Positions 1 through 64,000 of a stretch of 64,000 nucleotides of DNA are shown one piece after another. The notes below the pieces were generated by a model. That model was given only the letters and a program-made list of their open reading frames with translations. It did no database searches and had not been told where the DNA came from. Numbering within the stretch: the stretch's first letter is position 1; each line of letters opens with the position of its first letter. The DNA comes from Akkermansia massiliensis. Lineage in GTDB: Bacteria > Verrucomicrobiota > Verrucomicrobiia > Verrucomicrobiales > Akkermansiaceae. Position numbers and translations under genes: made by a program. Location of the stretch: contig NZ_JAMGSI010000001.1 of the NCBI RefSeq assembly GCF_023516715.1, positions 1,736,001 through 1,800,000 on the forward strand. Direction: 5' to 3'.

Positions 1-294
1 CTGAAAATCCGCAGGACAGCGTTTCAGGGCATTTTCCGGGAATTCCTCCAGGATTACCTGATAAAATTCCGTAGCCAGTCCGTTGCCGCCTCTGATTATT
101 ACTTCAAAGGAAGGAAGGTTCCGGACAAGGCACAACTGGGCAAGAAAGCTCCGAATTTCTTTACGATTCCTTTCCCGCACCCTTCCTTCCTCCGTATCCC
201 GGTTCAAGTCCGGCACGGCGGGAGGAGCAATATCCTGGGCGGCCGCCATTCCCGATAAACTTAAAACGATCAGAAAACGAACCATCTTACCCAT
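1..294 (-). CDS. Partial secreted protein of unknown function (C-terminus beyond the left edge)
   Basis: An open frame runs on the minus strand from an ATG at 294 to the first base of the window, 98 codons without a stop. The N-terminus is Met-Gly-Lys-Met followed by a hydrophobic stretch ending near Gly-Met-Ala-Ala-Ala-Gln, a typical signal peptide with cleavage around residue 19. The mature part is charged and mixed (for example EEGRVRERNRKEIRSF) and gives no family I recognise. A second in-frame ATG at 285 is an alternative start. It lies downstream of the FAD dehydrogenase on the same strand, 177 bases away. The product is probably periplasmic; the function cannot be assigned from this fragment. 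Confidence 0.6.
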   Translation of the reverse strand, partial: MGKMVRFLIVLSLSGMAAAQDIAPPAVPDLNRDTEEGRVRERNRKEIRSFLAQLCLVRNLPSFEVIIRGGNGLATEFYQVILEEFPENALKRCPADFQ

Positions 295-471
295 GAAGAC
301 ACCATACCACAAACATGCATTCCGGCAATACCGTTCCTCCAGCCGCTTCCCTACCGTCTTGCACGCCCCAATCATTTCCGGAACTAAAGGCTGTTTTTAC
401 AAGGCCAACGGCGGGAATGCCGGAATTTGCACGGCAAAGCTTGAAAAGGGATTCACGGAGCGCCGCATCCC

Positions 472-2064
472 TCAACGGGACATCTGCCGCGCCATGGCCT
501 CCGCGCAGCGGCGGCCGTCCAGGGCGGCGGAAACAATGCCGCCGGCATACCCGGCCCCTTCCCCGCAGGGATACAGCCCTTCCAGCCCGGGATGCTCCAG
601 CGTGGCGGGGTCCCGCGGAATGCGCACGGGGGAACTGGTGCGCGTCTCGCAGCCGATGAGCTGGGCGGAGGCCCCGGCAAAACCGCGCCATTTATGGTCA
701 AACTGCCGCAGCCCTTCCCGCATGCGCCAGACGATTTCCCCCGGAAGCAGTTCATGCAGGGGGTGGGATGTAATGCCGGGGTGGTAGCTGGTGGGAAGCA
801 GGGAGGAGGAAACGCACCCGTTCAGGAAATCCTCCACTTTCTGGGCCGGGGCCTTCTGCATGCCTCCGCCAGCGCGGCTGGAAGCGGTCTCCAGCGCCTT
901 CTGGTACGCCACGCCCGCCAGCACGCCGTGCTCCCTGCAGAAGGATTCCGTATCTTCCGGATGCACGCTGACCACAAAGCCGGCGTTGGCAAACGGGGAA
1001 TCCCGCCGGGCCAGGGACATGCCGTTGACCACCACCTCGTCATTTTCCGTAGCGGCGGGAACAATGAAGCCTCCGGGGCACATGCAGAAGGAGTGGACGC
1101 CGCGGTCCCGAATGGTGGTCGTCACGGAATAGCGCGCCGCCGGAAGCTGTTCCGGGCGTTTCCGGTCCGGGCGCAGATGGTACTGGCGGGCATCCACGAA
1201 CGCCTGGGGATGTTCAATGCGCACGCCCACGGCAAAGGGCTTCTGTTCCAGGGCCAGCCCCTCCGCCAGCATCATGCGGTACACGTCCCGCGCGCTGTGC
1301 CCGGTAGCCAGCAGAACGGCGTCCGCCGCAAATTCCCGGCCATCCGCACAGACCGCGCCGCGTATGCGGCGGCCGTCCGCGGAACGGAGCAAATGCTCCA
1401 CCCGCGCGTTGAAATGGATTTCCCCGCCCGCGCTCAGGATGGATTCCCGGATGGCTTTCACGACGTTGGGCAGCAGGTTGGAGCCGATGTGCGGATGGGC
1501 GTCCGTCAGGATTTCCCGCGGCGCGCCGTGGGCCACGAAAATTTCATAAACATCCCGCACGGGGCCGCGCTTGGTCGCGCGCGTAAACAGCTTGCCGTCC
1601 GAGAACGTTCCCGCGCCGCCTTCCCCAAAGCAGTAATTGGAATCCTCCATCACGGTGCCCTGCCGCAGGATGGGGGCCAGGTCAAACCGGCGGGAGGAGA
1701 CGGCCTTCCCCCGTTCCAGAACTACGGGCTTCATCCCCAGCTCCAGGCAGCGGAGCGCGGCGAACATTCCGGCAGGTCCGAATCCCACAATCAGCGCCAC
1801 CGGGGCGCCGGGCCTGACGGGAGGATAGTCCCGGGAAAGAGGTTCTTCCGGAGGCAGCGGGCCGTCCACCCCCGCCAGCAGACGAAGCTGGAACAAAATG
1901 TTTTTCTGCCGGGAGTCAATGGATTCCTTCACCAGCCGCAATTCCCTGATGCGGGAGGGGGAAATGCCCAGCTTTTCCGCCACGGCGGCGCGGCGCGCGC
2001 GGTCGTCGCCGGCCTTCTCCATCGGCAGAATCACATCCACCGTTACGCCTTCCCCTCCGTTCAT
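472..2064 (-). CDS. FAD-dependent dehydrogenase, COG2509-like
   Basis: 530-aa flavoprotein resembling the uncharacterised NAD(FAD)-utilising dehydrogenases of COG2509. An N-terminal region of about 85 residues precedes a dinucleotide-binding loop GFGPAG (residues 94-99), then the family-typical ERG, YCFGEGGAGTFSDGKL and HIGSN stretches, a second nucleotide-side motif ATGHSARD and a C-terminal GEGAGYAGGI that closes the FAD site. The ATG at 2064 is chosen because it overlaps the stop of the agmatine deiminase gene as ATGA, which implies translational coupling; the open frame extends further upstream but only through the neighbour. The substrate is unknown for this family. Cytosolic, no membrane segment seen. 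Confidence 0.85.
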   Translation of the reverse strand: MNGGEGVTVDVILPMEKAGDDRARRAAVAEKLGISPSRIRELRLVKESIDSRQKNILFQLRLLAGVDGPLPPEEPLSRDYPPVRPGAPVALIVGFGPAGMFAALRCLELGMKPVVLERGKAVSSRRFDLAPILRQGTVMEDSNYCFGEGGAGTFSDGKLFTRATKRGPVRDVYEIFVAHGAPREILTDAHPHIGSNLLPNVVKAIRESILSAGGEIHFNARVEHLLRSADGRRIRGAVCADGREFAADAVLLATGHSARDVYRMMLAEGLALEQKPFAVGVRIEHPQAFVDARQYHLRPDRKRPEQLPAARYSVTTTIRDRGVHSFCMCPGGFIVPAATENDEVVVNGMSLARRDSPFANAGFVVSVHPEDTESFCREHGVLAGVAYQKALETASSRAGGGMQKAPAQKVEDFLNGCVSSSLLPTSYHPGITSHPLHELLPGEIVWRMREGLRQFDHKWRGFAGASAQLIGCETRTSSPVRIPRDPATLEHPGLEGLYPCGEGAGYAGGIVSAALDGRRCAEAMARQMSR

Positions 2065-3134
2065 GGGGCCTCCTTCCTCGGCCCAGGCTGCTGCTGCGTG
2101 ATGCAGTGGATGGCTCCGCCTTCCAGCACCAGCTTGCGGGCGTCCACGCCGACTACCTGTTTTCCGCTGAAGCATTCCCGCAGAATGCCCAGGGCGCGGT
2201 CGTCATTCCGGGGCTGGTTGAACACGGGAACGATGACGGCTTCATTCACGATGAGGAAATTGGCGTAACTGGCCGGGAGCTGGTCCAGCCGCCAGTCCTC
2301 CGCATGGAGGGGGTCCGGCATCGGGAGGGGAATCACCTCCACGCCGGAACCGTCCACGCCCCTCAAATCCTGCAGGCGTTCATTATTTTCCGCCAGGGCG
2401 CGGTAATGGGGGGAGGATGAGTCCGTCTCCACGATGGAGACCACGGCATCCCGGCACACAAAGCGCACCATGTCGTCAATGTGCCCGTCCGTATCATCCC
2501 CCTCAATGCCGGAACCGAGCCAGAAAATGGACCTGGCGCCCAGCATGCGCCGCAATTCCTCCTCAATCATGGCACGGCTCCATTCCGGGTTGCGGTTGGG
2601 ATTCAGCAGCACGGATTCCGTCGTCACCAGCAGGCCGTCCCCGTTGCCTTCAATCGCGCCCCCTTCCAGAACCATGGAGGAGCTGCGCACGGGAAGCCCC
2701 AGGGAAGCGCCGATCAGGGAGGGAATGCCGTTGTCCAGGTCCCACGGAGCAAATTTGCCGCCCCAGGCGTTAAATTGCCAGTCCGCCAGCATCAGGGAGC
2801 CGTCCTCCATGTCCTGCACGAAGACGGGGCCGTGGTCCCGGCACCAGACATCGTTGGCCGGATGGTTGAACAGGCGGTACTGGTCCTCCCGCACCCCGGC
2901 GGCCTGCATCGCCTGCCTGATGCCCGGATGAAGGGGTTCCGCGGCATTCACGCACACGCGGGCATGCGGGGCAATGGCGGCGGCTACGCGCCCGTAGGTC
3001 TGCTGCAATTCATCCAGGCCGCCCTGCCACAAATCCCTGCGGTGGGGCCAGGAGAGCCAGACGGCGTCCTGCGGTTCCCATTCAGCGGGCCAGCGTACAT
3101 CGGGTTCCTTGCTCATGGCGGTACGGGGGGTCAA
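2061..3134 (-). CDS. aguA: Agmatine deiminase
   Basis: 357-aa enzyme of the peptidyl-arginine-deiminase fold that hydrolyses agmatine to N-carbamoylputrescine and ammonia, an entry to putrescine. Visible signatures are WCRDHGP (residues 97-103), the GDDTDGHIDD stretch that carries the catalytic His near residue 218, and the nucleophile Cys344 in GGAIHCITQQ. The start is a TTG at 3134. A good AGGAG lies 9 bases upstream, and the codon overlaps the previous gene's stop as TTGA; an in-frame ATG at 3116 has no ribosome site. It is the middle gene of a tightly coupled three-gene run. A carboxynorspermidine synthase at 38.7 kb could use the resulting putrescine. Confidence 0.92.
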   Translation of the reverse strand: MTPRTAMSKEPDVRWPAEWEPQDAVWLSWPHRRDLWQGGLDELQQTYGRVAAAIAPHARVCVNAAEPLHPGIRQAMQAAGVREDQYRLFNHPANDVWCRDHGPVFVQDMEDGSLMLADWQFNAWGGKFAPWDLDNGIPSLIGASLGLPVRSSSMVLEGGAIEGNGDGLLVTTESVLLNPNRNPEWSRAMIEEELRRMLGARSIFWLGSGIEGDDTDGHIDDMVRFVCRDAVVSIVETDSSSPHYRALAENNERLQDLRGVDGSGVEVIPLPMPDPLHAEDWRLDQLPASYANFLIVNEAVIVPVFNQPRNDDRALGILRECFSGKQVVGVDARKLVLEGGAIHCITQQQPGPRKEAP

Positions 3135-3526
3135 CTGGGCTGCTCCTGGAATTCGTAAGGCTCTTCAAAGGCCTTGCGGAAACTCATGAACCCCTTGAAA
3201 TCGTCCAGGGAATCCTCCGGCTGCTTGGAAAACACATCCTCCTCAATCAGCAGGAAAACCATCTCTCCCACATTTTTCCCGTTTCTCAGCCCCCATTCCT
3301 TTAATACGGTGGAGGCCATGGGGCCGAACTGGGCGAGGGCGTAATCCCGGAAGCCTTCCAGCAATTCCTGCCCGCTGACATGCCGCTGGGAGCCGTTTTC
3401 CTGCTCTTCAATGCGCTGCATGGTGAAATCCAGCGCATCTTTCAGAAAGGAATACGCCCGTTCCGCAAAACGGGGATCCTTCCGCACAATGCGGCTCACG
3501 GCATCTTCAAACGTAGGGGTGGTCAT
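3131..3526 (-). CDS. Verrucomicrobia/Planctomycetes-restricted conserved protein (Minf_1886-like)
   Basis: 131-aa soluble protein matching in size and style the Minf_1886 family that is confined to Verrucomicrobia and Planctomycetes. It starts MTTPTFEDAVSRIV and holds the recognisable core FRDYALAQFGPMASTVLKEWG, which resembles a small helical fold, and then NVGEMVFLLIEEDVFSK. There is no signal peptide, membrane helix or catalytic motif. It is the first gene of the unit that continues into agmatine deiminase and the FAD dehydrogenase, with TTGA overlap. The biochemical role of the family is not known to me; the phyletic restriction is useful as a taxonomic marker for this DNA. Confidence 0.75.
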   Translation of the reverse strand: MTTPTFEDAVSRIVRKDPRFAERAYSFLKDALDFTMQRIEEQENGSQRHVSGQELLEGFRDYALAQFGPMASTVLKEWGLRNGKNVGEMVFLLIEEDVFSKQPEDSLDDFKGFMSFRKAFEEPYEFQEQPS

Positions 3527-3590
3527 AACGGCTCACCCCTACCCTATACGGGCCCCTGTGAAAATCAAGATTTTTGGGAGCGCGCAAACT

Positions 3591-4877
3591 TCACGGCTTT
3601 CCTTCCTTTTTCCCGCATTCCGGCCCTTCATAAGTTCCCATGAACAGCACGGCCCGGTCCTCCGGGCTGTAAATGAGCCACAGGAAAGGACGGTTGAATT
3701 CGATCTCCGGCCCCCTGCCGCGGGGAGGAGCGCCGGCAAATGGATCCATCTCCCCGGCAGTGGAAGCGGACGCATCCAGCCCTTCCTCCCGCACTCTGAC
3801 CGCGCATTTCTGGTACACGCCATGGATTTTCAACGGCTCCGGCGCGCAGCTCCCCATCCGTGAAAAATCGGCGCGGCCGGTAAACGCGTCCTTCATTCCC
3901 AGCGCCTCCAGGGCCTTTTTCAGGGAAAGCGTGGGGGAAGACTGGGAGAAACGCGGCAGCCGCAGATGGTATCTGGAATATTGCTCCAGGGGCTTTCCGC
4001 CGGGCTTCCGCGTTTCCTCCGCGGCATCCCGGGCGGACAGGGAGGACAGGATGCCGTTCCATTCCTCTCCGGTCATCCCGTCAATGAATTGCTTCATCTT
4101 CCTCCCCTCCGGAGGAAGAACGGCCATGAAAACGGGCGCGCCCTTCCCTCCCGTAAAGAACAGGCTTGCCCCCCGCACGCCGTCCTTTTCATAATACATT
4201 CCTCCCTGCCGGGGCCATGACCTCCCCTCCGTGAATACCTGCTGCTTCATCATGGGCACCTGGCAGGCAGAGCCGTCCTCCCGGACAAAGGTCCGCGGCG
4301 CGGTGTCCCGCCCTTCAAATTTACTGTCCCAGAACGCCCTCAAATACATGGCGTTCACCAGCACAAGCACCGTCCGGTCACTCATCCGCTGCGGATTCAG
4401 AAGATTCCTGATGCGGTTTCCCGTATTCGTTGCCGCCCAGGCGTTCACCTGCCGCACGGCTTCCGCCATGTTTTCCCGGAAGGGCGCCTGAGCCACGGCA
4501 TCCGGCCCCACGGCCTTTTTATAGGCGTCTTTCAACTCCACGGACCGGTCTGCAAAAATGCGGTTGGCGGAATAACAGCGCAGCGAGCGCGAAAAATCAC
4601 CAGACAGAAAAGTCCAGTCCCTCCTGATTTTTCCGTCTCCGGGCAATACGGCCGCCATCTGCTTCTCCGTTTCCCCCGCCGCTCCCGGAAGCATGTAACG
4701 GAGAACTTCATACAGGGAAAAAGGGGAAATCATGACACTGCCGCCGCTTTTCTCCATGCATGCCCGGAACAGGCGCAGCTCCGGAGGAGCGGAAACACCG
4801 GGAGACGGAGCAGGCGGAATATCCGCCCATGACACGGAGCCCAGAAGAAACACATATGCCAAAGTCCTGAATATCAT
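3591..4877 (-). CDS. Secreted serpin-family protease inhibitor
   Basis: 428-aa serpin with a signal peptide (MIFRTLAYVFLLGSVSWA). Serpin signatures seen in order: SPFSLYEVLRYMLPGAAGET near residue 50, LVNAMYLRAFW near residue 175, LRLPRFS, and the C-terminal FNRPFLWLIYSPEDRAVLFMG. The reactive-centre loop begins at Glu364 with a hinge EEGLDASAST, close to the inhibitory consensus of small residues; counting from P17 at Glu364 puts P1 at Phe380, followed by Ala. P14 is Leu rather than the usual Thr or Ser. If inhibitory it would trap chymotrypsin-like serine proteases outside the cytoplasm; host or bacterial target is open. A TTGCCA/TAAGGT promoter ends 6 bases before the ATG. Confidence 0.88.
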   Translation of the reverse strand: MIFRTLAYVFLLGSVSWADIPPAPSPGVSAPPELRLFRACMEKSGGSVMISPFSLYEVLRYMLPGAAGETEKQMAAVLPGDGKIRRDWTFLSGDFSRSLRCYSANRIFADRSVELKDAYKKAVGPDAVAQAPFRENMAEAVRQVNAWAATNTGNRIRNLLNPQRMSDRTVLVLVNAMYLRAFWDSKFEGRDTAPRTFVREDGSACQVPMMKQQVFTEGRSWPRQGGMYYEKDGVRGASLFFTGGKGAPVFMAVLPPEGRKMKQFIDGMTGEEWNGILSSLSARDAAEETRKPGGKPLEQYSRYHLRLPRFSQSSPTLSLKKALEALGMKDAFTGRADFSRMGSCAPEPLKIHGVYQKCAVRVREEGLDASASTAGEMDPFAGAPPRGRGPEIEFNRPFLWLIYSPEDRAVLFMGTYEGPECGKKEGKP

Positions 4878-4883
4878 ACTTCT

Positions 4884-4911
4884 ACCTTATCAGATAGATA
4901 CATCGTGGCAA
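4884..4911 (-). promoter_or_regulatory. Promoter of the serpin gene
   Basis: On the minus strand TTGCCA (4911-4906), a 16-base spacer and TAAGGT (4889-4884). The -10 hexamer ends 6 bases before the ATG at 4877, so the transcript would begin at or next to the start codon. Confidence 0.5.
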
Positions 4912-4960
4912 GTTTTACGGACTGATGCCGCCAAAAAGCTCCATAAGCAGGAAGGAAACC

Positions 4961-4988
4961 TTGCCAGCCTCTGGTCCGTTTGTTATGA
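4961..4988 (+). promoter_or_regulatory. Promoter of the aspartyl protease/PDZ gene
   Basis: TTGCCA (4961-4966), 16 bases, TTATGA (4983-4988). It points away from the serpin promoter, making a compact divergent region. Transcription from it should begin near 4995, just before the ATG at 5001 and after the ATG at 4989. Confidence 0.45.
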
Positions 4989-5000
4989 ATGGAATGCTTT

Positions 5001-6320
5001 ATGTTTCGTCCCTCCATCATGCTTCTGGCAACCATGCTGTGCGTTTCCTGCGTATCGCACCGGCCTATCCAGGACAGCAGTTCTCCGCCCATTGACGCGG
5101 CCAACCCGCTGGACGGCACCCCCGTGGCCCTGGCGTGGAGCTCCGGAACGCAATTGATGATGGGGGTGGACACGGGAGCGGTCCAGACGTCCCTGCTTTT
5201 CTCCCCCGCGGTGGAATCCATCGGCGCCCGCCTGCGCGGCAGGGGCGCCATGCGCACGGCCAATGTGCCCGTTTCCCTGAAGGATGACGGAGAACCCATT
5301 TCCCGGAAGCAGGACGTGGTGATGGTGGACCAGGCGCCGTATGACGGACTGCTGGGCTGGGAGTGCATCCGGAAGTACGTGTGGAACATCAACTATCCCA
5401 AACGCTCCCACCGCTTTTTCAACAAACTGCCCTCCAAAATACGGAGCTGGCACAAGCTTTCCCTGATACCCGGTTCCGACTACCCGCAGATTGCGGACAA
5501 GCACGGCCGGCGCATCATTCTGGATACGGGCGCGCCCCATGCCGTCTACATCTCCAAGAAACGCTGGAACGCCATCAAGCAGGCCTATCCGGACGCGTTC
5601 GTCAGCGTTTATTCCGGCTACAGCCCCGCCGCGGGCGGCTTTTACGCCCATGAATGCATGCACGTGAGCTCCTTCCAGCTCGGCCCCCTGGAATTGAAGA
5701 ACATCCTGCTCTGCGAAAGCTTCGCCAATCCGGAAGTGATGGGCATTCCCGACGACATCGACATCATCCTGGGCTACGGCGCGCTGGCCGCGCGCCAGTT
5801 CTGGCTGGACGGCCCGGGGAACGCCCTTTATTTCAGCTCCACCAGCCACCGGATGCCCGCGCCCTCCTCCTTCAACCTGATGGGGGGCACCTTCATCCAG
5901 GACCGCAACGGGAACGGCCCCATGAAGGCTTACGTGGCCGAATGGTCGCCCGCGTGGGACGCCGGCCTCAGAACGGGGGACGTGCTCGTTTCCATCAATG
6001 GGAGAAAGAATCCGTATCCGGACCTCGTAGAATATGTCACCACCCAGCGGGGGGCACAGGCAAGCGTTGTGGTCCAGCGCAGGAACAGACTGGTGCGCAT
6101 TCACTGGGAAGTTCCGGCCGCGCCCCCTGCCGGGGATTATTACCCCACGCCCCAGGCCATTACGGAGCAGGAGTTTGAAAACCACGTCAAGCAGCAGGAG
6201 GAAAAGGAACAGCCCCAGGATGCCGCGGGAGACCAGCAGCCCGCGCCCGCCGCGACGGAAACTCCAGAGGAGGCCGCCCTCGCGCCTGACGGGAAAACGG
6301 ACAAGACCCCCGCGGCCTGA
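5001..6320 (+). CDS. Secreted retropepsin-like aspartyl protease with PDZ domain
   Basis: 439-aa exported protein. A signal sequence (MFRPSIMLLATMLCVSC) ends at a Cys that may be lipidated, although the lipobox is imperfect. Two pepsin-like half sites are visible: GVDTGAVQTS near residue 52 and ILDTGAPHAVY near residue 170, followed by an IILGYGAL flap-distal stretch. A PDZ domain follows (VAEWSPAWDAGLRTGDVLVSINGR), then a low-complexity Glu/Ala/Pro-rich tail of about 50 residues. The family pattern is a DTG protease fused to PDZ. The ATG at 5001 is preferred over 4989 because the promoter at 4961-4988 would start transcription between them. Substrate unknown. Confidence 0.78.
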   Translation: MFRPSIMLLATMLCVSCVSHRPIQDSSSPPIDAANPLDGTPVALAWSSGTQLMMGVDTGAVQTSLLFSPAVESIGARLRGRGAMRTANVPVSLKDDGEPISRKQDVVMVDQAPYDGLLGWECIRKYVWNINYPKRSHRFFNKLPSKIRSWHKLSLIPGSDYPQIADKHGRRIILDTGAPHAVYISKKRWNAIKQAYPDAFVSVYSGYSPAAGGFYAHECMHVSSFQLGPLELKNILLCESFANPEVMGIPDDIDIILGYGALAARQFWLDGPGNALYFSSTSHRMPAPSSFNLMGGTFIQDRNGNGPMKAYVAEWSPAWDAGLRTGDVLVSINGRKNPYPDLVEYVTTQRGAQASVVVQRRNRLVRIHWEVPAAPPAGDYYPTPQAITEQEFENHVKQQEEKEQPQDAAGDQQPAPAATETPEEAALAPDGKTDKTPAA

Positions 6321-6355
6321 GCCAGCCCCTATCCAGCCATCTCTCTACCACCGGC

Positions 6356-7630
6356 ATGAACGACGCACAGCAACAGGATTCACAGGAAGCCGCCGGCGAC
6401 TGCCGCATTCCCTCACCCTTCCAGAAAAAGACCTGCTGGTACGCCCTGACGGGCGTCGCCATCCTGGTGATGCTGTGCATCGCGGCCTTCGTCATCTTTG
6501 AAGTGGTGAAACTCTTGGGCTTTCTGGAACCGGTGCTCCTGCCCATCCTGATTGCCGCCGTGGTGGCCTACCTGCTGGAACCCATCGTCTCCTGGCTGGT
6601 GCACTTCAGATTCTCCCGCCCCTGGGCCGTGGTCACGGTCATGTTCGCGGCTCTGGCCGTCCTGGTGGGCTTCGGCGCCACTATCCTCCCTCCCCTGATC
6701 CGGCAGACGGATGAGCTGATCGACAACCGGATGGAGCTCTGGGACAAGACCTCCGAGCTGATTGACTCCACCATTGAAATTCCCTTCATCTCCCGCACCA
6801 TTGACAGCGTTTACAGCACCAGCCTGCGGGAACTGAATACCGGCCATTATACGGACGCGGAGGTCCACGACCTGAGAAACGCCCGGACCGCCCGGGAAAA
6901 ACTGGGGGCGTACATGACCATCAATTCCTCCTTTTACCAGGACAAGCTGATGAGCTGGCTCACTTCCGGCGGAAGGGCCCTTTACAGCACCATAGGCATC
7001 ATGGTGAGCATCCTGATCACGCCCATTTTCGCCTTTTATTTTCTGCTGGAAGCGGATAAGATCAGGGAGAAATGGCCCAGCATCCTGCCGCTGAAGGCCT
7101 CCAAATTCAGAAAGGACGTGGTGGACACCATGGAGGAAATCAACGGATACCTGATTTCCTTCTTCCGCGGCCAGATGCTGGTGAGCATCATTGAAGGCAT
7201 CCTGATCGCCATCTGCCTGAAACTGCTCGGCCTGCCGTACGCCGTCACCATCGGCGCGGCGGTCTGCGTGCTGGGCATCGTGCCCTACCTGGGCATCATC
7301 ACCGCCTTCATTCCCGCGGTCCTGCTGGCCTGGTTTACGTGGGGAGACTTCCAGCACGTGCTGATCGTTTCCGGCATCTTCCTGGCCGTCAACCAGTTTG
7401 ACGGATGGGTCATCCAGCCGAAAATCGTGGGGGATTCCGTGGAGCTTCATCCGCTCACGGTCATGTTCTCCGTGCTGATCTGGACGCTTATCCTGGGCGG
7501 CCTGATCGGCGCGCTGCTGGCCGTCCCGCTGACGGCCGCCATCAAGGTTCTCTACAAGCGTTACATCTGGCAGAATGCCAGCATGCGCCCCATGACGGAG
7601 CCCCTGCCGCCGCCGGAGGAGCCTCATTAA
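6356..7630 (+). CDS. AI-2E family (PerM/YdiK-type) membrane transporter
   Basis: 424-aa polytopic inner-membrane protein of the AI-2E exporter-like family. Hydrophobic segments occur near residues 28-50, 55-75 and 80-105, then a long soluble loop (about 110-200), then a cluster of helices in the C-terminal half containing GILIAICLKLLGLPYAVTIG, PYLGIITAFIPAVLLA and LIWTLILGGLIGALLAVP, the most typical part of the family. Members have been linked to autoinducer-2 export or Na+/H+ antiport, but the substrate cannot be read from sequence. It begins 35 bases after the protease gene on the same strand, so the two may be cotranscribed. Confidence 0.85.
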   Translation: MNDAQQQDSQEAAGDCRIPSPFQKKTCWYALTGVAILVMLCIAAFVIFEVVKLLGFLEPVLLPILIAAVVAYLLEPIVSWLVHFRFSRPWAVVTVMFAALAVLVGFGATILPPLIRQTDELIDNRMELWDKTSELIDSTIEIPFISRTIDSVYSTSLRELNTGHYTDAEVHDLRNARTAREKLGAYMTINSSFYQDKLMSWLTSGGRALYSTIGIMVSILITPIFAFYFLLEADKIREKWPSILPLKASKFRKDVVDTMEEINGYLISFFRGQMLVSIIEGILIAICLKLLGLPYAVTIGAAVCVLGIVPYLGIITAFIPAVLLAWFTWGDFQHVLIVSGIFLAVNQFDGWVIQPKIVGDSVELHPLTVMFSVLIWTLILGGLIGALLAVPLTAAIKVLYKRYIWQNASMRPMTEPLPPPEEPH

Positions 7631-7726
7631 AAGCGCCAGTCAAGACCGCGCGGCCCTTCCCCCGGCAGAATCCCGGCATTTTTCCAACCATCTTTTGATC
7701 AACCGCAACACCACACACCTGACAAC

Positions 7727-9307
7727 ATGAACAAACCCGCATTACACCTGATGCTTGCCCTGGCGGCGGCAGCGGCCTGCCCGGCCGCCACCACGCCCCA
7801 GGTCAAGCCGCCCAAAGCCATCGTCATGATTTACGCTGACGACCTCGGCTATGGAGACGTAGGCTGTTATGGAGCCAAGGGGATTCCCACCCCTTCCATT
7901 GACAAGCTTGCCAAGCAGGGCGTCCGCTTTACGGACGCCTATTCCACCACCTCCGTCTGCACTCCCTCCCGCTATGCCCTGTTCACCGGGGAATATCCCT
8001 GGCGCAAGGAAGGCACGGGCATTCTGCCGGGGGACGCCGCCCTGATTATTGACACCAAGAAGCCCACGCTGCCCAAGATGCTCCAATCCCACGGCTATAA
8101 AACCTACATGGTGGGCAAGTGGCACCTGGGCCTGGGGGAAAAGGGAAAGAAGATTGACTGGAACAAGCACATCGCCCCCAGCCCTAACGAAATCGGCTTT
8201 GATGAAAGCTTCATCTTCGCCGCCACGGGCGACCGCGTTCCCTGCGTGATTCTGGAAAACGGCAACGTCCGCAACCTGGACCCGAACGACCCCATTGAAG
8301 TGTCCTACCAGCACAACTTCCCCGGTCTTCCGAACGGGAAGGACAACAAGGACCAGCTCAAACTCATGTGGAGCCACGGGCACAACCAAGCCATCATCAA
8401 CGGCATCGGCCGCATCGGCTTCATGAAGGGCGGCAAGAGCGCCCTGTGGAAGGATGAGGAAAACGCGGATGTGATCACGAACAAGGCCATTGAATACATC
8501 CAGAAGAGCGCCAAGGCCAAGGAACCGTTCTTCCTGATGTTCGCCACGCATGACATCCACGTGCCGCGCTGCCCGGAAAAACGCTTTGTGGGCAAGAGCC
8601 AGCATGGCGTGCGGGGGGACGTTACCGTGGAACTGGACGACTGCGTCCGCCGCATCACGGAAGCCCTACAAAAAGCCGGACTGGAAAAGGACACCCTGGT
8701 GATCTTCTCCAGCGACAACGGCCCCGTGCTGGACGACGGCTACAAGGATTTTGCCGTCCGGGACAACGCCACCCACTCCCCGGCAGGCCCCTTCCGCGCC
8801 GGCAAATACAGCATTCTGGAAGGTGGCTCCCGCATTCCGTTCATCGTCAAATGGCCCGGAGTAGTCAAACCCGGAGTGACGAGCAAGGCCCTGTTCAACC
8901 AAATGGACCTGGCCGCCTCCCTGGAACAGCTTCTGGAACCCGGTAAGGCCAATTCCTTCCGCGACTCTGAAAACGTGATCCCCGCCCTCCTGGGCAAATC
9001 CGCCAAGGGACGCGACTACCACGTCATCAACAGCACCGGCAAGGCTCTGGCTATCCGCCACGGCAAGTGGAAGTTCATTCCCGCCGGCGTAGCCATCCGC
9101 GACGGGATCAACGGACTGGGAGCGAAAATGACCAAGTCCCCGGAAGGCGGCAGCCTGTTCGACCTGGAAAAGGACCCGAAGGAACTCAACAACGTAGCAG
9201 CCCAGCATCCGGACATCTGCGAGCAGATGAAAGCCAAGCTCCAGGAAATCCGCCAAAGGCCGGAAACCAAGGCCGACAGGGCGGACCTCCTTCCGCTGGA
9301 CGACTAA
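7727..9307 (+). CDS. Secreted type I sulfatase (FGly sulfatase)
   Basis: 526-aa sulfatase with a signal peptide ending near Cys-Pro-Ala-Ala (residue 21). Metal-site residues are in YADDLGYGDVGCYG (36-49), and the sulfatase signature CTPSR places the formylglycine precursor at Cys78, with GEYPWR following. Further family marks are VGKWHLG, FLMFATHDIHVP and SSDNGPV. It removes sulfate esters, most likely from host mucin or related glycans in the periplasm, and needs an anaerobic or FGE-type maturase encoded elsewhere. No sulfatase maturase is present in this window. The C-terminal part (GSLFDLEKDPKELNNVA) is the usual arylsulfatase subdomain. The substrate position on the sugar cannot be predicted here. 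Confidence 0.93.
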   Translation: MNKPALHLMLALAAAAACPAATTPQVKPPKAIVMIYADDLGYGDVGCYGAKGIPTPSIDKLAKQGVRFTDAYSTTSVCTPSRYALFTGEYPWRKEGTGILPGDAALIIDTKKPTLPKMLQSHGYKTYMVGKWHLGLGEKGKKIDWNKHIAPSPNEIGFDESFIFAATGDRVPCVILENGNVRNLDPNDPIEVSYQHNFPGLPNGKDNKDQLKLMWSHGHNQAIINGIGRIGFMKGGKSALWKDEENADVITNKAIEYIQKSAKAKEPFFLMFATHDIHVPRCPEKRFVGKSQHGVRGDVTVELDDCVRRITEALQKAGLEKDTLVIFSSDNGPVLDDGYKDFAVRDNATHSPAGPFRAGKYSILEGGSRIPFIVKWPGVVKPGVTSKALFNQMDLAASLEQLLEPGKANSFRDSENVIPALLGKSAKGRDYHVINSTGKALAIRHGKWKFIPAGVAIRDGINGLGAKMTKSPEGGSLFDLEKDPKELNNVAAQHPDICEQMKAKLQEIRQRPETKADRADLLPLDD

Positions 9308-9326
9308 CACCCATTCAGCCTGAATC

Positions 9327-9815
9327 ATGAGAGAATCCGCCACATGCTCCCTGTGCGGGCACGGGTATACCTACCCGGCCGGGCTGGATGAAAAAGCCGG
9401 CATGCACTGCACGGCGTGCGGCGTACTGATTCACGTTAAAACGGGGCTTCCCTTTGGGGAAGCCCCCTCTTCCCCCTCCGGGCAGAAACCGGAAAACGCC
9501 GTAAAAACACCGGCATCCCTGCCCCCCGTCAAGAAAAAGCAGCCGGCTTCTTCCGGACGGGACGCGGATGGGCGCGACCTCAGGGAAACAAGCCGCTCCC
9601 GGCTCACTGCCGCTGGCTCCGGCACTGCCGTCCCCGCCGTGTCCTGGTTGGCATGGGGCCTGGCCCTGATTGCACTGGTCATGGCTTTCATCTTCCCCTC
9701 TTACGGGAACGACTCCACGGACCCGCTATATATGCTCCAGCGCCTGCCCTCCATGGTCTTCGGCTGCACGGCGGCCATTCTGTTCATTCAGGGGCTTGCG
9801 GCCATGCGTCGCTAG
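9327..9815 (+). CDS. Small zinc-ribbon membrane protein
   Basis: 162-aa protein. The N-terminus has a four-cysteine ribbon (CSLCG near residue 7 and CTACG near residue 28), followed by a low-complexity linker rich in Pro, Ser and Lys (about residues 45-95) and two hydrophobic segments (WLAWGLALIALVMAFIF and MVFGCTAAILFIQGLAAM) at the C-terminus. It starts 19 bases after the sulfatase stop and is likely cotranscribed. Proteins with an N-terminal ribbon and C-terminal helices are common in this phylum, but I know no function for this one. Confidence 0.65.
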   Translation: MRESATCSLCGHGYTYPAGLDEKAGMHCTACGVLIHVKTGLPFGEAPSSPSGQKPENAVKTPASLPPVKKKQPASSGRDADGRDLRETSRSRLTAAGSGTAVPAVSWLAWGLALIALVMAFIFPSYGNDSTDPLYMLQRLPSMVFGCTAAILFIQGLAAMRR

Positions 9816-9921
9816 CAGAAGCCGGGCTTCCGCAGTTCCCTGGGAAACAATCCGGAACAGGCACCGGCTCAAAGCCGGCCAAACGGCCCGGCCGCCTTCC
9901 CGCAAATCCGGGATTTTAAGC

Positions 9922-9950
9922 TTGCCTGTCAAATTCGCAGGTTCTAAGTT
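9922..9950 (+). promoter_or_regulatory. Promoter of the FeoB-core gene
   Basis: TTGCCT (9922-9927), 17 bases, TAAGTT (9945-9950), with the ATG 15 bases further on. The short leader has no Shine-Dalgarno site. Confidence 0.45.
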
Positions 9951-9965
9951 ACTCCCCGGTAATTT

Positions 9966-11216
9966 ATGGAACGGGAGGCAGAGGCGCAGGACAACAGGTG
10001 GAGAACCAGGCTGGACGCCGTCCTGATGCACAGGATATGGGGTTCCCTTATCTTCCTGTGCATCGTTTACATCATTTTCTTCCTGAGCTTCGCCATCGGC
10101 GACCCTCTGGTCAGGCTCATCCAGACAGGCACGCAGATGTTCAGCATCTGGGCCTGCCGCATGCTGGAACCGTGGCCCCGCCTGCAATCCCTGCTGGGGG
10201 AAGGCGTGGTGGGCGGCGTAGGCGGCGTGCTGGCCTTTCTTCCCAACGTGGTGCTGCTCTTCGGAGCCATCACCCTGCTGGAAAACAGCGGATATATGAT
10301 GCGGGTCTCCCGCCTCATGAGCCGCATCATGAAAATCATGGGCCTGAACGGCAGCAGCTTTGCCCCCCTCCTGCTGGGCTTCGGCTGCTCGGTTCCCGCC
10401 ATCCTGTCCACCCGGAGGATTGAAGCGCGCAACGACCGCCTGGTCACCATCGCCGTCCTGCCCATGATGAGCTGCGCGGGTCGCCTGCCGATTTACATGA
10501 TGTTCGTCTCCGCCCTGTTTCCCTCCCGCCTGCAGGCCACCGTATTGTTCGGGATTTACGCCAGCGGCGTCCTTCTGGCCCTGTGCTGCGCCCGGCTCCT
10601 GAAAAACACGCTCTTCAAGACCGCCCAGAGGGACTCTCTCCACCACATGAAGCGCCTGCGCCTCCCCTCCCTGCGGAAGGTGGGCGCCCTGATGTGGTCG
10701 CGGGCCTTCATGTACGTCCGGAAGGCGGGAACCTTCATTCTGGGGGCCTCCATCATCCTGTGGTTCCTGAACACCTACCCCAGGCCGGAGGAAGGAACCG
10801 CGCCGAATGCGGCAGCGGCCATGGAACATTCCTACGCCGGACAAATAGGCCACTGGATGGAACCCGTCACGCAAGTGGCCGGATTTGACTGGAAGATCAA
10901 TTCCGCTCTTCTGGGCGCTTTTGCGGCCAAGGAAATCTTCGTCACCCAGATGGGCATTCTCTATGCGGTGCAGGACGGGGACTCCGGCCCGGCAGCCCAG
11001 CAGACCCTGAACGCCCGCCTTAAAGCCAGCTACACCCCCCTCCAGGGCATCAGCATCATGATGTTCTGCCTGATCGCCCTCCCCTGCATCGGCACCGTCA
11101 CCGTCGCCAAACGGGAAGCTGGCACCTGGTGGTTTGCTCTGGCGCAATTCGGTGGATTGACCCTGCTGGGGTTTCTGACAGCTACGCTGGTGTACCAGAC
11201 AGGACTGTTCCTGTAA
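9966..11216 (+). CDS. FeoB-like ferrous-iron permease core without the GTPase domain
   Basis: 416-aa polytopic membrane protein that matches the membrane part of FeoB. It has both gate motifs: GFGCSVPAILSTR near residue 138, with the conserved Cys, and MMSCAGRLPIYMMFVSALF near residue 167, and a C-terminal half with AAKEIFVTQMG. A normal FeoB is about 700-800 aa with an N-terminal G domain (P-loop, NKxD); nothing of it is present here, and the preceding 150 bases and upstream gene do not encode one. No FeoA is adjacent. It may pair with a separate G protein or have become a different transporter. Nucleoside-recognition (Gate) permeases are the alternative reading, less likely given both FeoB motifs. 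Confidence 0.75.
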   Translation: MEREAEAQDNRWRTRLDAVLMHRIWGSLIFLCIVYIIFFLSFAIGDPLVRLIQTGTQMFSIWACRMLEPWPRLQSLLGEGVVGGVGGVLAFLPNVVLLFGAITLLENSGYMMRVSRLMSRIMKIMGLNGSSFAPLLLGFGCSVPAILSTRRIEARNDRLVTIAVLPMMSCAGRLPIYMMFVSALFPSRLQATVLFGIYASGVLLALCCARLLKNTLFKTAQRDSLHHMKRLRLPSLRKVGALMWSRAFMYVRKAGTFILGASIILWFLNTYPRPEEGTAPNAAAAMEHSYAGQIGHWMEPVTQVAGFDWKINSALLGAFAAKEIFVTQMGILYAVQDGDSGPAAQQTLNARLKASYTPLQGISIMMFCLIALPCIGTVTVAKREAGTWWFALAQFGGLTLLGFLTATLVYQTGLFL

Positions 11217-11382
11217 GAGCCGGATGCGGAAAAAACGGCGGCAGGAAATATTTCCGGCAGGCCGGAATGGCGGGGAAATGCCATACGCCCCTGGAAAGTC
11301 CGTCCCTTCCCGGCAACGCTACTGGCCCCCCTCCTGGGAGCGAAGGCCATCCGGCCTTCGGATTCGCTCTGGCTCCACAGTC

Positions 11383-11414
11383 AACGGAAGAGAGCTTTCC
11401 TTCTTCCGTTTTTT
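11383..11414 (+). terminator. Intrinsic terminator after the FeoB-core gene
   Basis: A 9-bp stem (AACGGAAGA / TCTTCCGTT) is followed by a run of six T on the plus strand. Confidence 0.65.
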
Positions 11415-11520
11415 GCCACCGCTGGCAAGAAGCAAGAGCCACTTGTTCCCAGGGAGGAGCCCATCGTGTACCGGGAACAAGGAAACCTCGTTTCCGGCAG
11501 CGAAGGGAATTCCCTTACAT

Positions 11521-11553
11521 ACAAAAACCGGAGGGATTGTCCTCCCTCCGGTT
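11521..11553 (-). terminator. Intrinsic terminator of the TolA-like gene
   Basis: A perfect 11-bp stem (AACCGGAGGGA / TCCCTCCGGTT). On the minus strand it is followed by TTTTTGT and lies 24 bases past the stop codon. Confidence 0.8.
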
Positions 11554-11576
11554 CCGAATACGGCCGATGAAGCCGT

Positions 11577-13895
11577 TTAAATCGTCTTGATGACGGAAGA
11601 TTCGTCGTCCTCCCTGTCATCGGAGGAAGCGGCCTTCCTGGTGGGCACAGGCGTCTTCCTGACCTTTTCCAGGGCCTTGTCCACCGCCGTAATTACCTTG
11701 TCTTCCCCGGTTTTCTGGCTGGCCAGCTCATTATAGATTTTTTCCTTGGCTTCATAATCAGCCTTGGCGGCGGCATCGTTCGGGTTGGCCTTGAATTTGT
11801 CCTCTGCCTTGAACAGGGCTTCCTCTGCGGCCTGGAACTTGGGTTCCACCACATTCCTGTGGTCTTCCGCCGTCTGCTTGATGCGGCCCAGCAGGCGGAT
11901 CACATAGGGGCGGTTGCTGAGCCTCTTGAAGGCGGAAACCAGGAACTGGCGGCGTTCGCTCGTCTTGGCGTCCGCTATCAAGGGCTCGAACAGCTTGAGC
12001 GTGGCGTTGTCATCCCGGTCACGGTCCACGGAGAGCACGCGGAGAATGGAATCATGGGCCTGGGAACGCACGCGTTCATGCAGGGATTCATCCTTCCACG
12101 CCTTGAACAGGTACGGAACGGCGTCATCCGTGTTCCAGTCCCCCCAGGCGGTGATGATGGCGAGCGCCTTCTTGGGGTCTTCCTTGTAGCTCTTTTCCAT
12201 CATGTCCAGCACCTTGGGATCGCCGGTGCGGGCCAGCAGCTTGTAGAGGACCTTGACGTTTTCCTCCGGCATGTTCTTCTGGTACTGGAGCAGCTTGGAA
12301 GAGAGTGCCATGCGCTTGGCCGGGGGGGCTTCGTCAATCAGGTAGCGGGCCGTGCGGAAGGCGGAGGAAACCAGATCCTGGGAAGCATCCTTCTGCTGGA
12401 GAATCTTCATGACGTCGTCCAGGTCGTCCAGCTTCATGGCAAAGCGCATGTACTTGAGCACCACGGCCTGCTTGTCCTGAATTTTCTTGTTCTTGCTATC
12501 ACTGATGGAGGCGTACAGGTCTTTCAGCATGTCGCGCATGGCGGGGCTGGAAGATTTGGCCAGCAGCGTCACCATCATGGAGTATTTCTCCTTGCTGTAC
12601 CTGCCGACGTTTTTCTTCATGTCTTCCACCACCTGGCGAGCGATGTTGTCATCCATCTGGGCCATGATGGAAACCAGGTGGGCGGCGCCGGGCCAGTTTT
12701 CCCGGTTTCCCTTGGCTCCCCTCACATTGGCTAGGAGCAGGGCGGCGTCCTCCGCATTGGGCACCACCTTCACGTCCGGAACACGGCTGAGATTTTTGGA
12801 ATCAAACAGGCGGCTGCGGCCCAGTTTGCCGCCTTCCACCACCAGTGCATTCAGGCGCGCGTTTTCCCCTTCCACCTGGTCTTTCTTGCTGTTGGTATGC
12901 CAAGCATAAATTCCTACCCCGGCAGCGGCAAGCACCAGGGCGCATACCCCGTAAATGACGCCCCTCAGCAGGGATTTGGATTTATCCACGGAGGCGACCA
13001 TTTCCCGGGTGGTTTCCGTGCCGGCAGGCGGCTGGATGCCGCCCGTGCCCGCAAGAGGAACGCTGGCGGTGGGAGAAACGGATGCGGCAGCCACGGGCTG
13101 GGAAGCCGCGGCAGACGCCACGGAAGGAACGGGCGCGGTCCCCACAGGGGATTTCAGCACCTTCAACCGGGGCACGGCGCTTTCCGCCGGGGCGGCGGCA
13201 GGGGCTTCCTCCGCCGGGGCAGGAGCCGGGGAAGTCTTTAAAACTTTCAATTTGGGAATGGAGCCTGTGGAAGCCGCGGCAGACGCCGGAGCAGCCGGTT
13301 CAGACGCCTGAACGGCAGCGGGAGCCACGCCGGCGGCCTGCGCCAGGGCAGCGGCCTGCGCGTCCGCCAGGGCTTTCTGGGCCTCCGCCACCTTGGCAAG
13401 GGCATCCTGAATCTGGGCATCCACCGCCGGACCGGGCAATGGTTGGGAAGCGGCTTCCTTTTCCTCCTGTTCCGCAGCAAGACGGGCCCTTTCCTCTTCC
13501 GCCGCCACACGGGCCGCTTCCTTCTCCGCGGCAATGCGAGCGGCTTCCGCGGCCTCCTGCTCCGCCCTGATTCTGGCGGCTTCCTCCTCGGCGGCTATTC
13601 TGGCCGCCTCTTTTTCCGCAGCGATGCGGGCGGCCTCCTGCTCGGCTGCCGCCTTTTCCGCCGCAATCCTGTCCGCCTCCGCCTGTTCTGCGGCACGGCG
13701 CGCGGCTTCCTCCTGTTCCTGGGCCAGCTTGGCCTGCAATTCAGGAGTGAGGAAACGCGGTTTGGCAACTTCCACGCCTTCCGCGGCGGGGGAAGCAAAC
13801 TTTACTTTGGGCGCTGCCGCAGGGGCTGCCGTTACCAGGCGGCGGCGTAATTTGGGAGCCTCTGGAGAAGACGGGGTTTCTGGCTGGTCGGTCAT
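11577..13895 (-). CDS. TolA-like single-pass membrane protein with helical-repeat C-domain
   Basis: 772-aa protein of unknown function. Residues about 50-160 form a long charged helix built of imperfect AARIAAEKE-type repeats as in TolA or IgA-like spacers. Two copies of a short motif, PKLKVLK and PRLKVLK, sit in the Ala/Pro-rich stretch after it. One transmembrane helix (GVIYGVCALVLAAAGVGIYAW) lies near residue 315. The C-terminal 450 residues look like helical HEAT/TPR-type repeats (for example DPKVLDMMEKSYKEDPKKALAIITAWGDW). With no signal peptide, the coiled segment would be cytoplasmic and the repeat domain periplasmic. Promoter at 13925-13953, terminator after the stop; monocistronic. 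Confidence 0.75.
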   Translation of the reverse strand: MTDQPETPSSPEAPKLRRRLVTAAPAAAPKVKFASPAAEGVEVAKPRFLTPELQAKLAQEQEEAARRAAEQAEADRIAAEKAAAEQEAARIAAEKEAARIAAEEEAARIRAEQEAAEAARIAAEKEAARVAAEEERARLAAEQEEKEAASQPLPGPAVDAQIQDALAKVAEAQKALADAQAAALAQAAGVAPAAVQASEPAAPASAAASTGSIPKLKVLKTSPAPAPAEEAPAAAPAESAVPRLKVLKSPVGTAPVPSVASAAASQPVAAASVSPTASVPLAGTGGIQPPAGTETTREMVASVDKSKSLLRGVIYGVCALVLAAAGVGIYAWHTNSKKDQVEGENARLNALVVEGGKLGRSRLFDSKNLSRVPDVKVVPNAEDAALLLANVRGAKGNRENWPGAAHLVSIMAQMDDNIARQVVEDMKKNVGRYSKEKYSMMVTLLAKSSSPAMRDMLKDLYASISDSKNKKIQDKQAVVLKYMRFAMKLDDLDDVMKILQQKDASQDLVSSAFRTARYLIDEAPPAKRMALSSKLLQYQKNMPEENVKVLYKLLARTGDPKVLDMMEKSYKEDPKKALAIITAWGDWNTDDAVPYLFKAWKDESLHERVRSQAHDSILRVLSVDRDRDDNATLKLFEPLIADAKTSERRQFLVSAFKRLSNRPYVIRLLGRIKQTAEDHRNVVEPKFQAAEEALFKAEDKFKANPNDAAAKADYEAKEKIYNELASQKTGEDKVITAVDKALEKVRKTPVPTRKAASSDDREDDESSVIKTI

Positions 13896-13924
13896 GATGA
13901 TAAAATGGCTGGAAGATTGGGGCG

Positions 13925-13953
13925 ATTTTACACGATCCCTCCGGCTCCTGCAA
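13925..13953 (-). promoter_or_regulatory. Promoter of the TolA-like gene
   Basis: On the minus strand TTGCAG (13953-13948), 17 bases, TAAAAT (13930-13925). The leader to the ATG at 13895 is about 22 bases. Confidence 0.5.
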
Positions 13954-14057
13954 TCTCAAAATCCGGACTGACGAAGGGACGCGAAATTCTCCGGAACTCC
14001 TGATTCAACAAGGAATTCAGGGAAAAAGACTTCATGCGGCGCAGAAAATAAAAAAGC

Positions 14058-14098
14058 GTTTAAACATCCCGCAAGCGCCCTTGCACGGAATGTTAAAC
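14058..14098 (-). terminator. Orphan terminator-like hairpin
   Basis: Imperfect 41-base hairpin whose arms begin GTTTAAACAT and end ATGTTAAAC, with an inner CAAG/CTTG stem. Read on the minus strand it is followed by a run of T (complement of the A-rich 14043-14055). No minus-strand gene lies directly ahead of it. Confidence 0.35.
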
Positions 14099-14269
14099 AA
14101 TTCAAATTTTAAATAATAAAAATCATGAATAAAATAAGCATATTACCTCTGAACGTCAACAATATGCCCCCTATATTTAAACAGTCTTTTAAATTATGTC
14201 AAAATACTTGCTCTTTTTGCTTGCTACCCTACGGACCTTTGATTAAACAAATAGCCACTCGTCAATATC

Positions 14270-14650
14270 ATGAACTCCAACGACAGCACCAAAAACAAGA
14301 GGCGCTATACGCCTGAAGAAAAACAATCCGTTCTTGACTTCATCGCTGAACGGAAAACTCAGAACAAAAGAGGCGCCCAGAAGGAAGCCGCTGAACGCTT
14401 CGGCATCAGCACGGTAACCATTTCAAGCTGGATGAAGGCCACCAAGGCCAAGCGCGGCCGCAAGCCCGGCACCAAAAATACAGCCGCTCCCAAAGCTCAG
14501 CCTCTCGCTGCGGCCCAGCCCGCGGACCTGCGCCGCCTGGCAGCAGTCCTGGAAGAAATCGCCGACCTTGAAGCCCAGACAACCAAGCTCGACACCCTGC
14601 GCGCCGAAGCGGAGGAACTCAAAAACAGACTTACGGCCAAACAGGCCTGA
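14270..14650 (+). CDS. Small HTH protein with AT-hook-like motif and coiled coil
   Basis: 126-aa basic protein. Residues 12-56 form a transposase/IS3-OrfA-type helix-turn-helix (YTPEEKQSVLDFIAER ... AAERFGISTVTISSWMKA). A KRGRKPG motif at residues 61-67 is like an AT-hook minor-groove binder, followed by an Ala/Pro linker and a C-terminal coiled coil (about 85-125). It is not beside an OrfB and no inverted repeats flank it, so it reads as a stand-alone DNA-binding or nucleoid-type protein rather than a live insertion sequence. Its upstream region is the most A+T-rich of the neighbourhood, so autoregulation is possible. Confidence 0.72.
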   Translation: MNSNDSTKNKRRYTPEEKQSVLDFIAERKTQNKRGAQKEAAERFGISTVTISSWMKATKAKRGRKPGTKNTAAPKAQPLAAAQPADLRRLAAVLEEIADLEAQTTKLDTLRAEAEELKNRLTAKQA

Positions 14651-14677
14651 TTGCGTTTAGCCATTCCTTTTTCCGGT

Positions 14678-14715
14678 AACCGGCTTTCCTTAACGGAAGG
14701 CCGGTTATTTTCTTT
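14678..14715 (+). terminator. Intrinsic terminator of the HTH/AT-hook gene
   Basis: A 12-bp stem with one G-T pair (AACCGGCTTTCC / GGAAGGCCGGTT) is followed by a T-rich tail, 27 bases after the stop. Confidence 0.75.
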
Positions 14716-14728
14716 CCGGAGATCGCAC

Positions 14729-14757
14729 TTGCCCCTCCGGAACAATTCCTTTAATAT
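14729..14757 (+). promoter_or_regulatory. Promoter of the topoisomerase A-subunit gene
   Basis: TTGCCC (14729-14734), 17 bases, TAATAT (14752-14757). The -10 ends 8 bases before the GTG start at 14766, which predicts a leaderless mRNA and supports the GTG. Confidence 0.55.
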
Positions 14758-14765
14758 TTGCGCCC

Positions 14766-16907
14766 GTGACTCAACCCGCCCACATTGCTCCCGCGAGCCA
14801 GTCCGTGGAAGGCATGTATGCCGACTACTTTCTGGATTACGCCTCGTACGTCATCCTGGAACGGGCCGTACCCAAGATCAATGACGGGTTCAAGCCCGTG
14901 CAGCGCCGCATCCTGCACGCCATGGACCGGCTGGACGACGGGCGCTATAGTAAAGTGGCGAACATCGTGGGGGACACGATGAAATTCCACCCGCACGGCG
15001 ACCGCTCCATTGCGGACGCGCTGGTGGGGCTGGGACAGAAAGGGCTGCTCATTGACACGCAGGGGAACTGGGGCAACATCCTGACCGGGGATCCCGCGGC
15101 GGCCTCCCGCTACATTGAAGCGCGCTTCACCTCCTTCGCCCGTGAGGTCGTCTTCAGCCCCAAGGTCACGGAATGGCAGCTTTCCTATGACGGCAGGAAC
15201 AAGGAGCCGGTCAGCCTTCCCGTCAAATTCCCCCTGCTCCTCGCCCAGGGAGCGGAAGGCATTGCCGTAGGCCTTTCCAGCAAAATTCTTCCCCACAATT
15301 TCAACGAACTGATTGAAGCCTCCATCGCGCACTTGCGCGGCCAGCCCTTCCAGCTTCTGCCGGACTTCCCGACCGGAGGCGTGATGGACGCCACCAACTA
15401 CCGGGACGGGGAACGCGGCACAGGGCGCGTCCGCATCCGGGCGCGCATCCTCACGGAATCGAAGAAGCTTCTCCGCATCACGGAAATTCCGTTCGGGGTC
15501 ACCACGGAAATCCTGATTGATACCATCGTCTCCGCCGCGGAAAAGGGGAAGATCAAAATAGCCCGCATCGAGGACAATACGGCCCAGCACGTGGACATCC
15601 TGGTGCATCTCCCGGCCGGAGTGGACCCGGAGCAGACCAGGAAAGCCCTGTTCGCCTTCTCCGCCTGCGAGGTCAGCATCTCCCCGAACGCCTGCGTCAT
15701 CGTGGAGGAAAAGCCCCGGTTCATGTGCGTGAGCGACATCCTGCGCTACAACACGGACTCCACCAGGGAAATCCTGCGCCAGGAACAGGAAATACGCCTC
15801 AAGGAACTGAACGAGGCATGGCACCAGGCAAGCCTGGAAAAGATTTTCATTGAAAACCGCATTTACCTCTCCATTGAAGATTCCGAGACGTGGGAGGAAG
15901 TCCTCGGCACCATTGACCGGGAATTGCAGCCGTTTGCCGCCCAGCTGCGCGCGCCCATCACCAGGGACGACCTGGTGCGGCTGACGGAAATTAAAATCAA
16001 GCGCATCTCCAAGTTTGACGCGTTCAAGGCGGACCAGCACATCCGGCAGCTTGAAGCGGACATTGAACAGACGCAGAAGAATCTCAGCCAGCTCACCAAA
16101 TTCACCATCCGCTGGTTTGAAGCCCTGCGCAAGAAGTACGGCGCAGCCTATCCCAGGAAAACGGAAATCTCCTCCTTCGGCTCCGTGGACCGCGCCCAGG
16201 TGGCCGTGGCCAATGAAACGCTGTATATTGACGAAGAAGGCTTCGCCGGGTACGGCGTCAAGAAGGGAAACCCCGTCTGCAAATGCTCCACGCTGGACGA
16301 CGTGCTGGTCATCGACAGCACGGGCGTGCTCAAGATCGTGCGGATTCAGGACAAATTCTTCGCCGGTAAAAACCCCCTTTATATTTCCGTCATCAAGAAG
16401 GATGATGACCCCGTGTTCAACCTGATCTACCGGGACGGAAGGGACGGCCCCGTGTACGCCAAGCGCTTCCGCATAGGCGGTTTCACCAGGGACAAGGAAT
16501 ACCCGCTCACCCGCGGCGCGAAGGGAACGCGCATCTTCCACTTCTCCGTGCATGAAACGGAGGAAAACAGCTCCCAGATCAGCGTGAACGTCTATCTGAA
16601 GGCCGTGCTGAAGCTCCGCAACCTGGTCAGGCCCTTCCACTTCGCGGACCTGAGGATTAAAAACCGCGGGGTCCAAGGCAACATCATTACCAAACATCCG
16701 GTGGAGCGCGTCTCCCGCATCATGCCCCCGGCGAAAACCGGAGACGAGGAAACGGAGGAAGAAACGCCCTCCCCTTCCGCTGCCACGGAACAGGCGGAAA
16801 ACACGTCCGTTCCGGATACGGAGACGCCGCAGGCCGGAACATCTCCCGGACCGGAGGAACCTCCTGCCGGACCGGCACTGGAGCAGGGCTCCCTGTTTGA
16901 CTCCTGA
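14766..16907 (+). CDS. parC: Type IIA DNA topoisomerase A subunit (topoisomerase IV/ParC-like)
   Basis: 713-aa A subunit of a gyrase/topoisomerase IV-type enzyme, which cleaves and reseals duplex DNA with a ParE/GyrB partner not found here. The winged-helix core has the FHPHGD motif (residues 74-79) and the active-site Tyr116 in ASRYIEARF. The sequence GQGNWG-like loop and tower domain follow, and the C-terminal repeats are shorter than in GyrA with no clear GyrA box, favouring a topoisomerase IV role. At the quinolone-critical position after HPHGD it has Arg-Ser-Ile rather than Ser. The last 80 residues are an acidic Pro/Glu/Thr tail. The GTG start fits the promoter 8 bases upstream. Confidence 0.85.
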   Translation: MTQPAHIAPASQSVEGMYADYFLDYASYVILERAVPKINDGFKPVQRRILHAMDRLDDGRYSKVANIVGDTMKFHPHGDRSIADALVGLGQKGLLIDTQGNWGNILTGDPAAASRYIEARFTSFAREVVFSPKVTEWQLSYDGRNKEPVSLPVKFPLLLAQGAEGIAVGLSSKILPHNFNELIEASIAHLRGQPFQLLPDFPTGGVMDATNYRDGERGTGRVRIRARILTESKKLLRITEIPFGVTTEILIDTIVSAAEKGKIKIARIEDNTAQHVDILVHLPAGVDPEQTRKALFAFSACEVSISPNACVIVEEKPRFMCVSDILRYNTDSTREILRQEQEIRLKELNEAWHQASLEKIFIENRIYLSIEDSETWEEVLGTIDRELQPFAAQLRAPITRDDLVRLTEIKIKRISKFDAFKADQHIRQLEADIEQTQKNLSQLTKFTIRWFEALRKKYGAAYPRKTEISSFGSVDRAQVAVANETLYIDEEGFAGYGVKKGNPVCKCSTLDDVLVIDSTGVLKIVRIQDKFFAGKNPLYISVIKKDDDPVFNLIYRDGRDGPVYAKRFRIGGFTRDKEYPLTRGAKGTRIFHFSVHETEENSSQISVNVYLKAVLKLRNLVRPFHFADLRIKNRGVQGNIITKHPVERVSRIMPPAKTGDEETEEETPSPSAATEQAENTSVPDTETPQAGTSPGPEEPPAGPALEQGSLFDS

Positions 16908-16952
16908 AGCGGTTAAAATGAGGCGCGCCATGCCTGCCACCCCATTTTCGGC

Positions 16953-16981
16953 TTGCCACCATGGGCCATCTTCTGTAGATA
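16953..16981 (+). promoter_or_regulatory. Promoter of tRNA-Thr
   Basis: TTGCCA (16953-16958), 17 bases, TAGATA (16976-16981), 20 bases before the mature tRNA. Because a tRNA needs no start codon, it is an independent example of the promoter form used for the protein genes. Confidence 0.6.
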
Positions 16982-17001
16982 TGGGCCACCTCATTCACCA
17001 C

Positions 17002-17076
17002 GCCGCTTTAGCTCAGTGGTAGAGCACCCGCCTTGTAAGCGGACGGTCGTCAGTTCAAATCTGACAAGCGGCTCCA
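17002..17076 (+). tRNA. tRNA-Thr (anticodon TGT)
   Basis: Cloverleaf with acceptor stem GCCGCTT/AAGCGGC, D arm GCTCAGTGGTAGAGC, anticodon loop CTTGTAA (anticodon TGT, reads ACA), T arm containing GTTCAAATC and an encoded CCA end. The top pair of the anticodon stem is a C-A mismatch. A perfect terminator follows directly. Confidence 0.93.
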
Positions 17077-17080
17077 TTAT

Positions 17081-17119
17081 AAACCCCTCAAGTTCACCGC
17101 TTGAGGGGTTTTCTTTTTC
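17081..17119 (+). terminator. Intrinsic terminator of tRNA-Thr
   Basis: An 11-bp stem (AACCCCTCAAG / CTTGAGGGGTT) is followed by TTTTCTTTTTCTT. Confidence 0.85.
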
Positions 17120-17303
17120 TTGCCAGGGAGAACCCAGTCCCACGTCAGGCCGCACGTCAAAACGGAAAAGGCCGTTCCCTCCGGATTTGTCCTGAAACGG
17201 GAATGCGCGGCATGCCGTTTCCGGTTACGCCCATCCTGAACCGGAAACGGAGCCAGGAGTTCATACTGCCCGCAGTATCCGGAACACGACGGGCCGCATT
17301 CAT

Positions 17304-17335
17304 AAAAAAGCCCCCTGGCACAGAGGCCAAGGGGC
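17304..17335 (-). terminator. Minus-strand intrinsic terminator
   Basis: A 10-bp stem with one G-T pair (GCCCCTTGGC / GCCAGGGGGC) is followed by six T on the minus strand. It ends a transcript coming from higher coordinates; the only candidate is the small ORF at 17394-17531. Confidence 0.65.
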
Positions 17336-17393
17336 GAAGTATCCTAACGTAAAGTCCTTTGACAGTGGCACCATTCCCAACGGGACGCAAGAC

Positions 17394-17531
17394 TTAATCA
17401 TCCTTTTTGCGCATAATAAATTCCGGGTGCACCGAAGCAGTCGCGGAAACCCCCTGTGCCATGCTTCGGAGAGGAGCGCCACTTTCCTGAATGGCTCCCA
17501 GAGTCCGGGGAATATCCGGAAACGATTCCAC
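17394..17531 (-). CDS. Candidate small protein of 45 aa
   Basis: Minus-strand frame from a GTG at 17531 to TAA at 17394. The frame is open back to 17570, so an upstream non-ATG start is possible. The translation (ESFPDIPRTLGAIQESGAPL and ending VHPEFIMRKKDD) has balanced protein-like composition, unlike the longer overlapping frame, which runs through the terminator. A promoter-like TTGAAA (17625-17620), 17 bases, TGAAAT (17602-17597) lies ahead, and an intrinsic terminator lies 58 bases behind. I recognise no family. It could also be the last part of a decayed gene. Confidence 0.35.
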   Translation of the reverse strand: MESFPDIPRTLGAIQESGAPLRSMAQGVSATASVHPEFIMRKKDD

Positions 17532-17821
17532 GGCGTCTTTAATGCCGCCAATCTCCGGAAATGGAAGGAATCACTATCCCTCACCGGGTTTTGTGAATTT
17601 CAGGCGTTATGCTTTTTGTTTTCAATGGTTCATGAATAGCCTAGGAATAAAGGGCCCAGCGCCGCCGGGGAAAGAACGGCACCCCCATACAGGGACGCAT
17701 CAAACCGCTCCGGAGACGCCTCATTTATCCCCGGCAGCCGTGCATGCAGCTCAAGCGGCGGACCGTTCATTGATGGAAAACGGCAGGTCAAAAAGCCATT
17801 CCCCCCTTGAAGACGCATTCA

Positions 17822-17850
17822 TTGCAGGTCCGCCGAACCTCCACCATTAT
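17822..17850 (+). promoter_or_regulatory. Promoter of the endolysin-like gene
   Basis: TTGCAG (17822-17827), 17 bases, CATTAT (17845-17850). The -10 ends 8 bases before the ATG at 17859 and overlaps the alternative TTG start at 17850, so the ATG is preferred. Confidence 0.45.
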
Positions 17851-17858
17851 TGGAACCT

Positions 17859-18440
17859 ATGAATACTACAGAAAAAAAGATGGCTGCGGCCATTCTCCGC
17901 TTTGAAGACGATCGCGTCACCGGGCCGGCCTCCCTGCGCGTTTCCCGCCTTCCTGCCGCTGACAAGGGCGGCAAGTGGGAAATCTGCGGCATCTGCGACG
18001 GCTTTGAACCCGCCGTATTCAACCGCCTCAAAGCCTTGCTTGACGCCGGAAAACAGGAAGAAGCCTGGGAAGGCTGTCTTCAATATATTCTGGACAATAC
18101 CGCCGCCGTCCGTTCCTGGATTGGTTCTGACGCCCATCCGGGCATTGAGTTCTTCCTGCGGGACCATTATTTCAATTCCGGCAGCAAGAACACCGGGAAG
18201 ATATTGCAGCGAGCCTTGAACGACCACGGCGCCGGAATTGCCGTGGACGGCATTCCCGGAAAACAAACCCGGCAAACGCTGCAAACCGTTCTTGCAGAAT
18301 CCGGAGAACGCAAACTCCTTGACAGCCTTTACGAGCGACGCGAGTCGTTTTATTGTTCATGCAGGCAGTTCAGCACCTTCGGTAATGGCTGGCGGAACCG
18401 TTGTAAAAATGCCTACGAGTTCGCCGCCGCCCTGGCCTAG
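17859..18440 (+). CDS. GH108/ZliS-like endolysin-type protein with peptidoglycan domain
   Basis: 193-aa protein resembling the COG3926 lysozyme-like family. The C-terminal half is the better match: FFLRDHYFNSGSKNTGKILQRALN, then GIAVDGIPGKQTRQTL and the closing ESFY ... FSTFGNGWRNR pattern typical of the predicted peptidoglycan domain. In the N-terminal half the usual EGGY catalytic stretch reads RFEDDRV, so a Glu (residue 16) is kept but its context has drifted, and enzymatic activity is uncertain. No signal peptide is visible, as expected for a holin-dependent phage lysin. It lies 780 bases after tRNA-Thr and faces a chain of tiny genes, suggesting phage origin. Confidence 0.7.
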   Translation: MNTTEKKMAAAILRFEDDRVTGPASLRVSRLPAADKGGKWEICGICDGFEPAVFNRLKALLDAGKQEEAWEGCLQYILDNTAAVRSWIGSDAHPGIEFFLRDHYFNSGSKNTGKILQRALNDHGAGIAVDGIPGKQTRQTLQTVLAESGERKLLDSLYERRESFYCSCRQFSTFGNGWRNRCKNAYEFAAALA

Positions 18441-18535
18441 CAGGACTTTCACCAGAAATGCCGCGAACCGGGAAACGGCCGGCGCCTTTGAATGCCTAGA
18501 ATGCTTTCATCAGGGCGTCCTCCAGCATGCAACAA

Positions 18536-18567
18536 AAGCATCCATGCGGTTTTCCGCATGGATGCTT
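18536..18567 (-). terminator. Perfect-stem terminator between convergent genes
   Basis: A perfect 14-bp stem (AAGCATCCATGCGG / CCGCATGGATGCTT) with a TTTT loop. On the minus strand it is followed by TTTTGTTG, so it ends the small-gene chain; on the plus strand it is followed by CCGTTTCTTC and may also stop the endolysin-like transcript. Confidence 0.75.
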
Positions 18568-18584
18568 CCGTTTCTTCAACAGGG

Positions 18585-18998
18585 TCAGGAGAGCGGTCCG
18601 GCAACCGCAGACGCCGCCAGCAGGCGGCAGAACCGGGAAGAAGACAACTTCATCAGCCGCCCGTCCCCGCGCTTGCCATGCTGGGTCAGAATCCATGGCA
18701 GGGAAAGAATTTCCCGTTCATAAGTCAACAGTTCCCGCACCTCTCCCGCCAGAAAATGGAGATGCCAGGCGTCGCACCGTTCCGGTTCAAACCGGCAGCG
18801 GACATCGATAATCCTGCCGAAAGGAGCGGAGGAATCCACCCGGCGCGCCATCAGGACAAGCTCCGGGGTACGGACATAGACATCCTGGCAGCGCCCATCC
18901 TCATCCATCTCTTCTTCCCTCCTGCCCGCAGCCAGATAATAGGCGGCGGCGGCTGATAAAGCGTTCATGCCATCCCCCTTTCGCCACAGGCCATTCAC
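18585..18998 (-). CDS. Hypothetical protein, last gene of the overlapping small-ORF chain
   Basis: 137-aa protein of no recognised family. It has an Ala-rich start, a segment with conserved-looking Cys and Trp (VRCRFEPERCDAWHLHFLAGEVREL) and a basic C-terminus ending in a short hydrophobic stretch (LLAASAVAG). The start is either the GTG at 18998, which overlaps the stop of the 26-aa ORF as GTGA, or the ATG at 18968, which has GGGGGA 5 bases upstream and gives 127 aa. No membrane segment is long enough to be a holin. The gene is followed by a perfect-stem terminator. Its placement in a compact chain opposite an endolysin-like gene suggests a phage-derived accessory role, not proven. Confidence 0.55.
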   Translation of the reverse strand: MNGLWRKGDGMNALSAAAAYYLAAGRREEEMDEDGRCQDVYVRTPELVLMARRVDSSAPFGRIIDVRCRFEPERCDAWHLHFLAGEVRELLTYEREILSLPWILTQHGKRGDGRLMKLSSSRFCRLLAASAVAGPLS

Positions 18999-19075
18999 TT
19001 CCGCAATTCCCGCCGGGACAGCTCATGCAGAACCGCTTGTCCCGGCAGGTTGCGGACCGGACGGCACGGAATCAT
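18995..19075 (-). CDS. Candidate 26-aa ORF bridging two small genes
   Basis: ATG at 19075 overlaps the stop of the upstream 108-aa gene as ATGA, and its own TGA (18997-18995) overlaps the next gene's GTG as GTGA. The product is short and basic (MIPCRPVRNLPGQAV... ending SRRELRK). Both couplings together are unlikely by chance, but a 26-aa frame is too short to prove on composition. It may serve only to pass ribosomes along. Confidence 0.3.
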   Translation of the reverse strand: MIPCRPVRNLPGQAVLHELSRRELRK

Positions 19076-19398
19076 TTGCCTTTCCGGATTCTCTGGATCA
19101 CAGGCTGTACCTCCGTCTCCGGCTGGGCCTGGGAATAGGACAGGCGCCCCGGTTCCAGCACCAGGCAGGCGCCATCCCTGCATATCTCCGTCCGCTCCGC
19201 AGTCACGTCTATGGTATGCCCGCAGCCGGAAAGGAGGGAGGACGCCGCATAGGCCGCTCCCGCCAGGACCACCCACAGGAGGCGTTCCCACCACGTCAAT
19301 CCGGGCCGGTACTTGCTTTTCTCATAGGCGTTTTTCATGCCCTGCTTTCCCGCTTCCAGAGCGGCTTTCTTTTGTTCTTCCGTCAGATTGAGCTTCAT
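19072..19398 (-). CDS. Small membrane-anchored protein, possible lipoprotein
   Basis: 108-aa protein. A charged N-terminal helix (about residues 1-33, KLNLTEEQKKAALEAGKQGM) precedes one hydrophobic segment (WWERLLWVVLAGAAYAASSLLSG) that ends in LLSGCG, a possible lipobox placed unusually late at residue 59. The C-terminal 48 residues are soluble, with one Cys pair (ICRDGAC) and an unstructured basic end. Such a helix-TM-small-domain plan occurs among phage holin- or spanin-like proteins, but I cannot name a family. It overlaps its upstream and downstream partners as ATGA on both sides. Confidence 0.55.
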   Translation of the reverse strand: MKLNLTEEQKKAALEAGKQGMKNAYEKSKYRPGLTWWERLLWVVLAGAAYAASSLLSGCGHTIDVTAERTEICRDGACLVLEPGRLSYSQAQPETEVQPVIQRIRKGK

Positions 19399-19523
19399 CG
19401 GCGGGCGGGGGCAAGGGGTTCAAGGAATTCAGGTGCGCGCTGCGCCGCAGCGGTTCCGCAGGGAAAGCCCGCGCCATGGCAGGATTGTTCATTGCTGTTC
19501 ATCTCGTTCATTTGTTGGTTCAT
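19395..19523 (-). CDS. Candidate 42-aa ORF at the head of the small-gene chain
   Basis: From an ATG at 19523 (MNQQMNEMNSNEQSC...) to a TGA that overlaps the ATG of the next gene as ATGA. The frame is open further upstream but would then run into parB, so an internal start is more likely. No motif is visible. Kept because of the coupling. Confidence 0.3.
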   Translation of the reverse strand: MNQQMNEMNSNEQSCHGAGFPCGTAAAQRAPEFLEPLAPARR

Positions 19524-19727
19524 GGCCTTGAAACGCCCCCTGCCCTGCACGGGACAGGATATCCGCAGCCTGCCGGAAACCAGCGCGGCGGCAGCGGGCC
19601 GTTCAAGGCACCGCCATCTTTGACCTGCCCGCGGGGTGGGGCGCAACACGCCTGACACGTCCGGGAACATGGAGGATGAAACCGGCCGCACAAGCGGGAA
19701 TTTCCGCTGCGGATAACAAATACCCTG

Positions 19728-19756
19728 TTGAAAACGGAACCGGTTCATGCTAGTTT
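19728..19756 (+). promoter_or_regulatory. Promoter of parB
   Basis: TTGAAA (19728-19733), 17 bases, TAGTTT (19751-19756). It ends 10 bases before the ATG at 19767, predicting a leader of only a few bases. Confidence 0.5.
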
Positions 19757-19766
19757 CTTCCCTGCT

Positions 19767-20654
19767 ATGGCAAAACCGGCTCTGGGGAAAGGCTTTGACG
19801 CCCTTATCAATCAAAATCTGTCTCGTGAATCCTTGGCGGCTCCCCAGGCGGGAGACGTTGTGCATCAATTATCCCATGCCTCCATTATTCCCAGCTCCCT
19901 CCAGCCGCGCGCCATCTTTACCCCGGAACAACTGGCGGAGCTGGTGGACTCCATCAAGGAGCACGGCATCATCCAGCCGCTGATCGTCCGGAAAACGGAA
20001 AGCGGCAAGTATGAGCTCATTGCCGGGGAAAGGCGCTGGCGCGCTTCCGGCATCCTGGGCCTGTCCACCGTGCCCGCCATCATCCGGAAGGCTTCCGACA
20101 AGGACGTGCTGGAGCTGGCGCTGATTGAAAACCTCCAGCGTGAAAACCTCAGCCCGCTGGAAGAGGCCTCCGGCTACATGCGCCTGAAAACGGAATTCCG
20201 CATGAAGCAGGGGGACATCGCCAAGCGGGTAGGCAAATCCCGCGCCGCCGTAGCCAACAGCATGCGGCTTCTGGATCTTCCCCAGGCGGTCCAGGACATG
20301 CTGGGCAACGCCTTCATCAGCGTGGGACATGCCAAGGTGCTCCTGTCCCTCAAGAACCAGGACCAGCAAATCCAGCTCGGGCGCGACATCGTCAACAAGG
20401 GCTACACCGTGCGCCAGACGGAGAAAGCCATCCAGAAGCTTCTCAATCCTCCGGAACCGGCGGCTCCCGCCAGAAAGCCCTCCTCCCCGCAGTACAAGAA
20501 GATTTCCAGCGTGCTCGCCAAACAATTCGGCACGCCGGTAAATATTTCCGGACAGGGAAGCCGGGGCTCCATTGAGATCACCTTTTCCAGCAAGGCCGAA
20601 TTCGTCCGCATTCTTGAACTTCTGGGCCAGGATGAATGGTCCGCTTCCAAGTAA
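19767..20654 (+). CDS. parB: ParB/Spo0J-type chromosome-partition protein
   Basis: 295-aa CTP-dependent DNA clamp that loads at parS sites near the origin. The start MAKPALGKGFDALI is the usual ParB opening. The N-domain has QPR and the CTP-binding GERRWRA (residues 87-93), then ALIENLQRENLSPLEEA, the helix-turn-helix around QGDIAKRVGKSRAAVANSMRLL and a C-terminal dimerisation region ending in a short beta/alpha unit. The ATG at 19767 is chosen for this opening and because the promoter ends 10 bases before it. No parA lies beside it, although the two are often paired, and I saw no 16-base parS palindrome in this window. Confidence 0.93.
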   Translation: MAKPALGKGFDALINQNLSRESLAAPQAGDVVHQLSHASIIPSSLQPRAIFTPEQLAELVDSIKEHGIIQPLIVRKTESGKYELIAGERRWRASGILGLSTVPAIIRKASDKDVLELALIENLQRENLSPLEEASGYMRLKTEFRMKQGDIAKRVGKSRAAVANSMRLLDLPQAVQDMLGNAFISVGHAKVLLSLKNQDQQIQLGRDIVNKGYTVRQTEKAIQKLLNPPEPAAPARKPSSPQYKKISSVLAKQFGTPVNISGQGSRGSIEITFSSKAEFVRILELLGQDEWSASK

Positions 20655-20677
20655 ACCTTCCACTCCGTCTTTTTCCC

Positions 20678-21622
20678 ATGACGCCCCGCATCGGACTCAT
20701 CCTGCTCACGGCCCTGCTGATGCAGTGCGGAAATCCCGTGGAAACGCCCCTTCCGGGTGCGGAAACCATTCCCGCCCGGCTCCAGGAAACAACCCACTTC
20801 AACGGAGGAAACGCCATGTTCCACGCCGCCCGGATGACGGAGATGGGGGACCGGGGTTCCGGCACTCCAGGCTACCGCCAGCAACTGGACTACCTGAAGA
20901 AGGAACTGGCCAAACACGGCTGGACCTGCCAGGAGCAATCCTTTGAACAGGAAACGTCCAAGGGCCCCATCCAGTTCGTCAACCTGCGGGCCCGGTTTGG
21001 CAAGGCGCCGGATTTCCAGGCTCCGGTCCGGGGACTGCTGACCTGCCATATCGACACCAAGCAGGGCATTGCCGGCTTCACCGGGGCCAATGACGGGGCT
21101 TCCGGCGCAGCGGCCATTCTGGAAACGGCCCGCATCCTGGCCGGGGAACCCGCGCGCGCCGGGGAATTGGAGCTGGTGTTTTTTGACGGAGAAGAGAGCT
21201 TTGCGGAACACATGGACAGTGACGACGGCCTGTACGGCTCCAAGCACTATGCCGCCGCCATGCGGAAGCCGCTGCCCAAGTGGATGATCAACCTGGACAT
21301 GGTGGGGCGGCAGGGAAAAAAGATACGCATCCCGGTCATGACGCCCCAGTCCATGTACCGGGTTTATTCCCGCGCCATTCGTGAACTGGGCTATTCACCG
21401 GAGGAATGGGGGGTCTCCGGCTACGCCATTCTGGACGACCACGTCCCCTTCATGGACCTCGGCATGGATACGCTGAACATCATCGACGATTTTCAGGACG
21501 GCAACTGGTGGCACACGTCCAAGGACAACATAGGCATTCTGGGTGAGAAATCCTTCAAGCAAACCGGAGAAATGACCCTGCATATCCTCCGCCAGCTGCT
21601 GCCCGACCCGCCCTCTACCTGA
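20678..21622 (+). CDS. M28-family glutaminyl-cyclase-like zinc enzyme, lipoprotein
   Basis: 314-aa exported protein. The signal sequence ends in LLMQC, a loose lipobox. The M28 metal-ligand pattern is complete: HIDTK, GANDGASGAAAILE (Asp), FFDGEES (Glu), NLDMVG (Asp) and HTSKDN (His). The stretch FFDGEESFAEHMDSDDGLYGSKH is very like animal and bacterial glutaminyl-peptide cyclotransferases, so conversion of N-terminal Gln to pyroglutamate is the best guess; an aminopeptidase is the alternative. The start MTPRIGLILL is taken because the upstream extension reaches back into parB. It follows parB by 23 bases and may be cotranscribed. Confidence 0.82.
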   Translation: MTPRIGLILLTALLMQCGNPVETPLPGAETIPARLQETTHFNGGNAMFHAARMTEMGDRGSGTPGYRQQLDYLKKELAKHGWTCQEQSFEQETSKGPIQFVNLRARFGKAPDFQAPVRGLLTCHIDTKQGIAGFTGANDGASGAAAILETARILAGEPARAGELELVFFDGEESFAEHMDSDDGLYGSKHYAAAMRKPLPKWMINLDMVGRQGKKIRIPVMTPQSMYRVYSRAIRELGYSPEEWGVSGYAILDDHVPFMDLGMDTLNIIDDFQDGNWWHTSKDNIGILGEKSFKQTGEMTLHILRQLLPDPPST

Positions 21623-21659
21623 CAACCAGGCCTGAATCCCCAACTACCCCTATCCTCCC

Positions 21660-23642
21660 ATGTCCTTCACCTCTCCCTGGCTGCTATGGGCCCTCTTTGC
21701 AGCCTCCATTCCCATCATCATTCACCTGGTCAACAGGTGGCGGCACCGCTCCGTCCATTGGGCGGCCATGGAATTCCTGCTCCGCGCCGCCAGGGAAACC
21801 CGCGGGACGAAAAAACTGCTGCACTACCTGATTCTGGCGTTGCGCGTCCTGGCCGTGGCGGCGCTGGTGACGGCCTTTGCGCGGCCCCTGCTCAGCAGCT
21901 TCTTCGGCTGGGGGAGTTCCGGACTGAATGAAGTCCTGCTGGTTCTGGACCGTTCCGCCTCCATGGACGCACGGCCGGACAAAACCAACTCCCTGCGGGA
22001 CGCCATCCCGCCGCTGGTGGAATCCACCTTTGCGCAGCTTGGCCACTGCCGCCTGTCCCTGCTTGATTCCGCCACCGGAACCGTCACCCAGATTCCCGCC
22101 CCGGAAGCCCTGGCGGACCTGACCGTCAGCAAAACCACGGACGGCGGCGCAGACATTCCGGCCCTGCTGCAAAAAGCCATCCCGTATCTGGAGGAGTCCG
22201 GTTCCGGAAAGACGGAAATCTGGATTGCCTCAGACATGCAGGCCTCCTCCTGGAGGCCGGATTCCCCCCTCTGGCCCGGCGTGCGCCAGCGGCTGGCCGC
22301 TCTGGCCATTCCCCCCTCCATCCGCATCATGGCCCTCCGCGACAGGCCGGAAAGCAACCGCGGCATCAGGGTCAGGCAGGCCCAGGTGAGCAACGGCAGG
22401 CTGGTGCTGGACCTGGAGGTGCTGCGCCAGGGTTTCAACCCCAACCAGCCGGAGGACGTGCCGGTACACCTTTCCGTGGATAATGCCGCCGCCTCCGCCA
22501 CGCTGCAACTGGCCGGGGAAAGCACCGCCATCAGGAAGGAAATTCCGCTGCCGCAGGGGAAGGAATCCGGCTTCGGCTTCGTTTCCCTGCCTCATGACGA
22601 CTTCACCAGGGATGACATTTCCTTCTTCACCTTCGCCCCCCGACCCCTCGCCAACATCCTGATCTGCGGCCCTTCCGGAGAAGTGGGGAAAACCCTCTCC
22701 CTGATGTCCGCCCCTCCCGGTCTGCCCAACAGGAAGGCCACGATGCCCGGCAACACGCGGGCGGCGCAGGCCGCTCTGGCCTCCCAGTCCATGGTCGCCT
22801 GGTACGGACCGCCGCCGCGCGCGGAAATGGAAGAAAAGCTACTGGCCTTTATTGAAGAAGGGGGAATCGTCCTCTTCCTGCCGGACGATACGGCCCACGG
22901 CACGCGGCATCCGTTCCTGGGCGTCTCCTGGGGAGCGATGGAAACGGCCCCGCCCGAGGAGTACTACCGCCTGGAAACATGGGACCGCCAGCGCGGCTTC
23001 CTCCGGGACGGTTCCGACCAGGCGGCCATTCCCGCCAACCGGCTCCGCGCCGTGCGCCGGAAGCCCCTGCTGGGCAAATACCGCACCCTGGCCTCCTGGG
23101 ATGACGGCACCTGCGCCCTGGCCCAGGTCAGGGCCGGAACGGGTTCCGCCCTGTTCCTGGGGACTCTGCCCAGATATTCCTGGTCCAACCTGGCGGACGG
23201 CCACCTGCTGCTCCCCCTGCTCCAGCGCATGGCGGACCGCGGGGCGGAACGCTTCTCCACTTCCATCTCCCTCCGGGTGAATGACCCGGCCCTGCCGCAA
23301 TCCGCCACGGACATCCCCGTGCGCATGGACAACGCCCAGGGCAGCCACCCCTCCGGCTCTCCGGCGGACACGGCAGGCGTGTACCGCCTGGGAGCGCAGA
23401 CCTATGCCGTGAACCGCCCCTGGTCGGAAGACAATCCGGACCAGATTACGGATGAAAAGCTCCGCCTCCTTCTGCCGGAGGCCTCCATCAGCTCCATGCA
23501 GAGCACGGCGGAAACGCCCTCCCTGGTGCAGGAGGCCTGGAAACTCTTTCTCATCATTTCCCTCGCCTGCCTGTTGCTGGAAGCTTTCCTGTGCCTGCCC
23601 AGGCACACGGCCAAACGCCCCTCCCCCACCATCCGCCCATGA
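21660..23642 (+). CDS. BatA-like VWA-domain membrane protein
   Basis: 660-aa protein with the aerotolerance/BatA N-terminal module: a first helix (SPWLLWALFAASIPIIIHLVNRW), the HWAAMEFLLRA signature and a second helix near residue 65. A VWA domain follows with the MIDAS motif LDRSASMD (Asp-x-Ser-x-Ser) near residue 100. The middle is a large periplasmic region, and a final transmembrane helix lies near residue 635. Proteins of this plan are usually encoded with a MoxR ATPase and a DUF58 protein; neither is here. Its stop overlaps the next gene's ATG as ATGA. Confidence 0.82.
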   Translation: MSFTSPWLLWALFAASIPIIIHLVNRWRHRSVHWAAMEFLLRAARETRGTKKLLHYLILALRVLAVAALVTAFARPLLSSFFGWGSSGLNEVLLVLDRSASMDARPDKTNSLRDAIPPLVESTFAQLGHCRLSLLDSATGTVTQIPAPEALADLTVSKTTDGGADIPALLQKAIPYLEESGSGKTEIWIASDMQASSWRPDSPLWPGVRQRLAALAIPPSIRIMALRDRPESNRGIRVRQAQVSNGRLVLDLEVLRQGFNPNQPEDVPVHLSVDNAAASATLQLAGESTAIRKEIPLPQGKESGFGFVSLPHDDFTRDDISFFTFAPRPLANILICGPSGEVGKTLSLMSAPPGLPNRKATMPGNTRAAQAALASQSMVAWYGPPPRAEMEEKLLAFIEEGGIVLFLPDDTAHGTRHPFLGVSWGAMETAPPEEYYRLETWDRQRGFLRDGSDQAAIPANRLRAVRRKPLLGKYRTLASWDDGTCALAQVRAGTGSALFLGTLPRYSWSNLADGHLLLPLLQRMADRGAERFSTSISLRVNDPALPQSATDIPVRMDNAQGSHPSGSPADTAGVYRLGAQTYAVNRPWSEDNPDQITDEKLRLLLPEASISSMQSTAETPSLVQEAWKLFLIISLACLLLEAFLCLPRHTAKRPSPTIRP

Positions 23643-25837
23643 GCCTGAGCCTTCAACCTACCGCTTTAAGCGTCCTCCTGGCCGTCCTGGTCATGGCGGC
23701 CGGCGTCTGGATGAGCCGCACCGCCTGCAAACGCAACCGCCGTCCGCTGACGTTCAAGCTGGAACTCCTGCGCCTGGTGATTCTGGGGGCCATCTGCTTC
23801 CTGCTCTTCCAGCCGGAATGGGTCGTCACCTCAGCCCCGCAGGAGAAGCCCAAGGTCTCCATCCTGGAGGACCGCTCCGGCTCCATGGAAACGCAGGACG
23901 TGGAAATCACCCCCCAGCACGTCGTTACCCGCACGGCCTACGCGCAGGAGCTGATCAAGGGCAACAGCACGGAATCCCTGAAAGACACGCACGTGGTGGA
24001 ATCCGCCGCCTTCGGCTCCCCCCCTCCGCCGGATTCCCCGGATTACGCCATGGCCTGCACGGACCTGGCCAAGCCGCTGGAGGACGCCATGCAATCCTCG
24101 GACAACCTGCGGGCGGTCATCATGTTCACGGACGGCGGCCACAACGCCTCCTCCTCCGTGCTGACGCAGGCCCAGCGCATGCGCACCAGGGGCATTCCCC
24201 TCTTCATCATTCCCGCCGGCAGTCCGTACCCCCTGCCCGACCTGGCCCTCCAGGACGTGAAAGCCCCCACCTACGGCATCATCGGGGAGACGGTGCAGAT
24301 CCCCTTCACCATTAAAAGCACGCTGGGCAAGGAAACGCGCACCACGCTCACCCTGGCCTCCAGGGACACCGGAAAAACCGTCACCCGCACGGTCACCATT
24401 CCGGCCCAGGGGGAAGTGTCCGACGCCGTCCTGTGGAAGATAGAAAAGGAAGGGGCGGAAACGCTGGAGCTCAAGCTCCCCGTCCAGCCCCAGGAACGGA
24501 TGCACAACAACAACGCCTCCTCCTTCAGCATCGCCGGCAGGAGGGAATCCATCAAGGTGCTGGTGATCGACACGCTGCCGCGCTGGGAGTACCGCTTCAT
24601 CCGGAACGCCCTGTACCGCGACCCGGGCGTGGACGTGCATACCCTGCTCTTTCACCCGGGGCTGGAGGAAATGGGGGAAGGCCCCGGCTACCTGGTCAAA
24701 TTCCCGGACAGGATGGAAGACCTGGCCCAGTATGACGTCATCTTCATCGGAGACGTGGGGCTGGGCCCCAAGGGGCTGACGGAGGAACAGGCCGCCCTGC
24801 TCAAGGGCATGGTGAAAAACCAGGCCAGCGGCATCGTCTTCCTGCCCGGCTACCAGGGCAAGCAGATGGAACTCCTAAAATCCGAGCTGGGAGACCTGAT
24901 GCCCGTCACGTTCCTCACCGCCAAGCCGGAGGGAACCACCCAGCCAGCCCCCTCCCCCCTCATCCTGACGCCGGAGGGGCGCGGCTCCCTCCTTACCATG
25001 CTGGCGGATACGGAGGGTGAAAACGAGGAAGTGTGGCGCAACCTGCCGGGCTTCAACTGGTACGCCCCGGTGGAACGGCCCAAGGCCGGAACCACCGTCC
25101 TGGCCGTGCATGCGGCGGACAAAAACGCCTACGGCCGCATTCCCCTCATCGTCACCCAGTCCTACGGCAACGGAAAAGTCCTCTTCATGGGGACGGACTC
25201 CGCCTGGCGCTGGCGGCGCGGCGTGGAGGACAAATACCACTACCGCTTCTGGAGCCAGGTGGCCCGCTGGATGAGTTACCAGCGCAATATGGCCGCCGGG
25301 GAAAGAATCCGCCTGATTCCCAACCCGGAACGCCCCCGCCTGGGGGATACGCTGACCGTCAACGCCATGGTCTCCGACAAACTGGGGGCGCCTCTCCAGA
25401 ACGGGGAAGTCTTCCTGGACATCACCGCCCCGGAAGGCACCGCCAGCCGCGTGCAGATGGACAACATGGACCACACCTGGGGTTCTTTCACCGCCTCCGT
25501 CAAAATCAACCGCCCCGGCACCTGGAAGCTGACCGCTTCATCCTCCGCGGAACCGGACAAATCCGTCACGCTCCCGGTCATCACCATGGGCGAGACGCTG
25601 GAAAAAACCGGCCAGCCCGTCAATACCGCCCTGATGGAGGAAATGACCTCCATCACGCGCGGACGCATGGTGAAGGCGGAAGAAATACAGCAGCTCATCA
25701 AGGAAATCAAGGAGCTGCCCGTGCCGCCGCCCATGGAAACGCGCATCCTGCTCTGGTGCAGCCCGTACACGCTCGCGGCCCTTCTCTTCCTGCTCACCCT
25801 GTTCTGGATAGGCAGAAAGCTCAACGGCACCATCTGA
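23639..25837 (+). CDS. VWA/glutamine-amidotransferase-like membrane protein, BatA partner
   Basis: 732-aa protein coupled to the previous gene by an ATGA overlap, which fixes the ATG at 23639. Two N-terminal helices (residues about 10-28 and 45-60), a VWA-like domain with EDRSGSMET, a long Ig-like middle, then a class-I amidotransferase-like fold (VLVIDTLPRWEYRFIRNAL ... GDVGLGPKGL ... GIVFLPGYQGKQ) without a clear catalytic Cys, and a final helix near residue 715. This arrangement is common in Planctomycetes and Verrucomicrobia next to BatA-type genes. A structural or chaperone-assisted envelope role is likely; the ligand is unknown. Confidence 0.75.
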   Translation: MSLSLQPTALSVLLAVLVMAAGVWMSRTACKRNRRPLTFKLELLRLVILGAICFLLFQPEWVVTSAPQEKPKVSILEDRSGSMETQDVEITPQHVVTRTAYAQELIKGNSTESLKDTHVVESAAFGSPPPPDSPDYAMACTDLAKPLEDAMQSSDNLRAVIMFTDGGHNASSSVLTQAQRMRTRGIPLFIIPAGSPYPLPDLALQDVKAPTYGIIGETVQIPFTIKSTLGKETRTTLTLASRDTGKTVTRTVTIPAQGEVSDAVLWKIEKEGAETLELKLPVQPQERMHNNNASSFSIAGRRESIKVLVIDTLPRWEYRFIRNALYRDPGVDVHTLLFHPGLEEMGEGPGYLVKFPDRMEDLAQYDVIFIGDVGLGPKGLTEEQAALLKGMVKNQASGIVFLPGYQGKQMELLKSELGDLMPVTFLTAKPEGTTQPAPSPLILTPEGRGSLLTMLADTEGENEEVWRNLPGFNWYAPVERPKAGTTVLAVHAADKNAYGRIPLIVTQSYGNGKVLFMGTDSAWRWRRGVEDKYHYRFWSQVARWMSYQRNMAAGERIRLIPNPERPRLGDTLTVNAMVSDKLGAPLQNGEVFLDITAPEGTASRVQMDNMDHTWGSFTASVKINRPGTWKLTASSSAEPDKSVTLPVITMGETLEKTGQPVNTALMEEMTSITRGRMVKAEEIQQLIKEIKELPVPPPMETRILLWCSPYTLAALLFLLTLFWIGRKLNGTI

Positions 25838-25891
25838 CCCGGTGCGCTCCGGATTTTCCGGAAACCGGAGGCTTTTCCACCCCTCCTTCCG

Positions 25892-27109
25892 TCATTTCTC
25901 CGCCGCCTTTTTCCCGTCCGCAGCGGAAGGGGCGGACGGTGAAAACTTCAGCTTCACGCCCAGTTTTTTCCAGGCTGCGGCCATTTCCCGCTCCACCTCT
26001 TCCGGAGCCTTCCCGTCCAGCAGAACGGCGTGCGCCCCGTTGACGTCCTCCGCATCCCAGGCTTCCAGGTAACGCCTGAGGCGTTCCGCCTTGCCGTCCC
26101 CTTCCAGATGGCACCAGTACACCGTCCATAACAGATCGGCCCAGTACCGGGACGCGTCCCCCTTTGAAGGGAGGCCATGGCCTGCGGCGGAATGAACGGA
26201 ATCCCGCGCCAGCAGGTCCGCCAGGGCAGGCAGCGGCTCCCTGCCCGTGCGCACGGCGCGGGGAAGCATGGCAGCCAGCCTTCCCGGAAGCTTCCGGAAT
26301 ACCATCGCCTCCTTCTCCATGGGAAGAAAAGCCATGTACGCGGAAAAACCGTCCACCAGCCAGTGTTCCAGGTCCATGGACTGCGCCACCCAGTGGGTGA
26401 CGGCAAAGCGCGGATCCACCGCGTCCAGCTTCAGCGGCTTTCCCTTTTTATCCCGCAGCAGCAGGGCCGTAAAACTGGTGGGGGAAAACTTGAGCCTCCC
26501 GTTCCGCAGGCCCGGCGCCTTGTTGAAATCCTCTTCCTGAAAACATACCCTCACCAGATACTTGCGGGAGGGGCGGCGGGCCACCGCCAGATTCATGGGA
26601 ACGGCCGCCAGGGCGGACAGAATGGTTTCAAAACGCCGCGCCAGGGCCATGCGTTCCGTTTCCGGCAATTTTCCGGGGGACTCAATGACGAAATGGTCCG
26701 TTTCATACACGCTCAGCTCATCCGTCTCCTGCACGGCCTTCACCAGCAGATAGCCGGGCGCGGCCGCCCTTTCCGGCCACGGAGCGTCCCAATTCGGCTC
26801 CAGGGGAACGTAACGTCCGCCGGACGCACCCTGCGCCGGAGGGTTCTCCGCCCCCACATCCGTATCCGGAAGCGTGCCGCCGGACTTCACCCATTCCAGG
26901 ATATACGCCTGGTCGGCGCCGGAAAAAACGTTCTTGGGAACGGCTACTATCCGGCCGTCCTGAAGCTTCAGGTCCACCTCCGCATCACGGACGGCCACCA
27001 GCACGGCTACGACGGTAGCGCCCCGGTCATTCGTCCAGATGCGCGCCTGAACGCTTCCGGCCAGGCTCAGTCCTGTCAATACGGACAGTATCTTTACGGG
27101 CACGGTCAT
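25892..27109 (-). CDS. Secreted SHD1-domain protein with degenerate peptidase-like region
   Basis: 405-aa exported protein. A signal peptide (MTVPVKILSVLTGLSLAGSVQA) is followed by an SHD1-type module (RIWTNDRGATVVAVLVAVRDAEVD ... VPKNVFSGADQAYI), typical of Planctomycetes/Verrucomicrobia. The C-terminal 270 residues resemble a gluzincin layout, with THWVAQS followed 12 residues later by WLVDGFSAYM, but the HExxH zinc motif is replaced by HWVAQ, so it is probably inactive. The ATG at 27109 has GGGAG 5 bases upstream and a promoter at 27130-27157. The frame extends further upstream without a signal peptide and is not used. Confidence 0.7.
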   Translation of the reverse strand: MTVPVKILSVLTGLSLAGSVQARIWTNDRGATVVAVLVAVRDAEVDLKLQDGRIVAVPKNVFSGADQAYILEWVKSGGTLPDTDVGAENPPAQGASGGRYVPLEPNWDAPWPERAAAPGYLLVKAVQETDELSVYETDHFVIESPGKLPETERMALARRFETILSALAAVPMNLAVARRPSRKYLVRVCFQEEDFNKAPGLRNGRLKFSPTSFTALLLRDKKGKPLKLDAVDPRFAVTHWVAQSMDLEHWLVDGFSAYMAFLPMEKEAMVFRKLPGRLAAMLPRAVRTGREPLPALADLLARDSVHSAAGHGLPSKGDASRYWADLLWTVYWCHLEGDGKAERLRRYLEAWDAEDVNGAHAVLLDGKAPEEVEREMAAAWKKLGVKLKFSPSAPSAADGKKAAEK

Positions 27110-27129
27110 AGGGCTCCCTTTGTCCGCAC

Positions 27130-27157
27130 AAGCTACCACATTGTCCCGCGGACGCAA
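27130..27157 (-). promoter_or_regulatory. Promoter of the SHD1-protein gene
   Basis: On the minus strand TTGCGT (27157-27152), 16 bases, TAGCTT (27135-27130), then a leader carrying a GGGAG ribosome site. Confidence 0.4.
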
Positions 27158-27246
27158 TCCTTTTTCCGTCCACCCTTGCTCCGCCGGAACCCGTTCCGCC
27201 AAAAGAACATGGAGCGGCTCCGCGTCATGGCTTTCCTCCGGAGGGG

Positions 27247-27275
27247 TTGACACGTCCCAGTAAAACCCATAATCT
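27247..27275 (+). promoter_or_regulatory. Promoter of the 118-aa membrane protein gene
   Basis: TTGACA (27247-27252), 17 bases, TAATCT (27270-27275), the best consensus match in the window. It stands divergent from the SHD1-gene promoter. The 17-base leader contains AAGGAAAAGCAGG as a likely ribosome site. Confidence 0.6.
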
Positions 27276-27298
27276 TATGGAAGAAAGGAAAAGCAGGC

Positions 27299-27655
27299 AT
27301 GCACATCAGTCCCCTCAGAAAAAACATTCCGCTGACCGTCGTCACCCTGGCGGCCCTGGGCATCATGCTCTTCCTGTTCTTCATGCACCCCTCCACCCCG
27401 GAGGAATCCCTGGAATTCTACACGCCGGACGGCAACGGCGTAGGCTCCTTCCGGGTGGAAATCACGGACATGCCGTCCAACCCCGCCTATACGGAAGTGA
27501 AGATCATCCCGGAGGACATGGAGCCCTTCCAGCGGTTCATGTCCAAATTCCGCAACAAGCCCGTCACGGCCAAAATCCCCTCCTACGGCAGCCATGTAGT
27601 CGTTCCTGGCCGGGACATGCAGTGCGACGGAGTCCTGCGCCTGGCCGGGCATTGA
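27299..27655 (+). CDS. Small membrane-anchored protein of unknown function
   Basis: 118-aa protein with one N-terminal transmembrane helix (IPLTVVTLAALGIMLFLFFM) and a small soluble domain rich in beta strands (EFYTPDGNGVGSFRVEI ... YGSHVVVPGRDMQCDGVLRL) that would face the periplasm. No known motif. The purine-rich leader and a consensus promoter support the start at 27299. It converges on the SBF-like transporter gene, 19 bases away. Confidence 0.6.
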   Translation: MHISPLRKNIPLTVVTLAALGIMLFLFFMHPSTPEESLEFYTPDGNGVGSFRVEITDMPSNPAYTEVKIIPEDMEPFQRFMSKFRNKPVTAKIPSYGSHVVVPGRDMQCDGVLRLAGH

Positions 27656-27674
27656 CCGGCAAGCGGAGGCTGCC

Positions 27675-28655
27675 TTACAGCTTGTCTCCCTTTCCCACGT
27701 CCTTCGCCCACTTCCGGGCCAGGAAGGAACAGACCATCAGCTGGAGCTGGTGGAAAACCATGATGGGAATCACCAGCAGCCCGATGGGCGCTCCGGCAAA
27801 AATCACGTTCATCATCGGGATGCCGGTGGCCAGGCTCTTCTTGGAGCCGCAGAAAATAATCGCGATGCGGTCCTCCCGGGAGAAATGCAACTTGCGGGAA
27901 AGGAAGGCCGTCAGCCACAGGGCCGCGGCCAGCAGAATGCCGCAGAAGACAAGCACCTCCACCAGGGAGAGCCAGGGCAGGTTCTTCCACACGCCGTTAA
28001 TCATCGCATGGCTGAACGCCGTGTAAATCACCAGCCAGATCGTGCTGTGGTCCGTCCAGGAAGTAATGTTCCGGTGCGTGACCACCCATTTGCCGATCCA
28101 GCGCTGGGCAACCTGCCCGGTCACAAAGGGCACCAGAATAATATAGCAGATGTTCAGGAAGGTGGAAAAATCCACGCCTCCCTCCCCTCCGCGGGACCAC
28201 ACCAGCCCCACCAGCAGAGGCGTGAGGAACACTCCCAGCAGACTGGAAACGGAGGCGGAGCAGATGGCCGCGGCCACGTTCCCGCCCGCCATGGAGGTGA
28301 ACGCTATGCTGGACTGCACCGTGGAAGGCAGCATGCACACGTACAGCATGCCCATGCACAAATCCGGCCCCAGCACGCTGTTCCACAGCGGCATGCTCAG
28401 AATGCCCAGCAGGGGGAAAATCACGAAGGTGCTTGCAGCCACCAGGCCCTGGAGGCGCCAGTGCATCAGCCCCTCCCACACGGAGCGGCGGGAAAGCTTG
28501 GCCCCGTACAGGAAAAAGAGCAGGATGATGGCCGCATCGCTCAAGCGGCTGAACACCGTATCCCACACGCCGGAACAGGGAATCAGAATCCCCGCGCTCA
28601 CGCTGACGATGAGGCCGACGGTAAAGCGGTCCAATTTGGAAAGGAATCCCAGCAT
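27675..28655 (-). CDS. SBF-like (YfeH-type) bile acid:sodium symporter family protein
   Basis: 326-aa polytopic inner-membrane protein with about nine to ten hydrophobic segments. Family-typical stretches are LLFFLYGAKLSRRSVWEGLMHWR, YVCMLPSTVQSSIAFTSMAGGNVAAAICSASVSSLLG and the crossover-like KKSLATGIPMMN near residue 275. These fit the SBF-like subfamily rather than classic ASBT transporters. The substrate is unknown for bacterial members; bile acids are possible in a gut organism, but small organic anions are as likely. It sits 37 bases downstream of tyrS on the same strand. Confidence 0.85.
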   Translation of the reverse strand: MLGFLSKLDRFTVGLIVSVSAGILIPCSGVWDTVFSRLSDAAIILLFFLYGAKLSRRSVWEGLMHWRLQGLVAASTFVIFPLLGILSMPLWNSVLGPDLCMGMLYVCMLPSTVQSSIAFTSMAGGNVAAAICSASVSSLLGVFLTPLLVGLVWSRGGEGGVDFSTFLNICYIILVPFVTGQVAQRWIGKWVVTHRNITSWTDHSTIWLVIYTAFSHAMINGVWKNLPWLSLVEVLVFCGILLAAALWLTAFLSRKLHFSREDRIAIIFCGSKKSLATGIPMMNVIFAGAPIGLLVIPIMVFHQLQLMVCSFLARKWAKDVGKGDKL

Positions 28656-28692
28656 GGAGGAAGGAAGAAAGGTGAATGCCGTTTCCGGCTCC

Positions 28693-29874
28693 CTACTTGA
28701 AGCGCACGGCGTGCTTCTTGCTCAGGCGCAGAACGCTGCCGGGGGCCAGCTCCGGCACGGCGGCGGGGTCCGTCACCTTGGCGTCGTTCAACTGGATGGC
28801 GCCGGGCGTGAAATGCTCCTTGCGCAAAACGCCGTTGGACTTCTTCACCTGGAAAACGTTCTCAAAAAGGAAGGCCACCAGGGCCAGCGCATTCATGCCG
28901 GCAGGCAGGGAGGCGATTTCCACTTCCGGCAAATCCGCGGCGGCCAGGTCCCTCTTGGAGAAACGGGTTTCCCAGTCCGCGCGGGCGGCGTCCGCGGCGG
29001 CGGAGTCGTGATAGCGGGCCGTAATCTTCCAGGCCAGCAGCTTCTTGGCTTCCATCGGGTGCAGACCCATGTCCCGCTTCTCGCCCAGCAGCACCTGGTA
29101 ATAGCGGTCCATCAGCTCGTCGCTGGCGCTCATCATCTTGCCGAACATCATTTCCGGCGCTTCGTCCACGCCCACGTAATTCCCGTAGGACTTGGACATC
29201 TTGCGCACGCCGTCCAGGCCTTCCAGCAGGGGCATCGTCATGGCGATCTGGGGCAGCATGCCCTCCTCCTTCTGGAGGTCGCGCCCTACCAGGATGTTGA
29301 AAAGCTGGTCCGTGCCGCCCAGTTCCACGTCCGACCGGATTTCTACGGAATCCCAGCCCTGCATGATCGGGTACTGCATTTCGTGCAGGCGCACCTCCTT
29401 GCCGCCCTCCACGCGGGCCTTGAAATCCTCCCGGGCCAGCATTTGCTGCATGGTCACGCGGGAATTGAGCTTCAGCACTTCCTCATACGTCATCTTGCGG
29501 AACCAGTCCCCGTTGTAGACGATCTCCGTCCTGTCCCGGTCCAGAATCTTGAACGCCTGCTTGGTGTACGTCTCCGCATTCTCCAGCACCTGTTCACGGG
29601 AAAGAGGGGGCCGCGTGACGGAACGGCCGGAGGGATCCCCGATGGTGGCCGTGAAATCCCCGATGAGCAAAATGGCCTGGTGGCCCAGTTCCTGGAACTG
29701 GCGCAGTTTTTCAATAGCCACGGTATGGCCCAGGTGAATATCCGGCGCGGTGGGGTCCACCCCCAGCTTCACGCGCAGGGGACGGCCCAGCTTGAGGCGC
29801 TCCTTCAACTCTTCACGGCTGATCACGACGGCGGTACCGCCCATCAATATGTCTAATTGCTCATCTATAGTCAT
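28693..29874 (-). CDS. tyrS: Tyrosyl-tRNA synthetase
   Basis: 393-aa class I synthetase that charges tRNA-Tyr. The HIGH motif appears as HLGH (residues 47-50), the signature KMSKS as RKMSKSYGNYV near residue 230, and a C-terminal S4-type RNA-binding domain (IQLNDAKVTDPAAVPELAPGSVLRL) closes the protein. It belongs to the longer-linker TyrS group with the GGTDQLFN stretch. The start MTIDEQLDILM is taken; the frame extends 68 codons upstream through a GC-rich region with no homology. No T-box-like leader is visible in the 260 bases upstream. Confidence 0.95.
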   Translation of the reverse strand: MTIDEQLDILMGGTAVVISREELKERLKLGRPLRVKLGVDPTAPDIHLGHTVAIEKLRQFQELGHQAILLIGDFTATIGDPSGRSVTRPPLSREQVLENAETYTKQAFKILDRDRTEIVYNGDWFRKMTYEEVLKLNSRVTMQQMLAREDFKARVEGGKEVRLHEMQYPIMQGWDSVEIRSDVELGGTDQLFNILVGRDLQKEEGMLPQIAMTMPLLEGLDGVRKMSKSYGNYVGVDEAPEMMFGKMMSASDELMDRYYQVLLGEKRDMGLHPMEAKKLLAWKITARYHDSAAADAARADWETRFSKRDLAAADLPEVEIASLPAGMNALALVAFLFENVFQVKKSNGVLRKEHFTPGAIQLNDAKVTDPAAVPELAPGSVLRLSKKHAVRFK

Positions 29875-30131
29875 TGATCTGGCGCATAGAGTGCCGGGGG
29901 CACCGCGCCTTTTCAAGCTTATATCCTGTGCGCGAAGCATCAGGCCCGGCAAAGGGCCCTCCGGAGCCCGTGCCGGTACCGGGAAGCGGGCGGCCCGGAG
30001 GTGGTATCCGTGCCACGCAGGGAACGGCATGCCAAAACTGCGTCCCTTCACACGCCCTTCCCGCCAACGCCGCTCCATGGTTTACGCTGCCCTTTTCCGC
30101 AAGCGGCGGCGTTCCTGCGGAACCGCAAAAA

Positions 30132-30368
30132 CTACATGAGCTGGTACAGGCGGGGATAGGAAGCCTGATTGGCGGTCACGTAATGCGGGCGGGGCTTGGG
30201 ACCCGGCCTGTTCTGCCCGTGATGCCAGCCGTTGTTATAATCATTATGGTTATAATGGTGCGACGGACCGGGGCGGTAATAATCATTATTATTATGGCGA
30301 TGGTGGCAGCCTGCGGCCAGGACGGCTACGGCTGCTGCTGCAAGAATAGGTATTATTTTCATATTCAT
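30132..30368 (-). CDS. Small His/Asn-rich lipoprotein
   Basis: 78-aa protein. The signal peptide MNMKIIPILAAAAVAVLAAGC has a good lipobox (LAAGC). The mature part is dominated by His, Asn, Tyr, Pro and Arg (HHRHNNNDYYRPGPSHHYNH) and looks unstructured, with eleven or so His residues able to bind transition metals such as Ni, Zn or Cu. A second start at 30362 is equally possible. Function is unknown; metal buffering or surface adhesion are guesses from composition. It lies between tyrS and a DUF486 gene on the same strand. Confidence 0.6.
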   Translation of the reverse strand: MNMKIIPILAAAAVAVLAAGCHHRHNNNDYYRPGPSHHYNHNDYNNGWHHGQNRPGPKPRPHYVTANQASYPRLYQLM

Positions 30369-30421
30369 CTTTCTAAATGGTAAGACCACCCTGAAAGAGG
30401 AATGCGAACGAAAAAAGTCTG

Positions 30422-30784
30422 TCACCCGAGCAAACGCTCCCTATTGACAAAGAAAACGGCCCCCAGCACGCATAAAAAAGCCCACAGGTAGTCCCACTTC
30501 CATTTCTCCCCGATGTAGAACAGGGCGAAGGGGATGAACACGCACAGGGTGATCACCTCCTGCATGATCTTGAGCTGGGCCACGTTAAGGCCTCCCGCAT
30601 TGCCCAGGCGGTTGGCGGGAATCATGAAGCAGTACTCGAAAAACGCCACGCCCCAGCTCATCAGGATAATCAGCAGCAGGGGCTTGTCGTCCGCCGCGGA
30701 ACCCTTCTTCAAATGCCCGTACCACGCCCACGTCATAAAAACGTTGGAGACCACCAGCATGGAAATCGTTAAAGCAACCTTCAT
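30422..30784 (-). CDS. DUF486 family membrane protein
   Basis: 120-aa four-helix inner-membrane protein matching DUF486 (MKVALTISMLVVSNVFMTWAWYGHLK, SWGVAFFEYCFMIPANRLG, QLKIMQEVITLCVF, FLCVLGAVFFVN). The family resembles small drug/metabolite-type transporters, but no substrate is known. It starts 19 bases after oppC and may be read from the same mRNA. Confidence 0.85.
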   Translation of the reverse strand: MKVALTISMLVVSNVFMTWAWYGHLKKGSAADDKPLLLIILMSWGVAFFEYCFMIPANRLGNAGGLNVAQLKIMQEVITLCVFIPFALFYIGEKWKWDYLWAFLCVLGAVFFVNRERLLG

Positions 30785-30803
30785 TGTCTTTTATTCAAAA
30801 GCG

Positions 30804-31760
30804 TCAATCCTTGGAAGACTTGGGGTCCAGGGCGTCACGCAGCCCGTCCCCCAGGAAATTCAGCGCCAGCAGGGTAGCGGAAAACAGCAGCGCCGGGAAC
30901 AGGAGCAGTTCCGGGCTCACCTCCATGCGGTCCGCCCCCTCCTTGATCAGCGTGCCCCAGGAAGAATTGGGAGCCTTCACGCCCAGGCCCAGGAAGGACA
31001 GGACAGCCTCCAGCAGCATGATGCCGGGAACGGCCAGCGTCGTGTACACGATGACGGACCCGAACAAATTCGGCGCAATGTGGCGGAACAGAATCTTCAT
31101 GTGCCCGATGCCCAGGGAGCGGGCCGCCTCCACGAACTCCTGCCCCTTCAGCTCCAGCGTCTGCGTGCGGACGATGCGCGCCAGCGTCAGCCAGCCCAGC
31201 GCGCCGATGGCGATGAAGAGGGGAATCAATCCGGTCATGGGACTCACCATCTCCACGGACCAGCCCGTGACGCCGGAAACCCACTGCGTCAGCTGCTGGG
31301 CGGGTTCCTCCACGGACAGGGAGAAAATAATCACCAGCACGATGAACGGCAGGGCGAAAAGCACGTCCACCAGGCGCATCATCAGGGCGTCCAGCCTGCC
31401 CCCGGCATAACCGGAAACCAGCCCGTACGTCACGCCGATGACCAGGGAAACGCCCGTGGCCACCACGCCCACCAGCAGGGAAATGCGGCCCCCGTACAGC
31501 ACGCGCGCCAGCAGGTCCCGCCCGAGCTGGTCCGTGCCGAACCAGTACTGCCAGGAAGGACTTTCCGCAATGCGGGACAGGTCCTGCACATTCGGGTGCG
31601 GCAGCCACGGCAGCAGCGGACCCAGAAAACAGGCCGCCACAATCAGCGCCAGCGCCAGCAGGGAAAACATGGCCGCGCGGTTGCGCGAAAGCCGCAGAAA
31701 GGCGTCTCTCCACAGGGAGGAGCCCTGCTCCTCCATGCTGTTCCATTCCCTGTTCTTCAT
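30804..31760 (-). CDS. oppC: Peptide ABC transporter permease, OppC type
   Basis: 318-aa permease with the extended N-terminal domain of OppC/DppC, six membrane helices and the EAA loop (EFVEAARSLGIGHMKILFRHIAPN) that docks the ATPase. FGTDQLGRD near residue 70 is the usual OppC signature. Its ATG overlaps the oppB stop as ATGA. It forms the inner-membrane channel with OppB. No OppD or OppF ATPase is encoded next to it. Confidence 0.92.
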   Translation of the reverse strand: MKNREWNSMEEQGSSLWRDAFLRLSRNRAAMFSLLALALIVAACFLGPLLPWLPHPNVQDLSRIAESPSWQYWFGTDQLGRDLLARVLYGGRISLLVGVVATGVSLVIGVTYGLVSGYAGGRLDALMMRLVDVLFALPFIVLVIIFSLSVEEPAQQLTQWVSGVTGWSVEMVSPMTGLIPLFIAIGALGWLTLARIVRTQTLELKGQEFVEAARSLGIGHMKILFRHIAPNLFGSVIVYTTLAVPGIMLLEAVLSFLGLGVKAPNSSWGTLIKEGADRMEVSPELLLFPALLFSATLLALNFLGDGLRDALDPKSSKD

Positions 31761-32680
31761 GACTCCGCCCTCAATCTGGGGTTGACGGCCATCTGCACCA
31801 GGTCCACGGCCAGGTTGGCCGCGACGATCAGGATGCCGTAAAACAGGACAAGCCCCTGGATCAGGAAATAATCCCGGTCCGTGGTGGCGTTCACGAAATG
31901 CTGGCCCATGCCGGGAACCTGGAAGCAGGTCTCCACTACAAAGGAGCCGGTAATCATGGCGGCAAAGGCCGGCCCCAGATAGGAAAGGGCCGGAATCAGG
32001 CCGCCGCGCAGGGCGTGCTTCCAGACCGTGCGGAAGGGGCCCGCCCCCTTGGCGCGGGCCGTCCTGATGAAATCCTGTCCCAGCACCTCAAGCATGCCTC
32101 CGCGCGTCAGGCGCGCTAGGTACGCGGCATTCACCAATCCCAGCGTCAGCGCAGGCAGCACCACGCAGCCGGGAGAATCCCATCCGGCAACGCTCAGGCC
32201 GGGCACATGCATGCCCAGCGCCACACCCAGCAGCGGAGCCACCACGAAGGCGGGAATACAGATGCCGGCCATGGAAACCAGCATCACCCACCAGTCCATC
32301 CACCGGTTCTTGTACAGGGCCGCCACGATCCCGGCGGGAATGCCCACCAGAATGGAAATCACCATGCCTATGACGCCAAGCTGGAGGGATACCGGGAATG
32401 ACTGGCCGATCATGTCCGCCACGCTGATGCCCTCCTTCACCAGGGACGGCCCCAGGTCGCCATGGACCAGCATGTTCCACCAGTAGCGCCCGTACTGGAC
32501 CAGGGAGCTCTGGTCCAGCCCGTAGCTGGTCTGGAGCTGCTGGAGGACGTGCTCCGGCAGCTTCTTCTCCCCCATGAAGGGGTGGCCCGGCAGCAGGCGT
32601 ATCAGGAAAAACGTCACGGTCTCCAGCACCAGCAGGACCAGAAGCCCCTGCCCCAGGCGTTTCAAAATCATCCTGGTCAA
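31757..32680 (-). CDS. oppB: Peptide ABC transporter permease, OppB type
   Basis: 307-aa permease opening with ILKRLGQGLLVLLVLETVTFFLIRLLPGHP, the standard OppB start, with the EAA-like loop EVLGQDFIRTARAKGAGPFRTVWKHALR near residue 190. The start is a TTG at 32680: a perfect AAGGAGG sits 7 bases upstream and the codon overlaps the oppA stop as TTGA, whereas the in-frame ATG at 32671 is 16 bases from the site. Middle gene of oppABC. Confidence 0.92.
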   Translation of the reverse strand: MTRMILKRLGQGLLVLLVLETVTFFLIRLLPGHPFMGEKKLPEHVLQQLQTSYGLDQSSLVQYGRYWWNMLVHGDLGPSLVKEGISVADMIGQSFPVSLQLGVIGMVISILVGIPAGIVAALYKNRWMDWWVMLVSMAGICIPAFVVAPLLGVALGMHVPGLSVAGWDSPGCVVLPALTLGLVNAAYLARLTRGGMLEVLGQDFIRTARAKGAGPFRTVWKHALRGGLIPALSYLGPAFAAMITGSFVVETCFQVPGMGQHFVNATTDRDYFLIQGLVLFYGILIVAANLAVDLVQMAVNPRLRAES

Positions 32681-34536
32681 GGCGCGGCCTCCTTCCCCTG
32701 CTCCCTGGGCGCGCCCAGGCTGATGTCTTCAAACAAATGGTTGTCCAGCAGCAGGGGATGCCATCCCCGCACCTCCGGACTCTTCAAATAGGACCGCCTG
32801 GCCCAGTACAGGGGAATCACCGGAGACTCCGAAAGCATCAGCGCTTCCGCACGGGCCAGCAGGGCCATGCGCTTCTCCTGGTCTCCCGTGGCGCGGCTCT
32901 CCGCCAGCAGGCGCTCATACTCCGGGCGGGACCAGCCCGTGTTGTTGTTCCCGGAGGCGGAGCTCCACAAATCCAGAAAACTGGACGGGTCCAGATAATC
33001 CCCGGACCAGGAGGAGGAACTGAAATCATACTGCATGGAATTCTGCGCGAACTTGTAGGCCGTCCATTCACAGGAACGGATATCCACGTGAACGCCCAGG
33101 TGCCTCTTCCACATGCCCTGGATGGCTTCCGCCATCGTCTTCTGCACCTCCCTGGACGTGGTCATCAACTCCAGCCGCGGAAACCCCTTTCCGCCGGGGA
33201 AACCCGCCTGCGCCAGCAGGGCGCGCGCCTTCTCCGGATTGAACTCCACCCCGTGCGGCGTCTTGTAGCCTGCGCCGTCCGGCGTAAAGCCGAAGCACGG
33301 CTGGCCGCCCCCGCACACCACGTCACGCACCAGGGTCTCCCGGTCCACGGCCAGGGAAAGGGCACGCCTGACGCGGGCGTCATCCAGCGGCGCGCGCGAC
33401 GTATTTAGCCGGTAAAAAATAGTCACGTAATAATCATCCTGGCAGAAATCACCGCCGCCGCGCTCCCGCGCGTACGCCGTCATTTCCGGGGGAACGTTAT
33501 TGGTGACATGGAGCTTGCCGTTGAAAAACATGCGGGTTTCCGTAAAGCCGTTCACGGTGGGTAGAAAACGGACCCCGTTCAGCCGGACGGAGGAGGCGTT
33601 CCGGTAGCGGGGATTGCGCCGCACCTCCACATAATCATTGAAACGGTGCTCCGCCATCAGAAAAGGACCATTCCCCACAGCCTTGCCGGGCCGCGTCCAG
33701 CCCCCCGTCCTGTCCAGCATGCCGCCGTGGGCTTCCACCGCATGGCGGGGAACCGGAAACCAGGTGCAATGAAGCAGCAGCAGGGGAAGCTGGGGCATCG
33801 GAGAACGCATTTCCAGCTCCAGGGTATGATCGTCCGCGGCGCGCACGCCCACACGGGCCTCCTCCCACAAATCCGGTCTTCCGGCCCGGACATCCTCCAG
33901 CATCCGGGCCGCGATTCTCCGCGCGCCTTCCTCCGGCATTCCGTCCGGCCACTCCATCCGGGAAATATCCTTCCGCAGCGCCTCCAGCTCCCGGGCGCCC
34001 ATGCCGTCCAGCCTCTCCCAATCCACCCGTGCCAGAGCCTCTCCATCCAGCCCCGCTTCCCCGGCCAGCCGGGAACCGGGGCCGCACAGCAGCAGGCTGC
34101 GCCTGTTCCGGTTGTAAGCCTCCGCATTCTTCAGCGGATAAAGCATGTCCGCATACCTTCCGCCAAACTCCGGATGAAGCAGGCGGTGGTAGGCATAAAC
34201 GAAATCATGGGCCGTCACCGGAACGCCGTCGCTCCACACGGCGTCCTTCCGCAGGGAAAAACACCACTTGTCCGCCTCCGGATTATGCGTCCAGGACTCC
34301 GCCACGGCTGGATGAAAAACGGCGTCATCCCTGGAATCCCCGCGCAGCAGCCCTTCCATCACGGCATTGATAATCTTGAAATCGGAAACGGAGGTGGCAA
34401 TATGCGGATCAAAACTCTGCGGTTCCGCATTATTGCCCACGATCAGCACTCCTTCCTCCTGCGCCCGTTCCACGCTGGTACGCGTATCGCATCCGGCGAG
34501 CAGCAGCATCACACAGAACATCATGAACAGGCGCAT
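32677..34536 (-). CDS. oppA: Peptide ABC transporter substrate-binding lipoprotein, OppA type
   Basis: 619-aa extracytoplasmic solute-binding protein of family 5 with lipoprotein signal MRLFMMFCVMLLLAGC. Typical stretches are NNAEPQSFDPHIATSVSDF near the mature N-terminus, SWTHNPEADKWCFSLRKDAVWSDGVPVTAHDFVYAYHRL and SLAVDRETLV. It would capture oligopeptides in the periplasm and hand them to OppBC. It is somewhat longer than E. coli OppA because of an insertion around residues 150-210. It is the first gene of a translationally coupled run oppA-oppB-oppC, followed by DUF486. Confidence 0.93.
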   Translation of the reverse strand: MRLFMMFCVMLLLAGCDTRTSVERAQEEGVLIVGNNAEPQSFDPHIATSVSDFKIINAVMEGLLRGDSRDDAVFHPAVAESWTHNPEADKWCFSLRKDAVWSDGVPVTAHDFVYAYHRLLHPEFGGRYADMLYPLKNAEAYNRNRRSLLLCGPGSRLAGEAGLDGEALARVDWERLDGMGARELEALRKDISRMEWPDGMPEEGARRIAARMLEDVRAGRPDLWEEARVGVRAADDHTLELEMRSPMPQLPLLLLHCTWFPVPRHAVEAHGGMLDRTGGWTRPGKAVGNGPFLMAEHRFNDYVEVRRNPRYRNASSVRLNGVRFLPTVNGFTETRMFFNGKLHVTNNVPPEMTAYARERGGGDFCQDDYYVTIFYRLNTSRAPLDDARVRRALSLAVDRETLVRDVVCGGGQPCFGFTPDGAGYKTPHGVEFNPEKARALLAQAGFPGGKGFPRLELMTTSREVQKTMAEAIQGMWKRHLGVHVDIRSCEWTAYKFAQNSMQYDFSSSSWSGDYLDPSSFLDLWSSASGNNNTGWSRPEYERLLAESRATGDQEKRMALLARAEALMLSESPVIPLYWARRSYLKSPEVRGWHPLLLDNHLFEDISLGAPREQGKEAAP

Positions 34537-35004
34537 GGCGGGATTCTGTCAGGTTTCCTTCCCCCGCGCAAGGCTTCACCTCAAGAAATACAACCGCCGC
34601 TCCGCGGCTCACGGAATCTTCCCGGAAATCCCTCCCTCCGCTACTGCCGGGCATCATGCCGCTCCGTTCACGGCCGGCCCGTACTTGTGGACATTCCTTT
34701 GCCGGCAGGGAGGTGGTTCCTCTCCTGAACCAAACCAACAACGGGCACGAAACACTTCCCGAGGGAAAAACCGGCCGCCGCAGGATATCTTCACAAAAAC
34801 CGTCTAAAAGAGACGCTTGCGCGCCGGGAAGCCTGGGCAAATACGCCGCCTGTCCTCCCCCGCCTCAGATGCATGACGTGCCGCCTTCCCATCCCCCACA
34901 GGATTCTACCGGAAGGAAATCCCGGAAACCGCCTCCACTGGTCTTTTCTGAAACAGTCTTTTTTATCCTGTTTTCCCAACTGTTCCTCCCTTAATTTTTC
35001 CCCC
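34537..35004. other. Divergent intergenic region between oppA and the fucosidase
   Basis: About 470 bases between two genes reading outward. I see no protein-like frame. A weak -10-like TAATTT (34992-34997) ends 7 bases before the fucosidase ATG, but no good -35 matches it. The oppA side shows no clear promoter. Confidence 0.4.
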
Positions 35005-37140
35005 ATGTTTAAACTCAAAAACCATGCCTTCTGTCTTCTGACCGCATTTGGGGGGATGCTCCTCACTCCGGCCTGGGGAGAGCCCGTAGCTCCGTGGCTC
35101 AGAGCCTACATTAACGGGGAGGAAGTGGTCGGAACCACGCTGGAGAGCCGCTACAGCACTCCTGAGGACGAACCCGCCAGCCCTGTCATCCAATGGGAAA
35201 AAGCGGATTCCCGGACCGGAAAGCCCGTGCTGGTGCAGCAGGGCAAGGACGCGGAATCCTACACCCTGACGGACAAGGACGCCGGAAAATATTTCCGGAT
35301 CATCGTGGGCGGCGGCACGAAGGATGCGATTGCCAGCCCGTGGATAGGCCCGGTCATTACGGAAAAGCAGGCGGAAAGCATCAACAATCGTTTTGACCCC
35401 GGCAAAAGCTATCAGGAAAACGTGGACGCACTCCAGAAGGAGCTGTCTGAAAAGCTCAAGGACGCCGTTTATTTCACCGTGGACACGGACAAACTCCACG
35501 GTGCCCCCTACGCGATGGCGGCCAACGAACGGATAGCCCTGCCGGAAGACATCAGGCCCTTCCGGGAAAACGGGAAAATCTATGTAAACCACCCCTTTGT
35601 GCAGGCCGTTTTCAAGAAGGAGCTGCCGGACGAAATCATGGAGGAAGCGGGCGGCCAGAAGGCCTACGAAATAGGGAACGTGGCCAGGGCGCTGAAACTC
35701 AACCTCTGGCTGGGAGACAAGGAAAAGGCTCCCCTCCCGAACTTCCGCATGCAGCCCATGGCGGAAGGACTGGTGGTTCTTTCCCCTGAAAAAAACGTCT
35801 TTTCCCCGGTCGCGGACCGCGACCTGATCAATGAAGCCGTCAACAGGCTCTTCGACTTCAAGGCCAGTGACGAACAGTTAAAATGGTTCCGGGACGCCAA
35901 ATTCGGCCTCTTTGTCCACTGGAACCCCTCTTCCCTGCTGGAACGGGAAATCAGCTGGGAACGCAATGCGACGCGCCCCAAGGACAGCGCAAGCGGCCAT
36001 AAAAACATCATGGACTTTGAATATGACTCCGCCCACCGCCGCTTCAATCCCAAACAATACGATCCCCGGAAGTGGATGTCCGTCGCCAAAAAAAGCGGCA
36101 TGAAATATGCCGTGCTGACCACCAAGCACCACGACAGCTTCTCCAACTTCCCCTCCGACTACGACACCTTCACCATCGCCAATACCCCCTACGGCAAGGA
36201 TATCGTGGGGCAATTCGCGGCGGCGGTCCATGCGGCAGGGCTCAGGCTGGGCTTCTACTATTCCGGGCGGGACTGGTACAACCCCTACTACCTGACCGAC
36301 CAGCACTACCGCTACCTGGAATACTACTTCGGCCAGATCAGTGAACTGCTCACCCGCTACGGGCAGGTGGACGTGCTGTGGTTCGACAGCCTGGGCAACA
36401 GCTCCCTCAACCAGTGGGATCCCCGCACCATGATGCGCCGCATCAAGCAGTACCAGCCGGACATTCTGGTCAACAACCGCATGAACGGCACCCGCGGAGG
36501 CAACAAAGGTCCGCTGCCCGACGACCTGAAAGGAGATTTTCTGACGCCGGAATGCAAGCTGGGGCCGTTCAACGACAAAACGCCCTGGGAAAGCTGCATG
36601 ACCGTGGCGGACATCCCCGGCACCCGCTGGACGGGCAACTGGTCCTACACCTCCAAGGCGAAGGCCAAGCCCGTGGAAACCTCCATCAAATTCCTGATCA
36701 ACAACACCGTCAAGGACGGCAACCTGCTTTACAACATCGGACCCACGCCGCTGGGCACGTTCGACCCGAAACAGGCTGAAACCTTCCTGGCCATGGGCAA
36801 GTGGATCGCCCCCTACCGGGAAGCCATTTACAACACCCGCGGAGGTCCCTACAAGGACCAGCCCTGGGGCGGCAGCTGCTACAAGACGGACCGGCGCGGC
36901 AAAAAAACCGTCTACCTGCATGTCAGCCCGCTGATTGCTCAACAAGGAAAAGAGCTGAAAGGCTCCGAACCTCTCTTCATCAAGGACATCGGCGAGAAAT
37001 TCACAAAAGCGACCGTCATCGTGAACGGCAGTGGAAACGGAAAAGCCGCCAAGCTTGAAAAGGAAGGAGCCCAATACAAAATCACGCTGCCCGCAGGCGT
37101 GGCCTGGGACAGCCTGGACACCGTCATCAAGCTTCAATAA
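35005..37140 (+). CDS. Secreted alpha-L-fucosidase, GH29, with N-terminal extra domains
   Basis: 711-aa exported glycosidase. A signal peptide (to about residue 26, TPAWGEP) precedes an Ig-like module (about 30-120) and a linker domain (about 120-290), both outside the catalytic unit. The GH29 barrel begins at KWFRDAKFGLFVHWNP and shows EYDSAHRRFNP, LTTKHHDSF, DVLWFDSLG and LLYNIGPTPLGTF. The catalytic nucleophile should be Asp461 in VLWFDSL. It would release fucose from mucin or milk-type glycans in the periplasm or at the surface. The ATG at 35005 is chosen since upstream codons give no signal peptide. Terminator at 37177-37210. Confidence 0.93.
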   Translation: MFKLKNHAFCLLTAFGGMLLTPAWGEPVAPWLRAYINGEEVVGTTLESRYSTPEDEPASPVIQWEKADSRTGKPVLVQQGKDAESYTLTDKDAGKYFRIIVGGGTKDAIASPWIGPVITEKQAESINNRFDPGKSYQENVDALQKELSEKLKDAVYFTVDTDKLHGAPYAMAANERIALPEDIRPFRENGKIYVNHPFVQAVFKKELPDEIMEEAGGQKAYEIGNVARALKLNLWLGDKEKAPLPNFRMQPMAEGLVVLSPEKNVFSPVADRDLINEAVNRLFDFKASDEQLKWFRDAKFGLFVHWNPSSLLEREISWERNATRPKDSASGHKNIMDFEYDSAHRRFNPKQYDPRKWMSVAKKSGMKYAVLTTKHHDSFSNFPSDYDTFTIANTPYGKDIVGQFAAAVHAAGLRLGFYYSGRDWYNPYYLTDQHYRYLEYYFGQISELLTRYGQVDVLWFDSLGNSSLNQWDPRTMMRRIKQYQPDILVNNRMNGTRGGNKGPLPDDLKGDFLTPECKLGPFNDKTPWESCMTVADIPGTRWTGNWSYTSKAKAKPVETSIKFLINNTVKDGNLLYNIGPTPLGTFDPKQAETFLAMGKWIAPYREAIYNTRGGPYKDQPWGGSCYKTDRRGKKTVYLHVSPLIAQQGKELKGSEPLFIKDIGEKFTKATVIVNGSGNGKAAKLEKEGAQYKITLPAGVAWDSLDTVIKLQ

Positions 37141-37176
37141 CGCCCTTTTTCTCCCACGGAGAGAGCATACAGCCAG

Positions 37177-37210
37177 CCGGCCCGGCATCATGCCGGGGCC
37201 GGTTTTTTTA
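37177..37210 (+). terminator. Intrinsic terminator of the fucosidase gene
   Basis: A GC-rich stem (CCGGCCCGGCA / TGCCGGGGCCGG, one bulge) is followed by seven T. Confidence 0.85.
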
Positions 37211-37412
37211 TTCCGCAAAACAGGCATGCATGCTCCACAGGATTCCTTTCTCTTCCATAACCGGGCTTGGCGGAAAGAGCGGCGCGGCGCGATGCTCCCT
37301 TCTCCGCAGCCGCGTGTAAAAGAGGAACAGACGCCTTCAAGGCAGGCTGCACCCGGCGGGAACTGACGGGCACCCTCTCAACGGAAGCCGCTTAAGCGAG
37401 CAGCTCATGGCG

Positions 37413-37454
37413 AAAAAAAGAAAAGCCCCGCAGCGGCATGAACCGCTGCGGGGC
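37413..37454 (-). terminator. Intrinsic terminator of the thioredoxin-like gene
   Basis: A perfect 12-bp stem (GCCCCGCAGCGG / CCGCTGCGGGGC). On the minus strand it is followed by TTTTCTTTTTTT. Confidence 0.9.
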
Positions 37455-37495
37455 CGTTTTCCAAAATCAGGGAATCAAGGAAAGGGAGCTTTTAC

Positions 37496-38461
37496 TTACT
37501 TGCTCTGGGCCTTCTTGGCTGCTTCAATCTGAGCTTTGATCTGGTCCTTGTTGGCAAGAATGCCGGCCTTGATGCGGGGAGCACGCTGCCCGGCTTCCGT
37601 ACCCGGCATCAATTCGGCCACCTTGTCCAGAATCAGCACGGCTCCGTCTACGTCACCAGTGGAATTCAGGTAGGTCCCGAACTCCATCATCAGCAAATCC
37701 TGCTGGGTTTCCGGCAGAAGCTTGTCACGGTCGGGATAAGCCTTGACCACCTGGAGGGCTTCCGCAGGCGTGGTCTTGTCCGTCAGCTTGCCGGCAAGAT
37801 AATCCTGGACGTCCTTCTGTTCCTTCTTAAGCTGGTCGGCGTGCGCGTCAGCGGCTTTCAAGCCGGACTTGTCATCCTTGTCCAGCTTCTTGATTTCCGC
37901 CTTCACGTCGCCGTAAAAATTGTCCACATACTCCTGGGGCGCCAGCTTGAGCACTTCCATCAGGGCGGCAACCTTCGCTTCATCCGTGGTGGCCTTGGCT
38001 ACATTTGCCTCAGCGGCGTTCAGGGCTTCCTTGTTCTTCAAGGCGTCCTGCATGGCCTTCATCACGTCATCCTTGGAACGGCCGCCCACAAATCCCCCGA
38101 AGGGCTTGCCGGAAGCGTCCGCAAACACGATCGTCGGGAACCCCTGCACGCCGTACTGCTGGGCAAGCTTGTCATTGGCGGCTTTCATTTCCTTGGACTG
38201 TTCCTTGCCGCGCGGATAATCCAGCTCCACGAGCACGAAATTCTTCTGGGCGTCCTTCTGGAAATCAGGCTTGCTGAACACGTTGGCGCGGAGCTGCATG
38301 CAGGGCGGGCACCAGTCGGAACCGGTGAACTCGATCATGAGGTCCTTCTTCTGTTCGGCGGCCTGCTTCTTGGCGGCATCCATATCGGTAATCCATCCTT
38401 CCGCGGCAAAACAGGGAGCGACGCAGGCGGCAACAACTATTGGCAGAATTTGTCTAATCAT
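37496..38461 (-). CDS. Secreted thioredoxin-fold protein with long helical C-domain
   Basis: 321-aa exported protein. A signal peptide (MIRQILPIVVAACVAPCFA) is followed by a thioredoxin-like domain with the active-site CPPC at residues 51-54 (SDWCPPCMQL), the cis-Pro loop GVQGFPTIVF and GGFVGGRSKDDVM. The remaining 170 residues are helical and charged, without a known family. It likely works in periplasmic thiol-disulfide exchange. The promoter ends 12 bases before the ATG, so the mRNA should be nearly leaderless. Monocistronic with its own terminator. Confidence 0.85.
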   Translation of the reverse strand: MIRQILPIVVAACVAPCFAAEGWITDMDAAKKQAAEQKKDLMIEFTGSDWCPPCMQLRANVFSKPDFQKDAQKNFVLVELDYPRGKEQSKEMKAANDKLAQQYGVQGFPTIVFADASGKPFGGFVGGRSKDDVMKAMQDALKNKEALNAAEANVAKATTDEAKVAALMEVLKLAPQEYVDNFYGDVKAEIKKLDKDDKSGLKAADAHADQLKKEQKDVQDYLAGKLTDKTTPAEALQVVKAYPDRDKLLPETQQDLLMMEFGTYLNSTGDVDGAVLILDKVAELMPGTEAGQRAPRIKAGILANKDQIKAQIEAAKKAQSK

Positions 38462-38473
38462 ATCTACAGTTCA

Positions 38474-38502
38474 ATATTGAAGAGTCCGACATCCAGCGTC
38501 AA
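38474..38502 (-). promoter_or_regulatory. Promoter of the thioredoxin-like gene
   Basis: On the minus strand TTGACG (38502-38497), 17 bases, CAATAT (38479-38474). It ends 12 bases before the ATG at 38461. Confidence 0.55.
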
Positions 38503-38634
38503 TCTCTTGTTCAATCATTTTTGGAAAATTTCCAAAAGGCCGCGCCTTCCGCAAGGAAAACGCCGTCCGGCAGCCGACGGGAACAGCCATTTGGACCGTG
38601 GGAAGGCAGTGTCATTATTGCACCAAATCCGGGG

Positions 38635-38663
38635 TTGCCTTTCAAACTGTTTTCACTTATGTA
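38635..38663 (+). promoter_or_regulatory. Promoter of the carboxynorspermidine synthase gene
   Basis: TTGCCT (38635-38640), 17 bases, TATGTA (38658-38663). It ends 11 bases before the ATG at 38675, predicting a leader of about five bases without a ribosome site. Confidence 0.55.
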
Positions 38664-38674
38664 CTGGGCATATC

Positions 38675-39898
38675 ATGAACACGGTTTTAATCATTGGAGC
38701 AGGCGGCGTCGGACATGTGGTAGCCAACAAATGCGCCCAACTGCCGGACATCTTTCAAAACATTCATCTGGCCTCCCGCACGAAAAGCAAATGTGACGCC
38801 ATTGCGGACGATGTACGCGCCAGAACGGGCGTCAATATCACCACCCACGCCGTGAACGCGGACGACGTGCCCGCCACCGTGGCCCTCATCCGGGAAGTCA
38901 AGCCGCAGCTGCTGATCAACGTGGCCCTTCCCTACCAGGATTTGAACCTGATGGACGCCTGCCTGGAAACCGGCGTTAACTACCTGGACACCGCCAACTA
39001 TGAACCCCGGGACGTAGCCAAATTCGAATACTCCTGGCAATGGGCGTACCAGGACAAATTCCGCAAGGCCGGACTCTTTGCCCTGCTGGGCTCCGGCTTT
39101 GACCCCGGCGTCACCAACGTCTTCACGGCATGGGCGCTCAAGCACCACTTTGACGAAATCCATACGCTGGACATCATTGACGTCAACGGCGGCAATCACG
39201 GCAAGGCCTTCGCCACCAACTTCAACCCGGAAATCAACATCCGGGAAGTGACTGCCCCCTGCCGCCACTGGGAAGACGGCGCCTTCCGAGAAACCGCCCC
39301 CATGAGCATGCACCGGAGCTTCACCTGCCCGCAGGAAGTGGGCACCTATGAAATCTACCGCATGTACCATGAAGAAATGGAAAGCCTGGTCAAGCACATC
39401 CCCACCATCCGCCGGGCCCAATTCTGGATGTCCTTCTCCCCGAACTACCTCAAGCACCTGGAAGTGCTCCAGAACGTGGGCATGACCCGGATTGACCCGG
39501 TCATGTACAATGGAGTGGAAATCATTCCGCTTCAATTCCTCAAGGCTGTGCTGCCGGACCCGGGGGACCTGGGCAAGACCACGAAAGGAAAAACCTGCAT
39601 CGGCAACGTCATCACCGGAACCAAGGACGGCCAATTCAAGGCCGTGTACATCTACAACATCTGCGACCATGAAAAATGCTTTGAAGAAGTTGGATCCCAG
39701 GCCATCTCCTACACCACGGGGGTTCCGGCCATGATCGGCGCGGAAATGATCCTTACGGGCAAATGGTCCGGCGCTGGCGTCTTCAACATGGAGCAGAACG
39801 ATCCGGACCCCTTCATGGACGAACTCAACAAGCGCGGCCTTCCCTGGCACTGCGTGGAACTCACGGATGAACAGGCCAAAGCCCTGCAAGTCCATTGA
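38675..39898 (+). CDS. Carboxynorspermidine/carboxyspermidine synthase (saccharopine dehydrogenase family)
   Basis: 407-aa NADPH-dependent enzyme. The N-terminus MNTVLIIGAGGVGHVVANK is a Rossmann fold, and further marks are NVALPYQDLNLMDACLETGVNYLDTANYEP, ALLGSGFDPGVTNVF and DIIDVNGGNHGKAFATNFNPEINIREV, all typical of carboxynorspermidine dehydrogenase. It condenses putrescine (or diaminopropane) with aspartate semialdehyde to carboxyspermidine, which a decarboxylase converts to spermidine; that decarboxylase is not in the window. The agmatine deiminase at 2-3 kb supplies part of the putrescine branch. The ATG at 38675 fits the Rossmann start and the promoter; a longer frame upstream is antisense to another gene. 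Terminator at 39933-39970. Confidence 0.9.
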   Translation: MNTVLIIGAGGVGHVVANKCAQLPDIFQNIHLASRTKSKCDAIADDVRARTGVNITTHAVNADDVPATVALIREVKPQLLINVALPYQDLNLMDACLETGVNYLDTANYEPRDVAKFEYSWQWAYQDKFRKAGLFALLGSGFDPGVTNVFTAWALKHHFDEIHTLDIIDVNGGNHGKAFATNFNPEINIREVTAPCRHWEDGAFRETAPMSMHRSFTCPQEVGTYEIYRMYHEEMESLVKHIPTIRRAQFWMSFSPNYLKHLEVLQNVGMTRIDPVMYNGVEIIPLQFLKAVLPDPGDLGKTTKGKTCIGNVITGTKDGQFKAVYIYNICDHEKCFEEVGSQAISYTTGVPAMIGAEMILTGKWSGAGVFNMEQNDPDPFMDELNKRGLPWHCVELTDEQAKALQVH

Positions 39899-39932
39899 CA
39901 GCAACCTCCGGCCGAAGCCGTCCGCTCCATCA

Positions 39933-39970
39933 AAAGCCGGGCATTGACTTCTCAAATGCCTGGCTTTTAC
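39933..39970 (+). terminator. Intrinsic terminator of the carboxynorspermidine synthase gene
   Basis: A 13-bp stem with one G-T pair (AAAGCCGGGCATT / AATGCCTGGCTTT), with a short T-tail, 34 bases after the stop. Confidence 0.7.
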
Positions 39971-40000
39971 TCTCTCAAATCTTCACGATGCCCATAATCA

Positions 40001-40029
40001 TTGGCAGTTCCCGGGCGATGCCTTAGCAG
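40001..40029 (+). promoter_or_regulatory. Promoter of the SMR efflux gene
   Basis: TTGGCA (40001-40006), 17 bases, TAGCAG (40024-40029). It ends 10 bases before the ATG at 40040, the same near-leaderless geometry as several other genes here. Confidence 0.5.
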
Positions 40030-40039
40030 GAACGAATCC

Positions 40040-40372
40040 ATGAAAGCATATCTTATCCTGTTGCTGGCGATTGTTCTGGAAACAATCGCCACCTCTTTCC
40101 TGAAGCAGAGCGAACAATTTACCAGGCTCCTGCCCACCATCATAACCGTAGCCGGATATGCAGGCTCCTTCTACTGCCTCAGCCTGGTGCTGAAAAACAT
40201 CCCTGTGGGCATTGCGTATGCCATCTGGTCGGGAATGGGCATTGTGCTGATCTCCGCCATCGGGTGGGTGGCATTCAAGCAGCACCTGGACTTGGCAGCG
40301 ATTTCAGGTCTGGCGCTCATCATTGCCGGAGTATTGGTAATCAATATCTTTTCCAACTCCGTTTCCCACTGA
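40040..40372 (+). CDS. Small multidrug resistance (SMR) efflux protein, EmrE/QacE type
   Basis: 110-aa four-helix transporter closely matching EmrE in length and motifs: Glu14 in AIVLETIATSFLKQSE is the proton/drug-binding carboxylate, then GIAYAIWSGMGIVLISAIGW and AGVLVINIFS. It would exchange protons for cationic antiseptics or related compounds as an antiparallel dimer in the inner membrane. A single gene with no partner beside it, so a homodimer is expected. The ATG at 40040 aligns exactly with the EmrE start and with the promoter. Confidence 0.93.
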   Translation: MKAYLILLLAIVLETIATSFLKQSEQFTRLLPTIITVAGYAGSFYCLSLVLKNIPVGIAYAIWSGMGIVLISAIGWVAFKQHLDLAAISGLALIIAGVLVINIFSNSVSH

Positions 40373-40723
40373 TGGGAAAAAACGGAAAAGCATTCCCTGC
40401 AAGGGGATGACGGCCCTCCCCTCCGGGCAGCGGCAACCGGAATAGAAAAACGCCTCTTCACTGAAAAGAGGGTAAAACCTTCCGGAGGCCCGGCAAGCCG
40501 GTCTTCACAATGGCTCATTCCTCCGCCAATAAAATCCGTCAAAGGACCTGTTTCTCCGGTGAAAAGAGTATCCCTCTCATGGTTCTAACTGCTGTGGAGC
40601 TTTTCCGGCCAGCCCCGAACTGCCACCTTTAAAAGGAAAAAGAGAAGCACCCGTCCGGCCTTCTTCCGGCGCATGCATAATTTTCTGGCCTGGAAAGCAG
40701 GCGGGCGGTAAAAACGGGGTGCC
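40373..40723 (+). other. Intergenic region, nothing recognised
   Basis: About 350 bases between two plus-strand genes. Small hairpins occur at the SMR stop (about 40362-40379) and at about 40448-40470, but neither has a proper T-tail on the plus strand. No coding frame or promoter is convincing. Confidence 0.4.
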
Positions 40724-41707
40724 ATGAAATATCTTGCGCTATTTCTCATCTTTCTGTTTCAAGCGGTGCACGCGGAGGAACCCGCTCCGTGGAGAATCGC
40801 CATCATCGGCGACACGCATGACTCCCCCAAACGCATGGAAGGAAGCGAAGGGGTAGCCGTCAATTTCATCAAAACCCTCTATGGGGAAATCCTGAAGCAC
40901 CAGGTGGACATGGTCGTCCAGGTGGGGGACATGGCGGACATTGAAGGAAGCGCCCCCGTCAACGGACTCGCCAAGCGCAAGGAACTCAACAAGATGCTGG
41001 AGGAAAAAGGCATCCCCTTCTACGCCGTGCGCGGCAACCATGAATCGCTGCCCTTCCGCGCGGAACAATTCAGGGAACTCTTCCTGCCTACCCGGAAACA
41101 GGGCGCCAAAGGGCTGGCCACCAGAAAACTGAACTACGGCATCCGCCATAAAAACGCCTCCCTGTACTTCATGGACATTGACCTGACCCCGGACCAGCTC
41201 GTAGACTTCAGCGCGTGGGTCAAACGCAACAGGAGCAAGGCCAACACCGTTCCGCGCCATTGCCTAATTTTCACCCACCGCACCCTGCAAACTCCCATGC
41301 AATTCCGGGAATGCCTGTGGGGCCGCTACAACGACAGCGCGGCGGAACAGCAGAACATCTTTTACCGCAACCTCCGGGACGCCGGCGTGCGGTTCGTCAT
41401 CACCGGGCACCTGCATGCCCACGACCTGTACATGATTACATCCCCGGACGGGAAAAACACCCTCACCTCCCTCATCTGCGCCCCCGCGGGCAACAAGGTG
41501 CTGCCCATCCCCTTCCTTCTGCCCGCAAAATCCCGCGTAAAAACCCTGCAATACCGCTCCGGCATCACGGCCTACTACATCCTGAACATCTACCCGGACT
41601 CCATGACTCTGGACACCTATGCCGCCCCCAACAACGGCATCACGGACCAAGGCCCGCAAGGCAGCGAATTCAAAAAACTGCACTCTTACGCGATTCCGAT
41701 GAATTGA
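40724..41707 (+). CDS. Secreted calcineurin-like metallophosphoesterase
   Basis: 327-aa exported phosphoesterase with a signal peptide (MKYLALFLIFLFQAVHA). The metal-site motifs are in order: GDTHD near residue 30, VQVGDMAD near residue 67, RGNHE near residue 104, THR near residue 184 and GHLHAHD near residue 227. The family hydrolyses phosphomonoesters or diesters; the substrate is unknown. No signal for cotranscription with the SMR gene 350 bases upstream. It is the last normal-GC gene before the low-GC island. Confidence 0.88.
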   Translation: MKYLALFLIFLFQAVHAEEPAPWRIAIIGDTHDSPKRMEGSEGVAVNFIKTLYGEILKHQVDMVVQVGDMADIEGSAPVNGLAKRKELNKMLEEKGIPFYAVRGNHESLPFRAEQFRELFLPTRKQGAKGLATRKLNYGIRHKNASLYFMDIDLTPDQLVDFSAWVKRNRSKANTVPRHCLIFTHRTLQTPMQFRECLWGRYNDSAAEQQNIFYRNLRDAGVRFVITGHLHAHDLYMITSPDGKNTLTSLICAPAGNKVLPIPFLLPAKSRVKTLQYRSGITAYYILNIYPDSMTLDTYAAPNNGITDQGPQGSEFKKLHSYAIPMN

Positions 41708-41848
41708 AAAACTTCCTACCCATATTTTTCTTTCCATCCCGGAACAAACTGGAGTCCGCCACGCTTTCCGGGCAAGCCTGAAGACTCTCCTGTCCACGCA
41801 AAGAAATAGAAGCCTTCCTCTTTTCCGGATAGTTCATGTTCCTGCGTA

Positions 41849-42220
41849 TTATTCCAAACGCCCGGAACCGTGAGGCTCCAACTTTCTATCGTGCTGGTGT
41901 CCGCGGCCTCCCTTATATAAAAATTCCGTTCCGCCCTCACGCCCGGCAGCACGGTCATCAATCAGGCCTCCGATTTCCTAATCAGCGTATCCGGCCTTTT
42001 TAAAATACTTGACCTCTTCTCCGGCCTGGCCCGGATAAAAGTGAACCAGCATCTCCACAAACGCAGCCTCCAACCTCTTTTCCAATTCGTACTTGCAACT
42101 GTCGTTTCTTTTTTAATTGCTCATCAACTTATTATTGCAGTAGAGAGCCCAAGGCTCCTGTTCCCGGTTCAATTCCGGATCATACCGCTCCCGGAATGTT
42201 TCTAACACAGTCGCTCCATA
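41849..42220 (-). pseudogene. Decayed paralogue of the 307-aa secreted protein gene
   Basis: The minus-strand frame through this stretch aligns without gaps over 36 residues to the C-terminal part of the intact gene at 42859-43782: here NNKLMSN-stop-KRNDSCKYELEKRLEAAFVEM, there YNKIASNEVRNYSAAHYLKNSLEPALMKI. A further match, GREGGTEFLYKGGRG against GRDASTKFLYKGDRG, follows. The first in-frame stop is a TAA at 42115-42113 where the intact copy has Glu (GAA), a second is TAG at 41980-41978, and the frame ends at 41849. Upstream parts are frame-shifted. This is a dead duplicate, not a functional gene. Confidence 0.75.
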
Positions 42221-42858
42221 TCCCGGTCAAATCACTTCTTTTCACACGGCATCGAGTGACAATTCCAGATATATCCAAGGCTAAACCGTTCATCCGCCTC
42301 ACCACTCTGGTCTTCAATTCATAATCCATGCTGCCACACAGCAGCCAAATTTGGTAATCGTCACGATATCGTACCACTGTGGTCCTCAAATTTCCCGCCT
42401 GTAAAATTCCGCAAAACAAAAATGGCATCGCGCTTTCACGATCTCGTGGCCATCAAGGCTTTCCGAGTCCTCTCCCTCCTCCCATCATGGATGCACACCA
42501 GGAACACACCCAGTCCCACGCTTGGGAAATGGGAATGTTCCAAGTCGACGGCAAAAATCCCCCCCGTGACATTATCCTACAATTGATTCGTTGCAAATAC
42601 TTCTATGACTTCATTCGCACCATTCTTGGAATAACCTGAGTCGAAATCCGTACCGGAAGGCTCCTCCCTTTTGTCCCTCTCAATAATTTTGACATAGCGG
42701 AAGCTCCTATAACGGTGGTCGCACCTTCCGGAAACCTCTTTGTCACCGTTCCTCCATCCTTATATTCTGCCCTGATCTCTTAGGAAACCACTATGATCTT
42801 TGCCTATTCACTACTCATTAGCAAAACTCATAGTTTTCTTTTCAAAAATAACTATAAT
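42221..42858 (-). other. Low-GC stretch with broken minus-strand coding fragments
   Basis: No intact gene. Minus-strand fragments with protein-like composition occur in different frames: one near 42605-42780 (RAEYKDGGTVTKRFPEGA), another near 42445-42660 (GTDFDSGYSKNGANEVIEV, then a stop, then NVTGGIFAVDLEHSHFP). They lie where the 5' parts of the decayed duplicate would be expected and are probably its remains, but I could not align them with confidence to either intact neighbour. Confidence 0.4.
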
Positions 42859-43782
42859 TTATTTCTTCTTTCCAGTCTGTTGCCGGAGCGCCTGTTCATA
42901 TCTGCGTCCTCGATCACCCTTGTATAGGAATTTAGTGCTTGCATCCCTCCCTACAGTTCGATTGATCAATTCGTCCATCGCCTTTCCTTCATATCCTGCC
43001 AGTTTAAGATATTTTTCCACCTCATTTTTATCGCCCGGAAAACATTTCAATAAAATTTTCATTAATGCCGGCTCAAGTGAATTTTTGAGATAATGGGCAG
43101 CTGAATAATTTCTAACTTCATTGGAAGCTATTTTATTATAATAATATATACGCTTTTTTTCAATATCACCAGAACCCCAAACTCCATCTCCCCTATGCTT
43201 CTCTGCATACTCCTTTAACCGTTTCTGTACTATTTTTTCGTATTCTCCAGCCATCTTTGCATGTTTCTCAGGCAGCTTCTCATTATAATCATCACGCACA
43301 GTTTTAGTCATTGCAGCAACATACAAAGATAATAATTCTACCAGTTCTTTTCTTTTCAGGTCATGCTGAGAAACAATTTCCGGCAGGTTCCAGCACATTC
43401 TTACCCCTTCAGTAGCTAAATTGTCTCTTTCTCTGTAATCCAAACCTTCATGGTTGATAGAATCTGTACTTTCATCATAATCTACCTGAAAAGCAGGAGC
43501 TTTGGCGACATAATAACATATCCATAAAAATTTATTGAGATCCCCTTCTTTCAATTCCTCCCAATTCATTTCCTCAATAAATTCCTGAGACTTATGGACC
43601 TTCTGATAAAATTCCTTCAATTTTCCATCTCTCAGCAACTGCGCCCATCCCTGGACCAATTCCGGTTCCTCCTTGAAAATAGGGATAACATCCGGAGCTT
43701 TAATTATTATCGTTTGCGCTGCATTAACATTCATGACAGACGCGAGGATAAAAACACCTATGATTCTTAAATAATTTTTCAT
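42859..43782 (-). CDS. Secreted protein of unknown function in the low-GC island
   Basis: 307-aa protein with a signal peptide (MKNYLRIIGVFILASVMNVNA). The mature chain is helical and charged, with LVQGWAQLLRDGKLKEFY near the start, LWICYYVAKAP, and a C-terminal module LKNSLEPALMKILLKCFPGDKNEVEKYLKLAGYEG ... GRDASTKFLYKGDRG. No family recognised. It begins 4 bases after the stop of the 357-aa gene and so is cotranscribed with it. Base composition is much richer in A+T than the flanking genes, and a decayed paralogue lies directly downstream, both signs of recent acquisition or of weak constraint. Confidence 0.65.
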   Translation of the reverse strand: MKNYLRIIGVFILASVMNVNAAQTIIIKAPDVIPIFKEEPELVQGWAQLLRDGKLKEFYQKVHKSQEFIEEMNWEELKEGDLNKFLWICYYVAKAPAFQVDYDESTDSINHEGLDYRERDNLATEGVRMCWNLPEIVSQHDLKRKELVELLSLYVAAMTKTVRDDYNEKLPEKHAKMAGEYEKIVQKRLKEYAEKHRGDGVWGSGDIEKKRIYYYNKIASNEVRNYSAAHYLKNSLEPALMKILLKCFPGDKNEVEKYLKLAGYEGKAMDELINRTVGRDASTKFLYKGDRGRRYEQALRQQTGKKK

Positions 43783-43786
43783 TCTG

Positions 43787-44860
43787 TTATTTTTTCTCTT
43801 CAGGACCGAAAAAATATCTCAAATTCAATGTATTCCTTGTGACAAAACAGCCAAATTTGTTTATAGAAGAATTTAAATAAGAATGACCATTGGCAAGAGC
43901 CAATTTTTCAAATACAAAATATTGATTTTCTTCTACGATTACTGCACCGTCCTTATTTTTACTGTCCAATCCTCCTCCTCCATAATGAACTCTCCATTGA
44001 CATGCCCAATGCCACTTTTGAGGCAACTTATGCAGAGGAGGAACTCCATTAATCTCTATTACAAAACGGACATCCACACTTGATGTAGCTCTATCCCAAA
44101 ATTTATTGCCGGGCAAAACATCTATTCTCGCATCACAGCCTGTTGCAGGCGTATGCCTTGGATCTATGCTTTCACTTATACTTCCTTGATCCTTGAAAGA
44201 GCCCAAGTCCCTTTCAATCACATCTATTTCAACAAAGCTCACCTTCAATGGCTGCACTCTTAATTCTAATAACATGGAAGCTCCCATCGTCAACTCATCC
44301 TGAAAAGAGGCAGGAACTCCTCCTTGGGCATGCTTGCTCCACATTTTTTCAGGAAAGAGAACCTCTATCTCCAACTTTTTTGTCCTTTTCCCATTTAATT
44401 CTGCCTGAACCACAACCTTACCGTCTTTCTTTTTCCCTTTTTCATCTAATGAATCTTTCAGAAATTCTTTTTTTGCTTCTACATTCAAGGTTGACCTTCC
44501 ATCAGTATTTTTTGGCCATTCTTTCAAATACTCTTGGCCACTTAGAAGGTGCCACTTAATATTTTTTACGTTCTGGGCATTTTGCCCCTCGACAAGCTTG
44601 CCTGATAATATCAACTTGAATCTTTCTCCAATTCCGACCTCTTTTCTTTCATAAGCCTTTTCTTCATCCCGGTGAATATTCAGGACGAATTCCGCAGAAG
44701 GCTGTTCTGTTTTTGTTATAATCTTCAACAAAGAATCATTCCAGCATTCCTCCTCATCTTCTGCATGAAGAGGAACATTGATACAGAGCACGCACAGCAG
44801 AAATATCATCCCATATTCCCACAATTTTTGAATTGCTGATGAACCAAGAAAATATTTCAT
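43787..44860 (-). CDS. Secreted beta-rich protein of unknown function in the low-GC island
   Basis: 357-aa protein with a signal region (WEYGMIFLLCVLCINVPLHA, cleavage near residue 33). The mature part alternates short polar strands (AEFVLNIHRDEEKAYERKEV, GERFKLILSGKLVEG, KVVVQAELNGKRTKKLEIEV) and looks like Ig-type beta domains, ending in HSYLNSSINKFGCFVTRNTL. No motif or family is recognised. It follows the polytopic membrane protein by 15 bases and precedes the 307-aa gene by 4 bases, so all three may lie on the ftsA-ftsZ transcript. A+T-rich like its partner. Confidence 0.62.
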   Translation of the reverse strand: MKYFLGSSAIQKLWEYGMIFLLCVLCINVPLHAEDEEECWNDSLLKIITKTEQPSAEFVLNIHRDEEKAYERKEVGIGERFKLILSGKLVEGQNAQNVKNIKWHLLSGQEYLKEWPKNTDGRSTLNVEAKKEFLKDSLDEKGKKKDGKVVVQAELNGKRTKKLEIEVLFPEKMWSKHAQGGVPASFQDELTMGASMLLELRVQPLKVSFVEIDVIERDLGSFKDQGSISESIDPRHTPATGCDARIDVLPGNKFWDRATSSVDVRFVIEINGVPPLHKLPQKWHWACQWRVHYGGGGLDSKNKDGAVIVEENQYFVFEKLALANGHSYLNSSINKFGCFVTRNTLNLRYFFGPEEKK

Positions 44861-44875
44861 ATTCTTTATTATTAT

Positions 44876-46273
44876 TTAATTTTCTAATTTTTCAATAAAA
44901 ATTTTCCTAACTCCATAATACACAGCCGCGCCCCGGTTGACGTAGTCTTCCGGGTTTTGCGACAGGTCCACCCAGAAGATGAAGGAGCACCACGGGGAGG
45001 GTGGAACGAGGGGAGGAACCACAATTTCCCGAAAGCCGGCCTTTTTCTGTTCCAGAATCAGGCGGACGCGCTTTTCATGCTGCTGGAACAGAAGCAGGTG
45101 ATCGTGAAGGGTGGAAAGAACGCATATTCCGGACAGCGCCAGAAAAACAGCCACAGTCATCCGCGGACGGGGCTCCGCGGCGGGAATGCCGTACCACACA
45201 CGGAGAAGAGCCAAAACGCCAATGCCGAACAGCAGGGTGGCGGAGAACATGGCATGGTCCGCCGGAACGACGGCGGCGGCAAAGGAAAGAGCCATGGCAT
45301 ACGCCGTCAGAATGTATGCTGCCGCTGTTCCGATGAAAATTTTCCATGGCCGTAAGGCATTCCGGTTCCTGCGGAAGCTTCTCCACAGCATCCAGGCAGC
45401 CACCGCACCCAGCAGCAGGGGAAGGGCCAGGTATTCATGCATCCGGAGCAGGAGCGCGGGGACCGCTTCCCATCTGTCCCAAACGCCGGAGAGGGGTTCC
45501 GCGCAGCCGGGAGTGGCGGAGTGCATCCGCGCAGAGAGGCCGGGCGCAAGCAACATGCACAGAGAACCCGCTACCTGCGCCGCAACGCCCGCATAAAACC
45601 ACAAGGGAAGTTTTTCCTTCCGGACCAGGCGGACGAAGACAAACAAGGCTCCCAGCAGAAGCCAGGTTCCCGGAATGTTGTTTTCATTAGTCATGCCTGC
45701 CAACAATCCCAGTGCCACTACGCCAGCCCACTGGCCGAAACCCTTTTTAGCAGGCTTTCCTTTTTCCCCGTTTTCCCGATTTTCCAGCAATTCCCGGTAC
45801 AGGCACAGGAAACCGAGCCAGAGGGCGGCTCCCCAGGAATAGTTGGTAGCGCCGGAGAGCCAGTAAATCGTGACGCCGGGCCGGGCCGTACAGGTGAAGA
45901 GCAGGAGAAGCGCCAATCCGAAGAGCCGCACGTCCGGCCAGGAACGGGGGTCCACCCTGCGCCCGGAGGCCAGATAGAACATCATCAGCGCGAGGCAGAC
46001 CTGTACAAAGGGGTTGAGCAGAATGAAGAGCCATTTGCCCGCTGTCGCCACAGCAAAGGCCAGGTATTCCCCGATTCTGGGGTTCCAGCTCATGTAGGAG
46101 GCCACGCAGCGTTCCCAGACCAGGCTGAGGGAGAAACGGTGTTCCATGCCCGTCAAGGCGTGATGGTACGTGTCTGAGGTGAAGGGGCTCCACCAGCTAA
46201 GCAACGCCACATACAGCAGGGCGGCTGCAACCAGCGCCCAAAACCATACCATGGACGTACGGGGAGACGGCAT
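44876..46273 (-). CDS. Polytopic membrane protein, DUF6056-like
   Basis: 465-aa protein with about ten to twelve membrane helices. The first periplasmic loop has SPFTSDTYHHALTGMEHRF and later YWLSGATNYSWGAALWLGF and GMTNENN, which fit the DUF6056 group of GT-C-like membrane proteins. A glycosyltransferase-type or lipid-linked-sugar role is possible, but no catalytic motif is certain. Its ATG overlaps the ftsZ stop by one base (TGATG), so it is coupled to cell-division genes. Normal GC, in contrast to the two genes after it. Confidence 0.7.
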   Translation of the reverse strand: MPSPRTSMVWFWALVAAALLYVALLSWWSPFTSDTYHHALTGMEHRFSLSLVWERCVASYMSWNPRIGEYLAFAVATAGKWLFILLNPFVQVCLALMMFYLASGRRVDPRSWPDVRLFGLALLLLFTCTARPGVTIYWLSGATNYSWGAALWLGFLCLYRELLENRENGEKGKPAKKGFGQWAGVVALGLLAGMTNENNIPGTWLLLGALFVFVRLVRKEKLPLWFYAGVAAQVAGSLCMLLAPGLSARMHSATPGCAEPLSGVWDRWEAVPALLLRMHEYLALPLLLGAVAAWMLWRSFRRNRNALRPWKIFIGTAAAYILTAYAMALSFAAAVVPADHAMFSATLLFGIGVLALLRVWYGIPAAEPRPRMTVAVFLALSGICVLSTLHDHLLLFQQHEKRVRLILEQKKAGFREIVVPPLVPPSPWCSFIFWVDLSQNPEDYVNRGAAVYYGVRKIFIEKLEN

Positions 46274-47724
46274 CAGCTCGGGTCCGGTTTCTTCTTCCGC
46301 AGCGCCGGGGGCAGGTCCAGGTCTTCCCCGTCCAGAATGAGGGGGCGTACATGGGCAAAGAGTCCGTGTCCCGCGCGCTCTTCCTCTCCTTCTTCCGGGG
46401 GAGTTCCTTCTTCCAGTTCCTTGATGTCGGGAACCGGGTCCAATTCCTGTTCCGCATCCGCTCCGAGTTCCTGCGCTGCAGGCGCGGGTTCCGGGAACGT
46501 TTCCTCCACGTCCGGCACGGAGGGAACAGGCCTTACAGGCACCAGTTCCTCTTCCAGTTCATGGTCATCCCTTCTGACGGAGGGAATGGAAACGGGAGGT
46601 TCCGGCTCCGGACGCCGTTCCGGTTCGGAAACCACGGCGGGAGCCACAGGCTGAATGATGGTTTTCCCATCCCCGATGAAGGGTTCTTCCTCCGGCACAA
46701 GAACTGTCTGGAGCTCCGGTTCCCTACGGAAAACGGGAGCAGGAGAAATTTCCGGTTCATTCACGGGCACAACGCCCAGCACGGTCAGGGACAGGCGGTC
46801 TTCCGGCTGTTCCGCCACGGAAGCGCCGATATGGAGGCGCACGCCGCTCCCCAGGATTTCCGCCACTCCGCCAGCCAGCGCTTCCAGGCGTTTCAGGGTC
46901 AGGGAATTGCCGCCGCGCACCAGCACCAGAACGTCGTCCACTTCCCCCAGCCGTTTTTCCAGGAAAAGGGGAGAGTGCCGGACCTGGTCCAGCATGTCCG
47001 CCGTGGAAACGTCCGCGGACGCTTCCCCTACGCCGAAGGAGCAAATTCCCTTCCCTGTTCCGGCCACGCGGAGCAGGTCATCCAGCCCCACGCGGAGCAG
47101 GCTTCCGGAAGAGTTGAGAAGGGAGGGCACGATGAGCACGGCGCGGGCAATGAGAGCATTGACCACGGAAAAGGCTTCCAACACTCCCTTGTCGGGATCA
47201 ATCAGGCTTTCCATGGCGTCATTGTCAAACCGCAGCACCATGTCGGAATACAGGGCCAGCCGTGACAGCGCCTCGTCCGCCTGGGCGGCGCGGCGGTCCC
47301 CTTCAAACCGGAAGGGGCGGATGACGACGCTGACGACGTAGGAGCCCTGCTCCTTGGCCAGCCGCGCCACCTCCGGCGCCACGCCGGAGCCTGTTCCGCC
47401 TCCCAGCCCGGCGGCGAGGACGGTCAGCGCACTGCCTTCCAGGGCCCGGAGGATGGAGGATTCACTTTCACAGGCGGCCTGTGCCCCCACGGAGGCATCC
47501 CCTCCGGAGCCGAGCCCCCGGGTAAGCCTGGCCCCCAGATGGACCTTGCACGGAACGGCGGAGGCGTTCAGCAAACGGGCATCCAGATTCATGGCGCACA
47601 CGGAAGCCGCCTGCGGAGCCAGCAGCAGAACCTCCTCCATCACCTTGGCGCCTGCGGCTCCAATGCCGCACAGGCAGATTTTTCCGGATAGCCCGGACGG
47701 GTCCTGGGGAGAAAATTCCAGCAT
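46273..47724 (-). CDS. ftsZ: Cell division GTPase FtsZ, divergent, with long C-terminal linker
   Basis: 483-aa tubulin-like GTPase that forms the division ring. The GTP-binding signature is AGLGGGTGSGVAPEVARLAKE near residue 100, preceded by the divergent N-terminal loop CGIGAAGAKV. The core ends near residue 310 and is followed by a Pro/Glu-rich linker of about 155 residues, longer than usual. The last residues LDLPPALRKKK resemble the conserved FtsA/ZipA-binding tail (consensus D-I-P-x-x-L-R). The ATG at 47724 gives the natural start, 25 bases after the ftsA stop; a longer frame reaches into ftsA. Verrucomicrobial FtsZ proteins are known to be divergent. Confidence 0.88.
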   Translation of the reverse strand: MLEFSPQDPSGLSGKICLCGIGAAGAKVMEEVLLLAPQAASVCAMNLDARLLNASAVPCKVHLGARLTRGLGSGGDASVGAQAACESESSILRALEGSALTVLAAGLGGGTGSGVAPEVARLAKEQGSYVVSVVIRPFRFEGDRRAAQADEALSRLALYSDMVLRFDNDAMESLIDPDKGVLEAFSVVNALIARAVLIVPSLLNSSGSLLRVGLDDLLRVAGTGKGICSFGVGEASADVSTADMLDQVRHSPLFLEKRLGEVDDVLVLVRGGNSLTLKRLEALAGGVAEILGSGVRLHIGASVAEQPEDRLSLTVLGVVPVNEPEISPAPVFRREPELQTVLVPEEEPFIGDGKTIIQPVAPAVVSEPERRPEPEPPVSIPSVRRDDHELEEELVPVRPVPSVPDVEETFPEPAPAAQELGADAEQELDPVPDIKELEEGTPPEEGEEERAGHGLFAHVRPLILDGEDLDLPPALRKKKPDPS

Positions 47725-47749
47725 GGTTTTTAATTGGGGTAGAGATTGA

Positions 47750-48961
47750 TCAGGAGTTCTTCCTGCCGAAGAGGCCCAGCACGCGCCCCAGCCAGCTCCG
47801 CTGCTGCGGCAGTTCGGCATCCAGAATCTGGGCATACCGTATCAGCCCGATGGCCGTACAGTAACGCGGGTCATCCAGATAGGAAGGCGCTCCGTTTTTG
47901 ACCAGCGTGGGACGGCTGATCGCCACGCCGAACACGTGGGAGGCCAGTTCCCCCACGCCGCGCATCAGGCTGGCGCCCCCGCACAGGTAGACGCCGTGGC
48001 AGCGGTTGCCCTTGAAGGTGTCCTTGGGCAGGGAGGATTTGACCAGATTGAAGATTTCCAGCAGGCGGGAACGGATGATTTCATTCAGAACATTGCGTTC
48101 GATGGCGGCATCCTTCATATTCCCTTCTCCGCGCACGCGCACCATTTCATTGGTCTTTCCGGAAAAGCTGTTGGCGTCCCCCTCCGTCTTTTTGAGCAGT
48201 TCCGCCTGCGCCAGCGGTATGCCGGTCATCAGCGTGATGTCATTGGAAATATGGTCGCCGCCCAGGGGCACGCAGCCGGAGGCCACCAGCTGGCCGTCCA
48301 GGTAAAGGACGTAGTCCGTGGTGCCCGCCCCCATGTCAATGAGGAGGGCGCCCGCCTGCTTGACCTGCCTGTTGAGCACGAACTGGGCCGTGGCGATGGG
48401 GGCGAAGACCACATCCGCAATGTCCAGGGGCACTTCCCGCACGCAGCGGAAGGAGTTGGTGATGCGGGATTTGATGCCGTGGATGATGTGGCAGTCTATG
48501 TCCAGCGTCCTGCCGGTCAGCCCGGCGGGGTTGGTCAGGTTTTCCTGCCCGTCCACGGAGAAGAGGCCTGGCACGCGGTGCAGGACGAATTGTTCCGGCC
48601 CCAGCGCAATGTCACGGGCGATTTCCGTCACCTCATCCATGTGTTCCTGGGAGATGATGCTTTCATCCGGAGGCAGGCGGAAAGTGCCGCGGTTGTTCTG
48701 CCCCACGATGTGGGCCCCGGTCACGGACAGGTAGACGGTCATGATGTCCACGTCCGCATGGTCCTGGGCCATGTTCCAGGCATCATAAATGCACTGGATA
48801 ACCTTGGAGGTGTCTTCAATCTCGCCGCGGACCACGCCCTCGCTAGGAACTTCACCCACGCCGATGATCGTCACGGTCGCGTCAGGCTTTACTTCGCCCA
48901 CGACCATGCAAGTCTTGCTTGTCCCTATCTCAAGCCCTACGTGAATTTTTGTCTTAGCCAT
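47750..48961 (-). CDS. ftsA: Cell division protein FtsA
   Basis: 403-aa actin-like ATPase that ties FtsZ to the membrane. Marks are VGLEIGTSKTCMVVGE (phosphate 1), the 1C-type subdomain after it, LIDMGAGTTDYVLYLDG (phosphate 2), VPLGGDHISNDI and YLCGGASLMRGV (adenosine). It ends in a probable amphipathic membrane-targeting helix, SWLGRVLGLFGRK. The ATG at 48961 is used; an in-frame TTG three codons upstream is possible. FtsZ follows directly. Other dcw-cluster genes such as ftsQ or murein ligases are absent from the neighbourhood. Confidence 0.93.
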   Translation of the reverse strand: MAKTKIHVGLEIGTSKTCMVVGEVKPDATVTIIGVGEVPSEGVVRGEIEDTSKVIQCIYDAWNMAQDHADVDIMTVYLSVTGAHIVGQNNRGTFRLPPDESIISQEHMDEVTEIARDIALGPEQFVLHRVPGLFSVDGQENLTNPAGLTGRTLDIDCHIIHGIKSRITNSFRCVREVPLDIADVVFAPIATAQFVLNRQVKQAGALLIDMGAGTTDYVLYLDGQLVASGCVPLGGDHISNDITLMTGIPLAQAELLKKTEGDANSFSGKTNEMVRVRGEGNMKDAAIERNVLNEIIRSRLLEIFNLVKSSLPKDTFKGNRCHGVYLCGGASLMRGVGELASHVFGVAISRPTLVKNGAPSYLDDPRYCTAIGLIRYAQILDAELPQQRSWLGRVLGLFGRKNS

Positions 48962-48992
48962 GAAAGTCAAGGAACTATCAACGTCCTAGCAC

Positions 48993-49021
48993 CTGATAGC
49001 ACATTACTTTCCATTGTTCAA
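48993..49021 (-). promoter_or_regulatory. Promoter of ftsA
   Basis: On the minus strand TTGAAC (49021-49016), 17 bases, TATCAG (48998-48993). The leader to the ATG is about 25 bases and has no clear ribosome site. Confidence 0.4.
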
Positions 49022-49076
49022 GAAAGCCTGCGCGAACATACGCAAAAAACGCGGTTTTCCGTTGCGCAGGCCCGGA

Positions 49077-49622
49077 TCAGAGACCCGTGGGGTGGCGCAC
49101 CAGGAAGTTCCGGGCATTGCGGCCGTCCACCCTCCAGCGGGGGCCTTCGCCGCGGCGGCCGCTTCCGGTGGTGTCAAACCGGAGGCCGCAGATGACCATG
49201 AATACGTGCCCGTTCTTGGCATAGACGGAAATCCAGTCCCCGGCGCCTTTCTGCCCGTAGTTCAGGAACAGCTTGGAATGGCGGGTGGAGGTGAGCAGCC
49301 CGGCTTCCTTCAGCACAAAGGAGGTGCTGCCGGAGCAGTCATAGTGGGAGTCATAGTGCTTCCTGTGGCCGCCGCCTAGGCGGTAGGGCTTGTTGACCAG
49401 AGAATTGGCGGCCGCAATGGCGCGCTTTACCTGCGGGGGGGCATTCCTGGGGGGAATGGCCTTCCCGTTGTGCAGCACGGCCGTTTTTCCCGGTACAAAG
49501 TGGTAGGCGGGGAGCCGTGCCGGAGCTTCGACTTGTTGGGAGGTGGAGGAGCAGGAGGAGAGGAGAAGGCCGGCCAGAAGGGCACCGGCCACGGAGAGAG
49601 TTTTGTGGACCGCAAATGTCAT
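49077..49622 (-). CDS. NlpC/P60-like lipoprotein
   Basis: 181-aa lipoprotein (signal MTFAVHKTLSVAGALLAGLLLSSC with lipobox LSSC). The papain-like NlpC/P60 core is compact: PYRLGGGHRKHYDSHYDCSGSTSFVL holds the catalytic Cys (YDCSGS), and NGHVFMVICG holds the His. This family cuts peptide stems in peptidoglycan; being anchored in the envelope next to ftsA fits wall remodelling at division. Short for the family, with no SH3 domain. The ATG at 49622 gives the signal peptide; a TTGCCA (49660-49655), 17 bases, CAGTTT (49637-49632) promoter ends 9 bases before it. Confidence 0.8.
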   Translation of the reverse strand: MTFAVHKTLSVAGALLAGLLLSSCSSTSQQVEAPARLPAYHFVPGKTAVLHNGKAIPPRNAPPQVKRAIAAANSLVNKPYRLGGGHRKHYDSHYDCSGSTSFVLKEAGLLTSTRHSKLFLNYGQKGAGDWISVYAKNGHVFMVICGLRFDTTGSGRRGEGPRWRVDGRNARNFLVRHPTGL

Positions 49623-49631
49623 AAGAATTAT

Positions 49632-49660
49632 AAACTGCGGAATTCCTGCCCCCTTGGCAA
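49632..49660 (-). promoter_or_regulatory. Promoter of the NlpC/P60-like gene
   Basis: On the minus strand TTGCCA (49660-49655), 17 bases, CAGTTT (49637-49632), 9 bases before the ATG. A perfect TATAAT (49632-49627) overlaps it but has no matching -35 and would start transcription inside the gene. Confidence 0.4.
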
Positions 49661-49702
49661 GAAAATAAATTTCCCCCGTCCACATTACATGGTAGACGGG
49701 GG
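49660..49702 (-). terminator. Probable terminator of the phosphohexomutase gene
   Basis: An 8-bp perfect stem (CCCCCGTC / GACGGGGG) with a 14-base loop. On the minus strand it is followed by AAATTTATTTTC, a weak T-tail. Confidence 0.5.
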
Positions 49703-49719
49703 AAAGAAATCAACAACAT

Positions 49720-51660
49720 TTAGCCGTTGGAACGGGCGAGAGCGTCCTTCTCCACGGCAGCCCACAGGGAGTCCAGGGAGGCCTGGACCGCCGGCAGGGC
49801 TTCCTTCACCGGAGCGCCCGGTTTCCCGTGGCCGAAGAGGTAGTACTTGATCTTGGGTTCCGTTCCGGAGGGGCGCACCGCAAAGCTGCGGCCGTCCGCC
49901 ATATCCACAAAGATCATTTTTTCCGCCGGAATGGGGTCGCCCTCCGCATCCACCATGTCACCCTTGGAAAAGTCCCGGATGCCGCTGACGGCCACGCCGT
50001 CCAGTTCCGTAGGAGGATTGGCGGAATAGGAGGTGGAGAGGGCGGCGATTTTTGCCGCGCCGTCTGCGCCTTCCATGACCAGGGATTTGCCCATTTCCAG
50101 GTACACGCCGAATTGTTCAAAGAGTTCATGAAGCAGTTCCAGCAGGCTCTTGCCGACACTTTCCGCATAGGCGGCCAGCTCCGCAAAGATGATGGCGGCG
50201 GAGTTGGCGTCCTTGTCGCGCACGAAGTCCTGGGCCAGGTAGCCGTAGCTTTCCTCCCCGCCGAAGACAAAGTAGCGGCTGTATTCCAGGCGCAGGGCGC
50301 GCGTCTGTTCCTCGCTCATCTTCCGGTAGCCTTCCCGCTTTTCCGCAGGAATGGCTTCTTCATATTTGCCGAGCTTCTGGGCGATGTACTTGAAGCCCGT
50401 GAGCACGTTGACCACTTCATAGCCGAAGTGGTGGCCGATGGCGTCCTGAAGGCCCGTCGTCACAAAGGTTTTCACCATCACGGCGCGGGAACGGTTGGAG
50501 TCATTGATGATGCCCAGGTCAGACATGCTCATGCAGCGGTACCACGCCAGCAGGGAGCCGATCTGGTTGCCGGTCAGCAGGTGCATTTTCCCATCTTCCC
50601 CGCGAACGGCCACACCCATGCGGTCCGCGTCCGGGTCCGTGGCGATGACGATGTCCGCGCCGGAAGCGTCCGCCTGCTCAATGGCCAGGGCCAGGGCCGG
50701 CGGGTTTTCCGGGTTGGGGGAGGCCACCGTCGGGAAGCGGCCGTCCTGCACGTCCTGCGCCGCCACGGTCTGCACGTTGCAGCCCAGTTCCTTCAGCAGG
50801 GGAACGATGATATGGCCGCCCGTGCCGTGGAGGTTGGAGTAAACGATTTTGGCGCCGCCCTTGCTGAAGAGCTCCGGACGGAGCAGCACGGTTTTCAGGC
50901 GGTCCATGTAGACACGGTCAAAGGAGGCGTCCAGCACGTGAAGGGTGCCGCGCCGGTCTTCCGGCAGCGGTTCATATTCCTCAGAGGTCAGGGAGTTCAC
51001 TTCCTCAATCACGGCCTTGTCATGCGGAGGCACCAGTTGGGCTCCGTCGTTGAAATAGGCCTTGAAGCCGTTGTCGTGGGAGGGGTTGTGGCTGGCGGTC
51101 AGCACCACGCCGGAATCCGCATTGAGTTCACGGATGGCGAAGGAAACTTCAGGGGTGGCCCGGGGGCTGTCGAACAGGTAAATGTCACAGCCTAGGTCCG
51201 TGCCGATTTTCGCGCAGAATTCGGCGAAGTCACGGGAGAAGTGGCGCGTGTCATGGCCGATGACCAGCCGGGGCTTCCTGCCCGGGTCCGTGGCCTCCAC
51301 ATGCTTTTTCACGTAAATGATCAGGCCGCGCATCGCTCGCCCCACATTGAAGTAGTTCATGCAGGCGGTTCCCACGCAGGGATATTCCGGGCGGCCGTTC
51401 ACGCCGCCGTTCCCCTGCTCCGCCCGGGTCACGATGCTGCCGATGGTGCGGCCGCGCAGCCCCCCCGTACCGAAGGCCAGGGTCTTGTAAAAACGGTCAT
51501 TCAATTCCTGCCACTCCCCGGCGGCGGCCAGTTCCTCTACGGCCTCACACGCTATGGGGGATTTGGTTCCGGCCAGCAGAAGGCGGATATTGGTCAGGGA
51601 AGACTCCAAAAGCTCCCCCTCTTTAACGGCATTCGTCAGGGATTCATCCAGTGTATTCAT
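49720..51660 (-). CDS. Phosphoglucomutase/phosphomannomutase family enzyme
   Basis: 646-aa phosphohexomutase that interconverts sugar-1- and sugar-6-phosphates in the cytosol. Motifs: the phosphoserine loop TASHNPSHDNGFK near residue 190, the Mg2+ loop DPDADRMG near residue 345, the sugar-binding GGEESYG near residue 482 and the phosphate-binding RPSGTEPK near residue 612. The size fits the PGM2-like subgroup. The start at 51660 (MNTLDESL) is supported by a promoter whose -10 ends 9 bases upstream; a start at 51681 would lie before the transcription start. Glucose, mannose or pentose phosphate preference cannot be told apart here. Confidence 0.92.
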   Translation of the reverse strand: MNTLDESLTNAVKEGELLESSLTNIRLLLAGTKSPIACEAVEELAAAGEWQELNDRFYKTLAFGTGGLRGRTIGSIVTRAEQGNGGVNGRPEYPCVGTACMNYFNVGRAMRGLIIYVKKHVEATDPGRKPRLVIGHDTRHFSRDFAEFCAKIGTDLGCDIYLFDSPRATPEVSFAIRELNADSGVVLTASHNPSHDNGFKAYFNDGAQLVPPHDKAVIEEVNSLTSEEYEPLPEDRRGTLHVLDASFDRVYMDRLKTVLLRPELFSKGGAKIVYSNLHGTGGHIIVPLLKELGCNVQTVAAQDVQDGRFPTVASPNPENPPALALAIEQADASGADIVIATDPDADRMGVAVRGEDGKMHLLTGNQIGSLLAWYRCMSMSDLGIINDSNRSRAVMVKTFVTTGLQDAIGHHFGYEVVNVLTGFKYIAQKLGKYEEAIPAEKREGYRKMSEEQTRALRLEYSRYFVFGGEESYGYLAQDFVRDKDANSAAIIFAELAAYAESVGKSLLELLHELFEQFGVYLEMGKSLVMEGADGAAKIAALSTSYSANPPTELDGVAVSGIRDFSKGDMVDAEGDPIPAEKMIFVDMADGRSFAVRPSGTEPKIKYYLFGHGKPGAPVKEALPAVQASLDSLWAAVEKDALARSNG

Positions 51661-51669
51661 GCTGGCGGA

Positions 51670-51697
51670 ATAGTACATCATGGCCCTTGTTTGACAA
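51670..51697 (-). promoter_or_regulatory. Promoter of the phosphohexomutase gene
   Basis: On the minus strand TTGTCA (51697-51692), 16 bases, TACTAT (51675-51670). It ends 9 bases before the ATG at 51660, implying a leader of two or three bases. Confidence 0.55.
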
Positions 51698-51787
51698 TAG
51701 CTCTTTCCACCATGGCCTGAGAAAAACCGCCATGTGCGCCACGGCACGGGCGCGGGAAAAGCCTTCCGTCCCCGTCCCCCCTTTCAC

Positions 51788-53572
51788 CTAGAGGGACTGG
51801 CGGTCATACAATTCCCGGTACAGCGGGCAGGAGGCATAAAGTTCCGCATGAGTGCCGTCCCCGATGATGCGGCCGCCCTCAAACACCAGAATGCGCGTCG
51901 CCACGCGGATGGAGCTGAAGCGGTGGGCTACGATGAGAGCCGTCCTTCCCTCCACCAGGCGGTCCAGCTCCTGCTGGATCTGGGCCTCGCTTTCCGCGTC
52001 CAGGGAGGCGGTGGCTTCATCCAGAATCAGGACGGGGGCGTCTTTCAGGAAGGCGCGGGCAATCGCCACGCGCTGGCGCTGGCCGCCGGACAGGCCGCTG
52101 CCGCCGTCGCCAAGCATGGTCTGGTAGCCGTCCGGCATCCCCATGATGAAGCCGTCCGCGGCGGCGGCGCGCGCCGCGGCCATCACTTCCTCATCCGTGG
52201 CGTCCTGCCGCCCCAGCCGGATGTTTTCCATGATGGTGCCGTGGAAGAGCACGGGATGCTGGGAAACGAAGGCAATGTTCTTGCGCACATCGTGCAGGGA
52301 GGCGTCTCTCACATCCACGCCGTCCATGCGCAGGGTGCCGGAACTGACGTCGTAAAATCTGGGCAGAAGGCTGGCAAACGTGGTTTTCCCGGCGCCGCTG
52401 GGGCCTACCAGGCCCACCACTTCCCCGGGGCTGATATGAACGTCAATGCCGTCCAGCACCTTGCGGGCGCCGTCGTAGGAGAAGGAAACGCCGTCATAGT
52501 CCAGACGCCCGGAGGCTCGCCCCAGGGGAACGGGATTGGCGGCTTCCGGCATGGTGTCCGGCTCCTTCAGCAGGTAGTTGATGCGTTCCAGGGAGGCATG
52601 CGCGCTTTTCAGGTTGGTCAGCGTCACGCCCAGGCGCTTGAGGGGGTCGTAACACATGAAGAGGGCAGCGGCCAGGGCCGTGAAGTCAGCCTTGGTGATT
52701 CCCATTTCATGGCCCCTCACCAGCAGAATGCCCAGGCCCAGCGCCGTCACCATTTCCAGCACCGGCACCAGGAAGTGCCTGTACTTCACCGTTCTCAGAT
52801 TGATCTTGAAGAAGCGTTGGATCAGCCCCAGGAAAAGCCCCACCTGCTGTTCCTGCATGCCGTAGGAACGGATTTCACGCTGGGCCGCCAGGTTTTCCTG
52901 GGCGGCGGCCGTGATATTGCCCAGCTCGTCCTGCGCCTGCTTGGCCTTCTTCATCACGCGGCGGCCAAAGAAGCGGATGGGCCATATCGCCAGCACAACC
53001 AGCCCCAGATTCATCAGCACCACCGCCGTGTTCGGGTCAACAAAGACCTTGTACACCAGGAAGGCGAGTGCGGTCAGCAGGGTAAGGGGCTGTTTGATGA
53101 TGTCATTGGCCGCTATTACCAGGCCTCCCTGCACGTTGGCCGCGTCATTGATGAGGCGGCTGATCAGGTCCCCCCGTTTCTGGCGGTCAATGAAGGAGAG
53201 GGGCAGCGTTTGCAGTTTGGAAAAGGCGTCCAGCCTGATTTCCTCCAGCACCTTCATGCTGACGATGCTGATCCAGTACACATTGAAGAACGTGCCTATG
53301 CCCCGGATGGCAAAAACCAGCGGCAGCAGGGAACATACGGCCACGAGCACAGCGGTGTGCATGTGCTCCGGGGCCACCAGATGGGCGATGATGTTCTGAA
53401 GCTCCGGGGGAATCTGCGTATTGTCAAACACCACCGGAAACACCTTGGCAATCATCAGCGGGAAGCCGAAACCGCTGGCGGCGGCGGCCAGCGCCCCGGC
53501 GGCCAGCGCGGCGATGAACAGCTTCATCACCGGCTTCAAATACCGCGCGTACTCAAAAAACTGTCTTAACAT
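51788..53572 (-). CDS. ABC exporter half-transporter (MsbA/LmrA-type), second of a pair
   Basis: 594-aa half-transporter: six membrane helices in the first 320 residues, then an ATPase domain with Walker A GPSGAGKTTF, signature LSGGQRQRVAIARAF, Walker B VLILDEATASLD and H-loop VAHRFS. All catalytic parts are intact. It overlaps the end of the upstream ABC gene by 7 bases, and both have a similar N-terminal plan with a long first periplasmic loop, so they arose by duplication and may form a heterodimer. Candidates for cargo are lipid A, other lipids or drugs; nothing in the sequence decides. Confidence 0.88.
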   Translation of the reverse strand: MLRQFFEYARYLKPVMKLFIAALAAGALAAAASGFGFPLMIAKVFPVVFDNTQIPPELQNIIAHLVAPEHMHTAVLVAVCSLLPLVFAIRGIGTFFNVYWISIVSMKVLEEIRLDAFSKLQTLPLSFIDRQKRGDLISRLINDAANVQGGLVIAANDIIKQPLTLLTALAFLVYKVFVDPNTAVVLMNLGLVVLAIWPIRFFGRRVMKKAKQAQDELGNITAAAQENLAAQREIRSYGMQEQQVGLFLGLIQRFFKINLRTVKYRHFLVPVLEMVTALGLGILLVRGHEMGITKADFTALAAALFMCYDPLKRLGVTLTNLKSAHASLERINYLLKEPDTMPEAANPVPLGRASGRLDYDGVSFSYDGARKVLDGIDVHISPGEVVGLVGPSGAGKTTFASLLPRFYDVSSGTLRMDGVDVRDASLHDVRKNIAFVSQHPVLFHGTIMENIRLGRQDATDEEVMAAARAAAADGFIMGMPDGYQTMLGDGGSGLSGGQRQRVAIARAFLKDAPVLILDEATASLDAESEAQIQQELDRLVEGRTALIVAHRFSSIRVATRILVFEGGRIIGDGTHAELYASCPLYRELYDRQSL

Positions 53573-55416
53573 GAAGCGCCTCCTTCCTCTTCCGCAACCA
53601 TCTGCTGCTTGTTGTAAAGTTCCCTGTACAGGGGGGAGGAGGCCATCAGCTCCTCATGCGTGCCATCCGCAATGACGCTCCCTTTTTCCAGAACCAGAAT
53701 TCGGTCCGCCATCCGGATGGTGCTGAACCGGTGGGCAATGATGAAGGCCGTGCGTCCGGAAGCCAGCTTTTCAATCTCCTTCTGGATGAGTTCCTCGCTC
53801 TTCATGTCCAGGGAAGCCGTGGCTTCATCCAGCACCAGGATAGGCGCGTTTTTCAGAAAGGCCCTCGCCAGGGAAACGCGCTGCCGCTGGCCGCCGGAAA
53901 GCCCTTCCCCCATTTCTCCGATCATGCGGGAATAGCCTTCCCCCGTCTCATTGATGAAGCTGTCCACGGCGGACATGCGCCCGGCTTCCTCCACCTCCGC
54001 GTCGGAAGCGTCCGGACGGCCGATGCGGATATTGTCCGCCACGGATCCGCGGAACAGCACGGGATACTGGGAAACCAGCGCGATATGGGAAAGCAGGTCC
54101 TTCTTGGCCATCTCCCGCACGTCGATGCCGTCCACCTTCACGCTGCCGGAAAGTACGTCGTAAAAACGGCACAGCAAATTGATGAAGGTCGTTTTCCCGG
54201 CGCCGCTGGGGCCTACCAGGGCCACCACCTGGCCAGCCGGGATGCGGATGTCAATGTTCTTCATGACGGGAGCATCCTGCTGGTAGCCGAAGCACACATT
54301 GCTGAACTCCACTTCCCCCTTCCAGGCTTCCGGACTCTTCGGGTTTTCCGGTTCCGGAACGTCGTCCGGAGCGTCCAGCACATGGTTGATGCGCTCCAGC
54401 CCGGCATTCAGGGTTTCCGCCTTGTTGTGGACCGCCCCTAGCTTCTTGACCGGTTCATAGCAAAGGTACATGGCCGTAGCCAGCGCGGCGAAGTCCCCCA
54501 TGTTCATGCCGTTCATGTTGCCGACAAAGAGAGTGGCCGCCATGGCGATGGCGCTGACGAATTCAATCAAAGGCGTCAGCAGGCTCTGCCACCTGACCGC
54601 ACTGATGGAAGCCTGGATGTAACGGTGAATCCTGTTCCTGAACAGACTTGTCTGCTGCTCTTCCAGTTCAAAGGCCCGGATGTCCCGCTGGGAGGAAAAG
54701 TTTTCCTGAAGCGTGGAGGAAAGATCCCCCTGGCTGGACTGCACCACGCGAGCGCGGGCGAGCATTTTCTTGCCGATGTAGCGGATGGGAATCACGCAGA
54801 CGCCCACCAGGAGCATGTTCGCCAGCAAAATAAGGAACTGCTGGCTGACGGAGGCCCTGTAAATCAGGAATCCCAGCGCGGCCAGGAGGGTCAGGGGCTG
54901 GATAATCAGGTCATTGGCAATCTGCACCAGGCCGCCCTGCAGGAACTGCGTGTCCTGCATCAGGCGGCTCAGCAGGTCTCCCTTCTGCTGGCGGTCATGA
55001 AAGGCCAGGGATAAATCCTGGTATTTACGGTACACCTTGAGCCGCAGCGTTTCCAGCACGCCCAGCCCTATTTTGGAAAGCAGGTAGACATTGACGAAGG
55101 AGGAGAGGCCGCGCACCACCACTACCATCGGGAGCATGGCCGCCGTGGCCCACACCGTCACCCAGGGCAGGTTTTCCGGACTCACGTACCAGAGGAGCAC
55201 GCGCTCCGCCCACGGGGGCAGCGGCTTCCCGTCAAAGATCACGGGGAACATTTCCTGCAAAATCACCGGTATGCCGAAGCCGCTGGAAACAGCGGCCACC
55301 ATGCCGCCGATCACAGCCCACACCAGCGTGCCCTTATAGGGGAGAAGATATTCGCGCCATAATGCTACGGCGCGCTGGATGGAGGATTCCTGCCCCTCTG
55401 TTGACTGTTTCCTCAT
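53566..55416 (-). CDS. ABC exporter half-transporter (MsbA/LmrA-type), first of a pair
   Basis: 616-aa half-transporter with the same domain order as its neighbour: helices in the first 340 residues, Walker A GPSGAGKTTF, signature LSGGQRQRVSLARAF, Walker B LVLDEATASLD and H-loop IAHRFS. The ATG at 55416 (MRKQSTEGQESS) is used because a much longer frame upstream has no transporter character. Overlaps the second gene by 7 bases. Both ATPase sites look canonical, unlike many heterodimeric exporters in which one Walker B Glu is lost. Confidence 0.88.
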   Translation of the reverse strand: MRKQSTEGQESSIQRAVALWREYLLPYKGTLVWAVIGGMVAAVSSGFGIPVILQEMFPVIFDGKPLPPWAERVLLWYVSPENLPWVTVWATAAMLPMVVVVRGLSSFVNVYLLSKIGLGVLETLRLKVYRKYQDLSLAFHDRQQKGDLLSRLMQDTQFLQGGLVQIANDLIIQPLTLLAALGFLIYRASVSQQFLILLANMLLVGVCVIPIRYIGKKMLARARVVQSSQGDLSSTLQENFSSQRDIRAFELEEQQTSLFRNRIHRYIQASISAVRWQSLLTPLIEFVSAIAMAATLFVGNMNGMNMGDFAALATAMYLCYEPVKKLGAVHNKAETLNAGLERINHVLDAPDDVPEPENPKSPEAWKGEVEFSNVCFGYQQDAPVMKNIDIRIPAGQVVALVGPSGAGKTTFINLLCRFYDVLSGSVKVDGIDVREMAKKDLLSHIALVSQYPVLFRGSVADNIRIGRPDASDAEVEEAGRMSAVDSFINETGEGYSRMIGEMGEGLSGGQRQRVSLARAFLKNAPILVLDEATASLDMKSEELIQKEIEKLASGRTAFIIAHRFSTIRMADRILVLEKGSVIADGTHEELMASSPLYRELYNKQQMVAEEEGGASC

Positions 55417-55594
55417 AAGTAATTCCGGATTGATGCGCCCGGGAACGGACGGCGCGCAATCGGTGCAGATCATACCATGAAGATCGCGGATGACAAGCTC
55501 CTTGCGATAAAAACTCCTCAGGAAACGCCCGGAGGGAAAGCCGCCGGGCATCCCGGCTTGCCCGCCTCCCCGGAATGGTCTACCCTGCCGGCGC

Positions 55595-57007
55595 ATGCTG
55601 AAGACAGGATTAATCCAGCCGGAGACCATCCCCGGCCATTTCCCCAGGAACCTCAGAACCATCGTGGAACTGTACCGTTCCTGCGTGGACGGCGGGGCGG
55701 AGCTCGTTCTTTGTCCGCCGCTGGCCCTCAGTGGCGCGCACACCGGGGAACTGGCCCTGCGCAGCGGCTTCCGGTCCCAGCACAGGGCGGCCCAGGCCTA
55801 CCTGGCGCGGGAAATAGCGGACGTCCCCCTGCTGCTGGCAGCAGCGGACGCGGACGGCAGCCGCTTCCACATGCTCCGGAACGGCCTTTCCTTTCCACGG
55901 CAAGCCGTTATTTCCCCAGCCGCACACGGAACGGAGGCCGTTCCCGTTTTCGGCATCTGCCGGACGGCGGATGAAGCGGGTTTTTCCATCATTTCATGGC
56001 CGGAATCTTCCCCGGCATCTTCTTCCGTACCCTGCCTCTTGCTCCGCACCCATTCCGGCGCGTGGCATGAAGGACTGCTGGAGCAGGATGAGGAGGAAGC
56101 CTGCCGGCTGGCGCGGGAAACAAGGCTGCCGGTCCTCACTGCCCGCCTGGCCGGGGGAGAAGGCCCGTTTCTGTTACCCGGCGCGTCTTCCGCATGGTCC
56201 GCCCACGGGATTCTCCTCAAACGGCTGCGTCTTTTTGAACGGGATTCCGCCGTCATTTCTCCGGAAAATTCCACGGAGGCGTCTTCTCCGCTTCCCGCTC
56301 CGGAAGAACAGCTCCGGCACGCCCTCCGGAAAGGCACGGCGGACTTCATCCTGAAAAGCGGGCATGGCGCCGCCTGCCTGAACCTGCTGGAAAGCTCCGC
56401 ATCCCTCCTGCTGGCTCAACTGTTAAAAGAGGAACTGCCTTCCCTGCCCTTGACGGGCTTCATCCCCCGCCTCCCCGGCATTCCGGAACAGGACACTGCC
56501 CGGGCGCAAGCCTGTGCGGACAAGCTGGGCATTCAGGCCCGGATGCTGCCTCTCCCCGCAGATGCGGCGGCCGGAGGACCGGATGACCTGTTCACGGCCG
56601 CATGGCTCATGCGCCAATGGACCCAGGAGGAAGGTGCCCTGCTGCTGTCCGCCCTGACCGGAACGGACATCATGACCGCTCCCCGCCTCCTTCCGCCGGC
56701 CCTGGCCGCTGACTTCATGCCGCTGGGGGATTTATATGAAACGGAACTGGCGGACCTGTTCCCCGGCTTCCTTTCTCCTGCGCCGGATGCGGCCATGCGC
56801 GACAGCCTCCTCATCCGTCTGCACCGCGCGCATGAATCCGCCACGCCGCTGGCAGGCCTCTTCCCGGAATCGGAGCTTGAAATCCGCCGCTGGCAGCGCC
56901 GGGCCCGCGCCTCCGAATGGATGCGCCGGAAACTGCCGCCGCGCCTCACACTGCGATCCATTCCCGGTGCACCGGAAACGCCTTACGTCCACCGGCTGAC
57001 GGATTGA
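55595..57007 (+). CDS. Degenerate NAD synthetase-like protein (nitrilase + NadE halves), probably a pseudoenzyme
   Basis: 470-aa protein with the two-domain plan of glutamine-dependent NAD synthetase but with eroded active sites. In the nitrilase half the usual PELALTGY reads CPPLALSGAH, losing the catalytic Glu. In the synthetase half the ATP loop SGGxDS reads SGHGAAC. The late motif is recognisable: LLLSALTGTDIMTAP ... FMPLGDLYETELADLFP against the family's TGNKSE ... PLGDVYKT. It is shorter than true NadE (usually 540 or more). It begins on the plus strand 75 bases before mlaE. It is a full open frame, so the fold may be kept for a new role. Confidence 0.65.
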   Translation: MLKTGLIQPETIPGHFPRNLRTIVELYRSCVDGGAELVLCPPLALSGAHTGELALRSGFRSQHRAAQAYLAREIADVPLLLAAADADGSRFHMLRNGLSFPRQAVISPAAHGTEAVPVFGICRTADEAGFSIISWPESSPASSSVPCLLLRTHSGAWHEGLLEQDEEEACRLARETRLPVLTARLAGGEGPFLLPGASSAWSAHGILLKRLRLFERDSAVISPENSTEASSPLPAPEEQLRHALRKGTADFILKSGHGAACLNLLESSASLLLAQLLKEELPSLPLTGFIPRLPGIPEQDTARAQACADKLGIQARMLPLPADAAAGGPDDLFTAAWLMRQWTQEEGALLLSALTGTDIMTAPRLLPPALAADFMPLGDLYETELADLFPGFLSPAPDAAMRDSLLIRLHRAHESATPLAGLFPESELEIRRWQRRARASEWMRRKLPPRLTLRSIPGAPETPYVHRLTD

Positions 57008-57082
57008 CGCGGCGCGTTGCTTTTCTTCCCGTGGCGTACATTGCGCTTGCTCTTGAAGTGGAAGAAGTGATTAGTAGAAGCC

Positions 57083-57883
57083 ATGCAATTCTATGTAGCC
57101 ACCATGATCGGCCGCGCCGCTCTAAGGCTGGTTGACCGCCTGGGGTCAATCGGATTGCTGCTTTACCAAGTGACCGCATGCATGTGGTCCGGCAAATTCC
57201 GGATGCGCGTTCTTGTGGAGCAAATTGCAAAAATCGGGGTGCAGTCCCAGCCGGTGGTCATCATCACCGGCGCGTTCACCGGAGCCGTGCTGGAAGCCCA
57301 GACCCTGTTCCAGCTCCAGACGGTGAGGATGGAAACCATGGGGGGCGCCGTCGTCGCCGTGGGCATGTTCCGGGAACTGGGGCCCGTCATTACCGGGCTG
57401 ATGCTTGCGGGCCGCGTCGGGTCCGCCATGGCAGCGGAAATCGGGACCATGAAAGTCACGGAACAGGTAGACGCCCTTAACTCCATGAACGTGGACCCGG
57501 TGGACTACCTGGTGAAGCCCCGCATCCAGGCCATGCTCATTTCCATGCCTATCCTGATGATGGAAGCCGTGCTGGTGGGCATCGCCTCCGCCTACATCGT
57601 CAGTATCACCTCCTTTAACGTGGACCAGGCTTACTGGATGCACTTCATGAGCAAATTCGTCACCATGGGGGACATCACCGTGGCCCTGGTCAAAGCCCTG
57701 GTCTTCGGCCTCATCATCTCCACCATCTCCTGCCGGGAAGGCCTGAACACCACGAACGGAGCCGTTGGCGTCGGCAAATCCACCATGCAGGCCATGGTGT
57801 ATGCCTCCGTGGCCCTGCTCATCGCCAACTTCATTCTGACCATGATTCTCAATTCCATCTTCCCCATGGGATTCATGAGATAA
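57083..57883 (+). CDS. mlaE: Phospholipid ABC transporter permease MlaE (YrbE)
   Basis: 266-aa permease with five or six helices. Marks are VEQIAKIGVQSQPVVIITGAFTGAVLEAQ near residue 40, VGMFRELGPVITGLMLAGRVGSAMAAEIGTMKVTEQVDAL, the most conserved part of the family, and DYLVKPRIQAMLI. With MlaF and MlaD it moves phospholipids between the membranes of a diderm cell. The next gene begins 15 bases downstream. No MlaB, MlaC or MlaA is nearby. Confidence 0.93.
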   Translation: MQFYVATMIGRAALRLVDRLGSIGLLLYQVTACMWSGKFRMRVLVEQIAKIGVQSQPVVIITGAFTGAVLEAQTLFQLQTVRMETMGGAVVAVGMFRELGPVITGLMLAGRVGSAMAAEIGTMKVTEQVDALNSMNVDPVDYLVKPRIQAMLISMPILMMEAVLVGIASAYIVSITSFNVDQAYWMHFMSKFVTMGDITVALVKALVFGLIISTISCREGLNTTNGAVGVGKSTMQAMVYASVALLIANFILTMILNSIFPMGFMR

Positions 57884-57898
57884 CCCTTCCGCGCCGCC

Positions 57899-58717
57899 AT
57901 GCAGCCATTCATCCGCGTCCACCAGCTCAAGCAAAGCTTCGGTACCCAGGAAGTGCTGAAAGGCGTGAGCTTTGACGTGGGAAAGGGAGAGCTGATGGCT
58001 CTGATCGGCGGGTCAGGGGCTGGAAAAAGCGTCATCCTGAAACATCTGGACGGCCTGATGGACCCGCTGGACGGCTATGTGGAAATAGACGGCAGGCGCA
58101 TCAGCGGAGCGCCGGAAAAAATCAAGAAGCAAATCCGCGGTAAAATAGGCTTCATGTTCCAGCAGGGGGCACTCTTCGACTCCCTCAGCGTAGGGGAAAA
58201 CGTCGCCTTCCCGCTGCGCGAGGAAGGAATCCGGAATGAAAAGGAGCTGGACGCGCGCATCTCCGCCGCCCTGGACTCCGTGGACCTGCTGGGGCAGCAG
58301 GAAAAAATGCCGGCCAGCCTCTCCGGAGGCATGATCAAGCGCGTAGCCGTAGCCAGGGCCATCGTCACCACACCGGAATGCCTGCTGTATGACGAGCCCA
58401 CCGCAGGCCTGGACCCCATTGTCACGGACAGCATCAGCTTCCTCATCCGGCAAATCTGCAAGGACAAGGGAATCACGACCGTCATCGTCTCCCATGACAT
58501 GCCCAGCGTGATCCGCATTGCGGACAAAATCGTCTATCTCAGGAACGGGGAAGTTTACTGGACGGGAACCCCGGAGGAGCTGCTGCATTCCAGGGATGAA
58601 AACCTGCAAAGGTTCCTGTACGGGGATTCCGGGGAAGACTGGGCCTCCCTGACCGGCAGGCATGAAAACTTTCAACGGGTTCTGCTGGAACGGGCGGAAC
58701 GTGAACGGAAACAATAA
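57899..58717 (+). CDS. mlaF: Phospholipid ABC transporter ATPase MlaF
   Basis: 272-aa ATPase. Walker A GGSGAGKSV (residues 37-45), Q-loop FMFQQGALFDSL, signature LSGGMIKRVAVARAI, Walker B CLLYDEPTAGLDPI and H-loop VSHDM. The signature LSGGMxKR is typical of the Mla/Mkl branch. Located between mlaE and mlaD. Confidence 0.93.
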   Translation: MQPFIRVHQLKQSFGTQEVLKGVSFDVGKGELMALIGGSGAGKSVILKHLDGLMDPLDGYVEIDGRRISGAPEKIKKQIRGKIGFMFQQGALFDSLSVGENVAFPLREEGIRNEKELDARISAALDSVDLLGQQEKMPASLSGGMIKRVAVARAIVTTPECLLYDEPTAGLDPIVTDSISFLIRQICKDKGITTVIVSHDMPSVIRIADKIVYLRNGEVYWTGTPEELLHSRDENLQRFLYGDSGEDWASLTGRHENFQRVLLERAERERKQ

Positions 58718-58735
58718 CCATCTTACCACAGAGCC

Positions 58736-59719
58736 ATGAAGCAGAAACTTAAGCCGGAAACCTGGGTGGGCATCTTCCTGATTGCCGGAATCCTGATGAT
58801 CATCGGCGTCATCCTGGGGTTCGGCAACATCAAGACCTCCAAGGAGCAAACCTACCCCATCAACATCATTTTCAAGGACGCGGCGGGCCTCATCAAGGAC
58901 TCCCAGCTCCGCCTGGGCGGCGTTACGGTGGGAAAGGTCACCAAGGCGCCCGAACTCCTGCCCTCCGGCAATGAAGTCATGCTGGAAGCCAGCATCCTGA
59001 GCGACGTGAAAATCCAGGAAGGCTCCGTCTTCCGCGTGGACATGCAGAACATCCTGGGAGACAAGTACATCGACATCGTTCCCCCGGCACGCCCCACGCA
59101 CGAATACATCCCGCCCCATGCCACCATCATCGGGCAGCCTGAAAGCGACTTCAGCAAGATCAAGAATAACGCCGTGGGCGCCACGGAGGAAATACTGAAA
59201 ATCCTCAAGCAGATTGAAAAAAATTCGGACAACATTGACGAGGCCATTCTCAACATCGGGGAAGCGGCCAAAGGGCTGGCCCAGACCACCAAGCTGATCA
59301 ATGAAGGCATCCTGAGCCGGGAAAACCTCCGGCACCTCAACAGCGTGCTGGCTCAAATGAACAAAGCGGGCGAACAGCTCCCCGCGACAATGGCGGCCAT
59401 GAAAGACACCGTCAGTGACGCCCGCAGAATCATCGCCGGAGCGGAAGAAAAGCTCAACAGCCTGGACCCCGCCATCAAGGAAATCCCCCCCACGCTGACC
59501 GCCCTGCGCAAGGCTTCCGAGCAAATCGCCTCCGTCACGGCGGACGCCCGGAAAAACCAGGGCTTCCTGGGGCTGCTCATGTACGATGCGCGCTTCCGCG
59601 CCAATGCCCAGGAATTCATCCGTAACCTGAGGGACTACGGAATCCTGCGGTACCGGAACCCGAACGAGCCCCAGGCCAAACCAGACCCCCGCGGCGGTTT
59701 TTCAGGAAGCCGCCGCTGA
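58736..59719 (+). CDS. mlaD: MCE-domain substrate-binding protein MlaD
   Basis: 327-aa protein with one N-terminal membrane helix (WVGIFLIAGILMIIGVILGF) and an MCE domain (about residues 38-120: YPINIIFKDAAGLIKDSQLRLGGVTVGKV ... VDMQNILGDKYIDIVP). The remaining 200 residues are a long helical, coiled-coil-like tail that may extend into the periplasm as in larger MCE proteins. It is longer than E. coli MlaD (183 aa). Last of the mla run. Confidence 0.92.
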   Translation: MKQKLKPETWVGIFLIAGILMIIGVILGFGNIKTSKEQTYPINIIFKDAAGLIKDSQLRLGGVTVGKVTKAPELLPSGNEVMLEASILSDVKIQEGSVFRVDMQNILGDKYIDIVPPARPTHEYIPPHATIIGQPESDFSKIKNNAVGATEEILKILKQIEKNSDNIDEAILNIGEAAKGLAQTTKLINEGILSRENLRHLNSVLAQMNKAGEQLPATMAAMKDTVSDARRIIAGAEEKLNSLDPAIKEIPPTLTALRKASEQIASVTADARKNQGFLGLLMYDARFRANAQEFIRNLRDYGILRYRNPNEPQAKPDPRGGFSGSRR

Positions 59720-59757
59720 GGAACGCGCACAATTCCGGGTGAAGCCGCTTTACACAC

Positions 59758-59785
59758 TTGCCAATAGAGGGAAGCGTGCTAAATA
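59758..59785 (+). promoter_or_regulatory. Promoter of the YqjD-YqjE-YqjK-like operon
   Basis: TTGCCA (59758-59763), 16 bases, TAAATA (59780-59785). The leader to the ATG at 59864 is about 70 bases, one of the longest in the window, and carries a hairpin. Confidence 0.45.
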
Positions 59786-59804
59786 ATTCCCAATGTGAGA
59801 GGCG

Positions 59805-59829
59805 AAAACATGTAAGCCGACATGTTTTT
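59805..59829 (+). promoter_or_regulatory. Leader hairpin with T-tail, possible attenuator
   Basis: Perfect 8-bp stem (AAAACATG / CATGTTTT) with an 8-base loop and a following T, located inside the leader between promoter and ATG. The stem is A/T-rich and weak, so termination would be partial. Confidence 0.35.
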
Positions 59830-59863
59830 CAACAGGAACCAACCCTTAACACTCTAATCAACC

Positions 59864-60190
59864 ATGCAAGACAACCAAACCGAACTTGAACCGACCGCAG
59901 CAGCAAACGACACCGCCTGCTCCTGCCCTTCCGCCCGCGAGCTTGCCGTAACCAGATTTCAACAGGCCAGGGCCTTCGCCGCGGCCAAAGTAAACCAAAT
60001 CCGCAAGGCGGCTACGGAACAGGCCAGCACCATCCGTGACTACGCCCAGGAAAAAGGAGAAGTCATCCGTGACAAGGCCAAGAAGTTCCATGAAGCGGGC
60101 GAAGAATACGTGAAGGAAAAACCCACCCAGTCCGTGCTGATCGCCATGGGCGTGGGCCTTCTGATCGGCATGCTCATCCGCCGCCGTTAA
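59864..60190 (+). CDS. YqjD/ElaB-like (DUF883-type) membrane-anchored protein
   Basis: 108-aa protein with a polar N-terminus, an amphipathic helical stretch (about residues 28-85, RFQQARAFAAAKVNQIRKAATEQ ...) and a C-terminal hydrophobic segment followed by basic residues (TQSVLIAMGVGLLIGMLIRRR), the typical DUF883 tail. Homologues bind ribosomes or membranes in stationary phase. The early CSCPS Cys pair is unusual for the family. It heads a three-gene run with YqjE- and YqjK-like genes. Confidence 0.78.
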   Translation: MQDNQTELEPTAAANDTACSCPSARELAVTRFQQARAFAAAKVNQIRKAATEQASTIRDYAQEKGEVIRDKAKKFHEAGEEYVKEKPTQSVLIAMGVGLLIGMLIRRR

Positions 60191-60249
60191 CCCTCATTCC
60201 GCGCCATGCGCATCAAGCGCATGGCGCCCTCACCCCTTCAAACCGAGCC

Positions 60250-60696
60250 ATGGGACTGATTGACAAACTCAAACGCACCTTCGTCGCCCCCATTGTGGAG
60301 GAAAAGGAAGAAGGAGCGGCTATGGTCCGGTCCCTCCGGGAAACCGGAGCGGCGGCGCTTGACCATGTGGAAGCCCTGGCCGCGCTGCTCAAGCTGGAAC
60401 TGGAGGAAGCGTCCAAAAGGCTGGGCAGGAAAATGGCCCTGCTCCTGCTGGCCGCCTTTATGGCCATCTTCGGCTATCTGTTCCTGTGGTGCTTCCTGAC
60501 CATGGTCATGGCCCACTTCTGGGGAATCATTGCCGGACTTGCCGTAACCACCGGCATCCATCTGGTGGCGGCTGCCGTGGCCCTCATCCTTTTCAGCCGA
60601 ACCCATGTAACGCCCATCGCCCCGGCGACGGCGGAAGAACTTAAAACGGATTTATCATGTCTGCAAATGGCTCTCAAGAAAAGCTCGCACTCCTGA
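60250..60696 (+). CDS. YqjE-like/phage-holin-family membrane protein
   Basis: 148-aa protein with an N-terminal amphipathic part and two membrane helices (ALLLLAAFMAIFGYLFLWCF and AGLAVTTGIHLVAAAVALILF) typical of the YqjE/Phage_holin_3_6 group. Despite the name these chromosomal copies next to YqjD are not lysis proteins. Its last 40 bases overlap the next gene's start. Confidence 0.78.
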   Translation: MGLIDKLKRTFVAPIVEEKEEGAAMVRSLRETGAAALDHVEALAALLKLELEEASKRLGRKMALLLLAAFMAIFGYLFLWCFLTMVMAHFWGIIAGLAVTTGIHLVAAAVALILFSRTHVTPIAPATAEELKTDLSCLQMALKKSSHS

Positions 60697-61037
60697 TGCG
60701 GGTGGCTTCCTCCCGGCTGGATATCGTCAATGAGACGGATACCCTGGTCCAGAAGACGCAGCAGCAGGCCGACCACTTCCGGAAGCTGAAAAAAAAGGCC
60801 ATGTCCCTGCCTGTGATCGGCTCCATTGTCGGCACGGTGGGAGGCATTCTGCTCATCCGCATGTTTACGGGAAAAAAAAGCCATCCGGCGCCCCCGCGTC
60901 CGCATGTTTCCGGAAGCTGGATCAATTCCCCTATCTTCCGTTTCATCATTGAAATCCTGGTAACCCTCGCCTTCCCGTCCCTGAAAAAAATGGGCTTCGA
61001 CCTGGCAGGCAAGAAATTCTTCAACCTGTTCAAGTAA
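60657..61037 (+). CDS. YqjK-like membrane protein
   Basis: 126-aa protein starting in the overlap with the YqjE-like gene (40 bases), with a short helical region, a hydrophobic segment (LPVIGSIVGTVGGILLIRMF) and a C-terminal hydrophobic/amphipathic end (FIIEILVTLAFPSLKKMGFDL). Assignment as YqjK-like rests mainly on position as third gene after YqjD and YqjE and on size. Function unknown. Confidence 0.6.
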   Translation: MSANGSQEKLALLMRVASSRLDIVNETDTLVQKTQQQADHFRKLKKKAMSLPVIGSIVGTVGGILLIRMFTGKKSHPAPPRPHVSGSWINSPIFRFIIEILVTLAFPSLKKMGFDLAGKKFFNLFK

Positions 61038-61353
61038 CAGGATTTTCCGGTCGATGCGGCGCAGCCTTTTCAAGCCGCTGCTTTAAAAAAGAACTCAGGA
61101 ATTCCGCTGTTGCGGGAGAAATGTCTTCATATCCCTGCGGCGTCAGATGCGCGCCGTTCCGGGAATATCGTCCCCCCCTGCAGGACAACTCTTCATGCAG
61201 ACGGCCGCGATACCTCATAAAATAACGACCTGTCGCCAAAGAAAACAACGCCCCTTTGTTCATACGTACCTCGCCAGGCTGGACAGGCATTTCGGCATGG
61301 TCCATGCGGCGATATTGGAATGAAACAGGAGACCAGGGCATGCCTGACCCCAA
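61030..61353 (-). pseudogene. Remnant of an SGNH/GDSL-type hydrolase C-terminus
   Basis: The minus-strand frame gives a C-terminal SGNH-like segment: VRMNKGALFSLATGRYFM, then RGGRYSRNGAHLTPQGYEDIS, where the expected catalytic Asp-x-x-His of block V (D-G-x-H-L-T-P) reads N-G-A-H. No N-terminal GDS block is present, and the frame is closed by a stop about 7 codons above 61353. The rest of the gene is missing or scrambled. It overlaps the YqjK-like stop by 8 bases. Confidence 0.45.
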
Positions 61354-61995
61354 AAAGGCATCGGCAGCTCAATTCCCCTTTCCAGCGCTTTCCGCCATGA
61401 ACAATTCCTGCCAAAAATAACAGGGCACAATCAGGAAAAAAGCTACCTGGCCATGAAAGGGAGGCCCCAATATAGGAAGACGACCATCATGGCGGAAACA
61501 TGGCCTTCCCAGTCATCGCGGCGGCGGGGAATTTGGAAATGTTCCTTCCGTGTCCCCGTTCGGAGGAACAGGAAAAATTGATGAAGAAAGTCATTTAAAA
61601 CAATATCCCGACCTTTCCCCCGGAGGCAAAAATGCAACCGCGCCATAGACTTGTCCTCAATGCCGCCATTTCACATTTAACCATGAAAACAGCAGCGGGA
61701 TTGCTGTCGGCTCTTTCCGCCATGCCAAACGTATGCCTCTGCCGGGAAAGTCCGTGAAAAACCGCGATCCCTCAGGATCCGGTTCCCGAAACGGCAGAAA
61801 AACATAAATGCTCTTTCCCGCTCCCGGAAATAAACTTTTGCGAGCCTTCCTCAAGGCTTCTCTCCAAAAATCCTCCCCCGCCACGGGACGGCACAGGGCC
61901 GCCTGCACAGAAATCATTTCCCAAACATTTTTTGCTGGTCAAAAAAGCCCCGTTTTCGTTAGTATGTAGCTTTATCAGTTTGCTGCATTCACAAC
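61354..61995. other. Intergenic region before the first pilT-like gene, nothing intact
   Basis: About 640 bases. Short minus-strand frames (61443-61646 and 61657-61917) have no recognisable content and may be older remains of the hydrolase gene. The last 60 bases before the pilT-like gene are A/T-rich and probably hold its promoter, but two alternative hexamer sets fit equally poorly. Confidence 0.4.
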
Positions 61996-63078
61996 ATGAG
62001 CGAATACATTTTGCCCCACGTCGACGGATATCTTAAGCTTGGACAGGACTTTGACTGTTCCGATATCCACCTTGCCGTCAACAGCCGCCCCACCTGGCGC
62101 CGGTTCGGCCAGCTTCTCCCCATCTGGGAGGAAGCGCCCAATCTCACGCCCCAGGACACGGAAGTTCTGGCGAGGGGCTTTCTGGAAGACCCGGAATGGA
62201 ACCGCCTTCAATTAAAGGGGGACGTGGACTTTGCCTATGCCAACGACTTCGGACGCTACCGCGCTTCCGTGGTCAAGCAGCGCCTGGGCTATGACATCTG
62301 CTTCCGCATCATCAACACGCGGGTGCGCACCATGGAGGAAATCGGCCTGCCGACGGAATACGTGGTGCCCCTCACCCGCTACACCAACGGCCTCATTCTG
62401 GTGACGGGCTCCGTGGGTTCCGGTAAATCCACCACCCTGGCCTCCATCGTGGACTTCATCAACCAGGACCGCCACGACCACATCATCACGCTTGAAGACC
62501 CCATCGAATACCTGATTCCCTCCAAAAACTGCCACGTCAACCAGCGTGAAGTGCACAAGCACACGGAATCCTTCGCGCGCGCCCTCCGCGGGGCCCTCCG
62601 TGAAGACCCGGACGTCATCATGGTAGGTGAAATGCGCGACCTGGAAACCATCTCCCTGGCGCTCACGGCGGCTGAAACCGGCCACCTGGTGCTCGGCACC
62701 CTGCACACGGGGTCCGCAGCCCGCACGGTGGACCGCGTGCTGGACGTCTTCCCGGTGGAGCAGCGCGACCAGATCCGCATCATGGTCAGTGAATCCCTGC
62801 GCGGCATCATCTCCCAGCAGCTCGTTCCCAGGGCGGACGGCAACGGCCGCGCCCTGGCCATTGAAATGCTGGTCAATACACCCGCCATCGCCAACTGCAT
62901 CCGCGAAGGAAAGACATTCATGATTCCCGGCTGCATCCAGACCGGGAAGGCCCAGGGCATGATCCTGATGGATGACTCCCTCCGGGCGCTGCACCAGGCA
63001 GGTCTCATCACCACGGAAGACTGCATCTTCCGCGCGGAAGACAAAACCATCATGAAATCCTTCCTGGGAATCAAGTAA
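61996..63078 (+). CDS. pilT: PilT/PilU-type twitching ATPase (first of two)
   Basis: 360-aa retraction ATPase of type IV pili. It has Walker A GSVGSGKST (residues 138-146), the Asp box EDPIEYLIPS, Walker B DPDVIMVGEMRD and the His box TLHTGSAARTVDR. The normal PilT motif is GPTGSGKST; here it is GSVGSGKST. The C-terminal AIRE-like stretch reads NCIREGK. A second pilT-like gene follows 25 bases later and shares an almost identical DNA stretch. Paired PilT and PilU genes are common in species with type IV pili. No pilin gene is in the window. Confidence 0.9.
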   Translation: MSEYILPHVDGYLKLGQDFDCSDIHLAVNSRPTWRRFGQLLPIWEEAPNLTPQDTEVLARGFLEDPEWNRLQLKGDVDFAYANDFGRYRASVVKQRLGYDICFRIINTRVRTMEEIGLPTEYVVPLTRYTNGLILVTGSVGSGKSTTLASIVDFINQDRHDHIITLEDPIEYLIPSKNCHVNQREVHKHTESFARALRGALREDPDVIMVGEMRDLETISLALTAAETGHLVLGTLHTGSAARTVDRVLDVFPVEQRDQIRIMVSESLRGIISQQLVPRADGNGRALAIEMLVNTPAIANCIREGKTFMIPGCIQTGKAQGMILMDDSLRALHQAGLITTEDCIFRAEDKTIMKSFLGIK

Positions 63079-63103
63079 CCTTTAACTTTGACACACTCCT
63101 GTT

Positions 63104-64000
63104 ATGGCTGTTATCGACCAATACTTCAAATACCTCGTAGAAGCGGGCGGCTCCGACCTTCACCTCAGCGAAGGCCAGCCTCCGAAAATCCGCGTCAACG
63201 GGACCATCTCCGCCATCTCCGACGAAAACCTGGAAGGCCAGTCGTTCAAAAACCTTCTCGCGGAAATATGCGACTCCCAGGCCTTCCAGAAATACCTGGA
63301 AGAAGGGGATCTGGACTTCGCCTATGAAATGGATGAAACCTCCCGTTTCCGCTGCAACTACTTCAGGCAGCAGCACGGCCTGGGAGCCGTCTTCCGTCTC
63401 ATTCCCACAAAAATCGCCACGCTGGAAGAACTGGGCGTGCCCACGGTCGTCAAGGAATTCGCCCACATGAGATCAGGGCTGGTGCTGGTCACGGGGCCCA
63501 CGGGCTCCGGTAAATCCACCACCCTGGCCGCCATCATTGACTACATCAACAGCAACCAGGCGCGGCACATCATCACGGTGGAGGAACCTATCGAATTCGT
63601 TCACCCCAATAAAAAATCCATCGTCACCCAGAGGGAAGTGCCCCTCCAGACACCCTCCTTCGCAGACGGCCTGCGGGCTTCCCTCCGTGAAGACTCCGAC
63701 ATCGTGCTGGTGGGTGAAATGCGCGACCTGGAAACCATCTCCCTGGCACTCACGGCGGCTGAAACCGGCCTTCTGGTATTCGGCACCCTGCACACGAACA
63801 ACGCCAGCAAAACCATTGACCGTATCATTGACGTATTCCCGTCCGACCAGCAGTCCCAGGTACGCACCATGCTTGCGGGCTCCCTCCGCGGCGTCGTGGC
63901 GCAGCTCCTGATGAAGCGCAGCGACAAGCCGGGACGCGTAGCCGTCAATGAAATCCTCTTTGCCACGCCCGCCGTGGCGGCCATCATCCGTGAAGGCGCC
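63104..64000 (+). CDS. PilT/PilU-type twitching ATPase (second), partial at right edge
   Basis: 299 codons are present and the gene runs off the window. MAVIDQYFKYLVEAGGSDLHLSEG is the classic PilT start, followed by Walker A GPTGSGKST (residues 131-139), EEPIEFVHPNKKS, Walker B DSDIVLVGEMRD, the His box TLHTNNASKTIDR and an AIREG-type motif (AAIIREGA) at the very end. It is closer to canonical PilT than the first copy. Same strand, 25 bases after it, so one operon. Confidence 0.9.
   Translation, partial: MAVIDQYFKYLVEAGGSDLHLSEGQPPKIRVNGTISAISDENLEGQSFKNLLAEICDSQAFQKYLEEGDLDFAYEMDETSRFRCNYFRQQHGLGAVFRLIPTKIATLEELGVPTVVKEFAHMRSGLVLVTGPTGSGKSTTLAAIIDYINSNQARHIITVEEPIEFVHPNKKSIVTQREVPLQTPSFADGLRASLREDSDIVLVGEMRDLETISLALTAAETGLLVFGTLHTNNASKTIDRIIDVFPSDQQSQVRTMLAGSLRGVVAQLLMKRSDKPGRVAVNEILFATPAVAAIIREGA

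Follow-up and report, generated by a model that had tools for sequence, protein, structure and literature searches.

A putative pseudoenzyme derived from glutamine-dependent NAD synthetase, encoded upstream of mlaEFD in Akkermansia massiliensis

The window, which is the whole stretch of 64,000 nucleotides of Akkermansia massiliensis DNA that was analysed, carries a gene for a homologue of NAD synthetase without catalytic residues. From comparison of its sequence, this gene (pseudo-NadE2) is an inherited copy of the dimeric NadE2Gln carried by most genomes of the host's family. Both the glutaminase site and the ATP loop of the synthetase are lost in its product, as read from the alignments. The window gene is homologous to an enzyme, has lost the catalytic residues and looks kept by selection, as a pseudoenzyme would be. 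It is quite probable that pseudo-NadE2 is a selected, non-catalytic protein. The features of the gene and of its context are as follows.

55595-57007, forward strand: pseudo-NadE2 gene (open reading frame of 470 codons plus stop; full-length homology by hhalign; dN/dS below 1)
55595-56290, forward strand: part derived from the glutaminase (nitrilase fold), residues 1-232 (alignment and hhalign; boundary approximate)
55718-55720, forward strand: Pro42 of CPPLALSG, standing where intact enzymes have the catalytic Glu (family alignment counts)
56291-57004, forward strand: part derived from the NAD synthetase domain, residues 233-470 (hhalign and profile match to PDB 4f4h; boundary approximate)
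56387-56404, forward strand: position of the SGGxDS ATP-binding loop, here LESSAS, residues 265-270 (alignments)
56642-56758, forward strand: remnant of the LLTTGNKSELAVG... region of intact enzymes, here LLSALTGTDIMTA...PLGDLYETELADL (alignments)
57083-57883, forward strand: mlaE, context outside the feature (Pfam MlaE, 1.3e-71)
57899-58717, forward strand: mlaF, context (Pfam ABC_tran, 1.5e-31)
58736-59719, forward strand: mlaD, context (Pfam MlaD, 4e-13)

Homology to NadE2Gln and the catalytic positions

In single-sequence searches, the window protein matched Pfam CN_hydrolase at 13.9 bits, under the cut-off of 23.2, and had no Pfam match to NAD_synthase. It scored 37.1 bits against NCBIfam NF010588 (NAD+ synthase; E 1.2e-9), where the cut-off of 479 was not reached, and 13.3 bits against NF002730 (NadE1Gln; cut-off 473). 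Searched alone against the PDB, it matched 4f4h, a glutamine-dependent NAD+ synthetase, with an E of 5.3e-11. Matches to retinoid receptors and a carboxylase had E above 1 and were taken as chance. Individually, 19 of 26 genus copies match PF02540 and 19 of 26 match PF00795; the window copy matches neither at 0.01. These 26 copies, with the window protein as first sequence, were aligned through hhalign with 20 intact NadE2 proteins of the family, which gave a probability of 100 and an E of 2.7e-67 over 484 columns. The profile of the 26 copies also matches 4f4h (E 7e-46, profile positions 4-490). Because of the hhalign alignment and this profile match, the NadE2 ancestry is not in doubt. An earlier reading of the window, made from the sequence only, had recognized the domain plan of glutamine-dependent NadE and had proposed a profile search against NadE. 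The plan is recovered over the full length by the first of these comparisons and the proposed search finds its target by the second. The block LLSALTGTDIMTA...PLGDLYETELADL, which had been recognized as well, aligns with LLTTGNKSELAVG...ISDLPKT of NadE2. AlphaFold, run on the window protein with four relatives (L001-L004; five sequences), returned a pLDDT of 38.8 and a pTM of 0.33.

Intact members of the family also have 4f4h as their best PDB match (2e-137 for L049). The entries 4f4h and 3dla are taken here to be the B. thailandensis and M. tuberculosis enzymes, respectively. In passages of PMC7196632, the enzymes of B. thailandensis and M. tuberculosis are assigned to two groups, dimeric NadE2Gln and octameric NadE1Gln, respectively. 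From the naming of the B. thailandensis enzyme in these passages, PRK13981 (NF010588) presumably corresponds to the NadE2Gln group of that paper. The window protein shares domain order, N-terminal and C-terminal sequence blocks, and full-length homology with NadE2Gln, but its Glu, Lys, Cys, and SGGxDS are gone and it is 75 residues shorter than L049. NadE1Gln (octameric, NF002730, PRK02628, M. tuberculosis type) is a distant homologue.

Sites were counted in an alignment of 133 family members, among them 59 full-length intact relatives and 65 genus copies besides that of genome G097, which is described below. All 59 intact relatives keep the E, K, and C residues and the GGxDS loop. In the 65 genus copies, all three residues are missing from their aligned positions, and SGGxDS was found nowhere in any of these sequences. 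For the window protein, the alignment shows a deletion where the Lys segment would be, another residue at the Cys position, and Pro42 at the Glu position. The earlier claims that both active sites are lost and that the nitrilase Glu motif reads CPPLALSG are thus borne out. The ATP loop had been misplaced. SGHGAAC, which was taken for it, aligns just before the P-loop, opposite KCGFTSAC of the intact L049, and it is LESSAS (265-270) that aligns with SGGxDS. The loop is lost regardless.

The protein might instead be a functional NAD synthetase with moved catalytic residues, or an ammonia-dependent one. Sequence at the C-terminus does persist, as does some of the GNKSE region, both more clearly in other genus copies (e.g., FTLYGESCG) than in the window copy, and G097 makes an ammonia-dependent intermediate plausible. 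However, with SGGxDS absent from all 65 copies, with the residues in place of SGGxDS and at the other catalytic positions differing from copy to copy, and with an intact NadE1 in the same genome, such an activity is extremely unlikely.

Conservation and selection within the genus

Four close relatives of the window protein (L001-L004) are 74-94% identical to it, and all are from Akkermansia. A relative is present in 67 of 76 genus genomes. The other nine have no copy even by profile search, and five of these are at least 94% complete; the gene is thus dispensable. With the copy of G108 left out, 66 of the 67 were read. Besides G097, 64 of 65 have uninterrupted frames of 407-501 residues, compared with about 545 in intact relatives, and the copy of G135 is split across two frames. 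The sequence-only reading had argued for selection from the frame being fully open over 470 codons. The frame is open, but openness by itself is weak evidence in this DNA because a 183-amino-acid antisense frame is also open within 55595-57007. It is the substitution rates that support selection.

For pseudo-NadE2, dN/dS was computed in 20 genus pairs and lies within 0.08-0.55 throughout. For intact NadE2 it is 0.03-0.09 (seven pairs), and for mlaE, mlaF, and mlaD it is 0.02-0.12 (12 comparisons). In the same four comparisons, the dN of pseudo-NadE2 exceeds that of the mla genes by a factor of 3 to 24, so relaxed constraint contributes. Pseudo-NadE2 is under clear yet looser constraint than intact NadE2 and the mla genes. 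Across 64 genus copies, 46 positions are at least 90% fixed, and 14 of these differ from the commonest residue of the 59 intact relatives. The derived positions include Leu20, Arg21, Arg56, Gln62, Trp157, Pro376, Tyr381, Pro448, and His466 (window numbering), and the G097 copy has 12 of the 14. Residues 1-85 are the best conserved (mean identity 0.54 in genus copies and 0.74 in intact enzymes). Conservation is lowest in residues 86-146 (0.23) and 281-345 (0.26).

Alternatively, the gene may be a decaying pseudogene. In that case a redundant NadE2 would be drifting to loss, and the frames would still be open because the loss proceeds slowly. The nine genomes without a copy, the split frame of G135, the shortening of the genus copies, and the rapid change of the protein all favor this. 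On the other side stand the dN/dS values, the 64 uninterrupted frames, and the 14 derived positions. Drift by itself would not leave these positions nearly fixed among very divergent copies, and a pseudogene is considered unlikely.

Gene neighborhood

The stop codon of pseudo-NadE2 and the start of mlaE are separated by 75 nt (57008-57082) on the same strand, and the gene is indeed encoded before mlaEFD as first noted. A nucleotide-enzyme fold reused next to a phospholipid transport operon had been suggested on this basis, with conservation of the linkage as a check. MlaE adjoins pseudo-NadE2 in 13 of 66 genus loci, which are those of 12 core Akkermansia genomes and G101. Core genomes are those whose copy is at least 60% identical to the window copy, and all 12 of them have the linkage. 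At the other 53 loci MlaE was not found beside the gene, although four of these have less than 350 nt of downstream DNA, and none was found in the stretch covered at 17 loci from other genera. The neighbors of the gene vary between clades of the genus. This variation and four families that look like real genes (F7, F2, F4, and F1) are all that was used from the clustering of neighbors by longest frames, which had included antisense frames (F3, F9, and F10, by eye). The linkage in the window is real and holds within the core. The gene looks older than this arrangement, which seems to be specific to the lineage, and membership of pseudo-NadE2 in the mla operon is weakened as a candidate. A role in phospholipid transport is weakly supported because the linkage is local.

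Two tandem ABC exporters (51788-55743, minus strand), about 46% identical to each other, are divergent from pseudo-NadE2. Five core loci with long flanks were examined (L001-L004 and L046), and the two exporters are kept upstream of the gene in all of them. A terminator-like match is present at 57005-57019, in a weak scan that gave five such matches in the region where 1.4 were expected. The segment 57038-57054 before mlaE shows no differences among the six core sequences aligned, which suggests that mlaE may have its own promoter. Another possibility is that pseudo-NadE2 serves one transport system, either the Mla phospholipid transporter or the divergent ABC exporters, as its dedicated partner. 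The short same-strand distance to mlaE and the linkage in the core and G101 would favor this. With MlaE not found at 53 of the loci, with neighbors that change between clades, and with the terminator-like match and conserved block hinting, from weak scans, at separate transcription, a dedicated partnership of this kind is very unlikely.

Around the start of pseudo-NadE2 (55400-55610) no Shine-Dalgarno sequence is evident by eye. A TACCCT-like hexamer is present about 10 nt 5' of the ATG and varies in two of five aligned rows. Judged by eye, the transcript may be almost leaderless. Farther along the window, an open reading frame at 61996-63078 resembles a PilT-type ATPase by eye, and a possible second one starts at the window end.

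NadE1, the fate of NadE2 and its possible role

The window's own genome has four PF02540 matches, among them L005 and L007; two others look MnmA-like and GuaA-like by eye. L005 encodes a protein of 689 amino acids with FPELSITGY, PKTVLP, EICEDLW, and SGGLDS. It scores 814.6 bits against NF002730 (PRK02628-type NAD(+) synthase; cut-off 473), and its best PDB match is 3dla (4e-134, residues 46-686). The true nadE that the sequence-only reading had proposed to look for elsewhere in the genome is thus present, as an intact NadE1Gln. Within the genus, NadE1 was found in 72 of 76 genomes (73 matches less that of G097, which is its own NadE2). None was found in G113, G114, or G157, and G158 has a 50-residue piece only. 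For G157, which is 97% complete, neither a NadE1 nor a NadE2 relative was found; this could reflect a gap in the assembly or a different way of obtaining NAD.

The exception among the genus copies is that of G097 (L117, 1471-3057, minus strand). Alone among those read, it keeps SGGVDS, ENMQSRIRG, and GNKSE; its glutaminase triad is gone. It scores 422 bits against NF010588, under the cut-off of 479, and 210 bits against the synthetase-domain model TIGR00552, above the cut-off of 64. No NadE1 was found in G097, the sole match there being its own NadE2. The genome is estimated as 99% complete with 6% contamination, the latter being a caution on this reading. The G097 protein is probably an ammonia-dependent NAD synthetase. 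As read from its genes, G097 is a natural control in which the synthetase site is kept where NadE1 was not found. In a NadE2 gene tree in which 20 dead genus copies were included, G097 falls outside them (support 100/100). In an rpoB tree it groups within one of the two clades of the genus (100/100). An rpoB-like grouping of NadE2 was not rejected by the AU test (p 0.227). The genus could have seen a single loss of the synthetase site or two, and the dead copies may be drawn together in the tree by long branches.

Co-occurrence was explored in 97 genomes of the host's family, with the presence of NadE1 read by hand among the matches listed. G074, which has only pieces of a possible NadE1, was entered as without it. 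Among the matches listed, genomes with NadE1 have lost the synthetase site of NadE2 in 15 cases, lack NadE2 in 18, and keep the site in 10. Those without NadE1 have lost the site in none, lack NadE2 in two, keep the site in 51, and have a fragment in one. Fisher's test gives p 1.4e-14, pooling lost with absent and treating related genomes as independent; the number of independent decays behind it is small. Redundancy does not force decay, since 10 family genomes hold an intact NadE2 beside NadE1 among the matches listed. The genus accounts for 10 of the 15 site-lost cases, and the other five are in two genera, g14 and g9. These degenerate copies outside the genus (L041, L055, L044, L138, and L139) are in genomes with NadE1. 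The triad and SGGxDS are all lost in G014 and G009. In G032 and G073 the Cys has become Gly and SGGxDS has become NGxIES, and in G080 the triad is kept and the loop reads SGGIGS. G009, G073, G032, and G080 have upstream neighbors in common with the intact copy of G041. Parallel decay in g9 is suggested because its members differ in which site went first. At the level of the order, at least 38 of 142 genomes match above the NadE2 cut-off and the others mostly have a longer, NadE1-like frame among the matches listed. Exchange between the two types therefore looks common in the order.

For a selected non-catalytic protein, the following course can be proposed. The glutaminase triad would have been lost first in the genus, as G097 is without the triad but with the synthetase site. 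NadE1 would then have rendered the NadE2 synthetase redundant, and the synthetase site would have decayed afterwards, with the protein retained as a pseudoenzyme. At present pseudo-NadE2 probably acts in the cytosol, in binding or in regulation. A soluble binding protein, for which we infer the role with less certainty, would agree with a lack of signal sequence by eye. Binding could occur through the better-kept N-terminal (1-85) and C-terminal (426-470) regions, and what is bound would most plausibly be another protein or else a nucleotide (NAD or NaAD), with the effect of tuning NAD metabolism. That the role lies specifically in NAD metabolism is put forward tentatively. It is rather doubtful that the dead NadE2 would be a dedicated regulator of NAD supply, which, released from catalysis, would keep a surface for a nucleotide or a partner and would control NadE1 or couple the NAD state to another process. 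In core Akkermansia the coupled process would perhaps be envelope lipid transport. If the regulator reading is true, replacement of one NAD synthetase by another would have led, on more than one occasion in the family, to the displaced enzyme becoming a regulator. NadE2Gln is regulated by a PII protein and by NAD feedback, according to passages of PMC7196632. PII (PF00543) had no match in the window's own genome, versus matches in 13 of 14 control genomes, so PII regulation is unlikely here, and the dead NadE2 as a PII partner was dropped.

No paper dealing with a pseudoenzyme akin to NAD synthetase or nitrilase was found in the open-licence literature searched. The term inactive does not occur in the portions available of PMC7196632, nor do the terms inactive and Akkermansia in those of PMC3376133. 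Akkermansia strains can make every vitamin but B12 according to PMC6593275, in whose passages on vitamin synthesis a second NadE is unmentioned. The presence of two NAD synthetase homologues in a genome does not equal two activities, and this calls for caution. The family offers a natural experiment in which a displaced housekeeping enzyme can become a pseudoenzyme: NadE2 is intact in some genomes, half-dead in G097, and dead or absent in others, and its state tracks the presence of the replacement enzyme. It also provides a concrete, testable gene in a widely studied gut genus. Among known systems, the bacterial pseudokinase families, as described in passages of PMC12599244, have a fold other than that of the NAD synthetase homologue found here, but likewise have lost catalytic residues from a conserved enzyme fold while the protein is maintained.
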